This document shows, one piece after another, positions 1 to 64,000 of a stretch of DNA of 64,000 bases (within the stretch, counting starts at the first letter, position 1; each line of letters starts with the position of its first letter). The stretch lies in contig JAKFUG010000003.1 in assembly GCA_021732785.1 (NCBI GenBank), positions 124,001-188,000 on the forward strand, read 5' to 3'. This stretch comes from Planctomycetaceae bacterium. GTDB lineage: Bacteria; Planctomycetota; Planctomycetia; Planctomycetales; Planctomycetaceae. Both the position numbers and the translations under genes were made by a program. The notes beneath the pieces were generated by a model. It was not told the origin of the DNA and did not search any database. It saw only the letters and a list, made by a program, of their open reading frames with translations.

Positions 1-387
1 GGCCGGGTGGTTGATCATGCCGGCAATCCCGTCGCGGATGCCGAAGTGGTCATCAGCCAGGGCAAACAATCGATCGCTAAAATCACCAGCGATCAATCGG
101 GCGTGTTCTCCGTGAGCGGTCTGAAGGGCGGCGTTTACGACGTCCGCAGCGGCAACACCGCCGGCAGCTTCCGGATCTGGACAGCCACCGCCGCCCCGGA
201 ATCATCCAAAGAACAAGCCTTGGTGATCCTGGGCAAGAACGGCACTCGCGGAGCGCTGGGCGGGTTGGGCGGCGGAACGCTCGTCCTCGCGGCTGCCGTG
301 GTCGCCAGTTTGATCATTTCCGCTATTGCGATCAGCAAGCTGAATGATCTCCAGGACGACGTGAACAAAATTCCGAAATCGCCATAA
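1..387 (+). CDS. Small membrane-anchored Ig-like (carboxypeptidase-regulatory-like) protein, 5' partial
   Basis: The reading frame is open from base 1, so the start and any signal peptide lie outside the window; the GTG at 7 is only an internal valine codon. What remains (128 residues) is a beta-sandwich-like segment beginning GRVVDHAGNPVADAEVV, typical of carboxypeptidase regulatory-like domains, then a Gly-rich stretch, one hydrophobic segment (about residues 86-108 of the fragment) and a short tail ending in IPKSP. It is a clear paralog of the complete gene at 802-1362: both share GRVVDH, the VF.VS.LKGG turn, the C-terminal membrane segment and the LQDDVN.IPKSP tail. The domain is probably exported and held to a membrane by the C-terminal segment (inference). 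Function is unknown; surface or envelope display is a guess. A strong hairpin terminator follows at 420-457. Confidence 0.8.
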   Translation, partial: GRVVDHAGNPVADAEVVISQGKQSIAKITSDQSGVFSVSGLKGGVYDVRSGNTAGSFRIWTATAAPESSKEQALVILGKNGTRGALGGLGGGTLVLAAAVVASLIISAIAISKLNDLQDDVNKIPKSP

Positions 388-419
388 CCAGCGCGATTCG
401 TCGCCGTTTTGAACTCCTG

Positions 420-467
420 TCGCCCGGCGATTGGTCTTAAGGACTTTCGCCGGGCGATTGTCATTTT
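420..467 (+). terminator. Rho-independent terminator after the first gene
   Basis: Perfect 11-base arms at 420-430 (TCGCCCGGCGA) and 447-457 (TCGCCGGGCGA), with a 16-base loop, are followed by a T-rich run ending TCATTTT. It lies 33 bases after the stop codon of the upstream gene. Confidence 0.75.
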
Positions 468-651
468 CAGCGAGTTTCCCAGCCCGGCCGTTAAACTCAC
501 CCCGTCTTATGAGACGCGAGCAACTTTGGAAAGAGTTCAGACTTTCTGATTGTTCTGGTTCCACTCGGAAATCCACTCAAACCGATATTGACCCACGGAT
601 AGACTGTGTCGCGCCGACATTTCGTTTTTCCGGCAGGGTCGTGTTCTGGTC

Positions 652-694
652 TTGTGAGTGTGGTTTCTCCTCCTCCGCCGAAACTCCACACACA
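652..694 (+). promoter_or_regulatory. Leader hairpin with pyrimidine-rich loop upstream of the second paralog
   Basis: GTGTGG plus TTTC on the left pair with GAAA and CCACAC on the right, and outer TTGT pairs with ACAA, allowing two small bulges. The loop contains TCCTCCTCC, complementary to a Shine-Dalgarno sequence; the gene's own AGGAG lies near 791-795. A regulatory role is inference. Confidence 0.3.
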
Positions 695-801
695 ACGATT
701 GGTTCACCGTTCTGTTGCGAAAGCCGGAATGTTCAGCCGCACCGCAGCGGATGGGACAGGGGGTCTCTCCGGGACTCGATGGAAATGGTCAGGAGCAGTG
801 A

Positions 802-1362
802 ATGAAAATCACGAATCTCGTGAAGGGCGCTGTGGTGACGCTGGCTGCCTTGGGCATGGTGATGCCTCAAGGACAAGTTCAGGCCGCCACGGGCCTCAAG
901 ACAATCAAGGCCGTGAAGACAGTGGAAGTTTCCGCTGTCGACGTTGCCTTGAGCAATGGCAGCCTCGTGGGTCGCGTTGTCGACCACACTGGCACCGCGA
1001 TGACTTCGAAAGAAGTGGTCGTTCGCCAGGGCAAGAACGAAATCTCGAAGGTGAAGACCGACAGCAACGGCGTCTTCGCGGTTTCCAACCTCAAGGGCGG
1101 GCTGTATGAAGTCACCGCCGGTACGTCCACCGGGACGTTCCGCGTGTGGACCGAATCCGCCGCTCCGCAATCGGCCGCCGAACAAGCCATGCTCGTGGTC
1201 GGCGAAAGCGCCACCCGCGGCAACGGCTTCGGCGGACTGATGGGCGATGGCACGCTGGTTCTCACCGCCGCCGTCATTGCCACGTTGATCATCTCCGGCG
1301 TCGCGCTGAACCGGATCAACAATCTGCAAGACGACGTCAACCACATTCCGAAGTCACCGTAA
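802..1362 (+). CDS. Small membrane-anchored Ig-like (carboxypeptidase-regulatory-like) protein
   Basis: A 186-residue protein. Residues 1-28 look like a Sec signal peptide (positive start, hydrophobic core, AQA-like end near VQAA). Residues about 52-125 form a carboxypeptidase-regulatory-like beta domain (GRVVDHTGTAMTSKEVVV). A Gly-rich linker (139-150) leads to one membrane segment (about 151-169) and a short tail ending LQDDVNHIPKSP. The ATG is preceded by AGGAG with 6-7 bases spacing, which supports this start. It is a tandem paralog of the truncated gene at the window's left edge; each copy has its own terminator, so they are likely separate transcripts. The domain family is widespread in planctomycete surface proteins, but this short single-domain, C-terminally anchored form is not one whose role I know. 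Confidence 0.8.
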   Translation: MKITNLVKGAVVTLAALGMVMPQGQVQAATGLKTIKAVKTVEVSAVDVALSNGSLVGRVVDHTGTAMTSKEVVVRQGKNEISKVKTDSNGVFAVSNLKGGLYEVTAGTSTGTFRVWTESAAPQSAAEQAMLVVGESATRGNGFGGLMGDGTLVLTAAVIATLIISGVALNRINNLQDDVNHIPKSP

Positions 1363-1405
1363 GCGACTTCGCGAATCCGTTGAGGATCGCATCGATTGGC
1401 GACGT

Positions 1406-1451
1406 CCGCTGTTGCTCCTTCGGGAAACAACAGCGGGCGTTGTTCATTTTA
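1406..1451 (+). terminator. Terminator between the Ig-like gene and the convergent barstar gene
   Basis: Arms CCGCTGTTG (1406-1414) and CAACAGCGG (1428-1436) enclose a 13-base loop containing a CTTCGG-like turn. A T-rich stretch, TTGTTCATTTTA, follows on the plus strand. Being palindromic and between convergent genes it may work both ways. Confidence 0.65.
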
Positions 1452-1838
1452 CGGGCCCGTCGCAAACGGCTTCCACTCCGCGGGAACTTCCCGATCGGCA
1501 GGCCACACCACGGTGATGTGCGGCGGAGCCTCCGATTCCGATTGCAACAGGCTCTGAATCAATTCGAGATACGTCGCGCGATGCCGACTCCCCTCCGCGA
1601 ACGGCAGGCTTTCGTGTCGCAGCACGATTTCCGTATCGGCCGGCAGCCACGATCGATCGCGCAGGCAATCGTGCAGCGCGTCCCAGTTTCCACCGAAATA
1701 ACCCGGCAGCTTCAAGTGCTTCCGCATCACACCAAAGAGTTCACGCCGGGTGCGAATATGAGCCGACAACGGAACGATCACCGTTCCCGGTGGAGCGTAA
1801 CTGCGGGGATCGGTGACGATGACCAGCCGTGATGTCAT
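1449..1838 (-). CDS. Barstar-family ribonuclease inhibitor
   Basis: 129 residues. The segment GYFGGNWDALHDCLRD (about 46-61) is the barstar hallmark: the helix and loop that plug the active site of barnase-type RNases, including an Asp in the equivalent region. Barstar proteins are about 90 residues; this one has a somewhat longer C-terminal part. Its start overlaps the last four bases of the upstream RNase gene (1835-1838), implying translational coupling and stoichiometric production of inhibitor. The protein has no signal peptide, so it should stay in the cytoplasm and protect against RNase that has not been exported. It is not named barstar in a specific organism here, only by family. Confidence in the family is high because of both the motif and the neighbour. 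Confidence 0.85.
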   Translation of the reverse strand: MTSRLVIVTDPRSYAPPGTVIVPLSAHIRTRRELFGVMRKHLKLPGYFGGNWDALHDCLRDRSWLPADTEIVLRHESLPFAEGSRHRATYLELIQSLLQSESEAPPHITVVWPADREVPAEWKPFATGP

Positions 1839-2482
1839 CCGCGCACCTTCCGAAAACTGTTGTAGTGGTCGTGGGTGTAATACGCTTCTCCGTCTTTGCC
1901 GATGATGATCCGCTGCGGTCCCGGTCCACCGATCCCCGGTGTGGGATGCACGTACTCGGTGTAATAGCCCGCGGGTTGTTTCGGCAAGCGTTTTTCCAGG
2001 TTGCGAAACGTGCTGCCGTCGTTTCGGTGCGGGAATTTGTCCCCGCGCTCAATCCGTTCTAGTGTCGGATGCAGATCGACGTCCCCCTGGAACGCCACGC
2101 GCCCGGATTGATCTTTGACGGTGACATTCCTGACGATCAATCGATCATTCGCGGACTTCGTAACGCCACCATCTGTTTTGGATGCACGCGGGGAGACCGT
2201 CGGGTTTTCCGCGCGTGGTCCGGGCAGAATCTCCGGTAAGTCTGCGGTCGGTTTCTCGGATTCCACGGGGACGACAGCATTGTTGCGGTCGGCAGTCGTT
2301 CCCGGAATGACTTCGATCGGGGGCTCGAAGTGCGCATTCTGGTCCGGCGTCGGCGCAGCCGGGCGCTCACCGCGCGGCAGTGGCTGATTCGCGACCCAAT
2401 AGGCAACGACCAGAATCGCAATGACGGAAAACAACCACCGCGGCGGCTTCCAACGTTGCGGTGACGAATCCAAACTTGGCAT
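1835..2482 (-). CDS. Membrane-anchored barnase-like (N1/T1 family) ribonuclease
   Basis: 215 residues. Residues 16-32 form a single N-terminal membrane segment; 33-120 are a Pro/Glu-rich, probably disordered linker; about 125-215 resemble the barnase/guanyl-specific ribonuclease fold. The catalytic triad of the family can be placed: Glu176 (in YYTEY), Arg191 (PQRIIIG) and His206 (THDHY). The spacing of 15 and 15 residues is close to barnase (Glu73-Arg87-His102). With N-in topology the RNase would face the periplasm or exterior (inference). The inhibitor gene overlaps its stop codon. Classical barnase is secreted free, so anchoring through a TM segment and long linker is unusual. A toxin, nutrient-scavenging or defence role is possible; the sequence does not decide. 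Confidence 0.8.
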   Translation of the reverse strand: MPSLDSSPQRWKPPRWLFSVIAILVVAYWVANQPLPRGERPAAPTPDQNAHFEPPIEVIPGTTADRNNAVVPVESEKPTADLPEILPGPRAENPTVSPRASKTDGGVTKSANDRLIVRNVTVKDQSGRVAFQGDVDLHPTLERIERGDKFPHRNDGSTFRNLEKRLPKQPAGYYTEYVHPTPGIGGPGPQRIIIGKDGEAYYTHDHYNSFRKVRG

Positions 2483-2563
2483 CCCTGTTCCCTCAAAAGA
2501 GCATGCCGCGAATCATACCGTCTCGTGTGGTATCATGCCTTCCCTCGACGGCATCGGTTTTAA

Positions 2564-3742
2564 GTGAGGAATCAGCACGCTGTGTTTGTGGCGCACATCA
2601 TCACGCGGTTGATTATCGGCGGGGCGCAGGAGAACACGCTGCTGACCGTCGAGGATCAGATTCGCGACTACGGCGACCACGTGGCGCTCATCACGGGGCC
2701 GGGGTTGGGACCGGAAGGAAGCCTCGAAGAACGAGCACACCGCAGCGGGGCGGAAATGCACGTGCTGCCCCAGTTTCGTCGCAACATTCATCCGCTGCGC
2801 GACTGGTCGAGCTACCGCGATCTCATCGTGCTGCTTCGGCGTTTGAAACCCGATCTGGTGCATACGCACGCTTCCAAAGCGGGCATTCTCGGTCGCTGGG
2901 CGGCGGCGAAAGTCGGGATCCCCGCGGTGCATACCATCCACGGAGCGTCTTTCCATTACGGGCAATCACCGTGGGCATCGTGGTTGTATCGGCGGCTCGA
3001 ACAGAACGCGGCCCGGTCGACGGCGCGGTTCATCAGCGTCGCCGATGCGATGACCGACCAATACGTCGCGGCGGGCATTGCGCCGCGCGACCGGTTCACA
3101 ACCATCTCGTCGGGTTTTGATGTCGCTCCGTTTCTCACGCCGCCGCGCGATCCCGCCGTCGTGCGCCAAGAACTCGGTTTACGACCGGAACACATTGTCA
3201 TCGGAAAGATCGCGCGGCTGTTTCACCTGAAGGGACACGAGTTTCTCATCGCTGCCGCGGGGGCTGTGGCGGCGAAGGTTCCGAACGTCCGGTTTCTGCT
3301 CGTGGGAGACGGCATCCTGCGGGCGGAGTTTGAACAGAAAATCGCGGCAGCCGGATTGGCCGAGCACTTTGTCTTCGCGGGGCTCGTGCCACCGGGACGC
3401 ATTCCCGAATTGATTCACGCGATGGATATCGTCGTGCATACCAGCCTGTGGGAAGGCTTGGCCCGCGTGTTGCCGCAAGGCTTGATCGCCGGGAAGCCGG
3501 TCATCAGCTACGACGTCGACGGGGCCCGCGAAGTGGTGATCCCCGGCGCGACGGGCTGCCTGTTGCCGCCGCAATCGATTGAGCCGCTGTCGCAGGCGAT
3601 GATTGAATTGGCCAACGATGCTGCAATGCGTGCGCGTTTCGGCGCGACAGGCCGCGCGCGATTTGCCGACCAGTTCCGCCATCAGACCATGACCCGCCGC
3701 ATCCGGGAAGTGTATGCAGAGGTTTTAGCCCCCCGTCAATGA
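2564..3742 (+). CDS. GT4-family glycosyltransferase
   Basis: 392 residues from the GTG at 2564; a later GTG at 2588 would give a start MAHIITRLIIGGAQ, closer to the family norm, so the start is uncertain. The N-terminal half has the GGAQ loop of GT-B enzymes and the PDLVHTHASKAG strand; the C-terminal half has IGKIARLFHLKGHEFLI and, around residues 296-330, the donor-binding region HTSLWEGLARVLPQGL with the E-x7-type pattern. This class transfers sugars from activated donors during polysaccharide or lipid-sugar synthesis. It is transcribed alone, divergent from the RNase gene and convergent with the HTTM gene. Acceptor and donor cannot be told from the sequence. Confidence 0.85.
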   Translation: MRNQHAVFVAHIITRLIIGGAQENTLLTVEDQIRDYGDHVALITGPGLGPEGSLEERAHRSGAEMHVLPQFRRNIHPLRDWSSYRDLIVLLRRLKPDLVHTHASKAGILGRWAAAKVGIPAVHTIHGASFHYGQSPWASWLYRRLEQNAARSTARFISVADAMTDQYVAAGIAPRDRFTTISSGFDVAPFLTPPRDPAVVRQELGLRPEHIVIGKIARLFHLKGHEFLIAAAGAVAAKVPNVRFLLVGDGILRAEFEQKIAAAGLAEHFVFAGLVPPGRIPELIHAMDIVVHTSLWEGLARVLPQGLIAGKPVISYDVDGAREVVIPGATGCLLPPQSIEPLSQAMIELANDAAMRARFGATGRARFADQFRHQTMTRRIREVYAEVLAPRQ

Positions 3743-3815
3743 CGGGGGGGGGGACTGTTGATGCGGCGCGAGTCCCGGGATCTGCAAAGCGCGAAGCAAT
3801 GATTGGGGATTCCAT

Positions 3816-5315
3816 TTAATTGGCGTTTGCGGTGTGGCCGTTGCCTACGACGGTGACGTGCTTGCGGAGCACTTCGCGACCGCCGTTTTCGAAGCAGAGC
3901 GTGTATTCGCCCGGTTCCATCGCGTCGGAAATCATGTACATGAAATTCGAGCGGAACTGCTCCCGCAAGGCGATATTGCCCAGGCGATCCACGAGCCGAT
4001 TGCCTTCGTCCAGCATCTTGCATTCGATCCACATGTCTTCGTGCGGCGGCGTGAGATTGCATTGCGCGATCAACGTTTCGCCTTGACGGAACACGCGACG
4101 CCGATCGGCAAGCATGTCGCCCACGAGAATCGTCCCGGTATCCACCGCGAAGAGCTTGTCGCTGTCCCGAATGCGCGTCGGCGTCGACAACAATCGCTCC
4201 AGCACTTCCGGTTCAATTTCCTTCAAGGCATACGGACCTTCCGGACGGCGGTCGCCATACCGATCGAGCCAATGTTCGAGACCGACCCCGCCCAACACGG
4301 CGGCCAACGTCAGCGGCACTCCCGCGGCATACACACTCTTCGCATGCTTCGACCACGCACCGGGTGAGGGCAGGGCCTCGAAAATGCGCTGGACCGATTT
4401 GGCCCAGTTCGTGCCTTTGGTGAGCAGCGCTCCCCACCATTGACGAATGTGCGACACGTCAATTTCATCCAGGAAGCACAGATAGCACGAGAAGCAAACC
4501 ATCGGAAAAATGAGCAGACCGAGAGTCAGCACCGTCATGAAGTGAAACAGAACGCCGATGCCGAGCACCCACGGGCGCCACGAACCGCGCCACACGAGAA
4601 ACACGAACGTCGTTTCCCACACGATGGCGGCATAGGACATCATTTTGATGGACAGCGGATAGAGGCTGATCAACTCACCCAGCGGATGCTTGAAGTTGAT
4701 GTGTGTCATCATCCAGAACTGCAATTGGTCGCCGCTCAGAAACGCAGGCGTGTTCATTTTCGTGATGGCAGCGCCGAAATAAACGATGCCGATCAACAAC
4801 TGCAGACATCGTCTCGGCCAGGCGTGGCCCACGGTATAGTCTGGATCGTGTCCGGCTCGTTTCGAGAGCCACGCATCAATCGACCAGAGAGTGCCGCAAT
4901 GGGAACAGGCCAGCAGTAACAGCATGTGCGACACGATCACGCTGTATTTCGTCATCGTGCTGATGGCGTCGAGATTGCAGAAGTAGAAATACAACACCGA
5001 GCAGACGATGAGCGAGAGCCGTGTGCAATAACCGATCGACACGGTGAACAGCGACAACGTCAGCAAGGAGTACAGCGCGATGGCAATCGGCCCGCTGAAC
5101 TCCGGGAACATGTACGGATAGCCGTAACCCAGCGGCAATGGCGCCGTCGCACCGTCGAGCGAGAAGATTTCCCGGCACGCCAGCCAGCGTGGGAGAACCA
5201 TCGACATCATCACGATGGGCAGCGTGATGCGAACCAGCGCCAATCCGTAAGGAACTTCCGGGGCATAAAAGAAATGTTCGATTTTTTCCCGAACCGTGGC
5301 GTTGTCTTGACTCAT
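3816..5315 (-). CDS. HTTM-domain membrane protein (vitamin K-dependent carboxylase-like)
   Basis: 499 residues. The first ~310 residues hold many hydrophobic helices, with the HTTM features LVRITLPIVMM and the motif region around TMTKYSVIVSHMLLLLACSH. HTTM proteins are the bacterial relatives of the membrane part of gamma-glutamyl carboxylase; no bacterial substrate is generally established. Residues about 345-499 are a soluble, beta-rich tail ending in a predicted Ig-like strand pattern (GEYTLCFENGGREVLRKHVTVV). GGGAGG-like purines (GGGAGG) lie just upstream of the ATG. The gene directly follows a 221-residue gene on the same strand (gap about 75 bases), so the two are probably one operon. 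Confidence 0.75.
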   Translation of the reverse strand: MSQDNATVREKIEHFFYAPEVPYGLALVRITLPIVMMSMVLPRWLACREIFSLDGATAPLPLGYGYPYMFPEFSGPIAIALYSLLTLSLFTVSIGYCTRLSLIVCSVLYFYFCNLDAISTMTKYSVIVSHMLLLLACSHCGTLWSIDAWLSKRAGHDPDYTVGHAWPRRCLQLLIGIVYFGAAITKMNTPAFLSGDQLQFWMMTHINFKHPLGELISLYPLSIKMMSYAAIVWETTFVFLVWRGSWRPWVLGIGVLFHFMTVLTLGLLIFPMVCFSCYLCFLDEIDVSHIRQWWGALLTKGTNWAKSVQRIFEALPSPGAWSKHAKSVYAAGVPLTLAAVLGGVGLEHWLDRYGDRRPEGPYALKEIEPEVLERLLSTPTRIRDSDKLFAVDTGTILVGDMLADRRRVFRQGETLIAQCNLTPPHEDMWIECKMLDEGNRLVDRLGNIALREQFRSNFMYMISDAMEPGEYTLCFENGGREVLRKHVTVVGNGHTANAN

Positions 5316-5390
5316 GATTCAGCCTCCCTGCCGGACGATCGCGAACACGGTCTTGATGAAAAACGAGGTACGACGGATCGCTTGCGGCGA

Positions 5391-6056
5391 TCAGTTCGCA
5401 TACGGCTTGGCGCTCAGACTGGGACCGGCCCAGGAAGTCGGGTCCTGCAGCACGGATGCGGAGTCGCGGAGCGTGGGATTGAAGGCGAAGAACGGACGTC
5501 CCCGCCGGGCGTCGGACATCAGCCGCGGGTTGTCGGTAATCGATTGGGCCGTGGCGTAATTCAGGAAGTCGACGTTCTGCGTCAAGAGTTCGCCGTTATC
5601 CGAGTACGAAGAGAACAGCCAGAAATAGCTGTAGGGTTCCCGCGGTTCATCGAAGCGCAGATCCCACAATGCCTGCGGGAGGTTGTACTTTTTGTGCCAG
5701 CATTCCTGCACGACGAGAATGCGGCGCATGTCTTCGTGATCGGTATGCTTCAACGTGTTGAGCGCCATCTTGCGGAACGTGCTGCCGTAAGCGTCGTAGT
5801 GATGCCGCGGGAGGTCGCCGTAGGGCGAGAAGTGCGGCCAGGGACCAGGGCCCAGTTCGTAATACTTCCCGCTGACCCCTTCGCCGACCACATGGAAGCG
5901 GGTCTCGTAAGGGGACCAGCCGCAGAACATGTCCCAGACGACGTAATACATCATGGGATGGGCGTTGACGCCGAACTTCATCGAATGGGCCACAATGCCC
6001 CATGCCAGCGCACTGAGGTAAAGGGTAATGAACGTCCCTGACAACCATCGCTTCAT
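5391..6056 (-). CDS. Planctomycete protein of unknown function, partner of the HTTM gene
   Basis: 221 residues from the ATG at 6056, which has a strong AAGGAGG eight bases upstream; a GTG two codons earlier is less likely. One N-terminal hydrophobic segment (about residues 4-24) suggests a membrane anchor or uncleaved signal. The rest is rich in Trp, Tyr and His, with WDMFCGWSPYETRFHVVGEG and PRHHYDAYGSTFRKM, and looks like a soluble extracytoplasmic domain. I do not recognise the family. Its position directly upstream of the HTTM gene, and the similar topology seen for accessory proteins of such carboxylase-like enzymes, make a shared role plausible, but this is inference. Confidence 0.6.
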   Translation of the reverse strand: MKRWLSGTFITLYLSALAWGIVAHSMKFGVNAHPMMYYVVWDMFCGWSPYETRFHVVGEGVSGKYYELGPGPWPHFSPYGDLPRHHYDAYGSTFRKMALNTLKHTDHEDMRRILVVQECWHKKYNLPQALWDLRFDEPREPYSYFWLFSSYSDNGELLTQNVDFLNYATAQSITDNPRLMSDARRGRPFFAFNPTLRDSASVLQDPTSWAGPSLSAKPYAN

Positions 6057-6197
6057 AACCACGCCCTCCTTGGCGGGACGGAAACGTCATTTCACGCCGA
6101 TCCGGCGGTGAATTGCGTTCATCGGTAAAAATGGCCGCAACTCACCGCGGCAGAATCGCGATTGCAGCAAAAACGGTCAAGATCATCCCGTATCGTT

Positions 6198-6821
6198 TCA
6201 GTTCCCGGCGGCGGATTTCCTGAAGTCAGGAACCGCGGGGGCCGACTTCGAAACGGGGTTAGCGGGTGCGTATTCAATGTGTTGACGAAACTGGACGTTG
6301 GAGACATCGATTTCGCCGTCCCCGTCCGGAATCGGAAAATCAAAATCGAGTCCGATTCGTTCAAACATCAGCCCCTCTTGGGTGTCGATTGCCAATTGTG
6401 GAGCGACATACCCTTCCGGCGGCGGAGTAATCACGGTGGCCGTCGTCATCTGCAGAATCGACACCCACTGGACCGGAACAGCCTGCACCCCCACGCCCGT
6501 GTTTTTGAAGAGGCGGTTGACATACGGAACTCTGCTCATCACCGGTGTCCCAGATTCGTGACGGGCTTCAATGCGCGCGTTAATCAGGGCGACCCCCTGC
6601 GGGCTCGCATGCAGAACCTCGCCGACGGTGCGCGTTCGGGAAGTGTCATATTGCCACAAGATTTCCACCTTGGACCCCGGCGGTAACGCGGCGACTTCCG
6701 TCGGCCTGACACCCTGCGTCGGAAGAGGTGCAAATGTGGAGACCGTCGCGGCGGACGGAAAGAGCTGGCAACCCGTCAACATCCCGCAAACGACAGTCAG
6801 GCACACGATTCGCAACATCAT
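6198..6821 (-). CDS. Predicted lipoprotein, paralog of the next upstream gene
   Basis: The start is at 6821 or 6818 (two ATGs in a row): AGGAG sits five to eight bases upstream, whereas the longer reading frame has no ribosome site. The protein (206-207 residues) opens with MLRIVCLTVVCGMLTGCQLF, a signal peptide with an LTGC lipobox. The mature part has a segment VRPTEVAALPPGSKV, a short beta-like region, then SRVPYVNRLFKNTGVGVQAVPVQWVSI. The last two parts align with the gene at 6969-7427. Function unknown. It is probably anchored to the inner leaflet of the outer membrane or outer face of the cytoplasmic membrane. Confidence 0.65.
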   Translation of the reverse strand: MMLRIVCLTVVCGMLTGCQLFPSAATVSTFAPLPTQGVRPTEVAALPPGSKVEILWQYDTSRTRTVGEVLHASPQGVALINARIEARHESGTPVMSRVPYVNRLFKNTGVGVQAVPVQWVSILQMTTATVITPPPEGYVAPQLAIDTQEGLMFERIGLDFDFPIPDGDGEIDVSNVQFRQHIEYAPANPVSKSAPAVPDFRKSAAGN

Positions 6822-6968
6822 CACGGCTCCTGGTGGAAGGAGCGCCAATGTCCCCGATATCAGACACGCCGCCTACAGGAAATCATCGATTGGCGGGTCA
6901 TTTTTCGATGAAAAGCGGCAACATCGCACGGTGATCGGCGGGAATTGCGCGATGAACATCGCCGATCG

Positions 6969-7427
6969 CTAGTAACGCGCAGCGCCGGGAAACTCAACCG
7001 AGATTCGCCGCAGGACACATCGATTCGGATGCGGTGCCAACACTACGACGGCGTTGATGTCGCAGAGGGAGATGCAATGCGTCGGCAGTCTTTGGACTCG
7101 CATGCCGGCACTGGTTATCAATCGGCTGACGTACGGAACCTTGTAACGGAGCGGAACGGAATGGCGCGGCGGATTTTGACGGACCACTTCGGACAGCACA
7201 ATCGTCCGCAGGTCGGCTTCCTGAATTCTGCCCACAGTGAGATAACACACACCGTTTTCGATTTGCTCAAGGCCAACTGTTGCACCCATCGGCAGCGACG
7301 CGACTTCGTCGGGAGTTAATGTCCGCGGTGCAGGAAGCTGGCTTTTTTGTACGGTTGATCCCGTTTCCAGCAGCGACCAGCCGGTCAATCCCAGACACGC
7401 GGCGACCAAAAGCATCTCGCGACACAT
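6969..7427 (-). CDS. Predicted exported protein, paralog of the downstream lipoprotein
   Basis: 152 residues with a hydrophobic N terminus (MLLVAACLGLTGWSLL) in which the lipobox Cys of its paralog is replaced (LTGW in place of LTGC), so lipidation is unlikely unless another start or frame is used. Two regions match the gene at 6198-6821: LTPDEVASLPMGATV against VRPTEVAALPPGSKV, and VPYVSRLITSAGMRVQRLP against VPYVNRLFKNTGVGVQAVP. The two genes are 150 bases apart and on the same strand, so they look like a diverged tandem duplication. Function unknown. Confidence 0.55.
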   Translation of the reverse strand: MCREMLLVAACLGLTGWSLLETGSTVQKSQLPAPRTLTPDEVASLPMGATVGLEQIENGVCYLTVGRIQEADLRTIVLSEVVRQNPPRHSVPLRYKVPYVSRLITSAGMRVQRLPTHCISLCDINAVVVLAPHPNRCVLRRISVEFPGAARY

Positions 7428-7461
7428 GGTGATTTTTCCGATCTTCCGCGGTCAACCGGGA

Positions 7462-10146
7462 TTATTCATCATCGCGATGTGACGCCGTGCGGACGGCGGA
7501 ACGATCGCGGCCCTGCGACCGGCGGACGGCGTCTTCGGCGAGTTGCCGCAGGGGCACATCGTCCGGGTAGTGTCGCAGGGCTTCTTTCAAGTGATCGGCC
7601 GCTTCCTGATATCGGCCTTCCTCAAAGAGCGTGCGACCGAGCATCAGCGCGAGCAGGGCATCGTTCGGTTGTGTCGCCACCGCTTCCTTCAGCACGGCCC
7701 GTTGTCGCGATTTGTTGCCGAGCAGTCGATAGTTCTCCGCAGCGACGAGCCACGCTTCGGCCCCGTTGCTGTCGTTCGGATGTTTCTCCGCGAAGACGAT
7801 GGCCCGTTCGGCGGTGACCTTCCACAACTCGGGAAGATCATCGACACGGCTGAGGCCGTCAAAGATCGCCGTCAGTTTCACGAGTTGGCGATGGTTCGGT
7901 TCAAACGTCGTCAGGAAGAACTCCGGCGATTTCGCCGCCGCAAGCAGTTCCATGATACGGTCGGGGAACGGTCCGCCACGACGGAACGCCTGCTGCCAGT
8001 AACCGATCGCGCGGGCTTCATCTCCATCGAGCACGGCCTGTTCCGCGGTGGCCATCAGGATCGTCGGATCGTACGGTCGTACGGCCAGGGCCTGATTGAG
8101 CAGCGTGCGATTCAAATCCCCGCTGGGATCGCGCAGGAAACTTAACTCGGCGAGAAAGATATACGCCTGCCCTTCGCACGGATTCTGTCGCACCGTGCGA
8201 AGCCCCATCGACCATGCGGCGTCGAGAACTTTCAGATTCGGCCCCACCGCGCGGGTCATCCACTCGCGCACATCCTTTCCCGTTTTCATGTCGGCCGAAT
8301 GCACGGTGTCGCGCAATTGCAGCAGCGGCAGATTCATGTCGCTCTGCTCCTGCTTGCGATCAAACAGTTTCAGCAACGCATGCGATGCACCCAATGACGC
8401 TTGCGTATTGCCCGGATCGTTGCGGACGACCGTCATCAGCGCTTTCAACTGATCGCGCTGGCGTTCGACGATTAACTCGGCGGAATCGGGATCTTTCGGA
8501 TCCAGCGGCGGCGTGTGGGCCATCAAACGGTACTGGTCCCACACCGGGGCGATCTTCACCGCCGGCCATTGTTCCTGCACAATCCAGCACGCTGTTCCCG
8601 CGGCGGTGCTGCCCACCAGGAACCACCAGAAGCGACTGGAAAACAAATCGGCCTCTCCGCCACGCAACGCTGCCCGGTGAAGTTGCCACAACCGGCAACC
8701 ACACGCGGCGAGAATGGCCACAACCGCCATCAAACCGGGCACATACCATAGGAAATCACCGACGGCATGGACCAGATGTGCGAGCAGACTCGCCAACACC
8801 GCGACGGCCGGTGCGGACCGTTCGACTGCGATGCGCGATAATGAAACGCCGAGCGTCCACCGCAGGAATAGCAGAATCATCAACCCGGCGATGCTCAATC
8901 CGGCGAGACCCGTTTCACTGGCCACTTGCAGATAGCTGCACTCCGCATGCGTGTAGACCGCGCCGTCGTAGTTCTCATCGAGATAGGGCGGATAGACTTC
9001 CGCGTGACTGCCGATGCCGGTGCCGACGTAGGGGAAATCTTTGGCCAAAGCAATGTTGGCCCGCCAGATGGGTTCCCGCAGCGTCGTTCCTTCGGTCTGG
9101 ATTCGCTGCACGAGAACATCGAACTGACTGGCCCCCACGATGCACACGGCGATCGCCGCGACGGTAAATAAGCTGCCGGCCGTTCGCCAAGACAGCACAC
9201 CGAGTCGGCACATTCCGAGCGCCGTAACCATGCCGGCAACGAGCAGCGCGAGCAACCCGCCGCGCGAGAGCGTCAACACGGTGGCCAGCACGAGCACGGC
9301 GATTCCGCCGGTCAGGCCGAGCCGAATCATGCCGGTGGGGAGGCCGCTCGTTCCCTTTTGTCCGAATGCGGGAACAGGTGCCGCGTCGGTGGAAGAAGCA
9401 CTTTTCAGCAGCCACCACAACGCGGGGCCGAGACCGAGGACAAAATACTGCGCCGCGTGATTGCGGTTCGGAAAACTCGCGACCACATACTGCGACGTTT
9501 TTACGAACGGATGCGGATAGATCCAGAAGAAGTTGTCATTGGCCAAGAGATACTGCGCGAGTCCGAACACCGCCATGCCGATGGACGCCGTGGCAACCCA
9601 TTTCAACAGCCGCTCGACATCCGCGAGTGTTCCCAACCGTTGCAGTGCCGTGAGAAACAGCATTCCGAGAGCCAGGAAAATCGCCAGTCCCGCGCGAGTG
9701 GCGGTCGGCGTGACGGAGAGCGTTTCCCAGCGTTCGGGTAGCCACGGTTGAGCCGCACCGTCGGTCCATGCGGGGAGCAACGTCGCCAGTTTGGGGGAAA
9801 AATACGTGATCCATTCCGGTGGCAGCGTGGCCAATTGCAGCCCGCACAGTCCACACGCGGCGAACCACAACAGTTCGCTGCCGGACCACCGCCACCGCCG
9901 TTCGGCACTCGTCAGTTGATGCAATGACCAACTCAACAACGCCCCGGCCGCGCACACTGTCAGCAGCAAACACCCGACCGGAGTGCGGCCTTCGTAACAC
10001 AGCGGGACCAGTACGATTGCGCTGATGAGAAACAAATCGGTCAGCGCAACCAGCCACGGCGTCGGCGGTACCACCACCGGTGTCGGCGCGGAATGCGACC
10101 GCCCGCCCCGTGATGACGACCGCGTTCGCGCCCGCTGCTCGCCCAT
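7462..10146 (-). CDS. O-antigen ligase/polymerase-like membrane protein with C-terminal TPR region
   Basis: 894 residues. The first ~480 residues contain about a dozen hydrophobic segments; the segment TVLTLSRGGLLALLVAG (about 290-306) and the loop EPIWRANIALAKDFPYVGTG are typical of the Wzy/WaaL (O-antigen ligase, Wzy_C) family, which polymerises or transfers lipid-linked glycans on the outer face of the cytoplasmic membrane. From about residue 545 the protein is soluble and helical, ending with TPR-like units (LGRTLFEEGRYQEAADHLKEAL) near 830-870. Such Wzy-TPR fusions are common in planctomycetes. The GT4 gene at 2564 could belong to the same surface-polysaccharide pathway (inference). Confidence 0.8.
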   Translation of the reverse strand: MGEQRARTRSSSRGGRSHSAPTPVVVPPTPWLVALTDLFLISAIVLVPLCYEGRTPVGCLLLTVCAAGALLSWSLHQLTSAERRWRWSGSELLWFAACGLCGLQLATLPPEWITYFSPKLATLLPAWTDGAAQPWLPERWETLSVTPTATRAGLAIFLALGMLFLTALQRLGTLADVERLLKWVATASIGMAVFGLAQYLLANDNFFWIYPHPFVKTSQYVVASFPNRNHAAQYFVLGLGPALWWLLKSASSTDAAPVPAFGQKGTSGLPTGMIRLGLTGGIAVLVLATVLTLSRGGLLALLVAGMVTALGMCRLGVLSWRTAGSLFTVAAIAVCIVGASQFDVLVQRIQTEGTTLREPIWRANIALAKDFPYVGTGIGSHAEVYPPYLDENYDGAVYTHAECSYLQVASETGLAGLSIAGLMILLFLRWTLGVSLSRIAVERSAPAVAVLASLLAHLVHAVGDFLWYVPGLMAVVAILAACGCRLWQLHRAALRGGEADLFSSRFWWFLVGSTAAGTACWIVQEQWPAVKIAPVWDQYRLMAHTPPLDPKDPDSAELIVERQRDQLKALMTVVRNDPGNTQASLGASHALLKLFDRKQEQSDMNLPLLQLRDTVHSADMKTGKDVREWMTRAVGPNLKVLDAAWSMGLRTVRQNPCEGQAYIFLAELSFLRDPSGDLNRTLLNQALAVRPYDPTILMATAEQAVLDGDEARAIGYWQQAFRRGGPFPDRIMELLAAAKSPEFFLTTFEPNHRQLVKLTAIFDGLSRVDDLPELWKVTAERAIVFAEKHPNDSNGAEAWLVAAENYRLLGNKSRQRAVLKEAVATQPNDALLALMLGRTLFEEGRYQEAADHLKEALRHYPDDVPLRQLAEDAVRRSQGRDRSAVRTASHRDDE

Positions 10147-10319
10147 GACACACTATCCCCCAATTCCTCAGAATCGGGGTTGTAGTGGACATGTTGTGAT
10201 CGGGCAACCCGAAGTTTGTTCTCCCCCGCGCTTGCCGCTTTGCAGGCGGAACAGCGCGGAACAAAAAGTCTTGTCGACCAGCGCGAACTTTGGTATCGGC
10301 AAAGCGCAAGCGAGGACCG

Positions 10320-11807
10320 TTAAAACTCCGCGCTGCCCGGCACCCTTGGGAAGGGAATGCAATCCCGAATATTGACCATCCCCGTGATAAGTTGCAGCGT
10401 CCGCTCCAACCCCAGGCCGAACCCTGCGTGTGGCACGGTGCCGTATTTGCGGAGTTCCAGATACCACCAGTAATCATCGGGGTTGAGGCCGCATTCCTTC
10501 ATGCGCTCGACGAGGACGTCGTACCGTTCTTCCCGCTGACTGCCGCCGATGATCTCACCGATCCGTGGTACCAGCACATCCATCGCCCGGACGGTTTTGC
10601 CGTCTTCGTTGCAGCGCATGTAGAACGATTTGATCGCCCGCGGGTAATCCGTGAGAATCACTGGCTGCTTGAAGTGCGTCTCCGTGAGATACCGTTCGTG
10701 CTCCGATTGCAGGTCGTGGCCCCACTCGACGGGGTACTCAAACTTCTGCCCGGATTGCTGAAGAATCTCGACCGCTGCCGTGTACGTCAGCCGGATGAAG
10801 TCGTGGTCGACGATGTTCTTCAGCGATTCCAGCAGCGTCGGTTCGATGCGATCGTTGAAAAACTGCAAATCGTCGGGACAGCGTTCCATCACCTTGCGGA
10901 TGATCGTCCGCACGAAATCTTCCGCGAGGGCCATGTCGTCTTCGAGTTCATAAAACGGCATCTCCGGCTCGACCATCCAGAACTCGGCGAGGTGCCGCGT
11001 GGTGTTGGAATTTTCCGCCCGGAACGTCGGCCCGAACGTGTACACATCGCCGACGGCACATGCAAACGCTTCCCCTTCGAGTTGCCCGCTGACGGTGAGG
11101 CCGGCCTTTTTGCCGAAGAAATCGGTGGAATAGTCGATGGAAGGCTGAGGGCTAAGGGCTAAGGGCTGAGTGACGGAGGAAGATGCGGGATCGGCAGCGT
11201 CGGGATTTTTCTTCTCTGTCCCTGAACCCTTAGCCCTGAGCCCTGAGCCTGCCTTCGCAATGTCCAACGTCGTCACCTGAAACTGTTGCCCCGCGCCTTC
11301 GCAGTCGCTGGTCGTGATGATCGGCGTGTGGACGTACAGAAACCCGCGGTCCTGGAAGAATTCGTGGATGGCATAGCACAGGGCATTGCGGACGCGGGCC
11401 ATGGCACCGAAGGTGTTGGTCCGCGGCCGCAGGTGGGCTTTCTCGCGGAGAAACTCGAAACTGTGGCCTTTTTTCTGCAACGGATAGGTTGTCGAATCCG
11501 CGGTGCCGAGTAACCGCAGCGCCGTCGCTCGGACTTCCACACGCTGGCCTTTGCCCGGCGATGCGACGATTTCTCCGTCGATGGCAACGCTCGCGCCGGT
11601 GGTGATCTGCTTGATCAGCGTGGCGTAATCCGGCAGTTTGCCGTCAACCACGACCTGCAGGTTCGCGAAGCACGAACCGTCATTGAGTTCGAGGAACGCG
11701 AAATCGCCTTTCGATTCCCGCTTCGTCCGCACCCACCCGCGGACATCCACCGTCGTCCCCGGCTGCCCATCCCGCAACACCGCCGCAATCTTCGTCCGCG
11801 CCATCAT
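10320..11807 (-). CDS. asnS: Asparaginyl-tRNA synthetase
   Basis: 495 residues from the ATG at 11807 (a second ATG follows at once); AAGGGAG lies just upstream. The open frame continues much further upstream to 12377, but that part is not family-like. N-terminal OB-fold anticodon-binding domain (about 5-110: [22 protein letters not shown]), then a class II catalytic core with motif 2 [19 protein letters not shown] and motif 3 [12 protein letters not shown]. It charges tRNA-Asn in the cytoplasm. Residues about 186-222 are an extra Ser/Pro/Lys-rich segment, encoded by a palindromic repeat-like DNA block (11143-11248), inserted where E. coli-type AsnRS has a short variable loop before the DFFGK segment. 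The leader contains an 85-nt block that recurs at 53192-53276. Confidence 0.95.
11143..11248. repeat. Palindromic repeat-like insertion within asnS
   Basis: The left arm (11143-11170) is made of repeating GGCTGAGGGCTAAGGGCT units; the right arm (11224-11248) carries the inverted AACCCTTAGCCCTGAGCC. The block keeps the reading frame and is translated as about 36 low-complexity residues. Such TAAGCCCT-type palindromes are normally intergenic, so this looks like a repeat captured into coding sequence. Confidence 0.7.
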
Positions 11808-11885
11808 GACTCCCTTCGCATGTCGTTCCAGACGATCATCGATACCCGGAATCATCGCCAAGCGGAAGTGCAAACGAGAAGGATC
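11801..11885 (-). promoter_or_regulatory. asnS leader block, duplicated at 53192-53276
   Basis: Read on the minus strand from 11885 to 11801, this block matches the plus strand at 53192-53276 at 72 of 85 positions without a gap, including an unbroken identical core of 22 bases around ATCGATGATCGTCTGG. It ends at the asnS start codons. It may be a mobile promoter/leader or a structured RNA; nature unknown. Confidence 0.6.
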
Positions 11886-11933
11886 CCGGCGCGATGATCC
11901 GCATCGCTCATGTCCCAAATGGAGATACGTGAA

Positions 11934-11971
11934 GAAACAAAATGCCCGGCACCCCTGATGGGACGCCGGGC
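11934..11971 (-). terminator. Rho-independent terminator of the M56 gene
   Basis: On the minus strand GCCCGGC (11971-11965) pairs with GCCGGGC (11950-11944) and is followed by ATTTTGTTTC. It lies about 33 bases after the M56 stop codon and separates that gene from asnS. Confidence 0.7.
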
Positions 11972-12003
11972 GTCGGAATGCTGCACGGTTGGAAAATGAG
12001 TGC

Positions 12004-13812
12004 TCAGAAACTCGTGCGCGGCTCGGTTTCCGGCTTTCGTTCTCCTTCGGGCCGACGCGGCGGAGCGATCTCATCGACACGGCCTTCCGGACGTCGCGGT
12101 TCTCCGCGCGGTGCTCCTTCCGGACGCGGACCCGGTTCACGGCCATCGCCCCGGCCCGGTTGCGGTCCGCGGGCTTCGGGACCTGGACCACGGCCGGGGG
12201 CGACATCACCCCCACGCGGACGCCCCTCCCCTTCGCGGGGTCCACGTCCATCCGGCTGCGGCCCACGCGCTTCTGGTTGCGGGCCACGGTTGGGATTATC
12301 GCCTCGTGGCCGGAAGCCGTCCCCCTCACGCGGACCTTCACCGGGACGCGGGCCGCGCATGGTGCGGACTTCTTCACGAAGCATCTGCACTTCCTGACGC
12401 AACTCGCGCATGGTCATGAGCAGTTCCCGCATGAATTCGTCGGGATCGCGTTCACCCCGGGGCGGCCGCGGCGGATCTTGCGGCCCCCGCTCGCCATCCC
12501 GCGGCCGGTCGCCGGGGCCGCGTTCTCCGTCACGCGGAGGTTGTGGACCGCGATCGCCTTCACGGCGCGGGCCATCCGGTCGGTCCCCTTCACGGGGAGG
12601 GCGGGGACGGTCCCCCTCGCGACCTTCACCACGGGGGGAATCACGTCGTTCTCCGTCCCGTGGTGGACGAGGCCGGTCTTCTTCCCGACCTTCGCGCCGC
12701 GGGGCATCGGGACGTTCTTCGTCATCATCCTCATCTTCGTCTTCAACGTCTTTGTCCGCCGATTTCGCCACTGGTTTGTCTTCGTCTCCCTGCACGACTT
12801 GTGAAGTGAAGAAGAGACCGGTGCCGCATACCGCGGCGAGTAACAGTCCCGCCAGACCGACCGGCCACCAGCCGGTTTCCGAGGCCGTTTCGAGGCCCAA
12901 TACTCGTCGTACCCGTTCCAAGAGCGCCATGCGATCCCCTCCCATGCCTGCTGCCATCGCCGGGCTGGACCACGCCAGCCGAAATCGGGCCACGGCTTCC
13001 AACGCTTGTGCATATTCCACGGCGCGACCGGTGGCGGCGACCGCCAGCGCATCGCAACACAATTCCCGTTCCCGCCGGATCATTCGCGACAGCCACCACA
13101 CCGCGGGATGAAAGAACAGCAGCGTTTCGACCATGCGCTGCAAGAGATTCACCCACAAATCATGTCTGCGGATATGGGCCAGCTCGTGCGCCAGCACGGC
13201 TTCCACGACCAGCGGGGGGGCACTAAGCAACCAACTGGCGGGAAGCACGATGAGCGGTCGAATGATGCGGATCGCCAGGGGTTCATGCACATCGCGCGAG
13301 AGCATGACGCGGACGGACGCGGTCACGCCGAGCCGTTGCGAAATCTGCCGGACGACCGCCGCGAGTTCCTGCGGGATCGGTTCCAACCGCCGGGTCAGCC
13401 AGCCGTACCAGATCAACCCGCCGGTGAGCCGGAGAGAGGAAATCGCAACACCGCTGAGCCACAGCATCAACACGACAGGCTGCCACTCGGTCAACGTACT
13501 GGCGACGGCTTCCGTATGCCACGGGCTTTGCCAGTGCGATGGGGCAGTAGGTGTTACGAGTGCGGCAGACGAAGACACTGGCAGAGCCAGTGGCACACCC
13601 TGAAACAGGACGGCGGCGGTTACGAACGGGGCGGCGGCCATCACGGCGAACAATCCGAGAGACGCGGCATACCGCACCGTCGGTTGTGAGCGATGCAGCA
13701 CACGGGTCAACAAGGCCGCAATCACCCCGACGAGTGCGCCCTGCCAGACGAAGTGCAGCAGCGTTGGCACGATCACATTGGCCCACGGTTGGAGCAGGTT
13801 CCACGCGCTCAT
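12004..13812 (-). CDS. M56-family (BlaR1/MecR1-like) antirepressor metalloprotease with long low-complexity tail
   Basis: 602 residues. About four membrane helices in the first 345 residues; between them the zinc motif [10 protein letters not shown] (HExxH near residue 207-211) and downstream [10 protein letters not shown], the third-ligand region of M56 proteases. In BlaR1-type systems the protease inactivates the BlaI-type repressor after a signal reaches an outside domain. Here the outside sensor is missing: after the last helix (about 325-343) come an acidic run ([13 protein letters not shown]), about 120 residues of Arg/Pro/Asp/Gly repeats, a short coiled-coil-like helix ([19 protein letters not shown]) and another Pro/Gly/Arg-rich end. 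The start codon overlaps the blaI-like stop by four bases. What the tail senses is unknown. Confidence 0.85.
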
Positions 13813-14210
13813 GGCTGATCTCCGGCGGTGTTCTCGTACTTCTTCAGCGTTTCCCGGATCGCCGCCAGTTCTTCCGGCGTGGGGCTGGCTTCTTCGAGCA
13901 GATGTGCCACTAAAGACGACGCAGACCCCCCAAACGCCCGCCGCCAGACATCGCCGACGAGGCCACTCAATGTCGATTGCTGCTCGGCGGCAGCCCGGTA
14001 ACGGAACGCGCGACCGACGGGTTCGCGTTCCAGCAACTCTTTATCCGCCATGATGTTGAGAATACTCATCACCGACGTATAAGCCCGCGTGGGACCGACT
14101 TCGTTGAGCGTTTCCAGCACTTCACGAACCGTGAGTGGTCCGCGCTCCCAGAGGAGTTTGAGAATCTCCAATTCCGCCGGTGTGGGGTGAGCCGTGCGCG
14201 GTCGAGCCAT
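13809..14210 (-). CDS. BlaI/MecI/CopY-family transcriptional repressor
   Basis: 133 residues. Residues 1-75 are the BlaI-type winged helix: TPAELEILKLLWERGPLTVREVLETL then TSVMSILNIMADKELLEREPVGRAFRY. The C-terminal half would dimerise and hold the site cut by the partner protease. It overlaps the M56 gene by four bases, the usual arrangement of this regulatory pair. Two overlapping GTAG/CTAC dyads sit 24-50 bases upstream and are likely self-regulatory operators. No beta-lactamase or other target gene is adjacent, so the regulon is unknown. Confidence 0.88.
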   Translation of the reverse strand: MARPRTAHPTPAELEILKLLWERGPLTVREVLETLNEVGPTRAYTSVMSILNIMADKELLEREPVGRAFRYRAAAEQQSTLSGLVGDVWRRAFGGSASSLVAHLLEEASPTPEELAAIRETLKKYENTAGDQP

Positions 14211-14233
14211 GGGCGACCTCGGGACAGGAACCG

Positions 14234-14259
14234 TCTACTAATGAATGCGTAGATGCTAC
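14234..14259 (-). promoter_or_regulatory. Candidate BlaI-type operator
   Basis: Two overlapping dyads: TCTAC-N10-GTAGA (14234-14253) and GTAG-N3-CTAC (14249-14259). BlaI/MecI family proteins bind TACTACA/TGTAGTA-like dyads, and the site lies just upstream of the repressor gene. Binding is inferred. Confidence 0.4.
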
Positions 14260-14483
14260 AACGGTGAAACCCGTAGATCGAGAGCAAGTTTTGCTTTTCA
14301 AGACTTTTTTCAGAAGATTTTCCACCCGCCACTCGCAGGAAGACGGGTTCGATCACCATCCGGTGAAGCCCGCCGATTTCAGCGAGGTCAGGCAGATTCT
14401 GACGAGCAGCGCACGAGTCGACGATGAGGGGCATTTCGACGATTTGCCGTGATAGAATGTGATCGTCGCAAAGGAGCCGACTC

Positions 14484-15209
14484 ATGCCCATGCACGATTG
14501 GACCCGCGTTCCGGCGGGGATTTACCACCATTTTCATCACGAATGGATTTCCGAAATCCATCGCGCGGTGCTGAAACGGTTGCCGCCCGGCTTCTATTCG
14601 CTGGCGGAACAGCACGCCGCCGGATTTGGACCCGACGTGCTGGCTTTGGAACGGTTGGACGCCGAGGACGATGCACCCCACGGCGGCACGGTGACTTTGG
14701 CGCGGCCGAAGACGACGCTCTTTCATGAAACGGAAACGGAATTCTATCTCCGCAAGAAAAAGGCCGTGGTCATCCACCACATCAGCGGTGATCGGATTGT
14801 TGCGATCATTGAGATCGTGTCGCCGGGTAACAAGAACTCGGCCCACGGACTGCGCGCATTCGTCCGCAAGGCTCGGGAGTTATTGGAGCAACGGATTCAC
14901 TTATTGATCGTGGACCCTTTCCCGGTCAGTAATCGCGATCCGCTTGGGCTCCATGCAGCGATCTTTGAAGAGATTCAGGATGATCCTCTCGCCTTGTCGC
15001 CGGAGAAGCCGCTGAGTGCCTTCGCTTATGAATGCGATGACCGGGTGCGAACATATCTGGAGCCTCTGGCCGTCGGTGATGAATTGATTGACATGCCCGT
15101 CTTTCTTTATCCGGGGATGTATATCGAGGTCCCGCTGGAAGCAACCTATCAGGCGGCTTGGACAGCGGTCCCGGAGCGCTGGCAGAGCGTGATTGCGGCA
15201 CCGGCGTAG
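14484..15209 (+). CDS. DUF4058 family protein
   Basis: 241 residues; AAGGAG precedes the ATG. The opening MPMHDWTRVPAGIYHHFHHEW and the segments FGPDVLALE, RKKKAVVIHHISGDRIVAIIEIVSPGNK and YECDDRVRTYLEPLA match the DUF4058 family, common in planctomycetes and cyanobacteria. The IVAIIEIVSPGNK segment resembles the core of PD-(D/E)XK-like nuclease folds (E...K), so a nuclease-like fold is possible, but no function has been established that I know of. It stands alone, divergent from the BlaI gene. Confidence 0.75.
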   Translation: MPMHDWTRVPAGIYHHFHHEWISEIHRAVLKRLPPGFYSLAEQHAAGFGPDVLALERLDAEDDAPHGGTVTLARPKTTLFHETETEFYLRKKKAVVIHHISGDRIVAIIEIVSPGNKNSAHGLRAFVRKARELLEQRIHLLIVDPFPVSNRDPLGLHAAIFEEIQDDPLALSPEKPLSAFAYECDDRVRTYLEPLAVGDELIDMPVFLYPGMYIEVPLEATYQAAWTAVPERWQSVIAAPA

Positions 15210-15327
15210 CGCAACATCTTCGACCGAAGGGGGAGCCACTTTCGCCATGCCTTGCGGATACGCTATTGTCCGCGTTCTCAACACGCCCCGATCATCCGCT
15301 GTCGATTCACCGCGAATCACCTTTTCG

Positions 15328-17319
15328 ATGGACACCGCGCGCATGTCACTTTCGCTTTATCGCACCATGCAGATCATCCGGCAGACGGAAGAGGAACTCG
15401 CACGGTGTCATCAGCGGGGGCTCATTCATGGCGCCTGTCACACGTATGTCGGGCAGGAAGCGATTGCCACCGGGGTGTGTGCCCACTTGACGAAAGCCGA
15501 TTCTGTCTTCAGCACGCACCGGGGTCACGGGCACGCGCTCGCCAAAGGAATGCCGCCCAAAGAACTGATAGCGGAGTTGTTCGGCCGGTCGACGGGGTGT
15601 TCGCAAGGCCGCGGCGGGAGCATGCACATCTTCTCTCCCGAGATCGGCATGATGGGGACCAGCGGCATCGTCGCCCCGTGTATTTTGCAGGCGTGCGGCG
15701 GCGGGTATACGTCGATGCTGCTGAAAACGGGAGCCGTCGGCGTTGCGTTTTTTGGTGACGGCGCGGTCAACAACGGGGCCTTTCACGAGGGCCTGAACAT
15801 GGCCGCCATCTGGAAGCTGCCGGTGCTGTTCGTGTGCGAGAATAATCAGTACGCCACCGAGGTGCCGTCGTCGTATGCCAGCGGCAATCCCAGCGTGGCC
15901 AGTCGCGGCGCGGCGTATGGAATCCCCGGTATCGAAGTCGATGGCAATGACGTTTTGGAAATTCATCGCCTCGCGGGAGAAGCGATCGCTCGAGCGCGAG
16001 CGGGTGGAGGTCCAACGCTGCTCGAATGCAAGACGTACCGCACTCGCGCGCATGCCGAGGGGATGGGTGACTTCACCTACCGCACCCGCGAAGAAGTCGA
16101 ACAATGGAAACAACGGTGTCCGATCGTCCGGTTGCGCACGGCAGCAACGGCAAGTCCCCTCGCGGGAATGGACGCCGCCGCGGTGACGGTCCACTTTGAT
16201 GCGATTGAGAAAGAAGTCGCGGTGCTGGTGCAGGAAGCCCGCGCGTTCGCCGAGGCGAGTCCCGTCCCCGAACCGAACACCGCGACGCAACACGTCTACG
16301 CGCCGCCCAAACCGATCCCGCCCGCCCCCAAGTCGGCAGCGACGCGGACCATCACGTTTTCGCAGGCCACTTTGGAAGCGCTCTCCGAAGAAATGGCCGT
16401 CAATCCGGGCATCTTTGTGATGGGCGAAGGGATCGGCAAGCGCGGCGGAAACTTCGTCACCACCAAAGGGCTCTATGATCTTTATGGTGGCGAGCGGCTG
16501 TGTGACACCCCCATTTGTGAACGCGGTTTCGTGGGACTGGCCTGCGGTGCGGGGATGACCGGTTCCCGCCCCGTCATCGACTTTATGTTTGCCGATTTTG
16601 TTCTCGACGGCTTCGCGGAAATCGTCAACCAGATCGCGAAGATGCAGTACATGTCCAGCGGCCGGTTGAAGATGCCCGTGCTGCTCCGCGGCTGCATCGG
16701 CATTGGTCACTCCGCGGCGACGCATCACTCCGGCAGCTATTATGGAATGTTCGGTCAGGTGCCGGGGTTGCGGGTCGTGGTCCCTTCCTCCGCGGAAGAT
16801 GCCAAGGGCCTGTTGAAGCATGCCCTGCGGTGTGACGACCCCGTCCTGTTTCTCGAACATCGCGAGATTCTGCAAATCAAAGGGCCGGTGCCCGACGGCG
16901 ACTACGAGATCGAATTCGGCAAAGCCCGCATCGTCCGCGAAGGTCGGCACATCACCGTCGTGGCCCTCGCGCAGATGGTCCATCAAACGCTGTCGGTCTG
17001 CGAAGAACTCGAACGTGACGGGATCTCCGTGGAGATCATCGATCCCCGCACCGTGTCACCATTGGATACCGCGACAATCCTGCAATCGGTTCACAAGACC
17101 GGGCGGTTGTTGATTGTCGACGAACCGCCGGGGCAATATGGATTCAGTGCGGAAATCGCCGCGCGGGTAGTCGATGAAGGCTTTAACGATCTCGATGCCC
17201 CGATCCGTCGCGTGACCGGCGCGTTCTGTCCGACGCCGTATAGTCCATCCCTCGAATCCGTCGTCGTCCCTCAGCCCGCCGACATCGCCCAAGCCATCCG
17301 CGATCTGGTCGACGAATAA
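15328..17319 (+). CDS. 2-oxo acid dehydrogenase E1, fused alpha and beta subunits
   Basis: 663 residues from ATG 15328 (15343 is an alternative); the open frame extends further upstream but without family similarity. The first ~320 residues are the E1-alpha part with the thiamine diphosphate motif GDGAVNNGAFHEGLNMA (from about residue 143) and ENNQYA. A Pro/Ala linker (PPKPIPPAPKSAA) joins an E1-beta part from about residue 345 (MGEGIGKRGG, IGHSAATHHSGSYYG, VVPSSAEDAKGLL). The enzyme decarboxylates a 2-oxo acid and passes the acyl group to the lipoyl arm of E2. The E2 gene follows 65 bases downstream. No E3 gene is present in the window. Whether the substrate is pyruvate, acetoin or branched-chain acids cannot be read. 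Confidence 0.88.
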   Translation: MDTARMSLSLYRTMQIIRQTEEELARCHQRGLIHGACHTYVGQEAIATGVCAHLTKADSVFSTHRGHGHALAKGMPPKELIAELFGRSTGCSQGRGGSMHIFSPEIGMMGTSGIVAPCILQACGGGYTSMLLKTGAVGVAFFGDGAVNNGAFHEGLNMAAIWKLPVLFVCENNQYATEVPSSYASGNPSVASRGAAYGIPGIEVDGNDVLEIHRLAGEAIARARAGGGPTLLECKTYRTRAHAEGMGDFTYRTREEVEQWKQRCPIVRLRTAATASPLAGMDAAAVTVHFDAIEKEVAVLVQEARAFAEASPVPEPNTATQHVYAPPKPIPPAPKSAATRTITFSQATLEALSEEMAVNPGIFVMGEGIGKRGGNFVTTKGLYDLYGGERLCDTPICERGFVGLACGAGMTGSRPVIDFMFADFVLDGFAEIVNQIAKMQYMSSGRLKMPVLLRGCIGIGHSAATHHSGSYYGMFGQVPGLRVVVPSSAEDAKGLLKHALRCDDPVLFLEHREILQIKGPVPDGDYEIEFGKARIVREGRHITVVALAQMVHQTLSVCEELERDGISVEIIDPRTVSPLDTATILQSVHKTGRLLIVDEPPGQYGFSAEIAARVVDEGFNDLDAPIRRVTGAFCPTPYSPSLESVVVPQPADIAQAIRDLVDE

Positions 17320-17384
17320 TGGCTTCCTTTACGTTCTTGCTATCCACCTGCCACTGACCACTATCCACTGACTCGAAACCCATC

Positions 17385-18593
17385 ATGCCTCACGAAATTC
17401 GTTTGCCGCGACTCGGCTGGTCCATGGAAGAGGGAACGTTCGTCGGTTGGCTGAAGATGCCCGGTGCGGACGTCTCCGTCGGCGAGCCGTTGTTTGAACT
17501 CGAAGGCGAGAAGGCCACGCAGGAGATCGAATCGCTGGATGCGGGGGAACTCTACATCCCGCCCGATGCCCCCAAACCCGGCAGCACCATCCCGGTGGGG
17601 ACGCTGCTCGGTTATCTCCTCGCCAAAGGGGAGCCGTTACCGAGCGGCGATGCTCCGAAAGTGATCGTTCCCAGTCAGGACATCATTGAACCCGCCCCGG
17701 CGATGACGTCGACCACAATGGCGACCGATGCACCGATCGCAACCACAACCGCTTCGGTCGCCAGCCCGCGAGCCAAACGTGTGGCCCAGGAACTCGGCGT
17801 CGATTGGCAAACGCTCAAGGGAACGGGGAAAGACGGTCGGGTCCGCGAAACCGATGTCCGCGCGGCCTCCACGGTCGCCGTTCCGACAGCAGTGGGGCTT
17901 CCCGTCGGCATCACGGCACGGCGAAAAGCGATTGCCGAGCGTTTGCGGACGAGTGTCGAACGGACGATTCCCGTCACGTTGACGACGGAGGCCGACGCCG
18001 CGGGGATTGTGACATTGCGCGAACAATTCAAAGCCGCGAAATCGGCGGTGATCCCGGCCTTCACCGACATCATGGCCTGCCTCATTGCGAAGGTGTTGCC
18101 GCGGCATCCGCAGATCGCCGTGCGCTGGGATTCCGCCCGGTCCACATTGGTCGCGGTCCCGGCGGATCAATATCACATCGGCATCGCCGTCGACACGCCG
18201 GATGGATTGCTCGTTCCGCTGGTGCGCGACGTGGGCCGCACGCCGCTGTTAAAAATTGCAACGGAATCGAAGGGATTGATCGAACGAGCCCGTCATGGCC
18301 GATTGACGATTGCCGAAATGCAATCGGGCGTACTGACGATTTCGAATCTCGGTTCATACGGCATTAATGGCTTCACGCCGATCATCAATTATCCCGAGAT
18401 CGCGATTCTGGGATTGGGGGCGGTCCGTCGCGAAGCCGTGGTGACGGACGATGACCGCATCGTGCCGGGTTTGCGGATGACGCTCAGCCTGACATTCGAT
18501 CACGCCGCGATTGACGGTGCCCCCGCCGCCGCGTTTTTGAAAGATGTGGCGCACGCGGTAAAGAACGCCGCCGCAATTTTGCTGGGGGCGTGA
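17385..18593 (+). CDS. 2-oxo acid dehydrogenase E2 (dihydrolipoyl acyltransferase)
   Basis: 402 residues. A lipoyl domain (1-80) carries the modified lysine at position 43 in ELEGEKATQEIES; an Ala/Thr-rich linker (about 88-125) follows, then a peripheral-subunit-binding domain (ASPRAKRVAQELGVDW...GKDGRVRETDV, about 125-160), then the catalytic domain (about 175-402). The active-site motif DHAAIDG places His373 and Asp377. The protein forms the core of the complex in the cytoplasm and receives acyl groups from the E1 encoded just upstream; the two are almost certainly co-transcribed. The chloramphenicol-acetyltransferase-type active site is intact. Confidence 0.9.
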   Translation: MPHEIRLPRLGWSMEEGTFVGWLKMPGADVSVGEPLFELEGEKATQEIESLDAGELYIPPDAPKPGSTIPVGTLLGYLLAKGEPLPSGDAPKVIVPSQDIIEPAPAMTSTTMATDAPIATTTASVASPRAKRVAQELGVDWQTLKGTGKDGRVRETDVRAASTVAVPTAVGLPVGITARRKAIAERLRTSVERTIPVTLTTEADAAGIVTLREQFKAAKSAVIPAFTDIMACLIAKVLPRHPQIAVRWDSARSTLVAVPADQYHIGIAVDTPDGLLVPLVRDVGRTPLLKIATESKGLIERARHGRLTIAEMQSGVLTISNLGSYGINGFTPIINYPEIAILGLGAVRREAVVTDDDRIVPGLRMTLSLTFDHAAIDGAPAAAFLKDVAHAVKNAAAILLGA

Positions 18594-18613
18594 CCGGAGT
18601 TTTTCAAATCCGT

Positions 18614-20812
18614 TTACCGATCAAAATTCCAGATCGAGTTCAGTCGTGCCGCAGTGAGTTCACGGAACTCCGCTGCCCCGCCTTTTACCGCGACGCTCAC
18701 TCCCACGGCTTTCGGCTGCGGAATGACCGGCAGCGGGATGTATGTCAATCCGTCGCTGGCCCATACGGTCAGCAGGGTGCGGTCGGCGATGAGGATCAGC
18801 TTCTGCACGCCGTCGACCAGTGGTGCCGGGGCGCGGTGGTTGCCGATCACGATTTCCTGCTTCGCGGTGTCATAGTGGACGTCGATGCCGCGCACCTGGA
18901 AAGTGACAGCGCTGTCGGCTGTGGGACGAAAGTCGGCACGGATTTCGAGCAGTTCGCTGGAGACCTCCACCAGCGGATTCGCATCACCCGGTTGCAGCTT
19001 TATGGCGCCGACTTGCCAGCTTTGGACACGGAGTGAGGCCGCTTCCTTGATGGGTTGCCAGCGCAACCGCGGGCCGTCCTTCGTGCTACGGAGTTCCAGC
19101 GTGCAAGGAATCGTGAGCAACTGATTGAACGGCATGCCCGGGGACGCGGCCTGGCCCCAGCCGATCTGAATCCGCCGACCATCGGGGACATCGCTGTAGG
19201 TCTGTGCGGCATAGAATCCCCGCCCGCGATGTCCCGGTAGCTTCGGCGTTTCCGCGGTGAATTTCTCGCCGTCAAACCGGCCCACAAAGTATTCGCTGCT
19301 GGCCCCGGTCAGAATCCATTTTTCATTTTTTGCGTCGCCGTCGATGGTCAGCGGGAAAAAGTCCGGGCACTCAAACAACCCCGGTGTCTGGCTGCGCAGC
19401 GTCCAATCTTTCAGGTTCTTCGACGTGAAGAAATGAATCGTGTGCTCGGTCTTCGAACCATCGCCGTCCTGTTTCGGCCGCGGCACCTCCACGTACAACG
19501 TCAGCACCCATTGCTGTGACGGTTCATGCCAGAGGACTTTCGGATCGCGATTGCCGCCGGTGATCTGCGGGATGATCGGATTGCCGGCGTACTTGGTGAA
19601 CGTGCGGCCGTCGTGACTGTAAGCGAGGCATTGCGTCGTCGGATTCCCCGCCGCGGTGTAGAAGAGGAGCATCGGCGGTTGGCCATCTTTGCCGAGGCCG
19701 CTGGCGTTCTTCCAGTCGACCACCGCGCTGCCGCTGAACATCGGGCCCATGTCGTCGGGATACAACGCCTCGCCCTGTTCCCGCCAGTGCAGCAGGTCGC
19801 GACTCGTAGCGTGTCCCCAGTGCATGTTCCCCCAGTTCCAGCCATACGGGTTATGTTGGAAGAAGAGGTGATATTCGCCGTGGAAAAACACGAGACCATT
19901 CGGATCGTTGAGCCAGCCCCGCTGCGGTGAGAACTGCAACTGCGGCCGCAGCGCTTCGTGGTACAGGTTGTCACCACCGAGGAACGTCTCACTCTGCGGC
20001 AACTCCGTCAGCGCTGTCGAGCCTTCCGGCAAAACGTCAGCCACCACGTTCAACGTCTGTCCGTTCCACGCGGAGACATCCAGCGGGGCCCACCAGTCGG
20101 GCTTTTCATCGGCGAGTTCGATATCGAAGCGTCGCAGCACGGTCTCGCCCTGCCGAACCGTCACCACGCGCGGTTTCGCCCCCGTTTTGACGGGGAAATG
20201 AAGCCATTTCTTCTCGATCCGCACTTCTCGTGACGCATTCCGAATCAACGGGACCGGCGGCGTGGCGATCCGGGTCTCGCCGCGGTCATCGGTCTGCACG
20301 ATGTGATCGACATTGATATGGCCCCAGCCGCCGGTGCGATTATCGATGATCGCGATCACCCCGTCGCGGCCGACGAACTCAGCGACATCCCACGCCAGCG
20401 GTTCGAGCCGTTCACTGCCACCGCTGACCGTGTTCGGTCCCGTGGCCGTGCGGACGACCTTGCCATCGACGAGCAGATTCATGCACGTTTCATCGGCCCA
20501 TCCGCCCCCGCCGACGAGAAATGTGATGAACTTCCGTTCGAGCTTGAATGGCGGGGAGGTGAGCGTTCCCACGGGGTTATCGCCGCCGTTGAATGTATTC
20601 ACCAGTCCTTTGCCGATGAAGCCTTCCACGGGCATCTGCCCCGGCAACGCCCCCGGTGCGGGCAGTTTGCCAAAGGCGGTGCCGGTCACTTTCCACGCGC
20701 CGTAATCGGGGCCTTCAAAGTCGGCGATCACGATGGGCACCGATTGCCCCGCGGCGATACAGGGAGCAAGCGTGAGTGCGAAAACGAACAGGACGAACCT
20801 TGGCTGTTGCAT
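18614..20812 (-). CDS. Secreted glycoside hydrolase family 32 enzyme (fructan hydrolase/invertase type)
   Basis: 732 residues from the ATG at 20812, chosen because it starts a clear signal peptide (MQQPRFVLFVFALTLAPCIAAG). Residues about 25-290 are an N-terminal beta domain found on some bacterial GH32 proteins. The five-bladed catalytic propeller carries WLNDPNG (nucleophile Asp near 303), RDPKV (near 423) and ECPDFF (acid/base Glu near 480). A C-terminal beta sandwich follows (about 590-732). Enzymes of this family hydrolyse beta-fructosides such as levan, inulin or sucrose outside the cell. It converges on the E2 gene. No transporter or fructokinase is near. Confidence 0.9.
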   Translation of the reverse strand: MQQPRFVLFVFALTLAPCIAAGQSVPIVIADFEGPDYGAWKVTGTAFGKLPAPGALPGQMPVEGFIGKGLVNTFNGGDNPVGTLTSPPFKLERKFITFLVGGGGWADETCMNLLVDGKVVRTATGPNTVSGGSERLEPLAWDVAEFVGRDGVIAIIDNRTGGWGHINVDHIVQTDDRGETRIATPPVPLIRNASREVRIEKKWLHFPVKTGAKPRVVTVRQGETVLRRFDIELADEKPDWWAPLDVSAWNGQTLNVVADVLPEGSTALTELPQSETFLGGDNLYHEALRPQLQFSPQRGWLNDPNGLVFFHGEYHLFFQHNPYGWNWGNMHWGHATSRDLLHWREQGEALYPDDMGPMFSGSAVVDWKNASGLGKDGQPPMLLFYTAAGNPTTQCLAYSHDGRTFTKYAGNPIIPQITGGNRDPKVLWHEPSQQWVLTLYVEVPRPKQDGDGSKTEHTIHFFTSKNLKDWTLRSQTPGLFECPDFFPLTIDGDAKNEKWILTGASSEYFVGRFDGEKFTAETPKLPGHRGRGFYAAQTYSDVPDGRRIQIGWGQAASPGMPFNQLLTIPCTLELRSTKDGPRLRWQPIKEAASLRVQSWQVGAIKLQPGDANPLVEVSSELLEIRADFRPTADSAVTFQVRGIDVHYDTAKQEIVIGNHRAPAPLVDGVQKLILIADRTLLTVWASDGLTYIPLPVIPQPKAVGVSVAVKGGAAEFRELTAARLNSIWNFDR

Positions 20813-20940
20813 GGATTGAAGCCACTCAGAGATGTCATATCGAAGTTGTTGCAGAAATGAAGCCGATTGCAGGCTGCCATCTTGCACCATACCCGTTTCT
20901 CACGCTTCGGGCCAATGTCGATGGCGGATCGCGTCACTCC

Positions 20941-20973
20941 GGTCGTCTCGCCCCCGTCTGCGGGGGAGAGGGG
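20941..20973. repeat. Fragment of the 116-bp palindromic repeat
   Basis: The segment around GTCTCGCCCCCGTCTGCGGG followed by GGAGAGGGG matches one end of the repeat copies at 23789, 25318 and 27021. The rest of the element is missing. Confidence 0.6.
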
Positions 20974-20989
20974 ATAATATTCGTATCGC

Positions 20990-21562
20990 CTATGGCAAGG
21001 TGCGAACGAACTCGCTCACCGGCGTGCGCGTCTGTTGCGGATTCGCCTGGGGATAGCCGTACCAGATCAAACCCACCACGCGAACTTTGGTCGCATCGAG
21101 ATCGAGTAACTGGAAAAACTCCGGATGACGTGTGACGTCGCCGGTCGACCATTTGGTTCCGACGCCGGTGCTCCACAGGGCGAGCGAAAGATTCTGAATC
21201 GCGCAGCAGCACGCGGCGTAATCTTCTTCCTGCAACATGGAGTCGGTCGACAAGGGGCACGTCACCACCAGCCAGCCCGGCACGCGCGACCATTGTTTCC
21301 GTTTGGATTCAGCGGCTTCCGGACCTTTCTTTTCTTCGATGAGACGGGCATTCAATTCGACTACGGCGGCGGCCATTTCCGGACCGAGCTTCAGGAACCG
21401 CCACGGCTCGGTCTTGCGATGGTTCGGGGCCCACGTCGCCAATTCCAAAGCGGCATCCACAATCGCCGCTGAGGGAAGGTCCGGTTCGAACGCGCCGACA
21501 GTCCGCCGATGTCGTAATACGTCCGCGACGGCGGCAGGAATCGTTTCCGGTCGAGTCATCAT
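20990..21562 (-). CDS. Nitroreductase-family protein
   Basis: 190 residues; GGAGA lies directly before two ATGs. The N-terminal RHRRTVGAFEPDLP and ATWAPNHRKTEPWRFL segments are the FMN-contact regions of the nitroreductase family, and VGTKWSTGDVTRHPEF and VVGLIWYGYP the C-terminal ones. These dimers use FMN and NAD(P)H to reduce nitro compounds or quinones; the physiological substrate is not deducible. The length is typical of the short YdjA-like group. It is transcribed toward the GH32 gene. Confidence 0.82.
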   Translation of the reverse strand: MMTRPETIPAAVADVLRHRRTVGAFEPDLPSAAIVDAALELATWAPNHRKTEPWRFLKLGPEMAAAVVELNARLIEEKKGPEAAESKRKQWSRVPGWLVVTCPLSTDSMLQEEDYAACCCAIQNLSLALWSTGVGTKWSTGDVTRHPEFFQLLDLDATKVRVVGLIWYGYPQANPQQTRTPVSEFVRTLP

Positions 21563-21623
21563 GTCTCCGATGGTTCGTTACGTCGGCGAGCGGGAGGACG
21601 TGAGTCCCCCCGCTCGCCTCTGA

Positions 21624-23738
<2,115 letters not shown>

Positions 23739-23788
23739 CGGATGTCGATAGAGAGTCCGTTCGAGAATTGCGCACGGGTGATGCTTCC

Positions 23789-23901
23789 GGTCCCCTCACC
23801 CCTGTCCGCGGGGGAGAGGGCGAGGGGGTGTGTTGCAACACTCGGCCTCCTCATCCGGCCTATCGGACACATCTTCCCCCGCAGACGGGGGAGAAGGGAC
23901 C
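23789..23901 (+). repeat. 116-bp palindromic repeat, copy A
   Basis: Begins GGTCCCCTC and ends GAGAAGGGACC, with CCGCGGGGGAGAGGG near the left end and CTCCTCATCCGGCC in the middle. It has the same orientation as copy B and is more diverged in the centre. Confidence 0.8.
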
Positions 23902-23930
23902 AAATGAATCCGTGGGATGTTCTCAATCCA

Positions 23931-24104
23931 TCATCGCGGCGGGTTTGACGGTGGAACGTGTTCCCCGCACGAGAACTCGTTGTCATGCTTGGCGCGATCG
24001 TGTTTCGGTTTGTTGAGCAGCGCACAACCGGTCGCGGTGATCGCAAGCCAGCCGACGAGCAGCGCGGTCCATCCCGAATGACGTGGTGGGGGCGATGTAG
24101 TCAT
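23931..24104 (-). CDS. Tiny predicted lipoprotein
   Basis: 57 residues: MTTSPPPRHSGWTALLVGWL at the start, then a hydrophobic run ending ATATGC-like (ITATGC, Cys27) that resembles a lipobox, then a charged tail KPKHDRAKHDNEF with a second Cys. It starts 20 bases after the stop of the CX4CH gene on the same strand, so it is probably the last gene of that transcript. Its reading frame is short but coherent: hydrophobic core, Cys and polar tail in the right order. Function unknown; it might be a small envelope partner of the upstream protein. Confidence 0.5.
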   Translation of the reverse strand: MTTSPPPRHSGWTALLVGWLAITATGCALLNKPKHDRAKHDNEFSCGEHVPPSNPPR

Positions 24105-24123
24105 CGTCGATCAATCACTCCGG

Positions 24124-25284
24124 TTAACGTAGTCGGCGGGGCGGCGTCGAAGCGCTCGTCCCGTATTTCTGGTTGAAAGCTTCCGGATCAAAGGCGTCGT
24201 TGGCGCGACGCAATGTCATTCCGGAGGGGAGCACGTTCTTCGTGGTGGTCTCGATTTTTGGTGTCGACGGATCTTCAAAACTGGCGGGAGTGATTCCCGC
24301 CGGCGGAGTCTCGTTCCGGCTCGCGGCGACCGATGCCACGGCGTCCGCTTCGTCTAAACGGCGCGGCGGCGTTCCCTTGGCTTTCGGCAACGGCTTGCCA
24401 TTCTTCGATTTCAACTGCGCTTGCCGCGCGAGCTTGGCCTGTTCGGCGCGCTGGTCCGCAGTAACGGCGATGACCCAATCCTGAATCGACCGCAGTTGCT
24501 CGGCTCCTTGCGAACCGCCGAACGTGGTGATCGATTGGCCGCCGTGCTGGCCGCGGGCCATGCCCAACAGTTTGCTGCCCTGCGGATCGTCGGTATTGAT
24601 GTACTTCATCACCACGGCGAGATTTTTCTCCGCCAGGCGGCGATGGTTCCGCGTCTCGATGCGGACATGCGACAGGCGAAACTCGCTGGTGGACTCCGAA
24701 CTATGGCAACTCGCGCCGCCACAGCGGTTGATCAGCAGCGGTTGAATCCGCGTGGTGAACGCGGCCGCGGTCGTCTTCGAGAGTCCGCCGAGCGATTCGA
24801 CTTCCTGCACGAGAAAGCCATCGCTGCTGACCGGGGCATTGGACCGCGGTTTCGGTTGCGCGAGGAGTTGTTCTTCCAACCGCTGGAGCATTTTCCGCGC
24901 GGTTTCGTTTTCGGGATCACGCCGCAAAGCGCGATGCAGTTCGTCGCGGGCTTCGTCATACAGCCGGTACGAAATCCCCCATTCGGCGAGTTGAATCAGC
25001 GACGTCGCACTGGGATCGGTCAGCGATTCGCGCTGAATGCGGTAGGCATCGCGCAGATCCCGGGCGACGCAGCGGACCTGCTCTTTCGGGACGAACACGG
25101 TTCCGCCCAGCTTTTCGATCGCGTACCCGCCGGCTTGAATCGTGATGTCGCCGTTCATGGTGCGACCATCGGTCATCACCATGAGTTTCGGGAGCGTGGT
25201 TTTCGGAGTTTCTGCTGCAATGGCTACGGAAGTCCATGCGAGTGCCGCAGCAACGACGAGGCGCGTAATGTCTGGACTTCGCAT
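24124..25284 (-). CDS. Planctomycete exported protein with CX4CH motif
   Basis: 386 residues from the ATG at 25284; the frame opens nine codons earlier but this start gives a signal peptide (MRSPDITRLVVAAALAWTSV). The first part has TPKTTLPKLMVMTDGRTMNG, a short beta domain, then a helical TPR-like region (YDEARDELHRALRRDPENETA). Near the middle, LINRCGGASCHSS is a CX4CH pattern similar in context to planctomycete cytochrome c-like domains (QPLLINRC...SCH), but with four residues between the cysteines, which is not the usual CXXCH. Later EFRLSHVRI and LLGMARGQHGGQ fit that domain. The C-terminal ~120 residues are low complexity. Heme binding is therefore uncertain. Confidence 0.6.
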   Translation of the reverse strand: MRSPDITRLVVAAALAWTSVAIAAETPKTTLPKLMVMTDGRTMNGDITIQAGGYAIEKLGGTVFVPKEQVRCVARDLRDAYRIQRESLTDPSATSLIQLAEWGISYRLYDEARDELHRALRRDPENETARKMLQRLEEQLLAQPKPRSNAPVSSDGFLVQEVESLGGLSKTTAAAFTTRIQPLLINRCGGASCHSSESTSEFRLSHVRIETRNHRRLAEKNLAVVMKYINTDDPQGSKLLGMARGQHGGQSITTFGGSQGAEQLRSIQDWVIAVTADQRAEQAKLARQAQLKSKNGKPLPKAKGTPPRRLDEADAVASVAASRNETPPAGITPASFEDPSTPKIETTTKNVLPSGMTLRRANDAFDPEAFNQKYGTSASTPPRRLR

Positions 25285-25736
25285 GGTCAGACCTTGTTTC
25301 AGGACGGGCAATCCTCCGGTCCCCTCGCCCCCGTCCGCGGGGGAGAGGGTTAGGGTGAGGGGGTCGTTTGAAACGCTCGCCCCCTCATCCGGCCTTCGGC
25401 CACCTTCTCCCCCGCAGACGGGGGAGAAGGGACCATTTCCATGCCGAAATGACTCGATTTCAAGTTACTTGTTTCATTCAACCTGACTTGCGCGGACCGT
25501 AGGGCAGCGGCGAAAACACGTCAATTCCCGAACGGGTTGGGACAACGTCCGCCCGGCTCATTTTCCGGTGAATCTTTGGGGGTCCGGCGGAAGTTGCCGG
25601 TTTTGGGCGAAACCGGGGTTTGACGGAGCGGGCAGGACGGGTAAGATTTCTGGTCTACCGTGGGAAACGGTATGCGCGCAGCAGCTTTCGCGAGGCTCGC
25701 CGTGCGGGGTGATTACGCGACGGAAAGGAGTCCGTC
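25285..25736. other. Intergenic region between divergent genes
   Basis: Apart from the repeat at 25318-25434 I see no gene here. Promoters for the two flanking divergent genes should lie in it; no pair of boxes stands out. AAAGGAG (about 25722-25728) is the ribosome site of the phosphoesterase-like gene. Confidence 0.5.
25318..25434 (+). repeat. 116-bp palindromic repeat, copy B
   Basis: Begins GGTCCCCTCGCCCCCGTCCG and ends GACGGGGGAGAAGGGACC. The ends are partly inverted copies of each other and the centre carries CATCCGGCCTTCGGCCACC. It is the best-preserved copy here and lies between divergent genes. Confidence 0.85.
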
Positions 25737-26987
25737 ATGATGGCAATGCGGCTGCTGCATGCGGCCTCGGTGCAACTCGATGTCCCGCTCCGCGGTGTCG
25801 GAACGGTGCCGCGCGATCTGCTCGACCTCGTCTCGGCGGCGACTCTCACCGCCTGGGACCGAATCGTTGACGCCGCGGTCACCCATGATGTCGATGCACT
25901 CCTCTTAACCGGTGACACCTTCGACGCGGAAGACGGCAGTCTCGCCGCCGATGTGGCTTTGCGGCAGGGCTGCGAAAAACTCGCGGAACGGGAAATCGCC
26001 GTCTTTGTGGTGCCGGGTCCCAGAGATCCGTTATCGGCGTGGCAGGAAATTCCGTTTCTGCCCGACAACGTCACCGTCTTTGATTCCGAAGCCGATGCCC
26101 CCGTTGAACTCACCGACCGCGGCAAAACAAAATGGGTGATCTTGCCGGTCTCCGCGGGAACCGATCCCGCGCCGCCGGAACTCGATAAACTTCGCCTCCC
26201 CAAGAAAACCGGGACGGATCACCGCGCCGTCACCGTGGGGATGTTGTGGGAAGCCGACGGCGCAGCAGTGACCGGGGCGATGGCATCATCGACGCGGCTG
26301 GCTTCGCTGGACATGCTGCTTTGTTCCGACCGCGCGGGCTCGTCATCGCGCACCGTGTCCGAAGCGCAGATTCGCCGTCAGGGTTCGCCGCAGGGGATGA
26401 CGCCGTTCGAAACCGGCGCCCGCGGCGCGACACTCATTGAAGTCGACACGAACCGTAAAATTTCCACGCGGCTGTTACCGCTCGCGCCAATTCGTCGTGA
26501 GCGACTGACGGCGCGCTTGGAAGGCGTCCGGCACCGCGACGATCTGTGCGATCAGATGCTCGCGAAACTCGAAGAACTGCCCGTCTTTCCCGGCGAGGAA
26601 CTGCGGTTGGTCGAATGGATTTTCGAGGGGGCATCGCCGTCCTGGAAGCGATTGGATCTCGACGAAGCGGCCCTCGAGGCGATTGCCGATTCCTTGACGG
26701 AACTGACCGATCAACCGGGGAAGTTGCGGTCGCTGCATCGCGCGGCACCGTTATGGCAAGACGCGGTCGATGACAGCCAGATGAACGAGTTGTGGCGCGA
26801 TTACCTCGGGATCTTCGAGCGGCAGCCCACAATGGATGCCGCGGAATTACGGCGTCTGGCAACGGAACTGCGACCACAGCAGGCCGTTCCGGACGGCGTG
26901 TGGGAACGCTGGCTGCAACATGTCTCGCCGCAAGAAGTCGCCCGTCGCGCCCGCGGTTTCGGCCGCCGCTGGTTCGCCGGGGCATAG
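25737..26987 (+). CDS. SbcD/YhaO-like metallophosphoesterase homolog with altered active site
   Basis: 416 residues; AAAGGAG precedes the ATG. Overall order matches the YhaO/SbcD/Mre11 group: N-terminal phosphoesterase fold then a helical C-terminal region. But the metal motifs are changed: HAASVQLD (8-15) stands where family members have HAADLHLD (Asp and His lost); TGDTFD (58-63) is kept; VPGPRD (92-97) replaces xPGNHD (Asn-His lost); and I find no GHxH near residues 190-215. A nuclease of the normal two-metal kind is therefore doubtful; a structural partner of the ATPase is more likely. A YhaN-like ATPase gene follows after 240 bases, separated by a terminator and repeat. Confidence 0.75.
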   Translation: MMAMRLLHAASVQLDVPLRGVGTVPRDLLDLVSAATLTAWDRIVDAAVTHDVDALLLTGDTFDAEDGSLAADVALRQGCEKLAEREIAVFVVPGPRDPLSAWQEIPFLPDNVTVFDSEADAPVELTDRGKTKWVILPVSAGTDPAPPELDKLRLPKKTGTDHRAVTVGMLWEADGAAVTGAMASSTRLASLDMLLCSDRAGSSSRTVSEAQIRRQGSPQGMTPFETGARGATLIEVDTNRKISTRLLPLAPIRRERLTARLEGVRHRDDLCDQMLAKLEELPVFPGEELRLVEWIFEGASPSWKRLDLDEAALEAIADSLTELTDQPGKLRSLHRAAPLWQDAVDDSQMNELWRDYLGIFERQPTMDAAELRRLATELRPQQAVPDGVWERWLQHVSPQEVARRARGFGRRWFAGA

Positions 26988-27020
26988 AGGATTCCTGATT
27001 TAGACAAAGCGAACAACAGC

Positions 27021-27136
27021 GTCCCTTCTCCCCCGTCCGCGGGGGAGAAGGTGGCCGAAGGCCGGATGAGGGGGCGAACGGTTCAAACGGCCTCCTCACC
27101 CTGGCCCTCTCCCCCCCAGACGGGGGCGAGGGGACC
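27021..27136 (-). repeat. 116-bp palindromic repeat, copy C (inverted)
   Basis: The minus strand of this block matches copy B almost throughout, with CATCCGGCCTTCGGCCACC conserved. It sits between the phosphoesterase-like and YhaN-like genes, just before a terminator hairpin. Confidence 0.85.
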
Positions 27137-27149
27137 GGAATAGCAGAAG

Positions 27150-27179
27150 CCCAGGGACTGCCGTCCCTGGGATGTTTTT
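27150..27179 (+). terminator. Rho-independent terminator after the phosphoesterase-like gene
   Basis: CCCAGGGAC (27150-27158) and GTCCCTGGG (27163-27171) form a perfect 9-bp stem with a four-base loop, followed by ATGTTTTTG. The AGAAGCCCAGGGA sequence recurs in the hairpin at 54677-54698. Confidence 0.75.
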
Positions 27180-27227
27180 GAGCAGAGTCCGAATGAGCGA
27201 TCAATCGGGAACGGGGGGCATCGCCCG

Positions 27228-30200
27228 ATGAAGATCAGTGGCATTGAAATCGACCGCTTCGGCGTCTGGCGAAACTTCTCGCAGCAGTTGCGGCCGAACG
27301 GTTTGAACGTCTTCTATGGCCCGAACGAAGCCGGCAAGACCACCTTGCTGCGGTTCATTCGCGGCGTCTTGTACGGCTATCACCCGGATGATGGCCCCGC
27401 GGTGCGACGGACCAGTAAATCGTCGCCGAAAAGTGGGCTGCTGCATGTTCTGCATCGCGATCTCGATTACGAAATCCGTCGCGTGTCACGGGGTGAAGAC
27501 GCCGGGTTGCTCACGGTTTCGGGAGCTGCGGCGGGCGATTCGTCCGCGCGGCTGCTGAGCGATTTCGTCGCCGGGACCGATGAAAAATTGTTTGAATCCG
27601 TCTTCGCGGTCGGGCTGCCGGAACTGCAGGAATTCGCGACACTGACGGAAGACGAAGTCGCGAGACATCTGTATGGCATGACGCTCGGTCCGCAGGGCCA
27701 ACTGCTGATGGACCTGCCCCGACGGATGGACGGGGAACTTGAACGTCTGTGGCCGAAGGACGGACACCGCGGCAAACTCGGCGAGATGGCCGACCGGCAT
27801 CGGGACCTCACGCATCAGTCGCAGGGGCTGCGACCGCAGCGCGATCGTTACCGCGCGCTCATCCGTCAACGCCGCGAACTCGATCAGCGGATCACCAGTC
27901 TCCGCCGCAAACACACCGAACTGCAAAAGCAGTTGCGCGGGCATCAATTCCTCGAGAAAGTCCACGCGCCGTGGAGCCGGGTCCGCGACCAGAAGCGCGA
28001 ACTCGCGGGCATCCCCGATCTCCGCAGTTTCCCCACCGACGGATTGAGCCGCCTCGCGCGGTTGGAAGCCGATCGCGATGCGACCATTGCCGCACGGGAT
28101 GAATTGCTGACGGAAATCAAGCTGATCAACAAGAATCTGCAAGTCCAACGACCCAGCGACAGCATCCGCCGCTTCGCGGGTTCGATTCGCGCCCTGCAGG
28201 AACAACGGGCTCAATGGGACGACGTACGGCAGCGGAAGCACGCCCTCGAACTGCAAGCTGCGGAGTACGACCGCGAACTGCATCGGCAAGTCACCGAGAT
28301 CGGCCGCGGGTGGACCACGAACCGGTTGGAAACCATCGTGGATACGCCGGAAGCGCATGGCCGCTTCTTTGTCGCCGCGCGGGAATATCAATCGGTCCGC
28401 TCGAAGACCAAACGCCGACAACGGTGGTACAAGAAGCTCAGCACCTCCTGCCGGGACCGCGAACTCGCCTTGCGGACCGAGTTGATGCACCTCGGCGTCG
28501 AAGCGCCGACGCTGCTCGAGCCGTTGAACCTTGCGAAAGAACGGCTCACACAACTCACCGAGTTGGGGCAACTGCAATTGCAGGCCGCCGAACTACGGCA
28601 ACGTTCGCTCACGATCGATGATCATCTCGAACGGATGCAGGACCGACTTGGCTTGCCCGATTGGGTGTGGCTGGTCCTGGCCTTCTTTGTGATCGCGGGC
28701 ATCGGTTTGTTCGCGGCGGGGCTCTCCGCGGGGATCTCCACCGGGTGGCTGGTCGGGCTGATTTACATGGTCCTCGCCGTCACCGCGGGCGGGACAACGT
28801 GGGCGCTCAAGCTCGAATTTGAAGCCGAAATCCAACGCCAGGTCGCGGAACTGCGCGAACAGCGCAACAGTCAGGACAACCGTCGGCACGAAATCGAAAA
28901 TCGCATTGTGGAACTCGTCCAGACGCACGGTTTGTGGGATCCGACAGTCGAGCATGCCGCGCCGATCGATGCGACCGACGGCAAGTGGGTCGCGCTCTCC
29001 GCCGAGCGGTTGGCCCATCTCGAATTGGCGCAGCGCGAATACCAACGCATCCTCGATACCCGTCAACGGCTCAGCCACATGCGCGGCCGCTTGCAGTATC
29101 AGCAGCGCGAACTCGGAGCGTCTCGCCGAACATGGTGCGAGACACTGAAGTCGTTGGGATATGACGAAACGATCGACATCAATGCGGCGTTTGCCCAATG
29201 GCAGCAGGTCACCGCCGCACGGGAACTTCGCCGCCGGGGTCAGGAAGCGCGGCGCGAAGTCCGCGGTTTGCAGGAAGACTGGGAACGCTATCGGATGCGG
29301 GTCGAAGATCTTGGCCGCCGCATGCGCGTGGAAGGTCTCGATTATTCGCAACCGTTCGTGGCTCTCGATCAATGGGACGGCGAATTACGGGCGTGGATCA
29401 CCAGTCGGCAGGAATATCGCCGGTTGTTGAAAGATCGCAAAGCCCGCCGCGCGGAAGCCGACGACGTGCAGCGGCGCGTCGACGTTTTCCAGCAGCAGGT
29501 GGCCGCGTTGTTGCAACAGGCGAACGCCACCGATCGCAGCGATCTCGAACGGAAGCTGCAACTTTATCAACGTCGCCAGGCGATCGAACTCGGCTTGCAG
29601 CAGGCAACGCGCGATCTGGAAGCGATCACGCAAACCGAGCCGGAACTCGCGCTCGTGGAGGAAGATCTCACCCGGTTCCGCGCGCAGGACAACACCGAGC
29701 ATATCCGCCGGTTAACGCGCGAAGCCGCCGACGCCGAGCAACAACTCCAGGAACAGTTCGAACAACTTGGCACCGTCAAACAGGAATTGAAGACGCTGGC
29801 GGCCGATCGGTCGTCGTCGCGGATTCGTTTTGAACAATCACAAGCCCATGAGCAATTGCACGACGCTTGGACCAACTGGTATGCCACCGCGGCGTCGGCG
29901 GAATCGGTCGATCTGGTGGGGGCCATGTTCGAACAGGCTAATCAACCGGAAATGCTTGCCGCGGCGATGCCGTTTGTCGAGCGGCTCACGTGTCAGAAAT
30001 ATCGCCGCTTGTGGACACAACTTGGACGCCGACAGTTGTTCGTCGATGATGACACGTCGGCCCCGCGTCCGGCCGAACAACTGAGCGGCGGCACGCGCGA
30101 GCAGTTGTTCCTCGCGATTCGGCTCGCCATGGTGAAGGCGTTCGCGAAGCACGGCGTCGAACTGCCGATGGTACTCGACGATGTGACGGTGAACTTCGAT

Positions 30201-30383
30201 GTGGAACGTTCACAAGCCGCCGTCGATACGCTGATGGAGTTCGTGAAGGACGGCCAGCAAGTGTTGGTTTTCACCAGTCACATCCACTTCGCGGAGATGT
30301 TCCAGAAACGCGGGATTGAACCCATCTGGCTGCCGGCCCGGAACAAAGTCACCGGGTTACCGGAGGACCGTCTCGCCGGTTGA
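27228..30383 (+). CDS. YhaN/SbcC-like AAA ATPase with central membrane hairpin
   Basis: 1051 residues. Walker A GPNEAGKTT at 31-39; long coiled coils on both sides of a hydrophobic hairpin (about 475-527, WVWLVLAFFVIAGIG and GLIYMVLAVTAG); ABC signature LSGGTREQ near 951; Walker B MVLDDVTVNFD near 980. These are the features of YhaN, the membrane-linked relative of SbcC/Rad50, which pairs with a YhaO phosphoesterase; the likely partner is the gene just upstream. The start ATG overlaps (ATGA) a 12-codon ORF at 27193-27231. The stop TGA at 30381-30383 is followed in the same frame by 161 further sense codons of coding character (see next entry), suggesting the true product was or is longer. Confidence 0.85.
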   Translation: MKISGIEIDRFGVWRNFSQQLRPNGLNVFYGPNEAGKTTLLRFIRGVLYGYHPDDGPAVRRTSKSSPKSGLLHVLHRDLDYEIRRVSRGEDAGLLTVSGAAAGDSSARLLSDFVAGTDEKLFESVFAVGLPELQEFATLTEDEVARHLYGMTLGPQGQLLMDLPRRMDGELERLWPKDGHRGKLGEMADRHRDLTHQSQGLRPQRDRYRALIRQRRELDQRITSLRRKHTELQKQLRGHQFLEKVHAPWSRVRDQKRELAGIPDLRSFPTDGLSRLARLEADRDATIAARDELLTEIKLINKNLQVQRPSDSIRRFAGSIRALQEQRAQWDDVRQRKHALELQAAEYDRELHRQVTEIGRGWTTNRLETIVDTPEAHGRFFVAAREYQSVRSKTKRRQRWYKKLSTSCRDRELALRTELMHLGVEAPTLLEPLNLAKERLTQLTELGQLQLQAAELRQRSLTIDDHLERMQDRLGLPDWVWLVLAFFVIAGIGLFAAGLSAGISTGWLVGLIYMVLAVTAGGTTWALKLEFEAEIQRQVAELREQRNSQDNRRHEIENRIVELVQTHGLWDPTVEHAAPIDATDGKWVALSAERLAHLELAQREYQRILDTRQRLSHMRGRLQYQQRELGASRRTWCETLKSLGYDETIDINAAFAQWQQVTAARELRRRGQEARREVRGLQEDWERYRMRVEDLGRRMRVEGLDYSQPFVALDQWDGELRAWITSRQEYRRLLKDRKARRAEADDVQRRVDVFQQQVAALLQQANATDRSDLERKLQLYQRRQAIELGLQQATRDLEAITQTEPELALVEEDLTRFRAQDNTEHIRRLTREAADAEQQLQEQFEQLGTVKQELKTLAADRSSSRIRFEQSQAHEQLHDAWTNWYATAASAESVDLVGAMFEQANQPEMLAAAMPFVERLTCQKYRRLWTQLGRRQLFVDDDTSAPRPAEQLSGGTREQLFLAIRLAMVKAFAKHGVELPMVLDDVTVNFDVERSQAAVDTLMEFVKDGQQVLVFTSHIHFAEMFQKRGIEPIWLPARNKVTGLPEDRLAG

Positions 30384-30866
30384 CTGCACGGCGGTTCGGC
30401 GGGGCCTCCCGCGATCGACGAGGACGACGACTCCTCGCCCGCCCCCACGCTGCGCAGTTTCTACCGCTCGCTGCCCGCCCCGGTCGCGCCATCGCCGGTG
30501 GTTGTTGAACCCGTTTCCGTTGTGGTCCCACTGGAACTCGCGGAGGTCGCGGTCGTCGAGCCGGTGATCGATCCGGAGTCGGCTGCTGAAACGGTGTCCG
30601 ATGTCGAAATGGTCCGGGTGGAACTCGCGCAGGAAGACGATTTGGACGTCAACGAACCCACCAATCCGTCGCCGACGACAATTGATGAGGACATGCCGCG
30701 GTTGTTCATCCCCGATGGCCTTCCGATCGAAGACACTTCATTACCACCGGAGATCCGGCGTTTCGCCCCGTGGACGTGGTCATCGACGCAAATCGCAGGC
30801 GTCGGATTAACCGTAGGCGCGATTCTTTCAGCGTTGTCGTGGTTGCTGTGGTCCGCCGCCCAGTAG
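30384..30866 (+). pseudogene. In-frame C-terminal extension of the YhaN-like gene: acidic/Pro-rich linker plus membrane tail
   Basis: Directly after the TGA at 30381 the same frame stays open for 160 residues. Its first part (LHGGSAGPPAIDEDDDSSPA, TLRSFYRSLPAPVAPSP) has GC-rich third codon positions like its neighbours. Then comes an acidic Val/Pro-rich stretch and finally one C-terminal membrane segment (about AGVGLTVGAILSALSWLLW). The only canonical in-frame start, GTG at 30498, has no ribosome site. The simplest reading is a YhaN C-terminal tail cut off by a single stop (mutation, sequencing error or programmed readthrough). A separate 122-residue tail-anchored protein from 30498 is the alternative. 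Confidence 0.5.
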
Positions 30867-30877
30867 GGAATCAACGC

Positions 30878-31618
30878 ATGATCCGCTGGCGACGCCGGTT
30901 GTGGTGGGGATATCTCGCGGTATTGCATGCCGCCCTCTTATTGATGTGCTGGAAGACCGACATCCTGCCTCGTTGCGGTCGTCGTCTCGGCTTGCTCCCA
31001 CCGCTGCCCCCAGCCGCCACCGCGCAAGACCATTATCAACGCATGGTAAAATTCTACGACTGGATGGACGGCAGCGTACCGCAAAGCAGCGTTCTTTTTC
31101 TGGGTGACAGCCTGGTGCAGGGACTCTGTGTCTCGGCGGTCACTCCCGATGGCGTGAACTATGGCATCGGCGGCGACACCGTCGGCGGGTTGCTGCACCG
31201 CCTCGGCCATTATCGCTCATTGTCCCGTTGCCGGGCGGTTGTGCTGCAAGTGGGCGTGAACGATTTCTCTGCTTCGTCGAACGCAGAGATCGTGCGGGAT
31301 TATACACGCTTGCTGGAAGCGATTTCGCTGCCGGTGGTCGTCTGCGGCGTCCTTCCCGTCGATGAACGGGATCGCCCGTTGTTCGCCGGGTACAACACCC
31401 GGATTCGCGAACTGAACCACGTCCTCCAGCAGTTGTGTCAGACGAATCGCCAGCGAGTTTTCATCGACACCACATCCCGTCTCACGAATGAAACCGGCCA
31501 GCTCGCATCCCCATATCATGTCGGTGACGGCATCCATCTCAGCCCGGACGGATATCAGGTGTGGATTTACGATCTCCGTCAGGCGCTGGAACCAATGCCG
31601 CATCGCGTCACAGAATGA
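30878..31618 (+). CDS. SGNH/GDSL-family hydrolase with N-terminal membrane anchor
   Basis: 246 residues from the ATG at 30878. One N-terminal hydrophobic segment (about 10-27, GYLAVLHAALLLMC). The SGNH blocks are visible: FLGDSL (block I, Ser nucleophile), GIGGDTVGG (block II Gly), QVGVNDF (block III Asn) and DGIHLSPDGY (block V Asp/His). These enzymes de-esterify or deacetylate sugars or lipids; many are platelet-activating-factor acetylhydrolase-like. It begins 11 bases after the YhaN tail frame ends, so it is probably co-transcribed with it. The substrate is unknown. Confidence 0.82.
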   Translation: MIRWRRRLWWGYLAVLHAALLLMCWKTDILPRCGRRLGLLPPLPPAATAQDHYQRMVKFYDWMDGSVPQSSVLFLGDSLVQGLCVSAVTPDGVNYGIGGDTVGGLLHRLGHYRSLSRCRAVVLQVGVNDFSASSNAEIVRDYTRLLEAISLPVVVCGVLPVDERDRPLFAGYNTRIRELNHVLQQLCQTNRQRVFIDTTSRLTNETGQLASPYHVGDGIHLSPDGYQVWIYDLRQALEPMPHRVTE

Positions 31619-31622
31619 CATG

Positions 31623-31702
31623 GTAGGGTTTGCCGAGTCCGCGAGGCGAACCTCTTCGCTGTGACAATTCCCGGTTCGCCTCACGGACTCGGCAAACCCT
31701 AC
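31623..31702. repeat. Palindromic repeat with 30-nt arms
   Basis: The left arm (31623-31652) begins GTAGGGTTTGCCGAGTCCG and the right arm (31673-31702) is its near-perfect reverse complement ending CGGCAAACCCTAC; 20 bases lie between. It probably belongs to a dispersed intergenic family. It may also stop transcription after the SGNH gene. Confidence 0.8.
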
Positions 31703-31799
31703 GGCGATGGCGTGTTGACTTTGCCATCGCCCCGGTTGCCACAGTAAGATCAACGAACTTGGATGTTCTGCTCAGTGTGCGTTCGTTGAGAGTGTCGCC

Positions 31800-34700
31800 A
31801 TGCGCGTATTGCTGCCTGCGATTCTGGTTCTGACATCGACTTTGGTCTACGCGGCTGAAACACCGCTGCCGGAGAAGATCGAATTCAACCGCGATGTGCG
31901 GCCGATTCTGTCCGATGCGTGCTTCTTCTGTCACGGTCCGGACAAGAACAAGCGCGAAGCCGATCTGCGGTTCGACGATGGTTCGGGCTTCAATGGTGCC
32001 GGCAGTCACGCCGCGGTGGTGACGCCGAAGTCGCCCGACAAAAGTGAGTTGCTGAAGCGGATCACGGCGACCGATCCCAACGAGAAGATGCCGCCGGAAT
32101 CATCGGGGAAACATCTGTCGGACCGCGACGTATTGGTCATTCGGAAATGGATCGAACAGGGGGCCGAGTATCAGGGACATTGGGCGTTCATTCCGCCCAT
32201 TCGTCATGCGGTCCCGAATGTGCCGGTGGGTCCCACGGTGCGGAATGACATCGATCGTTTCATTGCCGCACGACTGCAAGCCGCGGGGCTGAAACCGTCA
32301 GCGGATGCGGACCGTGTGACGCTCATCCGTCGGTTGTCGTTCGATCTGACCGGGCTACCGCCATCGCCGGAAGAGGTGGACGCATTTGTCGCCGACACCC
32401 GCCCCGATGCCGTGGAAAAACTCGCCGATCGTCTGCTGCAATCGCCCCATTATGGGGAGCGGATGGCGGTCTACTGGCTCGATCTCGTGCGGTTCGCGGA
32501 CACGGCCGGTTACCACAGCGATAACCCGCGCGACATCGCGCCGTATCGCGACTACGTTATCGACGCTTTCAACAAGAACCAGCCGTTCGACATGTTCACC
32601 ATCGAACAACTCGCCGGTGATCTGCTGCCGAATCCAACAGTGCCGCAAAAGGTCGCGTCGGGTTACAACCGCTTGTTGCAGACCACGGAAGAAGGCGGTG
32701 CGCAAGCCAAAGAATATATCGCGAAGTATTCCGCCGACCGCGTCCGCAACGTCGCCAGCGTGTGGCTCGGCGGCACGATGATGTGCTGCGAATGCCACGA
32801 TCACAAATTCGATCCGTACTCCGCGCGCGACTTCTACAGTCTGGCAGCGTTCTTCGCCGACGTGCAGGAATCACCGATCGGTCGTCGCGAACCCGGCATG
32901 CCGGTACCGAGTGCCGACGACGAATCCAGGCTGAAAGATTTCGACGCACAGATCGCCGCCGCTCAACAGAAATTGCAGGTCGCGGTGGACGAACTCGTGA
33001 AGTCGGGCAACGACTGGGAGAACGCACTCCGCATGCAAACCGAATGGCTGCCGCTGCCGCCACCGGAAACCAAAGTGCAGGGAGAATCGCACCTGCATCT
33101 GCAAGAGGACGGCTCCTTCCGCGACGAAGGCAAAGTCGCCGCGAAGGAAACGTATGTCCTCACGTTCGACACTCCGTTGCGGCAACTGACCGGTCTTCGA
33201 TTGGAAGTCCTCGCGGATGAGAAACTCCCGGCAAAAGGCCCCGGGACCGCTCCCAACGGGAATTTTGTCCTGACGGAATTCAAGCTTGCGGCGGTTGAAC
33301 AAGAGGGCAAAGAACAACCGATCAAGCTGAAGCGCGCGGTGGCCGATCATGCTCAAACGGGACACGCGATTGAGACCGCTATTGATGGCAAGAACGACAC
33401 CGGTTGGGCCGTACTGCCGCAGATCGGGCAAGCGCACGAAGCGATTTTCGAAGCCGAGCAGTCGTGGGCGAAGGATGACGCCGCCGCAAAGTTCATTGTG
33501 CGGCTCGAGTTCAATTCGCAATATCCGCAACACAACATCGGGCGATTACGGCTCACCGCGACCACCTCGCCGAACCCCGCGCCCAGTTTTGTCACACCGG
33601 CGCTACGAGCCATTCTCGCCATCGCCCCCGCAGACCGGAACGCGGAACAAAAAACGCAATTGCTCAACTACCTGCGAGACCAATCGGCACTCTTTGCGGA
33701 GCCGCGGGGAGTCGTGCAAACACTCCACGAACAAAAGCAGCAGTTCGCCAACGGTCTGCCGCGGACGCTCATCACCAACGCCGGGGGCCCGCGCATGGTC
33801 CGTGTTCTGCCGCGGGGCAACTGGATGGATGACAACGGTGACGTGATGGAACCGGCGGTCCCCGCATTCCTCGGCAAGCTCGACATCAAGGACCGCCGTG
33901 CGAATCGGCTGGATCTCGCCCATTGGGTCGTGTCACCGCACAACCCGCTCACCGCACGGGTGATGATGAACCGCTTGTGGAAGCAATTCTTTGGCGTCGG
34001 CTTGTCGAAGACGGTCGAAGATCTCGGCAGCCAGGGGGAATGGCCGACGCATCCCGAACTCCTCGATTGGCTCGCCGTCGAGTTCCGCGATTCGGGCTGG
34101 AACGTGCAGCACATGGTGAAGCTGATGGTGCAGTCGCACACGTACCAGCGATCTTCGGTACAGACGAAGGAAGCCCGCGCCGTCGATCCGTTCAATCGGC
34201 TGCTGTCGGCACAACAGAGGTTCCGTCTCGATGCCGAGTTCCTGCGGGACAACATGCTGTCAATCACCGGGATGTTGTCCTCGCGCGTCGGCGGGGAAAG
34301 CGATTACCCGTACCAACCTGATGGCTATTGGGAGTACCTCAACTTTCCGCGCCGCACTTGGCCGACAGACAAGGGCGAAAAACTCTATCGCCGCGGGATG
34401 TACACACATTGGCAGCGCTCGTTCCTGCATCCGCCGATGCTGATTTTCGACGCCCCCAGTCGCGAAGAATGCGTCGCCGACCGCCCGCGCTCCAATACGC
34501 CGCAACAGGCGCTCGCGTTGTTGAACGAACCCGCCTCCGTCGAAGCGGCCCGCGTGTTCGCTGCCAAGATCGTTAAAGACGGCGGTGCGAATGATGATGC
34601 GAAACTGACGTGGGCCTACCGCCGGACGGTGTCCCGCGCCCCGACTGCCGCTGAGAAGACAATCCTTCTGAACCTGCTTGATAAGCATCGCACCGCTTAC

Positions 34701-34847
34701 GCCGCCGACCGTGCCGCCGCGGAGGCCGTACTAAAATCCGCCGGCGAAACGCTGCTGCCGAACGACATCGACGCCGCCGAAGTCGCCGCGTGGACCAGCC
34801 TCGCCCGCACGCTTCTTAACCTGCACGAGACCATCACGCGGTTATAA
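31800..34847 (+). CDS. PSCyt1 / DUF1549 / DUF1553 protein
   Basis: 1015 residues. Signal peptide 1-19 (MRVLLPAILVLTSTLVYAAE). A planctomycete cytochrome c domain follows with FNRDVRPILSDACFFCHGP (CxxCH at 41-45) and a distal Met-type region (KMPPESSGKHLS). Then DUF1549 (about 140-350: IDRFIAARLQAAGLKP..., MCCECHDHKFDPYS, a second CxxCH), a lectin-like insertion with LEVLADEKLPAKGPG (about 430-620) and DUF1553 (about 700-990, NRLWKQFFGVGLSKTVEDLG). These exported proteins are very numerous in planctomycetes and usually pair with a DUF1501 gene, here at 35530 but separated by a Uma2 gene. The role is not established; electron transfer linked to extracellular degradation is a common proposal. 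Confidence 0.88.
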   Translation: MRVLLPAILVLTSTLVYAAETPLPEKIEFNRDVRPILSDACFFCHGPDKNKREADLRFDDGSGFNGAGSHAAVVTPKSPDKSELLKRITATDPNEKMPPESSGKHLSDRDVLVIRKWIEQGAEYQGHWAFIPPIRHAVPNVPVGPTVRNDIDRFIAARLQAAGLKPSADADRVTLIRRLSFDLTGLPPSPEEVDAFVADTRPDAVEKLADRLLQSPHYGERMAVYWLDLVRFADTAGYHSDNPRDIAPYRDYVIDAFNKNQPFDMFTIEQLAGDLLPNPTVPQKVASGYNRLLQTTEEGGAQAKEYIAKYSADRVRNVASVWLGGTMMCCECHDHKFDPYSARDFYSLAAFFADVQESPIGRREPGMPVPSADDESRLKDFDAQIAAAQQKLQVAVDELVKSGNDWENALRMQTEWLPLPPPETKVQGESHLHLQEDGSFRDEGKVAAKETYVLTFDTPLRQLTGLRLEVLADEKLPAKGPGTAPNGNFVLTEFKLAAVEQEGKEQPIKLKRAVADHAQTGHAIETAIDGKNDTGWAVLPQIGQAHEAIFEAEQSWAKDDAAAKFIVRLEFNSQYPQHNIGRLRLTATTSPNPAPSFVTPALRAILAIAPADRNAEQKTQLLNYLRDQSALFAEPRGVVQTLHEQKQQFANGLPRTLITNAGGPRMVRVLPRGNWMDDNGDVMEPAVPAFLGKLDIKDRRANRLDLAHWVVSPHNPLTARVMMNRLWKQFFGVGLSKTVEDLGSQGEWPTHPELLDWLAVEFRDSGWNVQHMVKLMVQSHTYQRSSVQTKEARAVDPFNRLLSAQQRFRLDAEFLRDNMLSITGMLSSRVGGESDYPYQPDGYWEYLNFPRRTWPTDKGEKLYRRGMYTHWQRSFLHPPMLIFDAPSREECVADRPRSNTPQQALALLNEPASVEAARVFAAKIVKDGGANDDAKLTWAYRRTVSRAPTAAEKTILLNLLDKHRTAYAADRAAAEAVLKSAGETLLPNDIDAAEVAAWTSLARTLLNLHETITRL

Positions 34848-34882
34848 TCAGTCGTGCGTCACCATTCGGAGGAACACAGGAT

Positions 34883-35500
34883 ATGACCGCAGTTGCTGAA
34901 TCGATCACCGAACTTGAACACACGTTGGGTCTCGAAGACAACGGGCGTTCGATGACGGTGGATGAGTTTGATGCGGCTGAAGATTTCGACGATCGCTATC
35001 GTTACGAACTCATTCGTGGGGTGCTGATCGTGTCGCCGATGGCAGGCCCGGGAGAAACGAGTCCCAATGACGGTTTGGGCTTTTTGTTCAGCGCCTATCA
35101 GCGGTTTCACGCGGAAGGGCGCTGTCTCGACGAGACGCTGCCTGAGTTCTATATCCGCACGAGAGACAATCGCCGGCGTGCGGATCGCGCGGTATGGATC
35201 GGCCTCGGACGCTCACCCCGGCCGCAACAGGATGTGCCGGTCATCGTTGTTGAATTCGTTGCCCGTAGTCATCGCGATCGCCGACGTGATTATGTGGAGA
35301 AGAAAGCCGAATATGCTGAAATCGGCGTGCGGGAATATTGGATTGTTGACCCTCATCAACGCCGATTCACGGTCTACCATCTCGATGGTTCCGTCGAAAC
35401 GTTGAATCCAACCGATGTCTATCGGACACTCTTGTTGCCGGGATTCGAGCTCCCACTCGGCGAATTGTTTGCGGCCGCAGATCGATATCCGGACAACTGA
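34883..35500 (+). CDS. Uma2-family (DUF820) putative endonuclease
   Basis: 205 residues; GGAGGA precedes the ATG. The family's core is visible: YRYELIRGVLIVSPM (N-terminal Glu), then DVPVIVVEFVARSHRDRRRDYVEKKAEYAEIGVREYWIVDP, split in PD-(D/E)XK fashion with Glu in VVEF and Lys in EKKAEY. Uma2 proteins occur in many copies in planctomycetes and cyanobacteria; nuclease activity is predicted from fold, and their role is unknown. It sits between a PSCyt1/DUF1553 gene and its DUF1501 partner, with short gaps (35 and 29 bases), which suggests insertion into an existing pair. Confidence 0.82.
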   Translation: MTAVAESITELEHTLGLEDNGRSMTVDEFDAAEDFDDRYRYELIRGVLIVSPMAGPGETSPNDGLGFLFSAYQRFHAEGRCLDETLPEFYIRTRDNRRRADRAVWIGLGRSPRPQQDVPVIVVEFVARSHRDRRRDYVEKKAEYAEIGVREYWIVDPHQRRFTVYHLDGSVETLNPTDVYRTLLLPGFELPLGELFAAADRYPDN

Positions 35501-35529
35501 ACCTCTTCGACGATTAGAGAACAGCAACC

Positions 35530-36963
35530 ATGCAGTTTCTTGATGAACTCAAAACCAGCGCCAATCGCCGGACTTTTCTTGGCTCTTCGCTGGCCGGGTT
35601 AGGGGCGACAGCGCTGGCTTCGCTGATGAATCCGGCGGCGTTTGCGGCGGGGACTTCTTCGTCGGCGCGGTGGTCGGGAGTGGTGCAGCCGTTGCATCGG
35701 GTGCAGAAGTGCAAGCGGGTGATTCATCTCTGCATGGCGGGCGGGCCGAGTCATCTGGAGACGCTGGATCACAAGCCGAAACTCGCCGAACTCAACGGCC
35801 AGCCGATGCCGGAGAGTGTCACCAAGGGGCAACCGATTGCGCAGTTGCAGGGGCAACAACTGAAGGTGCTGGCATGTCAGCATCCGTTCGAGAAGTACGG
35901 TCAATCGGGGCAGTCGATCTGCAATCAGTTCCCCAAGATCGGCTCGATGGCCGACGATTTGTGCATCATCCGCTCGGTGGTGACCGAAGCGATCAACCAC
36001 GACCCGGCACACACGTTCATGAACACCGGCTCATCGGTTTCCGGGCGCCCGAGCATGGGATCATGGGTGTGGTATGGACTCGGTGCCGATGCCGAAAATC
36101 TGCCCGGTTTTGTGGTTCTTACATCAACGGGCAAGAGTGGACAGCAGCAACCGATTGCCTCCCGGCAATGGCACAGCGGCTTCCTGCCGAGCCGGTTTCA
36201 AGGCGTGCGGTTTTACTCGAAGGGTGACGCCGTTCACTACATCCAGAATCCGCAAGGGGTGACCGCCGACCGGCAGCGCGATGTTGTGGATGCGATCAGC
36301 AGTTTGAACCAGCAACTTGATCAAACGATTGATGATCCCGAAATCGCGACACGCATCGGCCAGTACGAAATGGCGTTCCAGATGCAGACCAGCGTGCCGG
36401 AACTGGTCGATCTGTCTAACGAATCGAAAGAGACGCTGGAACTCTACGGCGCTCAACAGGGTGACGGCTCCTTCGCGACGAACTGTCTCCTGGCGCGACG
36501 GCTCGCGGAGCGCGGCTCACGGTTCATCCAGTTGTATCACCGCGACTGGGACCATCACGGCGGCGTGCGCGATGGTGTCGCGCAGATTGCGAAGGAAGTG
36601 GATCAGCCGTGCATGGCACTCCTCACCGATTTGAAACGCCGCGGGATGCTCGATGAAACGCTGGTCATCTGGGGCGGGGAATTCGGCCGCACGCCGATGG
36701 CCCAGGGTAACGGCCGCGATCATCATCAGAAGGGCTTTTCGATCTGGATGGCAGGCGGCGGCATCAAAGGCGGCGTCAGCTACGGCAACACCGACGAATT
36801 CGGTTATCACGCCGTCGAAAACGTGTTCCCCGTGCATGATCTGCACGCCACGATGCTGCATCTGCTCGGGGTCGATCACTTGCGAATGACGTACAAATTC
36901 CAGGGCCGCGACTACCGCCTCACCGACGTTTCCGGCAACGTCGTGCCGGAGATTCTGGCCTGA
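35530..36963 (+). CDS. DUF1501 family exported protein
   Basis: 477 residues. A Tat-like signal (NRRTFLGSSLAGLGATALAS) opens the protein. The DUF1501 fold is related to sulfatases/alkaline phosphatases: KRVIHLCMAGGPSHLETLDHKP near 65-86, LFHRDWDHHGG-type metal region (QLYHRDWDHHGG) and WGGEFGRTPMAQ near 375-390, then DLHATMLHLLGVDH. The catalytic Cys/Ser of sulfatases is not evident. Its natural partner is the PSCyt1/DUF1553 gene at 31800. Function not established. It is convergent with the FG-GAP gene. Confidence 0.88.
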   Translation: MQFLDELKTSANRRTFLGSSLAGLGATALASLMNPAAFAAGTSSSARWSGVVQPLHRVQKCKRVIHLCMAGGPSHLETLDHKPKLAELNGQPMPESVTKGQPIAQLQGQQLKVLACQHPFEKYGQSGQSICNQFPKIGSMADDLCIIRSVVTEAINHDPAHTFMNTGSSVSGRPSMGSWVWYGLGADAENLPGFVVLTSTGKSGQQQPIASRQWHSGFLPSRFQGVRFYSKGDAVHYIQNPQGVTADRQRDVVDAISSLNQQLDQTIDDPEIATRIGQYEMAFQMQTSVPELVDLSNESKETLELYGAQQGDGSFATNCLLARRLAERGSRFIQLYHRDWDHHGGVRDGVAQIAKEVDQPCMALLTDLKRRGMLDETLVIWGGEFGRTPMAQGNGRDHHQKGFSIWMAGGGIKGGVSYGNTDEFGYHAVENVFPVHDLHATMLHLLGVDHLRMTYKFQGRDYRLTDVSGNVVPEILA

Positions 36964-36990
36964 TCGAATGCTTGCGGCCGCACCGGAATG

Positions 36991-39891
36991 TTATTTCGCC
37001 GTCGAGGCCCATAAGCTTGTCTTCGACAACTTGTTCGACTTCAACACGATGGTCGTCGTGTCAGCAGCACGGATTGCCGCCGGGCGGGCCCCGACGACAT
37101 CGCGCAGAAAGACCGTGACCGTTGCCGCGCCGGACTTCGCCGGGTTGCCATTATCAACAACGCGAATTGTCAGGTTGAATTGCTGGATTTTCTCGAAATC
37201 GAGGGCGGCAGAATTGTTGACCGTGAGCACGCCCGTGGCGGGATCGATCGCAAACGCATTGTTCTTGTTACCCGCCACGATGGAGAACGTCCTGGTTTGT
37301 CCGGGGTCCTGATCGGTTGCCTGAACCGTGCCGATGAAAGCCCCATTCGGAGTGTTCTCCTTGATGGAGAAGGACTTTGGAATCACGACGGGAGCATCGT
37401 TCTCGTCACGGAGAAAGATCGTGACGATTCCTGCAGTCGCTTTCGCAGGGGTGCCGTTATCCGTCACTTTGACGGTCAGATTGAATTGAGGCCGCGACTC
37501 GAAATCGAGGGTGGCGGAATTATTGACTGTGAGTACGCCGGTGTTCGGATCAATTGCGAAAGCATTGTTCTGGTTCCCCGCGACGATGGCGTAGGTACGG
37601 GTTTGACCGGCGTCGACGTCGTAGCTCTTCACCGTGCCGATAAAGGCCCCGTTGGTACTGTTCTCCCCAATCAGAAACGGTTTGGCCAACAGCACGGGGG
37701 CATCGTTTTCATCGCGCAGAAAAACCGTCGATACGGCCGATGCGGCTTTCGCCGGGTTGCAATTGTCGACCACCCGAATCGTCAGCGGAAATTGCTGAAC
37801 GCTTTCAAAGTTGAGCGCCTTGGTGTTGTTCACCGTCAGCACGCCAGTGTTCGGATCGATCGCGAAGGCGTTGTTCTGGTTACCGGCAATGATGGAAAAC
37901 GTGTGGGATTGACCCACATCCTGGTCGGTGGCCTTGATCGTGCCGATGAAGGCTCCGTTCGCGCTGTTTTCACCGATGAGGAAGTCCTTGACGATGATTT
38001 TCGGGGGATCGTTTTCATCGCGCAGGAAGACCGTGACCGCGGCCGAACCGGCTTTCGAGGGAGTGCCATTGTCGGTCGCAGTCACCGAGAGGTTGAACTG
38101 GGTGATTTTCTCGAAGTCGAGTGCGGCCGACGTCTTGACGGTCAACACACCGGTGTTCGGATCGATGGCAAAGGCGTCGTTCGTATTTCCGGCAGTGATG
38201 GTAAATGTGCGCGTCTGACCGGGATCGACGTCCGTCGCCGTGATCGTTCCGATGAACGCCCCGTTGACGCTGTTCTCGCCGATGAGGAAGTTCTGCGGCT
38301 TCACCACGGGAGCGGCGTTCGTATTTAGCGGCTCGGGGGCAAACGGACTGCCGGCGAAACTGCTGTCGACCGCTTGCACCGACCAGAAGTAATTCGTACC
38401 GGGCTTCAATCCGGTGAGCGTCAAACTCGTCCCCTGGATTGGTCCGGCGGCGGACAGACGGCGCAGCCCGCTGGTGGTATTCGCCATGGTGGTGAAGACA
38501 TCGCTGCCACCGGGTGTGGTCCCCACGCGCAAGTTGTACGAGAGCCCCGCCGATGGCGTTTTCGTATCGGTTGCTGCGGTCCACGAGAAGGTCTGCGACG
38601 TCGGCGAATTGATGGTGGTCGTCAACCCGGTGGGGGCCGCGGGGGTCGTGTTCGCCATCGCGGCATTGTTGCGATAGAACTTGGTGGCGAAGGAATTCGG
38701 GGCGAACGTCCCCGTCTTCAGCAAGTCCAGATCGCCGTCTCCCTCCAGATCGCCCCAGGCCACTGAACCGTCCTGCGCGGCCGAGAAGCCTCCTTGGAGA
38801 TCGGTGAACGTGCCGCTGCCGTCGTTGCGATAGACCTTGGCGATCGGCGTGTATTGCTGATTGTTCCCGGCGAGCACGATGTCGAGATCGCCGTCGTTGT
38901 CAAAATCGCCCCAGGCTGCAGAACTGAGGATGACAGGATCGAGAGCGGCATTGATATCGGTGAACGCTCCGTTGCCGTCGTTGCGATAGACCTTGGTCGT
39001 CGAGTTGATTTGGAGCGGTCCCGATTTCCCCGTGAGGAGAATATCGAGCTTGCCGTCTGAGTTGTAATCGCCCCAGACCGCCGTCCCGTTTTGAACTCCG
39101 GTGAGTGCCGCGTTGATGTCGGTGAAGGTGCCGCCGCCGTCGTTGCGATAGACCTTGGAAATGCGGTTGGCGGTGTTATCGAGACCGGTGAGCAGGATAT
39201 CGAGATCGCCATCGGTGTCGTAATCGCCCCACGCCACGGAGCCGTACTTCACCCCGGCGAGGGCGGCATTGATGTCCGTGAAGGTCCCACCATCATTGCG
39301 GTAAACCTTGGCAACGTTGACGTCGCCGCCCATCGGGCCTGGGGTGCGGCCGGCGAGGAGGAGATCGAGATCGCCGTCGTTGTCGGCATCGCCCCAGGCG
39401 AGGGAATTCGGGCTGTCAACATTCGTGATGGCGGCGTGGGTGTCGGTGAAAGTCCCGCCGCCGTCATTGCGGTAGATTTTAGAAACGGGGCCCGTCGCAC
39501 CAAAGCCACTGACGGCGAGATCGAGCTTGCCGTCGTTGTTGAAATCCCCCCACGCCACCGAACCGTAAAAGACGGCGGGAAGACCGGCGTTGATGTTGGT
39601 AAACGTTCCGCCGTCGTTCCGAAAAATACTCGCGGTCGACAAGCCACCTTTGCTGCTTCCGGTGGCCACCACGTCGAGATCACCGTCGCTATCGTAGTCT
39701 CCCCACGCCACGGCACTCGCCGTGAGATCGGGCAGGCCGAGCGGTCCGATGTCGGTGAATTCCCCGGCAAGCAGCACTCGCATTTCCAGCGGTTCCAACC
39801 GCGGGAGACACCTCAGACCACGGACGGGCGATTTGCGTTGTGGAAGTAATTGCCGCTTCAAATTCGACAGGACGGTTCGGACGAGGCCCAT
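36991..39891 (-). CDS. Large secreted FG-GAP / fibronectin / cadherin-repeat protein with LEPR-XLL-type motif
   Basis: 966 residues. No ordinary signal peptide; instead the basic N terminus ends in RLEPLEMRVLLAGEF, the LEPR-XLL-like motif that marks many giant planctomycete surface proteins. Seven FG-GAP/VCBS-like repeats follow (about 50-410), each with a calcium-type loop such as WGDYDSDGDLDVV or WGDFNNDGKLDLA. A fibronectin-III-like domain (about 415-520, LTTTINSPTSQTFSW) precedes four nearly identical cadherin-like repeats (about 525-935: GENS.NGAFIGT, NNAFAIDPNTGVLTVNN, VFLRDENDAP). It probably acts outside the cell in adhesion or as a lectin-like propeller (inference). The repeat DNA is so regular that the antisense strand shows long open frames, which are not genes. 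Confidence 0.85.
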   Translation of the reverse strand: MGLVRTVLSNLKRQLLPQRKSPVRGLRCLPRLEPLEMRVLLAGEFTDIGPLGLPDLTASAVAWGDYDSDGDLDVVATGSSKGGLSTASIFRNDGGTFTNINAGLPAVFYGSVAWGDFNNDGKLDLAVSGFGATGPVSKIYRNDGGGTFTDTHAAITNVDSPNSLAWGDADNDGDLDLLLAGRTPGPMGGDVNVAKVYRNDGGTFTDINAALAGVKYGSVAWGDYDTDGDLDILLTGLDNTANRISKVYRNDGGGTFTDINAALTGVQNGTAVWGDYNSDGKLDILLTGKSGPLQINSTTKVYRNDGNGAFTDINAALDPVILSSAAWGDFDNDGDLDIVLAGNNQQYTPIAKVYRNDGSGTFTDLQGGFSAAQDGSVAWGDLEGDGDLDLLKTGTFAPNSFATKFYRNNAAMANTTPAAPTGLTTTINSPTSQTFSWTAATDTKTPSAGLSYNLRVGTTPGGSDVFTTMANTTSGLRRLSAAGPIQGTSLTLTGLKPGTNYFWSVQAVDSSFAGSPFAPEPLNTNAAPVVKPQNFLIGENSVNGAFIGTITATDVDPGQTRTFTITAGNTNDAFAIDPNTGVLTVKTSAALDFEKITQFNLSVTATDNGTPSKAGSAAVTVFLRDENDPPKIIVKDFLIGENSANGAFIGTIKATDQDVGQSHTFSIIAGNQNNAFAIDPNTGVLTVNNTKALNFESVQQFPLTIRVVDNCNPAKAASAVSTVFLRDENDAPVLLAKPFLIGENSTNGAFIGTVKSYDVDAGQTRTYAIVAGNQNNAFAIDPNTGVLTVNNSATLDFESRPQFNLTVKVTDNGTPAKATAGIVTIFLRDENDAPVVIPKSFSIKENTPNGAFIGTVQATDQDPGQTRTFSIVAGNKNNAFAIDPATGVLTVNNSAALDFEKIQQFNLTIRVVDNGNPAKSGAATVTVFLRDVVGARPAAIRAADTTTIVLKSNKLSKTSLWASTAK

Positions 39892-40130
39892 AGGTTTGAC
39901 TCACACGACACAACCGGGGCCGGGTCATCGTGGAAATCACTGACCTATGTGTTGACGGCCCGTCAATTTCAAGACCCCAATCTAGCTGCGCCCACGACCG
40001 GATTCATCAGAAAAAGAGGCGACAATGCCAGAATCCATCGATTTTCGAGGAGCGTGATGGCGAGGCGCGATTTCAGAGCCGCGCCGCGAGAATCGTACTG
40101 AAGACATCGCAAGGGGAACCACGCCAACGG

Positions 40131-41507
40131 CTACGCCGACGCGCCGCTGAAGAGCGGTTCGATGATGTTCCCGCGGTTGAGTTGAGCCGGGCGGTTGAGC
40201 CGGTCGCGGACTTCGGCGTCGGATGGAACGCCGAGGACGTGGTAGACGGTGGCCCCGATGTCGTCCGGGCGGTACGGCTGCGTGGCGGGGTACGCGCCGA
40301 TATCGTCCGACCGGCCGATCACCTGGCCCCCTCGCACACCCGCGCCGGCGAACACGCCGAAGAAGCACGGACCCCAATGGTCGCGGCCGCGCTGCGCGTT
40401 GATCTTTGGCGTACGCCCGAACTCGCCGAGCATCATCACCATCGTGTCTTCGAGCAATCCCTGCTGTCCCATGTCTTCGAGCAGGGCCGACACGCCTTGA
40501 TCGAGCGACGGCAACAGCCGTTTCTTCAACGTGTTGAAGATGTCGTTGTGGCTGTCCCAGTTCTGCACGCGGCCGATGTTCGTCTGCACGACGGGGACAC
40601 CGGCCTGAATCAACCGCCGCGCCAACAGCAGCGATTGCCCGGCGGTGTGTCGGCCGTAACGGTCGCGCATGGCGTCGGATTCGCGTTTCAGGTCGAAGGC
40701 CTGCGCGAGCTTGCTGGAAGTAAGCATGGTGAAGGCGAGGTCTTGCTCGTTGGTCAACCGGCGCGACGCCCCGATGTCTTCGATGCGTTGTTGCTGACGG
40801 TTCAACTCTCCGAGCAGGTCGTGGCGTTTGTCGAGCCGTGTGACATCAATCCCCGGTGAGAGCGACAGCGCGTCGACTTTGAAATCGGCGTGGTTCGGAT
40901 CGCCTGTGATCTGCCACGGATCGTATTTCGGGCCGAGAAAGCCTGCTTGCTGACCAGGCCATGTCAGCGGACCTTCCATCAGGAACGTCGGCAAATTCAC
41001 ACCGCTGGGAATGCCGTCGGTTCGTGGGCGGGTGTAGGCCAACCCCGATGAGTAACACGGCCAGTCATCGCGGGAGGCGACTTTATCAAAGAACGCGCCG
41101 GGTTGAACGGTGCCGGTGAGGACGTGATGCGTCGACATCAAATGGTTGTTGTCACTGTGCGACAGCGACCGCACGACGGCATACCGATGAGCCTGCGCCG
41201 CGAGCAACGGCAAGTGCTCGCAGACATGCAGGCCAGGGGTCGATGTCGAGATCGGTTGAAACTCGCCGCGGATTTCCGCCGGAGCTTCCGGTTTCATGTC
41301 GAAGGTGTCATGGTGACTCGCCGCACCGGTGAGAAAAACGATGAGGACCGATTTCGGCGATCGCTTCGATACCGATTCCGCCGCCGCCCGGGACCCGAGC
41401 ACGCTCGGCAGCCCGACGCCCAACAACCCGGAATAGCCGACCTGCAGAACGGACCGGCGGCTCCATCCGGGAAGATGCGGCCACGAACGGGGATCAACGG
41501 TGGTCAT
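40131..41507 (-). CDS. DUF1501 family exported protein (unpaired)
   Basis: 458 residues with a Tat-like start (SRRSVLQVGYSGLLGVGLPS). DUF1501 features: KSVLIVFLTGAASHHDTFDM, LPLLAAQAHRYAVVRSLSHSDNNH, QTNIGRVQNWDSHNDIF and LGEFGRTPKINAQRGRDHWG. It is the type usually encoded next to a DUF1549/DUF1553 gene, but none adjoins it here; its upstream neighbour is a zinc-ribbon membrane protein on the same strand. Predicted periplasmic. Role unknown. Confidence 0.85.
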   Translation of the reverse strand: MTTVDPRSWPHLPGWSRRSVLQVGYSGLLGVGLPSVLGSRAAAESVSKRSPKSVLIVFLTGAASHHDTFDMKPEAPAEIRGEFQPISTSTPGLHVCEHLPLLAAQAHRYAVVRSLSHSDNNHLMSTHHVLTGTVQPGAFFDKVASRDDWPCYSSGLAYTRPRTDGIPSGVNLPTFLMEGPLTWPGQQAGFLGPKYDPWQITGDPNHADFKVDALSLSPGIDVTRLDKRHDLLGELNRQQQRIEDIGASRRLTNEQDLAFTMLTSSKLAQAFDLKRESDAMRDRYGRHTAGQSLLLARRLIQAGVPVVQTNIGRVQNWDSHNDIFNTLKKRLLPSLDQGVSALLEDMGQQGLLEDTMVMMLGEFGRTPKINAQRGRDHWGPCFFGVFAGAGVRGGQVIGRSDDIGAYPATQPYRPDDIGATVYHVLGVPSDAEVRDRLNRPAQLNRGNIIEPLFSGASA

Positions 41508-41644
41508 ATCAGGAGCGCTCCGACAAGGTCTCAGTCACATCCATGTCAGTTTATCGAACCGGGATACCGGCCGCCATGACGGTTTGTGCCTTGTACGGTG
41601 CCAACGCTTTGATCAAGTGGGGGTGGCCGGGGCTGGACCGAAGG

Positions 41645-41685
41645 GAAGCCCCGGAACAGACAGCGCTGTCCTTTCCCGGGGCTTC
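41645..41685. terminator. Hairpin between the zinc-ribbon gene and the DUF1501 gene
   Basis: GAAGCCCCGG (41645-41654) and CCGGGGCTTC (41676-41685) form a perfect 10-bp stem with a 21-base loop. It lies 50 bases after the zinc-ribbon gene's stop on the minus strand. No T run follows, so termination is only possible. Confidence 0.4.
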
Positions 41686-41734
41686 GCGAGGATGCGGCTC
41701 GGTCGCGGTCATCGTCACCGCCATTGGGATGGGT

Positions 41735-42166
41735 CTATCGGGACATGACCATCATTCCCGAACAGACGGCCAGCAGCAATAGGACGGCGGCCATACCAAT
41801 CACCACCGGCAGAACGATCACCAGCCCGAGGGTGACGAGCGCGGTCCGCAGCGTGGTCATCCCCAGGTCATGCCAGGTGAGCGGCCGACCGGAAAGACGG
41901 AACATCACCGCCTTGCCGAAGATGTAACACAGCGGCAGTCCGAAAATCACGCCGAACCCGACGGCAGCGTCCGGGTTCTCAGGGTAGATGAGCACAATCG
42001 CGAGCACGAACGCCGCAAGGGTTGCCGACCAAATGAACCCCCGGCGCAGCAAGTCACCGCCCGGCTTCAAGCGTTGTCCGCATTTCGGACATGCCACCCA
42101 CTCTTCCTGGACGGTGACCAGACATTGCGGGCAACAGAATTCGGTAATCGGGGTCGGGTCCGCCAT
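41735..42166 (-). CDS. Small membrane protein with N-terminal zinc ribbon
   Basis: 143 residues from the ATG at 42166; an upstream ATG in the same frame would add 33 residues with no family-like features. Two CxxC knuckles, FCCPQC (11-15) and ACPKCG, form a zinc-ribbon-like element facing the cytoplasm. Three or four hydrophobic segments follow (about 43-60, 66-84, 105-140). Proteins of this type (zinc ribbon plus small membrane domain) are frequent in planctomycetes and mostly uncharacterised. It is 62 bases downstream of the PilO/PilP-like gene on the same strand and could be co-transcribed. Confidence 0.65.
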   Translation of the reverse strand: MADPTPITEFCCPQCLVTVQEEWVACPKCGQRLKPGGDLLRRGFIWSATLAAFVLAIVLIYPENPDAAVGFGVIFGLPLCYIFGKAVMFRLSGRPLTWHDLGMTTLRTALVTLGLVIVLPVVIGMAAVLLLLAVCSGMMVMSR

Positions 42167-42228
42167 CGTATCGGCTCCCGTGACAAGGGCGAAGAGCAAG
42201 TCGCCGACGCATCGTCGACGCGGCGATT

Positions 42229-43953
42229 CTACGGCGTCTTCGCGGCCGCGGGAATGGCACGCCATTCCCGCAGGTTCTGGCCGAGTTCCAACTGGAAGAG
42301 TTGTTCTTTTTCGCGCAGCCGAATCAGGCGCGGTTCGATGGCTTCCACGATGGCATGGATGTCTGCCACATCGAGTTTATCACCAACGCGGACGACAGTC
42401 TTTTTGTTGAGCAGACGATCAAAAAACCATGCCTGGAGTTCACTGTTTTCCGCCACTATGCCCACGAGGTAGGTAAAGACCGCGTGATCATCTTCGAGTT
42501 TGATTTTCACATTGGCTGTCGCCGTTTGCGGAGGCGTGCCGGTGTCGGTGATCGTCACGGTGACCGGGAACTCACCGGGGAGCAGTGGTTCGTTTGGTGT
42601 CCATTCCAGCCGGCTCTCTTTCGCGTTGACGGTCAAGCCTTCCGGGGCACCGGTCAGTTTGAACGTGAGTTTTGCAATGTCGGTTTCGGGGTCGCTCAAT
42701 TTCAACGGCAGGGTCCACGGCCGTCCCAAAACGGCGACGGGAACAGTGTCGATGCTTAATGTCGGCGGGAGATTCGGGGCGCGCACTTCAATGGCGAGAG
42801 TGGCGACGATCTTTCCCTGGTCCGCGGAAGGGTGGCTGACTTCGACTTTGACCGGGATCTTTCCCAGCGGAAATTCCTCGCCCGGCTTCCATGAGAATTT
42901 GCCCGTGGCGGCATCGAGCTTCATGTCTTTCGGAGCACCGGGAAGCAGATGAAACGTGGGCTTGCCGAGTTCCGGGTCGAAGTTCGAGGGGGACAGGGTG
43001 TAATCGAAAGCACTCCCGCGCGTGGCGACCCGCTCCAGCGATGTCGGCAGTTCCAGGCGATAGGGAATCGGCGGACGGGGCTTGATGAACACGTTCGCTT
43101 TGAGATAAGCGAGAAACTGTTCCGGCGTTTCCTTCGCGGCGTCGGGATGAATCGGCATCGCTTCGGCGACGGTGCCCACCGGATGGGCGGTCGCCGGCGT
43201 TTGACCATAGCCGCGCGTCACGGTGGCCGATGTTCCTTTCAATGCGGTGACGTTCACATATTCGGCGTCGAGTCGCAACACGAACGGAGCCGTGCGCGGG
43301 AACCCTTCTGCCGGCTTGTCGAGTTCGAGTACCGCGGTGTCGGCATCGGCCGCAGCGGTGAGCGTTGTCTGTGGGAACAGTGTTTTGCGTTTCGGACCCT
43401 CTTTCAGCGACAGGGCTTCGGCAACCAGCACGACGCGCAGTTGCGGGTCTCCTTCGGATTCGTAGCTCTTCACTTCCAGTTTGCTCACGCGGTGCATCAA
43501 ACCGGTGCGGCGAAACTGGTACAGAAAGAACGCCAACTGACTGAAGCGGGCTTCCCCTTCCACGGAGACCGGGATGTTGGCGTAAACATCTTTGGGGGAT
43601 GTCCCCGGATTGAGCGGCTTGACGATCACGTCCTGCCAGCCGGACACCGTCGCCAGTTGCGTCAACCAGTCCTGATACAACTGCTGCCCGAAGGTGGACG
43701 TCGGCCGCGCGCGCTTGTCGGTGGTCGGATCGGGTGGCAACCCGCGCGACTTCCAGTCCGCCAGTTCACGCTGGGCTCTCAGCACTTCGAGTTCTTCGTC
43801 GGACTTCTTCTGAACGACCTCTTTCAGGTCGGCGATTTGTTCGTACCGCGCAAGGAACGGACCGAACACCCACGCCTTACCGGGACCGGCGGCGATATAC
43901 AGCACGCCGGCCACAGCGAAGCCAATCAGCAGATATTTTTCGCGAGATTGCAT
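42229..43953 (-). CDS. Putative PilO-PilP fusion with Ig-like insert
   Basis: 574 residues. One membrane helix (7-27) then a coiled coil (YEQIADLKEVVQKKSDEELEVL) and an alpha/beta domain (about 85-200, VSVEGEARFSQLAFFLYQFRRTG) typical of PilO, the periplasmic alignment protein of type IV pilus/type II secretion machines. Two Ig-like domains follow (about 300-400 and 400-490, ending IKLEDDHAVF). The last 80 residues (YLVGIVAENSELQAWFF, then RVGDKLDVADIHAIVEAIEPRLIRL) have the layout of PilP, the small beta lipoprotein that binds PilN/PilO. PilO is clearly suggested; PilP is moderate. The gene follows the PilM/PilN-like gene after 24 bases. Confidence 0.6.
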   Translation of the reverse strand: MQSREKYLLIGFAVAGVLYIAAGPGKAWVFGPFLARYEQIADLKEVVQKKSDEELEVLRAQRELADWKSRGLPPDPTTDKRARPTSTFGQQLYQDWLTQLATVSGWQDVIVKPLNPGTSPKDVYANIPVSVEGEARFSQLAFFLYQFRRTGLMHRVSKLEVKSYESEGDPQLRVVLVAEALSLKEGPKRKTLFPQTTLTAAADADTAVLELDKPAEGFPRTAPFVLRLDAEYVNVTALKGTSATVTRGYGQTPATAHPVGTVAEAMPIHPDAAKETPEQFLAYLKANVFIKPRPPIPYRLELPTSLERVATRGSAFDYTLSPSNFDPELGKPTFHLLPGAPKDMKLDAATGKFSWKPGEEFPLGKIPVKVEVSHPSADQGKIVATLAIEVRAPNLPPTLSIDTVPVAVLGRPWTLPLKLSDPETDIAKLTFKLTGAPEGLTVNAKESRLEWTPNEPLLPGEFPVTVTITDTGTPPQTATANVKIKLEDDHAVFTYLVGIVAENSELQAWFFDRLLNKKTVVRVGDKLDVADIHAIVEAIEPRLIRLREKEQLFQLELGQNLREWRAIPAAAKTP

Positions 43954-43977
43954 GCAACGAACCGTTGAGGGAGGCGA

Positions 43978-45495
43978 TCAGTTCTTCTTGGCAGCCGGTG
44001 CGGGCGTTGCCGGGGTTTTCGCGGCGACCGCGGGTTTGGGCACAGGTCGCGGCGCTCGCCGTTGAACATCGAGCACCACCTGCTTGGGATACTGGTCATC
44101 GCGGCTGTTGAGCACCGGCCGCGGGAATGACACGAAATACGGTTGATCGGCAATGTTCGCTTTGAACTCCGAAACCTGCTGCTCGGTTTTCGCCGCACCC
44201 GTGGCGGTGAGCCGTCCCAGGACATCGCCGCCGGTGGTGGCTTGATACAGAAAATCGGTGAAGTACGGCCGCTCGTAAGCGCCGGGCATCAACGATTCCA
44301 GCTTGGCGATCTGCGCGAGTTGGTCGATGTTGCGTTCATTCCACGCACCGACGATCTTCGCTTGTTCCATCGTGGGTTTGGCGGCATTGACGAACTGATT
44401 GAGCCGTGTTTGTTCGGCTTTCAACCGGGCGATTTCCCGATCGAGTGACGCCAGCCACGACACCCAGATCCCGCCCACGACGAACAGCACGAACAACGCA
44501 CTTGCTGACGCAACCGCATAGATCAGCTTCCGCGGATCCCGTACCGGCGGCGGTTGTCGCGGATGGATGAAGTCGATGGCACACGGCGCGGATCGACCGA
44601 TGAGCGTGGACTGGCCAAACAGCAACGCCCGATCGGCCGGGAGCGCTTTCATCGGCTCCGGCACCACCCAATCCGCAAGCCGGTCGGTCGGGTCGACGCA
44701 TTCACAGGGACAGTTGAGCCGTTCCGATAACGCCGCCGCGAAGGTTTCATTGCTGCCGATGAGCCAGACACGCTCGACCTTCATTTCGGGCCGCAGCCGC
44801 TGGGCTGCCACCAGCGTGCGGCTGATTTCGCTCAGCACGATCGCGAGCGGATCGCCATGCGATTCATCGAACATTCGCGCGGCGTGCGCATAGTTGAGGT
44901 AATCGTTTTCCACGACCGCCAGTTCGACACGGCCGGGACCAAACGCGACGGCCATGGTGGTGCCATCGCCCAGTCCGCGCTTACGGGTGATCGCCGTGGT
45001 CCATGCCGCGAGGGCCGACGAACTGAGCGAGACGCCGGCCAGTTCGCGGTCGGCCGCCGTGAGCAGAGCCGTGAGCATCGCCGTGGTCGTCTTGGGCAGT
45101 GTGACGGCAAGGACATCGCGCCCGGGGCGACTGGTGATCGGCGAGAGGGGCAGAAAATCGAGATGGACACTTTCCAGGCTGACAGATGAGCGCGTGGACG
45201 TCTGCAGGCGGACGATGTCCGGCAATTCTTCATCGGGAATGGCGGGGAGTTCGAGATGCCGCAGAATCACATCTTCCCGCGGCATCATCAGCCAGACGGA
45301 CTTCGCGGTGAAACCGGCGGCCTGCCATTGATTGCGGAGCCACTCCCCGGCGGCTTTGGGGTTCTGGCTGGGCACCATTCCTTCGGGAAAGACGCCCGTC
45401 CACCCGCCGGTGAGCCGCGCGGACCCGCCGTGGGCGTCTGCCTGACAAGCCGACACATGCTGGCGGTCCCAGCAGACGATCAGAAACTCGGGCAT
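43978..45495 (-). CDS. PilM-PilN fusion protein (type IV pilus/type II secretion-like)
   Basis: 505 residues from ATG 45495 (a GTG three codons earlier is also possible). Residues 1-300 look like PilM: actin-like ATPase fold with SVWLMMPREDVILRHLELP, DVLAVTLPKTTTAMLTALL and a C-terminal subdomain EMKVERVWLIGSNETFAAAL. A single helix (about 325-350) leads to a coiled coil (LDREIARLKAEQTRLNQF) and a PilN-like ferredoxin domain (about 390-480). In pili, PilM is cytoplasmic and binds the N-terminal tail of membrane-bound PilN; here the two are one chain. The downstream gene looks like PilO-PilP. I see no PilQ, PilB or pilin gene in the window. Confidence 0.7.
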   Translation of the reverse strand: MPEFLIVCWDRQHVSACQADAHGGSARLTGGWTGVFPEGMVPSQNPKAAGEWLRNQWQAAGFTAKSVWLMMPREDVILRHLELPAIPDEELPDIVRLQTSTRSSVSLESVHLDFLPLSPITSRPGRDVLAVTLPKTTTAMLTALLTAADRELAGVSLSSSALAAWTTAITRKRGLGDGTTMAVAFGPGRVELAVVENDYLNYAHAARMFDESHGDPLAIVLSEISRTLVAAQRLRPEMKVERVWLIGSNETFAAALSERLNCPCECVDPTDRLADWVVPEPMKALPADRALLFGQSTLIGRSAPCAIDFIHPRQPPPVRDPRKLIYAVASASALFVLFVVGGIWVSWLASLDREIARLKAEQTRLNQFVNAAKPTMEQAKIVGAWNERNIDQLAQIAKLESLMPGAYERPYFTDFLYQATTGGDVLGRLTATGAAKTEQQVSEFKANIADQPYFVSFPRPVLNSRDDQYPKQVVLDVQRRAPRPVPKPAVAAKTPATPAPAAKKN

Positions 45496-45896
45496 ATCCC
45501 GCACAACCTTCGCAGAAAAAGAATCCTGCCATCATCTTCGGCGGGCAACCCCCACGGGACAAGCCCAGTCTTCGTCTTGAACCCCGTAACCCGGCGAAAG
45601 TCTTGGTCGGATGTACAGAGTTCCGAAGGAAACGCCGACGAGGAAAGCGATTGTCCCGATTTTCCGTAGTGGATCCGTCCGAAGTGTCGGGGCAGGGGCC
45701 CCGACCTATGGGTGAATAACAAACCAAAAATCATAGGTCGGGGCCCCCGCCCCGACGCCTTTCAATTCAAACGGACCCGCGACCGATTTTCCGGTAACCC
45801 GGCGGTTCAGGATCGCATCCATGCACCGGTTGTTAGAATCAGTTCCCATTCTGTGTCATCGGCGTCCCATTGAGTTCCTGCAGGCGAGAAGCATTG
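45496..45896. other. Intergenic region with strong palindrome
   Basis: 401 bases between divergent genes. It contains the palindromic repeat at 45686-45756. I see no gene and no clear promoter. Confidence 0.5.
45686..45756. repeat. Palindromic repeat with 25-nt arms
   Basis: Left arm GTCGGGGCAGGGGCCCCGAC plus CTATG (45686-45710); right arm is its reverse complement, one mismatch, at 45732-45756. The internal GGGGCCCC is itself palindromic. It belongs to a common dispersed intergenic type. Confidence 0.8.
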
Positions 45897-46688
45897 ATGT
45901 CCGATCCATTGTTTTCCGTGGTCGATCAAGTCGTGCTGGTTTCTGGTGGCAGTCGCGGAATCGGGGCCACGCTCGCGTTGGGATTCGCCGAACGCGGGGC
46001 CAGAGTCATTATTACCGGGCGTGAAGAAGCCACGCTGGTCGACACGGCGAAGCGGTTATCGACCGGGAAACATCCCGTGGACTATGTCGTGTGTGACGTC
46101 GCGCAAATGGACTCGATTACCGCGATGCTGGCAGCCGTGGTGGCGAAAGCCGGGCGAATCGACGTGCTGGTGAATGTCGCCGGCGTGAATCGACGCAAGC
46201 GGTTGGAAGCGTTGACGGTCGAAGATGTGGACTTCATTCTCGACATCAATCTGCGCGGGGCATTCTGGGTGGCTCACGGTGTCGGCAAGCAGATGTTGTT
46301 GCAAGGAAACGGCGGCGCGATCATTAATATCGATTCGCTCAATACATTCGCACCGCTCAAAGGGGTTGCACCGTATGCGATGAGCAAAGCGGGGCTGCAA
46401 ATGATGACCCGCAGCATGGCGCTGGAATGGGGCGAGCACGGCATCCGAGTCAACGGGCTGGCCCCCGGTTTCATTTTGACCGATCTCACCAACAAACTAT
46501 GGTCCGATCCCACCATGCAGGCCTGGGGGCAGGCGAACACGCCGATGCGCCGCCTCGGTCAACCCGCCGACTTGATCGGCACCGCGATCTTCCTCGCCAG
46601 CCCTGCCGCCGAGTTTCTGACCGGACAGGTCATTTATGTCGACGGCGGATTCACCGCGGGAATCGCCTGGCCGATTCCGTTGGAGTGA
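45897..46688 (+). CDS. Short-chain dehydrogenase/reductase (SDR)
   Basis: 263 residues from the ATG at 45897. Classical SDR features: cofactor motif VSGGSRGIGATLALGFAERG (TGxxxGIG type, with Ser first), NVAGVN strand, the catalytic Ser in IINIDSLNTFAPLKGVAPYAMSK with Tyr-x3-Lys (YAMSK), and PGFILTDLTNKL. The end (YVDGGFTAGIAWP) is typical. It reduces a carbonyl or oxidises an alcohol with NAD(P); gluconate 5-dehydrogenase-like enzymes of this length look similar, but the substrate is not determined. It stands alone ahead of the signalling cluster. Confidence 0.85.
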   Translation: MSDPLFSVVDQVVLVSGGSRGIGATLALGFAERGARVIITGREEATLVDTAKRLSTGKHPVDYVVCDVAQMDSITAMLAAVVAKAGRIDVLVNVAGVNRRKRLEALTVEDVDFILDINLRGAFWVAHGVGKQMLLQGNGGAIINIDSLNTFAPLKGVAPYAMSKAGLQMMTRSMALEWGEHGIRVNGLAPGFILTDLTNKLWSDPTMQAWGQANTPMRRLGQPADLIGTAIFLASPAAEFLTGQVIYVDGGFTAGIAWPIPLE

Positions 46689-46924
46689 TTCGCACCCTTC
46701 CCTCCGCAAGCCGGGCGATTCCTTCGGCATATTCGTTGCGTACGAAATGATCGGCTTCGTCGAGAGCGGAGAACCATGCGGGACCGTTAACGGAGGTGCT
46801 TCCTCACCACGTTTCGCGAGCTACGTTTGCAAAAGTCAACGAGTCTGCGTTTTCGGCATTCTCGATGATCGGTCGCGGTGATTTGCCGCGATGCCGCGAA
46901 CTCGCTTGTGGAAAGTTCGAGTGC

Positions 46925-48295
46925 ATGTCCGCGCAACTTCTGAGCGACGACGCCGTCCTCGAGTCCTCGCAAACCGTAGCCTTTGAAGATCAGATCGAGG
47001 TGAAACTCGACGATTTAATCGTCGGTCGTCCCTTGTCGTTTCCCATCTTCGATGACGGCGGCATGCTGCTTCTCGCAGAAGGTTCGACGATCACCTCGGA
47101 GTTTCGCAAATTGCTGCGTCAACGCGGCATGACATCGGTACGAATGCATACCGATGACGCAGATAAAGTCCGATTGAATCTCGACGCAACGGCCAGCATT
47201 GCCGATCTGGGAGCCTTCACGCTCGATTCCGAGCTGACGAATCAGCTCGATCGGGTGATTGAATCCGGGTTGATGTCGTTGCAGAACAACGGCCCGGCCG
47301 TCCGCGAAGAAGTGACCTTTCACGGACGCAAAGCCTACAACTCGGAACGCCACGAGATTTTTAAACAACAGCGCGATGCCACGTGCGAATCGCTCGGGAA
47401 CATGATGAAGGAAGCGGTGCACGGCAAATCGATGAGCAGTACCGTGGTCACGTCGCTGGCCGCGCAGTACCTGTCCGATATGTCGACCGACACGGATTGC
47501 GTCCTGTCCACGGCGATGGAAGCAACGAATGATGCCGACCTGTCGCAACATTGCCTGAAGATGTCGACGCTGGGGATGGCCATCGGCATTGAAATGGGGC
47601 TCGACGAAGACAATTGCAAGCGGATTTGCGTCGCCGGACTCATTCACGACTGGGGCATGGCAAAAATCCCGGCGGCCATTCGCCATTCCTCAAAGCGGTT
47701 GTCGGAATACGAATTCTTTCAGATCAAGAAGCATCCGATTTATACCGCCGAAATGCTCGAGCGGATGACGGGCATTCCGTCGATGGTGCCCGTGGTGGTG
47801 TACCAGGTCCACGAGCGCCCGAATGGATTGGGTTACCCCCGCGGACGGACCGGCGACCGCATTCATCTCTTCGCGCGCATCCTGGCCGTCGCCGATACCT
47901 ACGCCGCCCTGACGGAATCCCGTCCCTATCGGGCACCGCTGGCGCCGTATGCCGCCATGGAATGTCTGATCAAGCTTGCCAAATCGCGTGATGTCGATCC
48001 GGAAGTGGTGCGGGCGTTACTGAAAGTGATGAATCTCTTTCCCATCGGCAGCCTTGTCGCACTCAGTGATGGCAGCGTGGCACAGGTCATCCGCCGTAAT
48101 GGCGACAATTACACCTTGCCCATCATTCGTGTCATTCAGGACAGCTTCGGCGACCCGGTGCCGAATGGAATCGATGAAGCGATCATCGATTTGACACAAA
48201 GCGACTTAAAAATCACGCAGGCGTTGCCGACTCCCGGTCGCGACGAACAGCTCTTGACCGACGACGTTCTCTTTCCTCTCCGCAGTCGAACGTGA
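46925..48295 (+). CDS. HD-GYP-type phosphohydrolase with variant motifs
   Basis: 456 residues from ATG 46925 (46865 is an alternative). The N-terminal ~100 residues (IEVKLDDLIVGRPLSFPIFDDG) resemble the adapter domain seen in planctomycete HD-GYP proteins. The HD-GYP core runs from about 225: GLIHDWGMAKIP replaces the usual HDIGKxxIP (Lys lost), HPIYTAEML follows, and VHERPNGLGYP stands for HHExxDGxGYP (first His and the Asp changed), with RILAVADTYAAL near the end. HD-GYP enzymes degrade c-di-GMP; with these substitutions activity is uncertain. It is followed by an Hpt, a receiver and a PilZ-like gene on the same strand. Confidence 0.8.
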   Translation: MSAQLLSDDAVLESSQTVAFEDQIEVKLDDLIVGRPLSFPIFDDGGMLLLAEGSTITSEFRKLLRQRGMTSVRMHTDDADKVRLNLDATASIADLGAFTLDSELTNQLDRVIESGLMSLQNNGPAVREEVTFHGRKAYNSERHEIFKQQRDATCESLGNMMKEAVHGKSMSSTVVTSLAAQYLSDMSTDTDCVLSTAMEATNDADLSQHCLKMSTLGMAIGIEMGLDEDNCKRICVAGLIHDWGMAKIPAAIRHSSKRLSEYEFFQIKKHPIYTAEMLERMTGIPSMVPVVVYQVHERPNGLGYPRGRTGDRIHLFARILAVADTYAALTESRPYRAPLAPYAAMECLIKLAKSRDVDPEVVRALLKVMNLFPIGSLVALSDGSVAQVIRRNGDNYTLPIIRVIQDSFGDPVPNGIDEAIIDLTQSDLKITQALPTPGRDEQLLTDDVLFPLRSRT

Positions 48296-48347
48296 TGGGC
48301 AACACTTTTGTTTCAATGACAACCCGTCTCTCTGCCGAACGAATCCC

Positions 48348-48740
48348 ATGCTTTCAAGCCCCCCCCGGTTACGCACGACGACCAACTACTTCGATGTTGA
48401 GGCGGCGCTCGATCGCTGCTGCGGCGACGTCGATTTTTTGGCAGAAATGGTCGATCTTCTGGCGTCTTCCGTGTTGACACAGATGACCGCCATTGAGGTG
48501 GCCTGTGCCGCGCGCTGTCCCCGGGAATTAGGCGAAGCGGCCCATGCCTTGAAGGGATCGATCTCGACCATGACGTCTTCGGTGCCCTACGAATTAGCCC
48601 GCGACCTCGAATCGCTCGGCAAATCGGGAACATGCGAAGGTGCCGACATCGTCGTGTCCACGTTACGTGCCAGTCTGCATCAATTGCTGAAAGAAACGCA
48701 ACAGTGGTCCGCACACCGGGAGTCCGCGCCGGTCCCTTGA
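48348..48740 (+). CDS. Hpt (histidine phosphotransfer) domain protein
   Basis: 130 residues. One Hpt four-helix bundle with the phosphorylatable His66 in GEAAHALKGSIS, the family signature; flanking helices LAEMVDLLASSVLTQMTAIE and ARDLESLGKSG fit. It would shuttle phosphate between a kinase and a receiver, most simply the receiver encoded 79 bases downstream. It follows the HD-GYP gene by 52 bases. No histidine kinase gene is in the window, so the phosphate source is elsewhere. Confidence 0.8.
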   Translation: MLSSPPRLRTTTNYFDVEAALDRCCGDVDFLAEMVDLLASSVLTQMTAIEVACAARCPRELGEAAHALKGSISTMTSSVPYELARDLESLGKSGTCEGADIVVSTLRASLHQLLKETQQWSAHRESAPVP

Positions 48741-48818
48741 TTCTCGATTCCAGCCGGTCTCCAGCCGTGCCTTCGTTGTCCATTCTCGTCTCCGCTCACT
48801 TGTTTTAGGTTGATCTCG

Positions 48819-49403
48819 ATGAAAGTCCTCGTCGTCGACGATGTGGGTTATACGCGCCATTTCCACGTGCGGCTGCTGCAGAAGTTTGGCCACGACGTCC
48901 TTTCGGCCGAAGGGGGCGCGCAGGCGCTGAAGATCCTCGAACGCGATCTGTCGGTCGACATCGTGCTCACCGATTTGATGATGCGCGACATGGATGGTGT
49001 GGAACTCTACAAGAATTCCCTGCGAATCAGCCGCGTGCTCGACGGCGGGCAGGCAACGCCCCCCGCGTTCATTCTGATGACCGCCTTGCGACCTGGTGGC
49101 ACCAGCCAGCAAAAGGACATCGAAAAATTGCGAATTGCCAAGGAAATCGGCTTCCTCGACGTGCTTTACAAGCCGATCGAGCCCGAACTTCTCAAAGCCA
49201 CGCTGGACAATGTGAAGTTTGCCCGCGGCAAGCAGGTCGTCGACACGGTCAGTACCGTGCGACGCATTGAAGAAACGGTGAACCAGTTGATCGCGCAGCA
49301 GGACCTGGACACCTCGAACACGTTTATGGAATCTCTGCGCGGACAGTTGGAACGGCTGGAAGACGCCACGTCCAAGATTGAATCGGTCGCGGCGAAACGC
49401 TGA
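48819..49403 (+). CDS. Response regulator, receiver domain only
   Basis: 194 residues from ATG 48819 (a TTG three codons earlier opens the frame). Receiver residues 1-125: acidic pocket Asp7-Asp8 in VVDDVG, phosphoacceptor Asp52 in VLTDLMMRDMDG, Thr in LMTAL, and Lys in YKPIEP. A helical tail (about 130-194) with ARGKQVVDTV and IEETVNQLIAQQD follows but no DNA-binding or output domain. A CheY-like adaptor role, receiving phosphate from the Hpt protein, is probable. Confidence 0.82.
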   Translation: MKVLVVDDVGYTRHFHVRLLQKFGHDVLSAEGGAQALKILERDLSVDIVLTDLMMRDMDGVELYKNSLRISRVLDGGQATPPAFILMTALRPGGTSQQKDIEKLRIAKEIGFLDVLYKPIEPELLKATLDNVKFARGKQVVDTVSTVRRIEETVNQLIAQQDLDTSNTFMESLRGQLERLEDATSKIESVAAKR

Positions 49404-49510
49404 GGTCGAGGGAAAACGAGTACGCGAAAACGGCGCGGAGCCGCGCCTTGCGACAGCCCTTCGGCCTGCCGCAAACGATCTGTTCTCACTGACAAACGAT
49501 ATGTGCCGCC

Positions 49511-49918
49511 ATGTTGCCGACAGCCCGTCTTGAGTTTTCAGAACGACACATTCGCGCGATTCAGCGCATTCTCGATCAGATGGATCGCACCGCACAGCGC
49601 ACCGATCCGCACTATTCGCGCGTCCGCAAATTCGAGCGGAAGTCCTACCGCGGACCGCTGTCGCTTTACCTTCCACGGGGAGAGGACGACACTCCACCGG
49701 CCGACGGCGACGATCGCTGTCATGCTGCGTGGTCGTACAGCCTGTCCCAGGGAGGCGTCGGCCTCATCGCTTTGGCCGAGACGGATAAAACGGAGGCTTG
49801 GGTGGGAGTACATTTGCCGAACCACACCATCCGCTGGATGTTCGGTCGCATCGTGCGCCAACGTCCCGTTCCCGAAGAAGAATTCTTCGACTACGGGATT
49901 TGTTTCACGCCGAAATAA
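49511..49918 (+). CDS. PilZ-like domain protein
   Basis: 135 residues. FERKSYRGPLSLYLPRG (about 40-56) and AWSYSLSQGGVGLIAL (about 72-88) match the two PilZ elements: a basic RxxxR-like stretch (KFERKSYR) and the (D/N)xSxxG motif (here SLSQGG, starting with Tyr-Ser). Residues around VGVHLPNHTIRWMFGRIV are the following strands. PilZ proteins bind c-di-GMP; the changed first residue leaves binding uncertain. It completes the HD-GYP/Hpt/receiver cluster. Confidence 0.6.
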   Translation: MLPTARLEFSERHIRAIQRILDQMDRTAQRTDPHYSRVRKFERKSYRGPLSLYLPRGEDDTPPADGDDRCHAAWSYSLSQGGVGLIALAETDKTEAWVGVHLPNHTIRWMFGRIVRQRPVPEEEFFDYGICFTPK

Positions 49919-49933
49919 ACCCGACGCGAAGGA

Positions 49934-52900
49934 TCACTCCGGCGGATTGCTGACGAGGTACGCCAGCACATCGCGCAACTCTCCGGCGGTCTTCACGATC
50001 CCGCCGGGCATCGCGGAAACATCCGCGGGTTTGCGTTCTTCAATGTCGGCTTTGAGCACCGTTTGCTTCTGCGTGTTCGGCAGCAGCAGTTCGACCTTCT
50101 CCGCGGTATCGGTGATGACCAGTCCGGTCAGCGTTTTTCCGGCCGTGGTGATAATCGTCGTCGCCTTGAACACCGGCGAAATGACGCGGCTCGGGGCGAG
50201 GACCGATTCGACGAGATACGCCGTGGTAAACCGTTTCCCGGCATCGGCGAGACTCGGCCCGCCACCGGACGCCGCGTTCGGCGTCGCGGCGTGACACTTC
50301 GCACAACCGAGCGCGTCACTCATGAAGAGTTTCTTGCCGCGCGCGGGATCGCCGTCTTTGATGAATGCTGGCCAGTCCACCGACAGGAACTTCGGGTCAA
50401 CCGGCTGATCCCCCTGTGATGCCGATTTGAGACGGTCGGCGAGGGACAGGCCGTCGGGCTTGTCGGGCAATGAAATCTGCACGCCGCCCAAGTGACGGAA
50501 GTGGAGATAGAGTCCGCCGAGACCTTTGCGCATCGAGACGCGGACCAGCACATCGTTGCTGCCGGGTTGCAGGTCGAGCGTCACCACGTCGTCGAGTTGA
50601 ATCAATGGCCGCACGACATCGTTGGTGTGGACGAGCTTGCCGTTGTTCCAGACCTTCACGCCGTCTTCGCTGCCGACGAGCAACTGGGCCCGCTGAGCCG
50701 TGGGGCTTTCCAACCGCAGATACGCATAGACCGATGAGTTCTGCGATGGCCCAAACAGCTTGGCAAAGTCATAGAGCGGTCTGTCAGGACTGGTGGGCTT
50801 GGTCAGTGTCCACTCCACCCGCTTGCCGCTTTGCAGGATGCCAGCGCCTAAATCGATCGCTTTCGTCTCCACCTCATGAACTGTCTCGAAGCCATTGTTA
50901 TCCTTGACCGGCCCCAGCATCCACACCGGTTTGACATGCACCAACCCCGCGACGTTCAACCGCTGGTCCTGCACATCGGTCAACACTTTCGCGATGAGCG
51001 GTTCACTGCGGGCATCGTTCAACAACGACAGAAAGTGCGCCGCCTGCAACCGCACGCGCTCGTCTTCATCTTCCAACCGGCCGACGAGCATGCCGAACAG
51101 CAATTCCTGCTCTTCCGAATGCGGCACCGCCTTCCACAACTCTGCGATGCTGTAGTTACCGACCCGTCCCCATTGCCGCAGATCGACCGGTTCTTTCACG
51201 TCCGCGAACTCGATGAGGTTCGCTTTCTCGTCCTTCTGTGGTTGCAACGGCGCAGCGGCCGGCGGCTGCCAATCGACCGCGGGGACCGTGAGGAAGTAGC
51301 CAACGGCTTGCGTGGCCATCAACCGGCCTTCGGCGTCCTTCTGCACGATCAGTCGACCAATGTGGGACAAATTGCCGTCCCGTTGACCAAGAGCCTGCCC
51401 CGCATACAGCGCCGCGGCCTGTTGGACGAAACGGTCTCCCCACGGCTGGATCATCCGCGGCAGATCGACACTCCGCGGCGATTGCAACTGCGGACTCGAC
51501 AGGGCGGCCAATGCCACGCGCTGGATGCGGGGATCGTCTTTCATCCAATCGGAAATCGTGTGCGAATACGCGCGGAACGATTGCTCGCGAATACGCAGGT
51601 CATCGCTTTCCCGCCAGGCTTTGGCCGGCGTGTCTGGCTTTGTGATGGCGAACGGATCGGACTGCGACGACAACCAAATGAGCGATAACGCTTCCGGCAG
51701 TTTTGCAAAATCGGCATTCTTGGCGAGGGCCGCGACATGCTGCGGAATTCCGTCATTCCACAGTTCCGGCATTCGTCGGAGCAATTCCTGATGGGCGATG
51801 TTCCGCCGCTGATTGCCGTCACTCGCGAGTTCACTCCACAGCTTGTCGACTGTCGCGGTCGGCGCTTCGTACCCGTCGAACGGCATCGTTTCCGGATCAT
51901 CCTTGCGTGTGATGACGGCGAGATCGCTGCGGTACGTCGGCGAACCTTCGTTCTGGGCCATGTAGCAGACGGTGACGAAGAGCCGGCCGCCGCGACCGAC
52001 GCAGATGCCGACGGGGCGGGCCTGGTCTTTGCCTTCCAACAACGTCGACTCTTCTGCGGTAAAACTCGAATCCTTGCGTTGCAGCGGGAAATTGGAGACC
52101 GTCCGTCGGCACCACCGCGTCACCAGCAAGTTGTTGTTGTACTGCTCGCCGAGGTAACCGTCGTCGTAATACGTCTGCAACACCGGCACCGCCCGGCCCA
52201 TCTTTTCGTTCACCGTCGGCAGCAAATCGGCCCGGTCCGGCGTCTTGCTCAGCAACCACCCGCGCGGCCAACTGTAGTACGCCCCTTCGGTCACATGAAT
52301 CAACCGCCCGGGGGCATACAGCGCGGGCATCCCTTCGTGATCGTTGTCATTGGTGAAGAGGTTCCACTCACGATCGAAACAGAGTCCACACGAATTGCGC
52401 AACCCGCGGGCATACGAGCGCAGATTGGTGCCATCGGGTCGCATCCGGAAGACCGCGCCGACGCCGTTGTAGGGCATCTTTGCCCAACCCTCTTTCACCG
52501 CGGGGTGCTGTTCATCCGGCTTGAACCACATCGACCAGTGACCCCAGTGATCGGGCCGGGCGAAGTCGCCATAGTACCACAGCGGGTCGCCCATGCTGAC
52601 GTAGAGATCGCCTTCCGGTCCCCAAGCGAGCGCATGAAAACACTGATGGACATGCCCGTTCGGCACACCCCACAGCAACCGCTCAACGGTCACGCCCTCG
52701 CGCTGGAGCCGCGCCCCCGGCAGTCGGTAAATCGCACTCACCGTGCTGACGTAAAGATCGTCGCCGCGGATTTCGATGTCGTACACCCAGGTGTGATCGG
52801 GAAACGTGTAGAGCAGTTTCCGCGGCAGATATTGACCATCCGGACCGACATCGTAAGCGAACAACGTCTTCCGCCCGCCGACAAACACCCGCCCCGCGGA

Positions 52901-53050
52901 ATCGCACCGGACCGACAAAAACGAATCATCCGGCGAGGTGTCGAGCAACCGCACCGTGAGATTCGGATCGGTGACGTGGTAGTCCAGTTCCGCCGCGGTG
53001 ACCGATGAGGCGATGATCGACAGCAGCGAACAGAAGAACGCACGCAACAT
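49934..53050 (-). CDS. PVC-type heme-binding dehydrogenase
   Basis: 1038 residues with signal peptide (MLRAFFCSLLSIIASSVTAA). Residues about 25-400 form a glucose dehydrogenase-like propeller (GVGAVFRMRPDGTNLRSYARGLRNSCGLCFDREWNLFTND); a helical HEAT-like region (about 410-760) and a ligand-binding beta domain (about 760-880) follow; the end is a cytochrome c domain with ALGCAKCHAA (CxxCH near 916-920) and VISPVFKATTIITTAGKTLTGLV. This is the PVC-type membrane-bound dehydrogenase plan, thought to oxidise sugars outside the cytoplasm and pass electrons to a heme. Substrate unknown. It is convergent with the signalling cluster. Confidence 0.85.
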   Translation of the reverse strand: MLRAFFCSLLSIIASSVTAAELDYHVTDPNLTVRLLDTSPDDSFLSVRCDSAGRVFVGGRKTLFAYDVGPDGQYLPRKLLYTFPDHTWVYDIEIRGDDLYVSTVSAIYRLPGARLQREGVTVERLLWGVPNGHVHQCFHALAWGPEGDLYVSMGDPLWYYGDFARPDHWGHWSMWFKPDEQHPAVKEGWAKMPYNGVGAVFRMRPDGTNLRSYARGLRNSCGLCFDREWNLFTNDNDHEGMPALYAPGRLIHVTEGAYYSWPRGWLLSKTPDRADLLPTVNEKMGRAVPVLQTYYDDGYLGEQYNNNLLVTRWCRRTVSNFPLQRKDSSFTAEESTLLEGKDQARPVGICVGRGGRLFVTVCYMAQNEGSPTYRSDLAVITRKDDPETMPFDGYEAPTATVDKLWSELASDGNQRRNIAHQELLRRMPELWNDGIPQHVAALAKNADFAKLPEALSLIWLSSQSDPFAITKPDTPAKAWRESDDLRIREQSFRAYSHTISDWMKDDPRIQRVALAALSSPQLQSPRSVDLPRMIQPWGDRFVQQAAALYAGQALGQRDGNLSHIGRLIVQKDAEGRLMATQAVGYFLTVPAVDWQPPAAAPLQPQKDEKANLIEFADVKEPVDLRQWGRVGNYSIAELWKAVPHSEEQELLFGMLVGRLEDEDERVRLQAAHFLSLLNDARSEPLIAKVLTDVQDQRLNVAGLVHVKPVWMLGPVKDNNGFETVHEVETKAIDLGAGILQSGKRVEWTLTKPTSPDRPLYDFAKLFGPSQNSSVYAYLRLESPTAQRAQLLVGSEDGVKVWNNGKLVHTNDVVRPLIQLDDVVTLDLQPGSNDVLVRVSMRKGLGGLYLHFRHLGGVQISLPDKPDGLSLADRLKSASQGDQPVDPKFLSVDWPAFIKDGDPARGKKLFMSDALGCAKCHAATPNAASGGGPSLADAGKRFTTAYLVESVLAPSRVISPVFKATTIITTAGKTLTGLVITDTAEKVELLLPNTQKQTVLKADIEERKPADVSAMPGGIVKTAGELRDVLAYLVSNPPE

Positions 53051-53136
53051 GGTGGGATGCTCTCAGGGCAAGAACGACGTTGAATCGATTTCGGTGAACT
53101 TCTTGTACCGATCACATCGCACGGTGGGAAGCAAGC

Positions 53137-53166
53137 ACCCGGCGCTGGCGCTTCGGGCTGGTAAAG
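53137..53166 (+). repeat. Half copy of the CCCGGCGCTGGCGCTTC repeat
   Basis: Thirty bases beginning ACCCGGCGCTGGCGCTTCGG are identical to the right arm and following bases at 63688-63717. Here no inverted arm is present. Confidence 0.75.
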
Positions 53167-53191
53167 TCGTCGTTGTGCATTTGCGCGATTC

Positions 53192-53276
53192 GGTCCGTTT
53201 CGTTTGTCCTTCCGCTTTGGGACGATTCCGCGTATCGATGATCGTCTGGAACGGCACGTGAAGGGCGTCATGATGG
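53192..53276 (+). repeat. Second copy of the asnS leader block
   Basis: 72 of 85 positions match the asnS leader (minus strand 11885-11801) with no gaps. It ends with the same two ATGs, but downstream lies the 3' end of the ceramidase-like gene in antisense, so no asnS-like gene follows. Similar translated residues IDDRLERH...KGVMM appear in both. Confidence 0.7.
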
Positions 53277-53296
53277 AGTGGACGGTTCCGGCGGTT

Positions 53297-54652
53297 CTAT
53301 TCGGCGACTTTTTTCACGACGCGACCCACGCTGGCGGCGACGCGGTCTTCGACATCGGCGGCCCAGCGTTCGGCGGGGAGACCGTAGACCATCATCGAGC
53401 TTTGGCCTTCATAGCCCCCTTCGATGCGGACGCGAGCCGAAGGGATGTACGCCATCACATCGTTGGCGTAGGCGGTCACCCAGGTGTCGTAACCGTACTC
53501 GCCTTTGAACTGCAGGCTGTAATCGACGACGACTTCGCCGCCGAGCGTGATCCACAGCAGCGAGTCGCCGAGTTTCCACGCCTGCACGGGGTAGGGATAA
53601 TCGGCGAACGGCTTGTCGGTCGGCAGTTTCAAGACGCGTGAGGCCCAGCGTTGACTGTAGTTCTCCGGCGCGGCGGCCAGCTTTTCTAACTGTTCACGCG
53701 GCGGCAGCGGATCGAGCTTCAGTGGCGTGAGTTCGACTGCTGTCGTCAGCCTGGATTTCAACGGCTTGAACGGTTGCTTCAACGCCTCATCCACGGCGTC
53801 GGCGAGTTGCAGGCCGTACTTCTTCAAGAGCGCGACATCGCGGCGGGGCAGAGGGTTTTGATCGGCCCCGCAGCCCATCGCAAAGAGCGCGGTGGCGTGG
53901 GGATGCCGGGCTTCGAGCGCGAGTTGGGCCATGCCCGCGTAATCGCCGCTCCATTGGTAGAAGTCCATCACCGTGTTGTGACACGCATACGCAAACACAA
54001 TCGCCTTGAGCGAACCGTCCGCACGCTTTGCCACCAGCAGGGGAACGGAGTGATCGACCGGGCCGAGCAATTGGTTGTCTTCCCGCAGCTTGGGCACGTC
54101 CGGCTCACGATTGGTCCGGCGATTCACTGCGAAATCGGTCTGTCCCTGTCCGTGTGACAGCGTCACCGGTTCCAGATCCGCAAGGGCTTCACCGATGGTG
54201 GCGACAATCGTGTCGACGAGCTTGGCGGAATACGCATCCACCAATTGTCGTTGTTTGTCATCGAGCGGATAGATGTCGTACAGCGCCTGCTTCAGCACCG
54301 GCCCGCAATGGGTGTGCGACGCATTGAGCATGATGTCGGCCCGCTTCAGACCGAACTGTTTATCGGACGCGGCGACGACCGCTTCGTAGATCGGCTGCGA
54401 CATGCCGAGGGTATCGCTGGCCATCGTGATCGCGCGATGACCGTTCGCATCCTGAATGGCGAGCACACGGATATAGAGATCGTGCAGTTTCCCTTCCGCA
54501 GGCTTGGTGCGGCTGCCGTACCCCGCCATCCACATCGGTTCGGAAGGGGTGATGACGGCCTTCGCTGTGCCCGCTTTCCAACCGGCGTCTTGAGCGCGCA
54601 GAGGTGCGGCGGAAACGAGAATGGCGATGGCGAACAGCAACCGATGAGGCAT
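53297..54652 (-). CDS. Exported neutral/alkaline ceramidase-like hydrolase
   Basis: 451 residues with signal peptide (MPHRLLFAIAILVSAAPLRA). The start of the mature part, AGTAKAVITPSEPMWMAGYGSR, and LNASHTHCGPVL (zinc His pair), VIAFACHNTVM-like IVFAYACHNTVMDF, and the later SGDYAGMAQLALEAR are the features of the N-terminal domain of neutral ceramidases, often found alone in planctomycetes. The usual C-terminal Ig domain is missing or very short. The family hydrolyses N-acyl bonds with a single zinc; the substrate here is unknown. It is downstream of the DUF1501/DUF1553 pair on the same strand. Confidence 0.8.
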   Translation of the reverse strand: MPHRLLFAIAILVSAAPLRAQDAGWKAGTAKAVITPSEPMWMAGYGSRTKPAEGKLHDLYIRVLAIQDANGHRAITMASDTLGMSQPIYEAVVAASDKQFGLKRADIMLNASHTHCGPVLKQALYDIYPLDDKQRQLVDAYSAKLVDTIVATIGEALADLEPVTLSHGQGQTDFAVNRRTNREPDVPKLREDNQLLGPVDHSVPLLVAKRADGSLKAIVFAYACHNTVMDFYQWSGDYAGMAQLALEARHPHATALFAMGCGADQNPLPRRDVALLKKYGLQLADAVDEALKQPFKPLKSRLTTAVELTPLKLDPLPPREQLEKLAAAPENYSQRWASRVLKLPTDKPFADYPYPVQAWKLGDSLLWITLGGEVVVDYSLQFKGEYGYDTWVTAYANDVMAYIPSARVRIEGGYEGQSSMMVYGLPAERWAADVEDRVAASVGRVVKKVAE

Positions 54653-54676
54653 GGGGACTCCAAAAAAGTGAAGAGA

Positions 54677-54698
54677 CCCAGGGATTGGAATCCCTGGG
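54677..54698 (-). terminator. Rho-independent terminator after the DUF1501 gene
   Basis: CCCAGGGATT and AATCCCTGGG form a perfect 10-bp stem with a two-base loop. On the minus strand a TCTCTTCACTTTTTTG stretch follows. It shares AGAAGCCCAGGGA with the hairpin at 27150. Confidence 0.7.
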
Positions 54699-54701
54699 CT
54701 T

Positions 54702-56195
54702 CTAGGCGATCCATTCGGGGATGACGTGGCCGGCGACGCCGGTGAGGCGAGCGTCGAGACCTTGATGACGGTGTGTCAGTCGCAGGTGATCGATGCCGAA
54801 CAGTTGCAGCATGGTGGCATGAAAATCGTTGATGTGGACCGGGTTCTCGGTGATCGACCAGCCGATTTCATCCGTCGCGCCGTAAGTCAACCCGGCCTTC
54901 ACGCCGCCACCGGCCATCCAGATGGAAAATGCGGACGGATGATGGTCGCGTCCGGTGACGGTCCCGGTTCCCATGCGATTTTCGCCGAGCGGTGTGCGAC
55001 CGAATTCCCCGGCCCAGACGATGAGCGTGGAATCCAACAGTCCGCGTTGTTTCAGGTCGTGAATCAGTGCGGCCACGGGTTGATCGGCCATGCCGCAGTT
55101 GTGTTGCAGTTCGTTGTCGAGGTTCGAGTGATGATCCCACGAGGCGTGATTGATCTGCACGAAGCGCACACCCCGTTCGATGAGCCGCCGCGCGAGCAGG
55201 CAACTGGTAGAGAACGCGGGGTACTGACCGGGACCGCCGCCGCGCGAGGCTTTGATTTCCGGGTCCTTGCGGTTGACGCCGTAGGCTTCCAGCGTGGCTT
55301 GTGTCTCGCCGGAGAGGTCCGTCAGTTCGGGAGCCGCCGACTGCATGCGGAACGCGAGTTCATAGCTGGCGATGCGACTGGCAATCTCGGGGTCGGCCAC
55401 GGTTTCCAATCGCGATTGGTTGAGCGACCGCAGGGCATCAAGTCCCGAACGTTGCAAACTCGGCGGCAATCCCGGCGGATTTGCGAGGTTCAACACGGGT
55501 TCACCCTGACTGCGCAACAGCACGCCGGCATACGTCGACGGCAGGAAGCCACTCTGCCACAGCGATGCTCCACCGCTGGTGCCGCGTCCGGTCGATAAAA
55601 CCACATATCCCGGTAAATCCTGAGATTCGCTGCCCAAGCCATACGTCAACCAGGCCCCCGCCGTCGGCAGATTGAAGAACGGCCGACCACATTGCAGCGA
55701 CAGTTGCGCCGGGTGGTGATTGAACTGGTCGGTGTGCATCGACCGGACCATCAGCATGTCATCGGCACACGTCGCCAGGTGGGGCAGATAATCGCTGAAG
55801 ACCATCCCCGATTCGCCATGCTTCGTGAAGACCCGCTTCGATCCCATCAGGACCGCGGATTCCTTCTTGATGAACGCAAAGCGGACTTCTTTCGTCAACG
55901 ATTCGGGGAGCGGCTGGCCGTTCAACTCGTTGAGTTTTGGCTTCGGATCGAACATGTCGAGCTGACTCGGGGCCCCTTCCAGAAAGATGAAGATGCACTG
56001 TTTCGCTTTGGAAGGAACATGCGCCGGCTTGCCGCTTTGCAGGATCACTGCATCCGCGCTCGTTTCAGCGGCCTTCGCGTTCCCCATCAATTGCGACAGC
56101 GCCGCCAACCCGATGCCATACCCCGCGGAGTGCAAAAATCGCCGCCGTGTTTGGGCCGCATGCAGGGCGTTCAAGATGTTCGCTGAGTCGGGCAT
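54702..56195 (-). CDS. DUF1501 family exported protein
   Basis: 497 residues. Tat-like signal with RRRFLHSAGYGIGLAAL near 17-33. DUF1501 features: KQCIFIFLEGAPSQLDMFDPKP, QLSLQCGRPFFNLPTAGAW, VQINHASWDHHSNLDNEL and WAGEFGRTPLGENRMG. It starts three bases after the stop of the PSCyt1/DUF1553 gene on the same strand, the standard coupled pair. Function not established. Confidence 0.9.
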   Translation of the reverse strand: MPDSANILNALHAAQTRRRFLHSAGYGIGLAALSQLMGNAKAAETSADAVILQSGKPAHVPSKAKQCIFIFLEGAPSQLDMFDPKPKLNELNGQPLPESLTKEVRFAFIKKESAVLMGSKRVFTKHGESGMVFSDYLPHLATCADDMLMVRSMHTDQFNHHPAQLSLQCGRPFFNLPTAGAWLTYGLGSESQDLPGYVVLSTGRGTSGGASLWQSGFLPSTYAGVLLRSQGEPVLNLANPPGLPPSLQRSGLDALRSLNQSRLETVADPEIASRIASYELAFRMQSAAPELTDLSGETQATLEAYGVNRKDPEIKASRGGGPGQYPAFSTSCLLARRLIERGVRFVQINHASWDHHSNLDNELQHNCGMADQPVAALIHDLKQRGLLDSTLIVWAGEFGRTPLGENRMGTGTVTGRDHHPSAFSIWMAGGGVKAGLTYGATDEIGWSITENPVHINDFHATMLQLFGIDHLRLTHRHQGLDARLTGVAGHVIPEWIA

Positions 56196-56198
56196 GAG

Positions 56199-59100
56199 TT
56201 ATTCCCGTGTCAGGAATTCGTCGAGGTTGAGAATGATGCGCATCGTGGCCGTCCATGCGGCAACGTCGGCGAACGAATGATCGGGGACCGCGCTTTCGCC
56301 GCCGAATTGTTTCGCGTCGGCTTCGTGGTCGCGGTAGTAATCGCGGCCGCTGTCGAGCGACTGTTTCAGCACGGCGACTTCCGCGGCCGACGGTGACCGT
56401 GTGATGCACCAGCGCAGCGCAAGCACCAATCGTTCGTCGTCCGGTGTTGCGGGAGGCGACAACGCCCGTCGGGCCATGTGCTGGGCGGCTTCCAGATGGC
56501 TTTCGTTGTTGAGCAACGTGAGCGACTGCAATGGCGTGTTGGACACCGTCCGCTCGACACATGCGACGTTGGCATCCGGCGCATCGAACGTCATCAAACT
56601 CGGATGCGGAATCGTCCGTTTGAAGAATGTGTACATCCCGCGGCGATAGCGGTCTTCGCCCGTGCTGTTTTTCCATGTGAAGTTATTCGCGTAACTCAGC
56701 TTGGCCAACTCTTCCGGCATCGCCGGGAAAACGCTCGGACCCCCGATCTTCGGCGACAACAATCCGCTCGCCGCGAGATTGAGATCGCGGACGATTTCGG
56801 CTTCGACACGGAAGCGGTTCTGTCGGAACAGCGATTGATTGGTTGGGTCCTGCGCTTCGTACTCCGGGCGATGGATCGATGCCTGTCGGTAAGCCGCAGA
56901 CAGCACGATCTGCCGGATCAATTCCTTGCGGCTCCACTTCCAGTCGGTGCGGAAATGATCGGCGAGCCAATCGAGCAATTCGGGATGCGTCGGCCGTTCG
57001 CCACGGACGCCGAAGTCGGCGGGCGTGCGGACGAGTCCGTGTCCAAACAGACGCTGCCAGGTGTGATTCACCGCCACCCGCGCTGTCAGGGGATTCTCCG
57101 GTGCGACTAACCAGCGGGCCAGATCGAGGCGATCCGGCACATCGCCGCGGGGGATCAATTTCGTTAGCGTTTGCGGTGCGCTGGCGTGAACTTCTTCGCG
57201 CGGCGACAGGAACTCACCGCGATGAAACACTCGCGTCATTCGGGGCAACAGCGGCTGCGAGATCGTGCGGACCATCGTGAGCCTGGCTTTGTGCTGATCG
57301 TCAACCTGCTTGAGCGACGCATCCAATTGAGCCAGCTCGGGGTCGCGGACAACTTGTTCGACGTAGTAGTCGAAGAGCTGCCGTTTGATGTTGGCAACCC
57401 GCTTTTCCGGGTAGGTGTCGAGCGCCGTGATGAGGGTGGGATCGCTGAAGCCGAGTCCCCGTGCGTTGCCGCGGAGCACCGCAATCTGGAATGACGCGAG
57501 TACGTGATGGGAGCCGTACTGTTGATCGATCACGAGCCGTAGTTTGGCACCGTCGGGGATATCGACGGATTCTTTTGTTCGCAGCACCAGTGAATGTTTT
57601 TCGCCGACTTTTCCGCCGACGGCCCAACCCTTGCGGCTGTCCGGGGCATCAGGCAGCACTTGCGTCGGGGCAAAGCCGGTCTGTGAATAGTCGGCAGTGG
57701 CCCGATGCAGCGGAATGTCGCGTGTCGGTTGACCGTCCTGTTCCAATGTCAGGGTGATGCGGGAGATGACAAAGTTCCCCGAGGACGCCAGCCCTGTGCC
57801 TTTTTGAGGAGCCCGGTCATCGGGAAGGGCATGCAACTTGAGGCCCGTGATCGTTCCCGTTGTCGTGCCGACGATGGTGTAAGTGTCCCGTTCGCGCGGG
57901 GTCAGCGGGGCACGAATCGCTTTGGCATCGAACTCGAATTTCTCTTCCGGCAGCGCGGTTGATGTGACCTCGACGATGTTCAGCGATTCTTCTGACAGTT
58001 TGGTGTCGGTCGTGTCGAGGAGCTTTTGCCGTTCGGCGGTTTCCCAGGCGGCTTCTGCGGCGGCGAGCGCCTGTTTGCGAGCGAGAATCGCTTTCACCAG
58101 CGGTTGCCGATCCCGGTCGAGTCCCGCGAGCGCCTCCGCACCCACGGGCCAGCGGTCGTTCTCTTCTTCCGCGTTGTTAAAGAACGCGAAGAGCTTGTAG
58201 TAATCCTGATGGGGCAGGGGGTCGTACTTGTGACCATGACACCGCGCGCAGCCGATGGTGAGCCCCAGCCACACGGTTCCCACGGTTTCGGTCCGATCGA
58301 AACATGCGGCGACGCGGTACTCTTCCTGATCCACGCCCCCTTCTTCGTTGGTCAACGTCTGTCGCAGGAACGCCGTCGCGATTCGTTGCGAAGTCGTGGC
58401 TTCCGGTAGCAAGTCCCCGGCGAGTTGTTCAATGGTGAATTGATCAAACGGCAGATCGCGGTTGATGGCGTCAATCACCCAGTCGCGGAAGAGATACGCA
58501 TCGGCTCGGGCACGATCCTTTTCGTAACCGTCCGAATCGGCGTAGTGGGCGAGATCGAGCCAGTGTCGGCCCCAGCGTTCGCCAAAGTGCGGGGAATCGA
58601 GCCGCCGCTGCACCACCTTTTCATACGCATCCAGCGAAGTGTCCTTTACGAATTCATCCGCTTCGGCAATCGTCGGCGGCAAGCCGATGAGGTCATACGA
58701 CAACCGTTTCAACAGTGTGAAACGGTCGGCTTCAGGGGAGGGCGTCCACTTTCGGGCGACGAGTTCCCGCAAAACGAACCGGTCGAGATTCGTCCGTGGC
58801 CAGTCTGCAAAAGCGGCGTCCTCGTCCGGCACTGGCGGGCGAGGAATGGGCACGAAGGACCAATGGGCCGACCAGTCTGCACCACTTTCGATCCACTTCT
58901 TCAAAATCGCGATCTGGTCCGGCGTCAGCGGCGGCTTTTCACCGGGCGGCATGCGGAGTTCGGGATCGGTGCTCGTCACGCGGCGGATCAGTTCGCTGTG
59001 ATCGGGCTGGCCTGCGACCACGATCGGCTGGCCACTTTCCCCGTTGGCGAGAATCGAAGCGCGATCGACCAACCGCACGCCCGCTTCGGGGTGGTTCGGA

Positions 59101-59255
59101 CCGTGACAGCCGATGCACTTCTCGGCGAGGATCGATCGCACGTCGCGCTGAAAATCGATCTTCTCCGGCGGGGCGGCGACCAACGCGGTCGCCAGTCCGC
59201 ACACCAGCATGGTGACAACGAACATGACTCGGCCGCGATTCTTGACCAATCGCAT
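56199..59255 (-). CDS. PSCyt1 / DUF1549 / DUF1553 protein
   Basis: 1018 residues from ATG 59255, which begins a signal-like segment (VMFVVTMLVCGLATALVA); a GTG further upstream at 59330 is open but unlikely. FQRDVRSILAEKCIGCHGP gives CxxCH at 47-51. DUF1549 (about 135-340, LDRFVLRELVARKWTPSPEA and IGCARCHGHKYDPLPHQDYY), a lectin-like insertion (about 440-600) and DUF1553 (about 690-990, NHTWQRLFGHGLVRTPADFG) follow. It is coupled to the DUF1501 gene three bases downstream. Confidence 0.88.
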   Translation of the reverse strand: MRLVKNRGRVMFVVTMLVCGLATALVAAPPEKIDFQRDVRSILAEKCIGCHGPNHPEAGVRLVDRASILANGESGQPIVVAGQPDHSELIRRVTSTDPELRMPPGEKPPLTPDQIAILKKWIESGADWSAHWSFVPIPRPPVPDEDAAFADWPRTNLDRFVLRELVARKWTPSPEADRFTLLKRLSYDLIGLPPTIAEADEFVKDTSLDAYEKVVQRRLDSPHFGERWGRHWLDLAHYADSDGYEKDRARADAYLFRDWVIDAINRDLPFDQFTIEQLAGDLLPEATTSQRIATAFLRQTLTNEEGGVDQEEYRVAACFDRTETVGTVWLGLTIGCARCHGHKYDPLPHQDYYKLFAFFNNAEEENDRWPVGAEALAGLDRDRQPLVKAILARKQALAAAEAAWETAERQKLLDTTDTKLSEESLNIVEVTSTALPEEKFEFDAKAIRAPLTPRERDTYTIVGTTTGTITGLKLHALPDDRAPQKGTGLASSGNFVISRITLTLEQDGQPTRDIPLHRATADYSQTGFAPTQVLPDAPDSRKGWAVGGKVGEKHSLVLRTKESVDIPDGAKLRLVIDQQYGSHHVLASFQIAVLRGNARGLGFSDPTLITALDTYPEKRVANIKRQLFDYYVEQVVRDPELAQLDASLKQVDDQHKARLTMVRTISQPLLPRMTRVFHRGEFLSPREEVHASAPQTLTKLIPRGDVPDRLDLARWLVAPENPLTARVAVNHTWQRLFGHGLVRTPADFGVRGERPTHPELLDWLADHFRTDWKWSRKELIRQIVLSAAYRQASIHRPEYEAQDPTNQSLFRQNRFRVEAEIVRDLNLAASGLLSPKIGGPSVFPAMPEELAKLSYANNFTWKNSTGEDRYRRGMYTFFKRTIPHPSLMTFDAPDANVACVERTVSNTPLQSLTLLNNESHLEAAQHMARRALSPPATPDDERLVLALRWCITRSPSAAEVAVLKQSLDSGRDYYRDHEADAKQFGGESAVPDHSFADVAAWTATMRIILNLDEFLTRE

Positions 59256-59813
59256 TCTGCCCGTCCCCGGAGAGAGCCTGAAAGAAGACAACGACGCATC
59301 AACGCCGTGCGATATGGTAGTGTCCCGCACGGCTCGTGTGGTTGCAAGTCAATGTGTGCCACCGGCTCTGCCAGGGGTGCATCCGTGAACAATTCCGGAC
59401 TCCGGAGCCCCAACGGGGTGACATTCGATAGCCCAGCCCGAAGGTCTTCCGAAGGGCTGGGTTCGTGATCGCACGGCACCCGCAGCCCCACCGGGGCGTG
59501 ACTCTTTGCGGGCAACACCGTCGCGCCCCGTTGGGGCTTCGTGATGTCTTTTAATCCGTTGACCCAAGGCTCCGCGAGGACGCTCCACCCTGGGCTATCG
59601 AATCGCGCCCCCTTCGGGGCTGAAGACCCTTCGCGGACTCGTCCGACAACCAGCGGATGTGCCCCACTCGCTCTGCCAGTCCAATCGATCACAAGGATGT
59701 CGATAAGAAAGACATGGGCAAAGCCCGTGGCACACCGCGATTGATTTCACTTGCTCCGTGACGTTCGCGGCCCGCGTGCAATCGGTTGTCGCGCTGCGGG
59801 CTTGTCGGGATGA
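59256..59813. other. Repeat-rich intergenic region
   Basis: 558 bases between a PSCyt1 gene and the GGDEF gene, with nested inverted repeats: GTGTGCCAC... (59354-59374) against ...GTGGCACAC (59715-59735, 17 of 21 matching), AGCCCCAACGGGG (59406-59418) against CCCCGTTGGGGCT (59526-59538), and ATTCGATAGCCCAG (59423-59436) against CTGGGCTATCGAAT (59590-59603). I see no gene. Confidence 0.6.
59354..59735. repeat. Composite block bounded by inverted repeats
   Basis: The ends match imperfectly in inverted orientation and a third partial copy (GTGCCCCACTCGCTCTGCCAG) lies near 59661-59681. Inner pairs are exact. No transposase or target-site duplication is recognised. Confidence 0.55.
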
Positions 59814-60821
59814 TCACGCCGTTTCGCTTTGGGGCATGATTGGCAGCGTGATTGGTCCGGAAGGGGTTTCCATCGCGACGACGTCGAAGACGGTTTCCCC
59901 CTGGCCGCGGTGCTTGGCGGCATACATGGCGGTGTCTGCGTGGTGGAGACAGACTTCCACTGACGCTGGCGGGTCGCGAAAAACGGCGACGCCCAGGCTG
60001 ACCGTCAATCCGGGATAATCACGCTCGACACCATGCCGTAAGCCCGCCCGCAGCCGTTCAATCACCGATTCCGCGACTTCCAGATCCGCTTCGGCCAGCA
60101 CAATCACGAACTCATCGCCGCCCAGCCGACCCACAGCATCGTAGGCGCGAACATGCTCCTGCAGCACGCGGGCGATCCGCTTCAGGACTTCATCTCCGGT
60201 GAGATGGCCGAAGTGATCGTTGAGCGGCTTGAAACCGTCGCAGTCGAGCAGCACGACGGAGAACGGGCGCGGCGAACGTGTCGCGCGGCTGATTTCCACC
60301 TGCAACTGTTCATACCAGGCCTGACGGTTCAGCAGGCCGGTTAACGGGTCGTGACGCGAGACATCGTGATCGTGGTCGGCTTGGCGGCGTTTCAAACGGA
60401 CCCAGGCGACCATCAGGAACATGCTGGCGAGACTGGCCGCGAGTTCCCATAACCGCGAGGTGCCGCCGGTCATGGTTCCCATCGACATAGCGGCGGTTTC
60501 GACGAACAGGGCGGACAGCAGACCCACCTTGCCGCCCCAGCGCCACGTGATCATCGGGACCAGCACCGCCAGCGTGCTGCGTAGGAGGGCCGGAGCGATC
60601 GGCTGCCGGGCACTGGCGAGGACCAGCATGGTCAAACTCGCGGTTCCGGTGACGAGGACCAGATCGGCCCCGAGCCGCATCCACAGCCGATCGAACCACG
60701 ACAGCACGGCATTCGTGGGCGAAACCGAAGCCGCAGGCATCGCCGATGGACGCGGATCGATAGGCTTCGGCGGTATCACCATGCGGCAATCGATCCTGTG
60801 GGACATCTCGGCGAAAGGCAC
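59814..60821 (-). CDS. Membrane-bound GGDEF diguanylate cyclase
   Basis: 335 residues. Four hydrophobic segments in the first ~140 residues (LVLVTGTASLTMLVLAS to ASMFLMVAWVRL) form a small membrane input domain. The GGDEF domain (about 155-315) begins DPLTGLLNRQAWYEQL and carries the intact active site GRLGGDEFVIV near residue 237; RAYD five residues before it fits the RxxD inhibitory site. It should make c-di-GMP from GTP at the membrane and be subject to product inhibition. It is transcribed with the genes at 60836-61713 upstream of it on the same strand (14-base gap). Confidence 0.88.
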   Translation of the reverse strand: MPFAEMSHRIDCRMVIPPKPIDPRPSAMPAASVSPTNAVLSWFDRLWMRLGADLVLVTGTASLTMLVLASARQPIAPALLRSTLAVLVPMITWRWGGKVGLLSALFVETAAMSMGTMTGGTSRLWELAASLASMFLMVAWVRLKRRQADHDHDVSRHDPLTGLLNRQAWYEQLQVEISRATRSPRPFSVVLLDCDGFKPLNDHFGHLTGDEVLKRIARVLQEHVRAYDAVGRLGGDEFVIVLAEADLEVAESVIERLRAGLRHGVERDYPGLTVSLGVAVFRDPPASVEVCLHHADTAMYAAKHRGQGETVFDVVAMETPSGPITLPIMPQSETA

Positions 60822-60835
60822 GCTGCGGAGTGATT

Positions 60836-61321
60836 TTAGCGTGCGTCAACCGGACCGACGAGGGCTTCCAGTTGGTGAATCACCTCGTCCGTCTCGGGGT
60901 AGACTTGCGGCTGCACAATCGCCACCACGACGTCCTTGGGATCGTCAATCGGCTTTCCCGATGCGGGCGGGTTGGGCCATTCGCCATGCGTCACACTGAA
61001 ACCGTGACCCTGTCGCGCGAATTGTAAGGGCACGATGAGCTTGCCTGTGGGACAAACCGCGGGCCAATCCTGCACGACAATCCGGGCCCCGGGTTTGTCA
61101 CCCTTCCAGACACGGTCCACGATCAAGACCGAAGGCTTTGCCGGATCGCGGGTCCCGGACACGATCAGCGGCGATGACAGAATCTGCACGCGATTCACGA
61201 TTACCGGATTCGCCGAGACCGCCATCAACCCCCACAGCGTGGCAATCCAGATCAGTGCGATTGCGAAGATCAATCCTCGTCCACGGCGAGCCGCCGCCGC
61301 AGATTCCGGAAGATCGTTCAC
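60836..61321 (-). CDS. Small membrane-anchored protein of unknown function
   Basis: 161 residues from the GTG at 61321, which overlaps the stop of the Minf_1886 gene (GTGA), arguing for this start over the longer open frame. One membrane helix (about 17-36, LIFAIALIWIATLWGLM) then an extracytoplasmic beta-rich domain (PSVLIVDRVWKGDKPGARIV, GHGFSVTHGEWP). I do not recognise the family; the layout resembles small anchored beta proteins coupled to Minf_1886 in planctomycetes. It precedes the GGDEF gene. Confidence 0.65.
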   Translation of the reverse strand: MNDLPESAAAARRGRGLIFAIALIWIATLWGLMAVSANPVIVNRVQILSSPLIVSGTRDPAKPSVLIVDRVWKGDKPGARIVVQDWPAVCPTGKLIVPLQFARQGHGFSVTHGEWPNPPASGKPIDDPKDVVVAIVQPQVYPETDEVIHQLEALVGPVDAR

Positions 61322-61713
61322 GACGCAAACGCCTTCGCGGTATTGACGGCGTAACTTTGCTGGAAAGCGTCTGCGAAGGAATAGATATCGCAGAAATCGC
61401 TCAGTTGATCGCGGTCGGTCTTGCGGAGTTCGTCGCGTTCCACCATCTCGAAAACGATATGGCCGAAATCTTCGGTCGCGGTGATTCCCCACGAGTGAAA
61501 GACGCTGGGGGCCATCATGCCGTACTGTTTCAGTCCCAGCACGCGGACGCCTTCGAGCAACTCACGACCGGAAATATGGGCGGATTCCTCATCTTCCGCG
61601 GAATCCTTACCGACGATTTCCTGCGCCTGACGCAGCGCCTCGGTCACGAACACGTAGGCTTGTGGATGATACCGCAGTGGTTGCGGTCGCAGTGTCTGAA
61701 TTGAAGTCGGCAT
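61318..61713 (-). CDS. Minf_1886 family protein
   Basis: 131 residues from ATG 61713. The pattern RYHPQAYVFVTEALRQAQEI, HISGRELLEGVRVLGLKQYG, FHSWGITATEDFGHIVFEMV and a final DFCDIYSFADAFQ matches the Minf_1886 family, restricted to the PVC superphylum as far as I know; function unknown. It is coupled to the downstream membrane protein by overlap. Confidence 0.85.
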   Translation of the reverse strand: MPTSIQTLRPQPLRYHPQAYVFVTEALRQAQEIVGKDSAEDEESAHISGRELLEGVRVLGLKQYGMMAPSVFHSWGITATEDFGHIVFEMVERDELRKTDRDQLSDFCDIYSFADAFQQSYAVNTAKAFAS

Positions 61714-62109
61714 GGTTCTTCCACCGTAACACACATCCGGCAATCGACTTATCCGTGGCCCGCCGTCGATTGTTCGAATCACCCCGTTCAGCCGCCGGCA
61801 TTGTTACGTCCGCGTTACCAAAACGCCAGCGCAGTGCCGGACACTCGACTATACATCGGCAAGGGGAGGCGAGAAAAGCGAACTTTCATCCTATGTAAGA
61901 AGACTTCCGCGAAGAGCGTGTGTTCCGGCGTTCACTGTTTCGGCACCGGTCCCGAGTCGAAACGGCGGCATCGGCATCTGGGCAATCGACAACGAGCAGA
62001 GTCGAGTCAATCCGAGGGGCCATTTTCGCCGGTTGAGGGTGTTGTCCGCGTCCGGCTACAATCCACACGGCTTCCAAAACGACGGGCAATTCCTCTTCGC
62101 GAGCATTTC
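61714..62109. other. Intergenic region between divergent genes
   Basis: 396 bases without a recognised gene; one promoter candidate for the DinB gene is listed separately. A frame opening at 61801 runs into the DinB frame but has no ribosome site and no family-like residues. Confidence 0.5.
62033..62062 (+). promoter_or_regulatory. Candidate sigma70-like promoter for the DinB gene
   Basis: TTGAGG (62033-62038) and TACAAT (62057-62062) are 18 bases apart, and the start codon follows 48 bases after the -10 box. Spacing is acceptable; strength is guessed. Confidence 0.35.
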
Positions 62110-62592
62110 ATGACGCACGATGTGGCCGCGCTCTGTCGCTTTCTGCTCGACTATCTGGAAAAAATCACCGCGGAGCTGACCGCGGAAGACATGGTCACAG
62201 GAACGGGCGGGGCGAATCCTCCGGGTTGGATTCTTGGGCATGTGGCCATCGTCGCCGACTATGCGGGGCCGTATTTGAAGGTGCCGCGAAAGTGTCCCGC
62301 GGCATGGCACAAGGCGTTCGGCCCTGGTTCCATTCCGTCACGCGACATGCCGCAGCAAACCGCCGCCGAGTGGGTGGCGGCGATTCGTGCCGGTTACGAA
62401 GGGGTTTTGGCCGCCTTGCCCACGGCTGATGAAACATGGATGGGCGAACCGCACGGTGTGCCTATTCTGGCGGGAAGCAAAATCGAAACCAAAGGGCAAT
62501 TGCTGTCGCACATTCTGACCACGCATCTCGCGATCCATGTGGGGCAGCTCTCCGCCTGGCGTCGCACACAGGGGCAGCCGCCGTTGTTTTGA
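62110..62592 (+). CDS. DinB-family protein
   Basis: 160 residues from ATG 62110. Four-helix bundle pattern of DinB/YfiT proteins with metal His in WILGHVAIVADY and the paired His of HILTTHLAIHVGQLSAW; the three-histidine layout fits metal binding. These proteins act as metal-dependent thiol S-transferases or stress proteins in other bacteria; the substrate here is unknown. A palindromic repeat follows. Confidence 0.82.
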   Translation: MTHDVAALCRFLLDYLEKITAELTAEDMVTGTGGANPPGWILGHVAIVADYAGPYLKVPRKCPAAWHKAFGPGSIPSRDMPQQTAAEWVAAIRAGYEGVLAALPTADETWMGEPHGVPILAGSKIETKGQLLSHILTTHLAIHVGQLSAWRRTQGQPPLF

Positions 62593-62617
62593 AAAGTACG
62601 GTGATTTTAGAATCCGT

Positions 62618-62688
62618 GAGCGGCAAGGCGCTAGCCGCCGGTTCTTTTCATGGTCAGAAATACACCGGCGGCTAGCGCCTTGCCGCTC
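62618..62688. repeat. Palindromic repeat with 24-nt arms
   Basis: GAGCGGCAAGGCGCTAGCCG plus CCGG (62618-62641) and the exact reverse complement at 62665-62688, with a 23-base loop. Dispersed intergenic type. It could also act as a transcript end. Confidence 0.85.
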
Positions 62689-62717
62689 ATAGAAATCCAA
62701 CCCCATCGAGGCGTGCT

Positions 62718-63638
62718 ATGGGACTATTATGTTTCGATGATCTGTTCGCGGCGGCGGATGCAACCGTAGCCCCGGTTCCGGTGGTGGCAGCGGGCGGGGC
62801 GGATCGCACGGTGTTGGAAGCGCTCGCGGAAGCCGCCCAGCGCGGTTGGGTGCGGCCATTGCTCACCGGATCGCTGGCGGAAATCGCCACGTTGGCGACC
62901 GACTTGGCGATCGATCTTTCGCGTTTTGAAATCATCGACACCGATGATCCCGCCGCGGCAGCGGTCGGCGTGGTGAAATCCGGGCGCGCAGCGCTGTTGA
63001 TGAAAGGCCAGATCGCCACGCCGGCACTGATGAAAGCCGTCCTGTCGCGCGAAACCGGTTTGCGGGCTGATCGCGTCATCGGGCAGGTCGTGCTGATGGA
63101 AATCCGCCGCGATCAACGCCGGTTCCTGCTCACCGACACCGGCATCACCATTCAGCCCACGCTACCGCAGAAAATCGATTTGCTACGCAGTCTGGCGGAA
63201 GTCTCCCGCGCGGTGTGGGACGGCCCGGTGACCGACGACAACGTTCCCCACATTGCGGTGATGTCGGCGACCGAAAAACCGACGGAAGCGATGTCCGATA
63301 CGCTCGAAGCCGCGGAATTGCAGACGCATTACGCCGAGTACGGTTTAGGCCCGTGTGCGGTGCAAGGGCCGCTCTCGTTTGATCTGGCCTACGCCGCGGA
63401 TGCGGGGGAAAAGAAACGGATCGCGGGCAGCGTCGTCGGTGCGGCCGATGCGATGTTGTTCCCCAATTTGAATGCGGCGAATCTGACCGTCAAAGCGTTG
63501 ATGTACGCCGCCGATTGCCGTTTCGGCGGACTGCTTGTCGGGACTTCCGCTCCGGTGGTGTTCATGTCGCGGGCGGATACGACCTCGACGCGGTTGCATT
63601 CGCTGGCGTTCACACTGCGCTGGCTGCAAAGCCGTTGA
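62718..63638 (+). CDS. Phosphate acetyl/butyryltransferase-family protein
   Basis: 306 residues. The family pattern is visible: PVVAAGGADRTVLEALAEAAQRG, LLMKGQIATPALMKAVL, AVMSATEKPTEAMSDTLEAAEL, VQGPLSFDLAYA and a C-terminal FGGLLVGTSAPVVFMSRADT. These enzymes convert acyl-CoA and phosphate to acyl phosphate and CoA; butyryl- or acetyl- cannot be told apart. No acetate or butyrate kinase gene is adjacent in the window. It is probably followed in transcript by other genes to the right. Confidence 0.82.
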   Translation: MGLLCFDDLFAAADATVAPVPVVAAGGADRTVLEALAEAAQRGWVRPLLTGSLAEIATLATDLAIDLSRFEIIDTDDPAAAAVGVVKSGRAALLMKGQIATPALMKAVLSRETGLRADRVIGQVVLMEIRRDQRRFLLTDTGITIQPTLPQKIDLLRSLAEVSRAVWDGPVTDDNVPHIAVMSATEKPTEAMSDTLEAAELQTHYAEYGLGPCAVQGPLSFDLAYAADAGEKKRIAGSVVGAADAMLFPNLNAANLTVKALMYAADCRFGGLLVGTSAPVVFMSRADTTSTRLHSLAFTLRWLQSR

Positions 63639-63650
63639 TCGCGCGTCAAC

Positions 63651-63710
63651 GAGCCCGAAGCGCGAGCGCCGGGTTTCCTCGAAGAAGACCCGGCGCTGGC
63701 GCTTCGGGCT
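63651..63710. repeat. Palindromic repeat, arms shared with 53137
   Basis: GAGCCCGAAGCGCGAGCGCC plus GGGT (63651-63674) and the inverted ACCCGGCGCTGGCGCTTCGG (from 63688), one mismatch; the right half recurs alone at 53137-53166. Confidence 0.75.
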
Positions 63711-63816
63711 GGTAAAGGCGTGGTCGCGTGCAAGCGGTGCGTCCGTGGGTTATCTTGCGGAACTGTTGTGGCGATCGCGACAACACCAAGCGCTCTCTTT
63801 CCCGGAAAGTTCCCGC

Positions 63817-64000
63817 ATGGCTGGGTTTGACCACGTGGCCGCGGAAGCGGAGGCCGCCGACCCGGCCACCGCCGCCCGGAATGCCCGTTACGGGTTGATT
63901 CTGTTTACGCTGTACTTCGCCTTTTATGCGGTGTTTGTCGGACTGAATGCGTTTCAGCCGGACACGATGGCCAGGAATATCGGTGGCGTGAATCTCGCCG
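63817..64000 (+). CDS. DUF485 membrane protein, 3' partial
   Basis: 61 residues before the window ends. ARNARYGLILFTLYFAFYAV and the following VFVGLNAFQPDTMARN match the start of DUF485 proteins, small two-helix membrane proteins often encoded with solute:sodium symporters (actP). The neighbour to the right would be expected to be such a symporter (inference). Confidence 0.8.
   Translation, partial: MAGFDHVAAEAEAADPATAARNARYGLILFTLYFAFYAVFVGLNAFQPDTMARNIGGVNLA

Follow-up and report, generated by a model that had tools for sequence, protein, structure and literature searches.

Two adjacent genes on the minus strand of the window, a 64,000-nt stretch of DNA from a bacterium of the family Planctomycetaceae, very probably encode the inner-membrane platform of a type II secretion system (T2SS). 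P1 (nt 43978–45495, 505 residues) joins a PilM-like part, one membrane helix and a PilN-like part, and is assigned as GspL. P2 (nt 42229–43953, 574 residues) is assigned as GspM fused through Ig-like spacers to a domain of the GspC-HR/PilP type. Both reading frames are intact, with a gap of 24 bp between them, and an ORF check confirmed the start sites given in the original prediction. The assignment follows from the domain content, the T2SS operon that surrounds the pair in relatives, the complete though dispersed T2SS gene set in this genome, and the presence of a separate type IV pilus (T4P) locus. The pair had been proposed to be the core of an unusual envelope machine or pilus; the envelope machine stands, whereas the operon context and the separate T4P locus speak against the pilus.

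The AlphaFold2 model of P1 has a mean pLDDT of 86, and domain boundaries in both proteins were taken from models and alignments. Residues 1–318 (nt 44542–45495, minus strand) form an actin-like PilM/GspL cytoplasmic domain, recognized by Foldseek, in which a motif search found no DxG[ST] phosphate motif. Residues 319–390 (nt 44326–44541, minus strand) comprise the membrane helix and a coiled coil, modelled as one helix from 321 to 387. Residues 391–482 (nt 44050–44325, minus strand) form a ferredoxin-like PilN/GspL periplasmic domain, assigned from the model and from weak profile matches to HofN and to the genome's own T4P PilN. Apart from the weak PilN match, profile comparison with single E. 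coli Gsp and Hof sequences was uninformative. The Pfam family PilM_2 matched P1 with an E value of 1.4e-5, just under the curated cut-off, and a profile of P1 against the PDB retrieved PilM (E 2e-12). Foldseek with the P1 model retrieved PilM 5eoy (E 6e-20) and the cytoplasmic domain of the GspL protein EpsL, 1yf5 (E 8e-10). The predicted union of an actin-like PilM part with a PilN-like part is borne out.

In the T2SS a single protein, GspL, normally combines the PilM and PilN parts. Therefore the architecture of P1 is ordinary, and of the two fusions described in the original prediction only P2, with its Ig inserts, is unusual. Like EpsL and PulL, P1 holds an actin-like cytoplasmic domain, a membrane helix and a ferredoxin-like periplasmic domain in a single chain, lacks the nucleotide motif, and is encoded after gspK. 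The DxG[ST] motif is missing in all 34 members of the P1 family, whereas the T4P PilM of this genome contains it; a missing nucleotide motif is expected for GspL. Unlike EpsL and PulL, P1 has a cytoplasmic domain closer to PilM in sequence and by Foldseek. The closest solved and HMM relatives of P1 are PilM, not GspL, and the window's P1 has no T2SSL match in Pfam. Across the homologues, the curated GspL models GspL_C (E 1.9e-4) and T2SSL (E 0.01) each matched a single protein.

The P2 model has a mean pLDDT of 87. Residues 1–86 (nt 43696–43953, minus strand, as are all P2 domains) contain a membrane helix and coiled coil (model helix 3–70), followed by a ferredoxin-like GspM/PilO domain at residues 87–190 (nt 43384–43695), recognized from profile matches and from the model, where the fold spans 87–183. 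A small beta domain at about 191–275 (nt 43129–43383; model and alignment) is additional to the regions predicted originally. Two Ig-like domains, at about 299–392 (nt 42778–43059) and about 396–487 (nt 42493–42768), are supported by Pfam, model and alignment; the second is of the He_PIG family, which matches P2 with an E value of 5.8e-13. Consensus search with the PilO-like part gave T2SSM_b (E 0.001) and PilO (E 0.016), its best PDB profile match was PilO (E 0.0043), and comparison with the genome's own T4P PilO gave a p value of 5e-12. The PilO-like region and the two Ig-like regions of the original prediction were therefore recovered, and P2 has the membrane helix and ferredoxin-like domain of a GspM protein.

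The C-terminal residues, about 488–563 (nt 42265–42492), form an all-beta domain, modelled at 490–556, that is of the GspC-HR/PilP type by fold class and position, and weak by sequence. Among 177,635 PDB sequences, GspC HR structures appeared as low-ranking matches with E values of 0.73 and 1.7. The consensus of the domain matched neither GspC (T2SSC) nor PilP in Pfam, and no match was obtained with E. coli GspC or HofP. Foldseek with the whole P2 model returned nothing on this domain, the list being swamped by cadherin and Ig matches. Fold class, position and the two PDB matches weakly suggest an HR domain, the part of GspC that binds N0 of GspD; the PilP-like C-terminus proposed earlier is thus compatible with the model, with weak support from sequence. 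In the fetched homologues the domain is fused to the GspM part rather than being a separate inner-membrane GspC, and no separate GspC was seen in the operon of the relatives.

Within the 64,000 nt of the window, no pilin motif was found, and no T2SS homologues besides P1 and P2. Near the pair, nt 36991–39891 encode a 966-residue protein that carries FG-GAP repeats as well as four cadherin domains, possibly an exported surface protein. The earlier statement that the pair stands alone holds for the window but not for the genome, nor for relatives, in which the pair lies inside a T2SS operon. The genes for protein X and GspE, F, G, H and I are on contig C38, those for GspJ and K on C80, P1–P2 on C1, and GspD with a gene in the lipoprotein position on C65. 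As the X-E-F-G-H-I group lies at the end of C38 and J-K at the start of C80, the contig break appears to be inside an operon. The contig ends (L097:1–170 and L205:1–280) carry a glycine-rich, G+C-rich stretch around gspI/gspJ.

The ATPase and secretin genes sought elsewhere in the genome were thus found. GspE on C38 is 83% identical to the GspE of the sister genome, and its best model is type_II_gspE (611.6 against a cut-off of 630). GspE, F, G and K all score best against type II models of NCBIfam, just or well under the curated cut-offs. In Pfam, GspG matches T2SSG (E 5.8e-13), GspK matches T2SSK_1st above its cut-off (E 2.1e-17), and GspJ has a weaker match (E 2.2e-4). The genome therefore encodes the major pseudopilin GspG and minor pseudopilins, GspK among them, together with GspE, GspF and prepilin peptidase, the A24 family having seven matches. 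The secretin on C65 is of the GspD type: it scores 399.4 bits with type_II_gspD (TIGR02517), passing the cut-off of 351.35, and 204.9 with the PilQ model, under the PilQ cut-off. Because the genes lie on separate contigs, that they act together is inferred from their copy number and from the relatives.

GspD (L068:6835–10956) has 1373 residues and six Secretin_N domains, which makes it about double the size of E. coli GspD, a protein of 650 residues. Directly after gspD is a gene for a 429-residue protein (L068:10946–12235), conserved there in relatives and without a Pfam family. Protein X (L205:5377–9045, minus strand of C38) has 1222 residues and six Secretin_N domains, with no secretin pore domain. 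In most genomes of the family its gene immediately precedes gspE; it was not seen beside gspE in two Pirellulales-type loci.

Contig C7 (L073) harbors a T4P locus in which PilM, PilN and PilO are separate, unfused proteins, accompanied by a PilP-position gene and PilQ; a PilB-type ATPase and an F/PilC-type protein are encoded beside them. Its PilM has an intact GVDIGSQSIK motif; the PilP-position gene gave no PilP match. This locus bears on whether P1 and P2 might instead be a T4P core, made of PilM-PilN and PilO-PilP fusions and serving pilin and secretin genes elsewhere. P1 is indeed closer to PilM than to GspL in sequence and fold, and a PilO-PilP fusion is known in the T4P of Pseudomonas putida (PMC3169554). 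However, the domain set homologous to the pair is encoded by four genes in T4P, and that arrangement, with PilB and PilQ, is found separately on C7; P1 lacks the ATP motif of PilM; and the neighbors of the pair in relatives are GspG, GspJ, GspK and a secretin typed as GspD. The operon context largely refutes the T4P core, which is highly unlikely.

The relatives were surveyed in 101 genomes of the family Planctomycetaceae. P1 is present in 93 and a P2 match in 95 of the 101, a few of the latter Ig-only, and the two genes are adjacent in 54 fetched loci (some genomes counted twice). The pairing is beyond chance, as these counts and the adjacency demonstrate; co-occurrence in other genomes, set beforehand as a test of the pair, is observed. 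GspK is present in 98 of the 101, and in G052, listed as 100% complete, P1, GspK and the P2 core are all missing together. The gene order in most fetched loci is X-gspE-F-G-H-I-J-K-P1-P2-gspD-lipoprotein-position gene, with Pfam matches to T2SSE, T2SSF, T2SSG, T2SSJ, T2SSK_1st and Secretin. The gspK gene directly precedes P1 in 54 loci; in 25 others, some of them from Schlesneria-type genomes, it does not (some genomes twice). In L127, L131, L187 and L189 the operon is interrupted elsewhere: the gene that comes after gspK and gspL encodes about 340–360 residues, and no P2 lies within the locus. A contig search was made with GspK as query, P1 alone giving no match there and the P2 alignment offering no conserved stretch usable as a query. 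The named holders of GspK of this system include Planctomycetaceae, Gimesia, Schlesneria, Planctomicrobium, Fuerstiella and Pirellulales.

While relatives encode the GspL/GspM/GspC platform with the other T2SS genes, the window's genome has the system dispersed over four contigs, and in sister genomes too the pair is apart from the other T2SS genes. Such separation could mark a decayed or displaced T2SS fragment that no longer works with the rest. This is scarcely credible: both reading frames are intact, every other T2SS gene is present in the genome, and the separated pair stays adjacent in G025, G001, G095 and G034 at 32–42% identity to P1/P2. Moreover, the T2SS of Legionella is also scattered, over five loci (PMC4793230).

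The P2 homologues, about 55 with some genomes represented twice, have constant ends and a variable middle. Proteins with no insert have 292–350 residues, those with one Ig domain 393–401, those with the beta domain and one Ig domain 465–559, and those with two beta and two Ig domains 632–637; most homologues have the beta domain and two Ig domains. The small beta domain is single in the window's P2, doubled in Gimesia-type proteins and missing from short homologues. Insert-free P2 characterizes whole lineages. The genome G064 has an Ig-bearing system and a second, paralogous T2SS operon (L076, contig C128) whose P2 is 292 residues without Ig. In a sample of the phylum, strong matches to the N-terminal part of P2 were mostly from the same class, in open frames of about 310–670 residues; many matches in other classes were weak, in frames near 180–230 residues, the size of a separate PilO.

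A match between spacer and secretin length was considered and rejected, secretins being 1269–1312 residues with insert-free P2 and 1266–1362 residues with inserts. The insert length does not track the secretin length, so that the spacer role of the insert stays an inference. A tie between protein X and the Ig inserts was likewise rejected, X being also present beside insert-free P2 (L078, L110, L153). It is conceivable, if doubtful, that within a T2SS platform the Ig and beta inserts serve not as a spacer but in binding substrate, peptidoglycan or the pore-less, secretin-like X. The variation in insert composition without regard to secretin length, and the company that X keeps with gspE in most of the family, would suit such binding. 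The occurrence of X where P2 is insert-free argues against it, as does the dispensability of the insert in whole lineages.

With P1 as GspL and P2 as the GspM-GspC-type fusion, a working arrangement can be suggested. The cytoplasmic domain of P1 would hold the GspE ATPase, and P1 and P2 would pair through their ferredoxin-like domains. With its Ig-spaced arm, P2 could then reach through the periplasm and bring its C-terminal domain to the secretin's N-terminal end; the Ig block would make this arm longer, the periplasm of planctomycetes being enlarged. The likely role of P2 would be a covalent tether between the inner platform and the double-length secretin of the outer pore. In Klebsiella, PulC uses its HR domain to connect the inner platform with the base of the secretin (PMC6882859); by analogy, P2 would be expected to connect the platform with GspD.

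P2 resembles PulM in its membrane helix and ferredoxin-like domain, is encoded between gspL and gspD, and its all-beta C-terminal domain resembles the HR domain of PulC in type, weakly by sequence. It differs in that the two parts form a single chain with Ig-like and beta domains inserted. The P. putida T4P protein Q88CU9, reported as a PilO-PilP fusion (PMC3169554), by that description likewise joins GspM/PilO and GspC-HR/PilP parts; P2 differs from it in the T2SS context and the variable Ig spacer. The novelty is thus P2, with GspM and a GspC-type domain in one chain and a changeable Ig spacer, the PilO-PilP fusion itself being already known. A literature search limited to open-licence papers found no description of an Ig-spaced GspM-GspC.

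The joining of the GspM and GspC parts in one P2 chain would fix their ratio at 1:1. The natural fusion therefore bears on the platform stoichiometry, for which 1:1 has been argued (PMC3169554) and PulC:PulM measured at 2:1 (PMC6882859). The variable Ig chain also provides a natural series for testing the stretch limit of the platform-to-secretin link. Genetic tools exist for Planctopirus limnophila, in which three pilQ-like genes are non-essential (PMC11958385).

Planctomycetes have crateriform structures, press-stud-like connections from outer to inner membrane whose composition is unknown (PMC5394234). That the T2SS with its double-length secretin, pore-less X and extensible GspM-Ig-HR tether is the basis of these structures is an unlikely, speculative extension.

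Very few T2SS outside Proteobacteria were found in a published survey (PMC4793230), and a term search of a large superfamily survey gave no mention of planctomycetes (PMC6668835). The presence of a T2SS with GspG, GspK and GspD in nearly every sampled genome of the family changes this picture. Judged from its genes, the predicted system would export folded proteins through the outer membrane, and may offer an export route for the enzymes that planctomycetes are predicted to secrete (PMC11131199).
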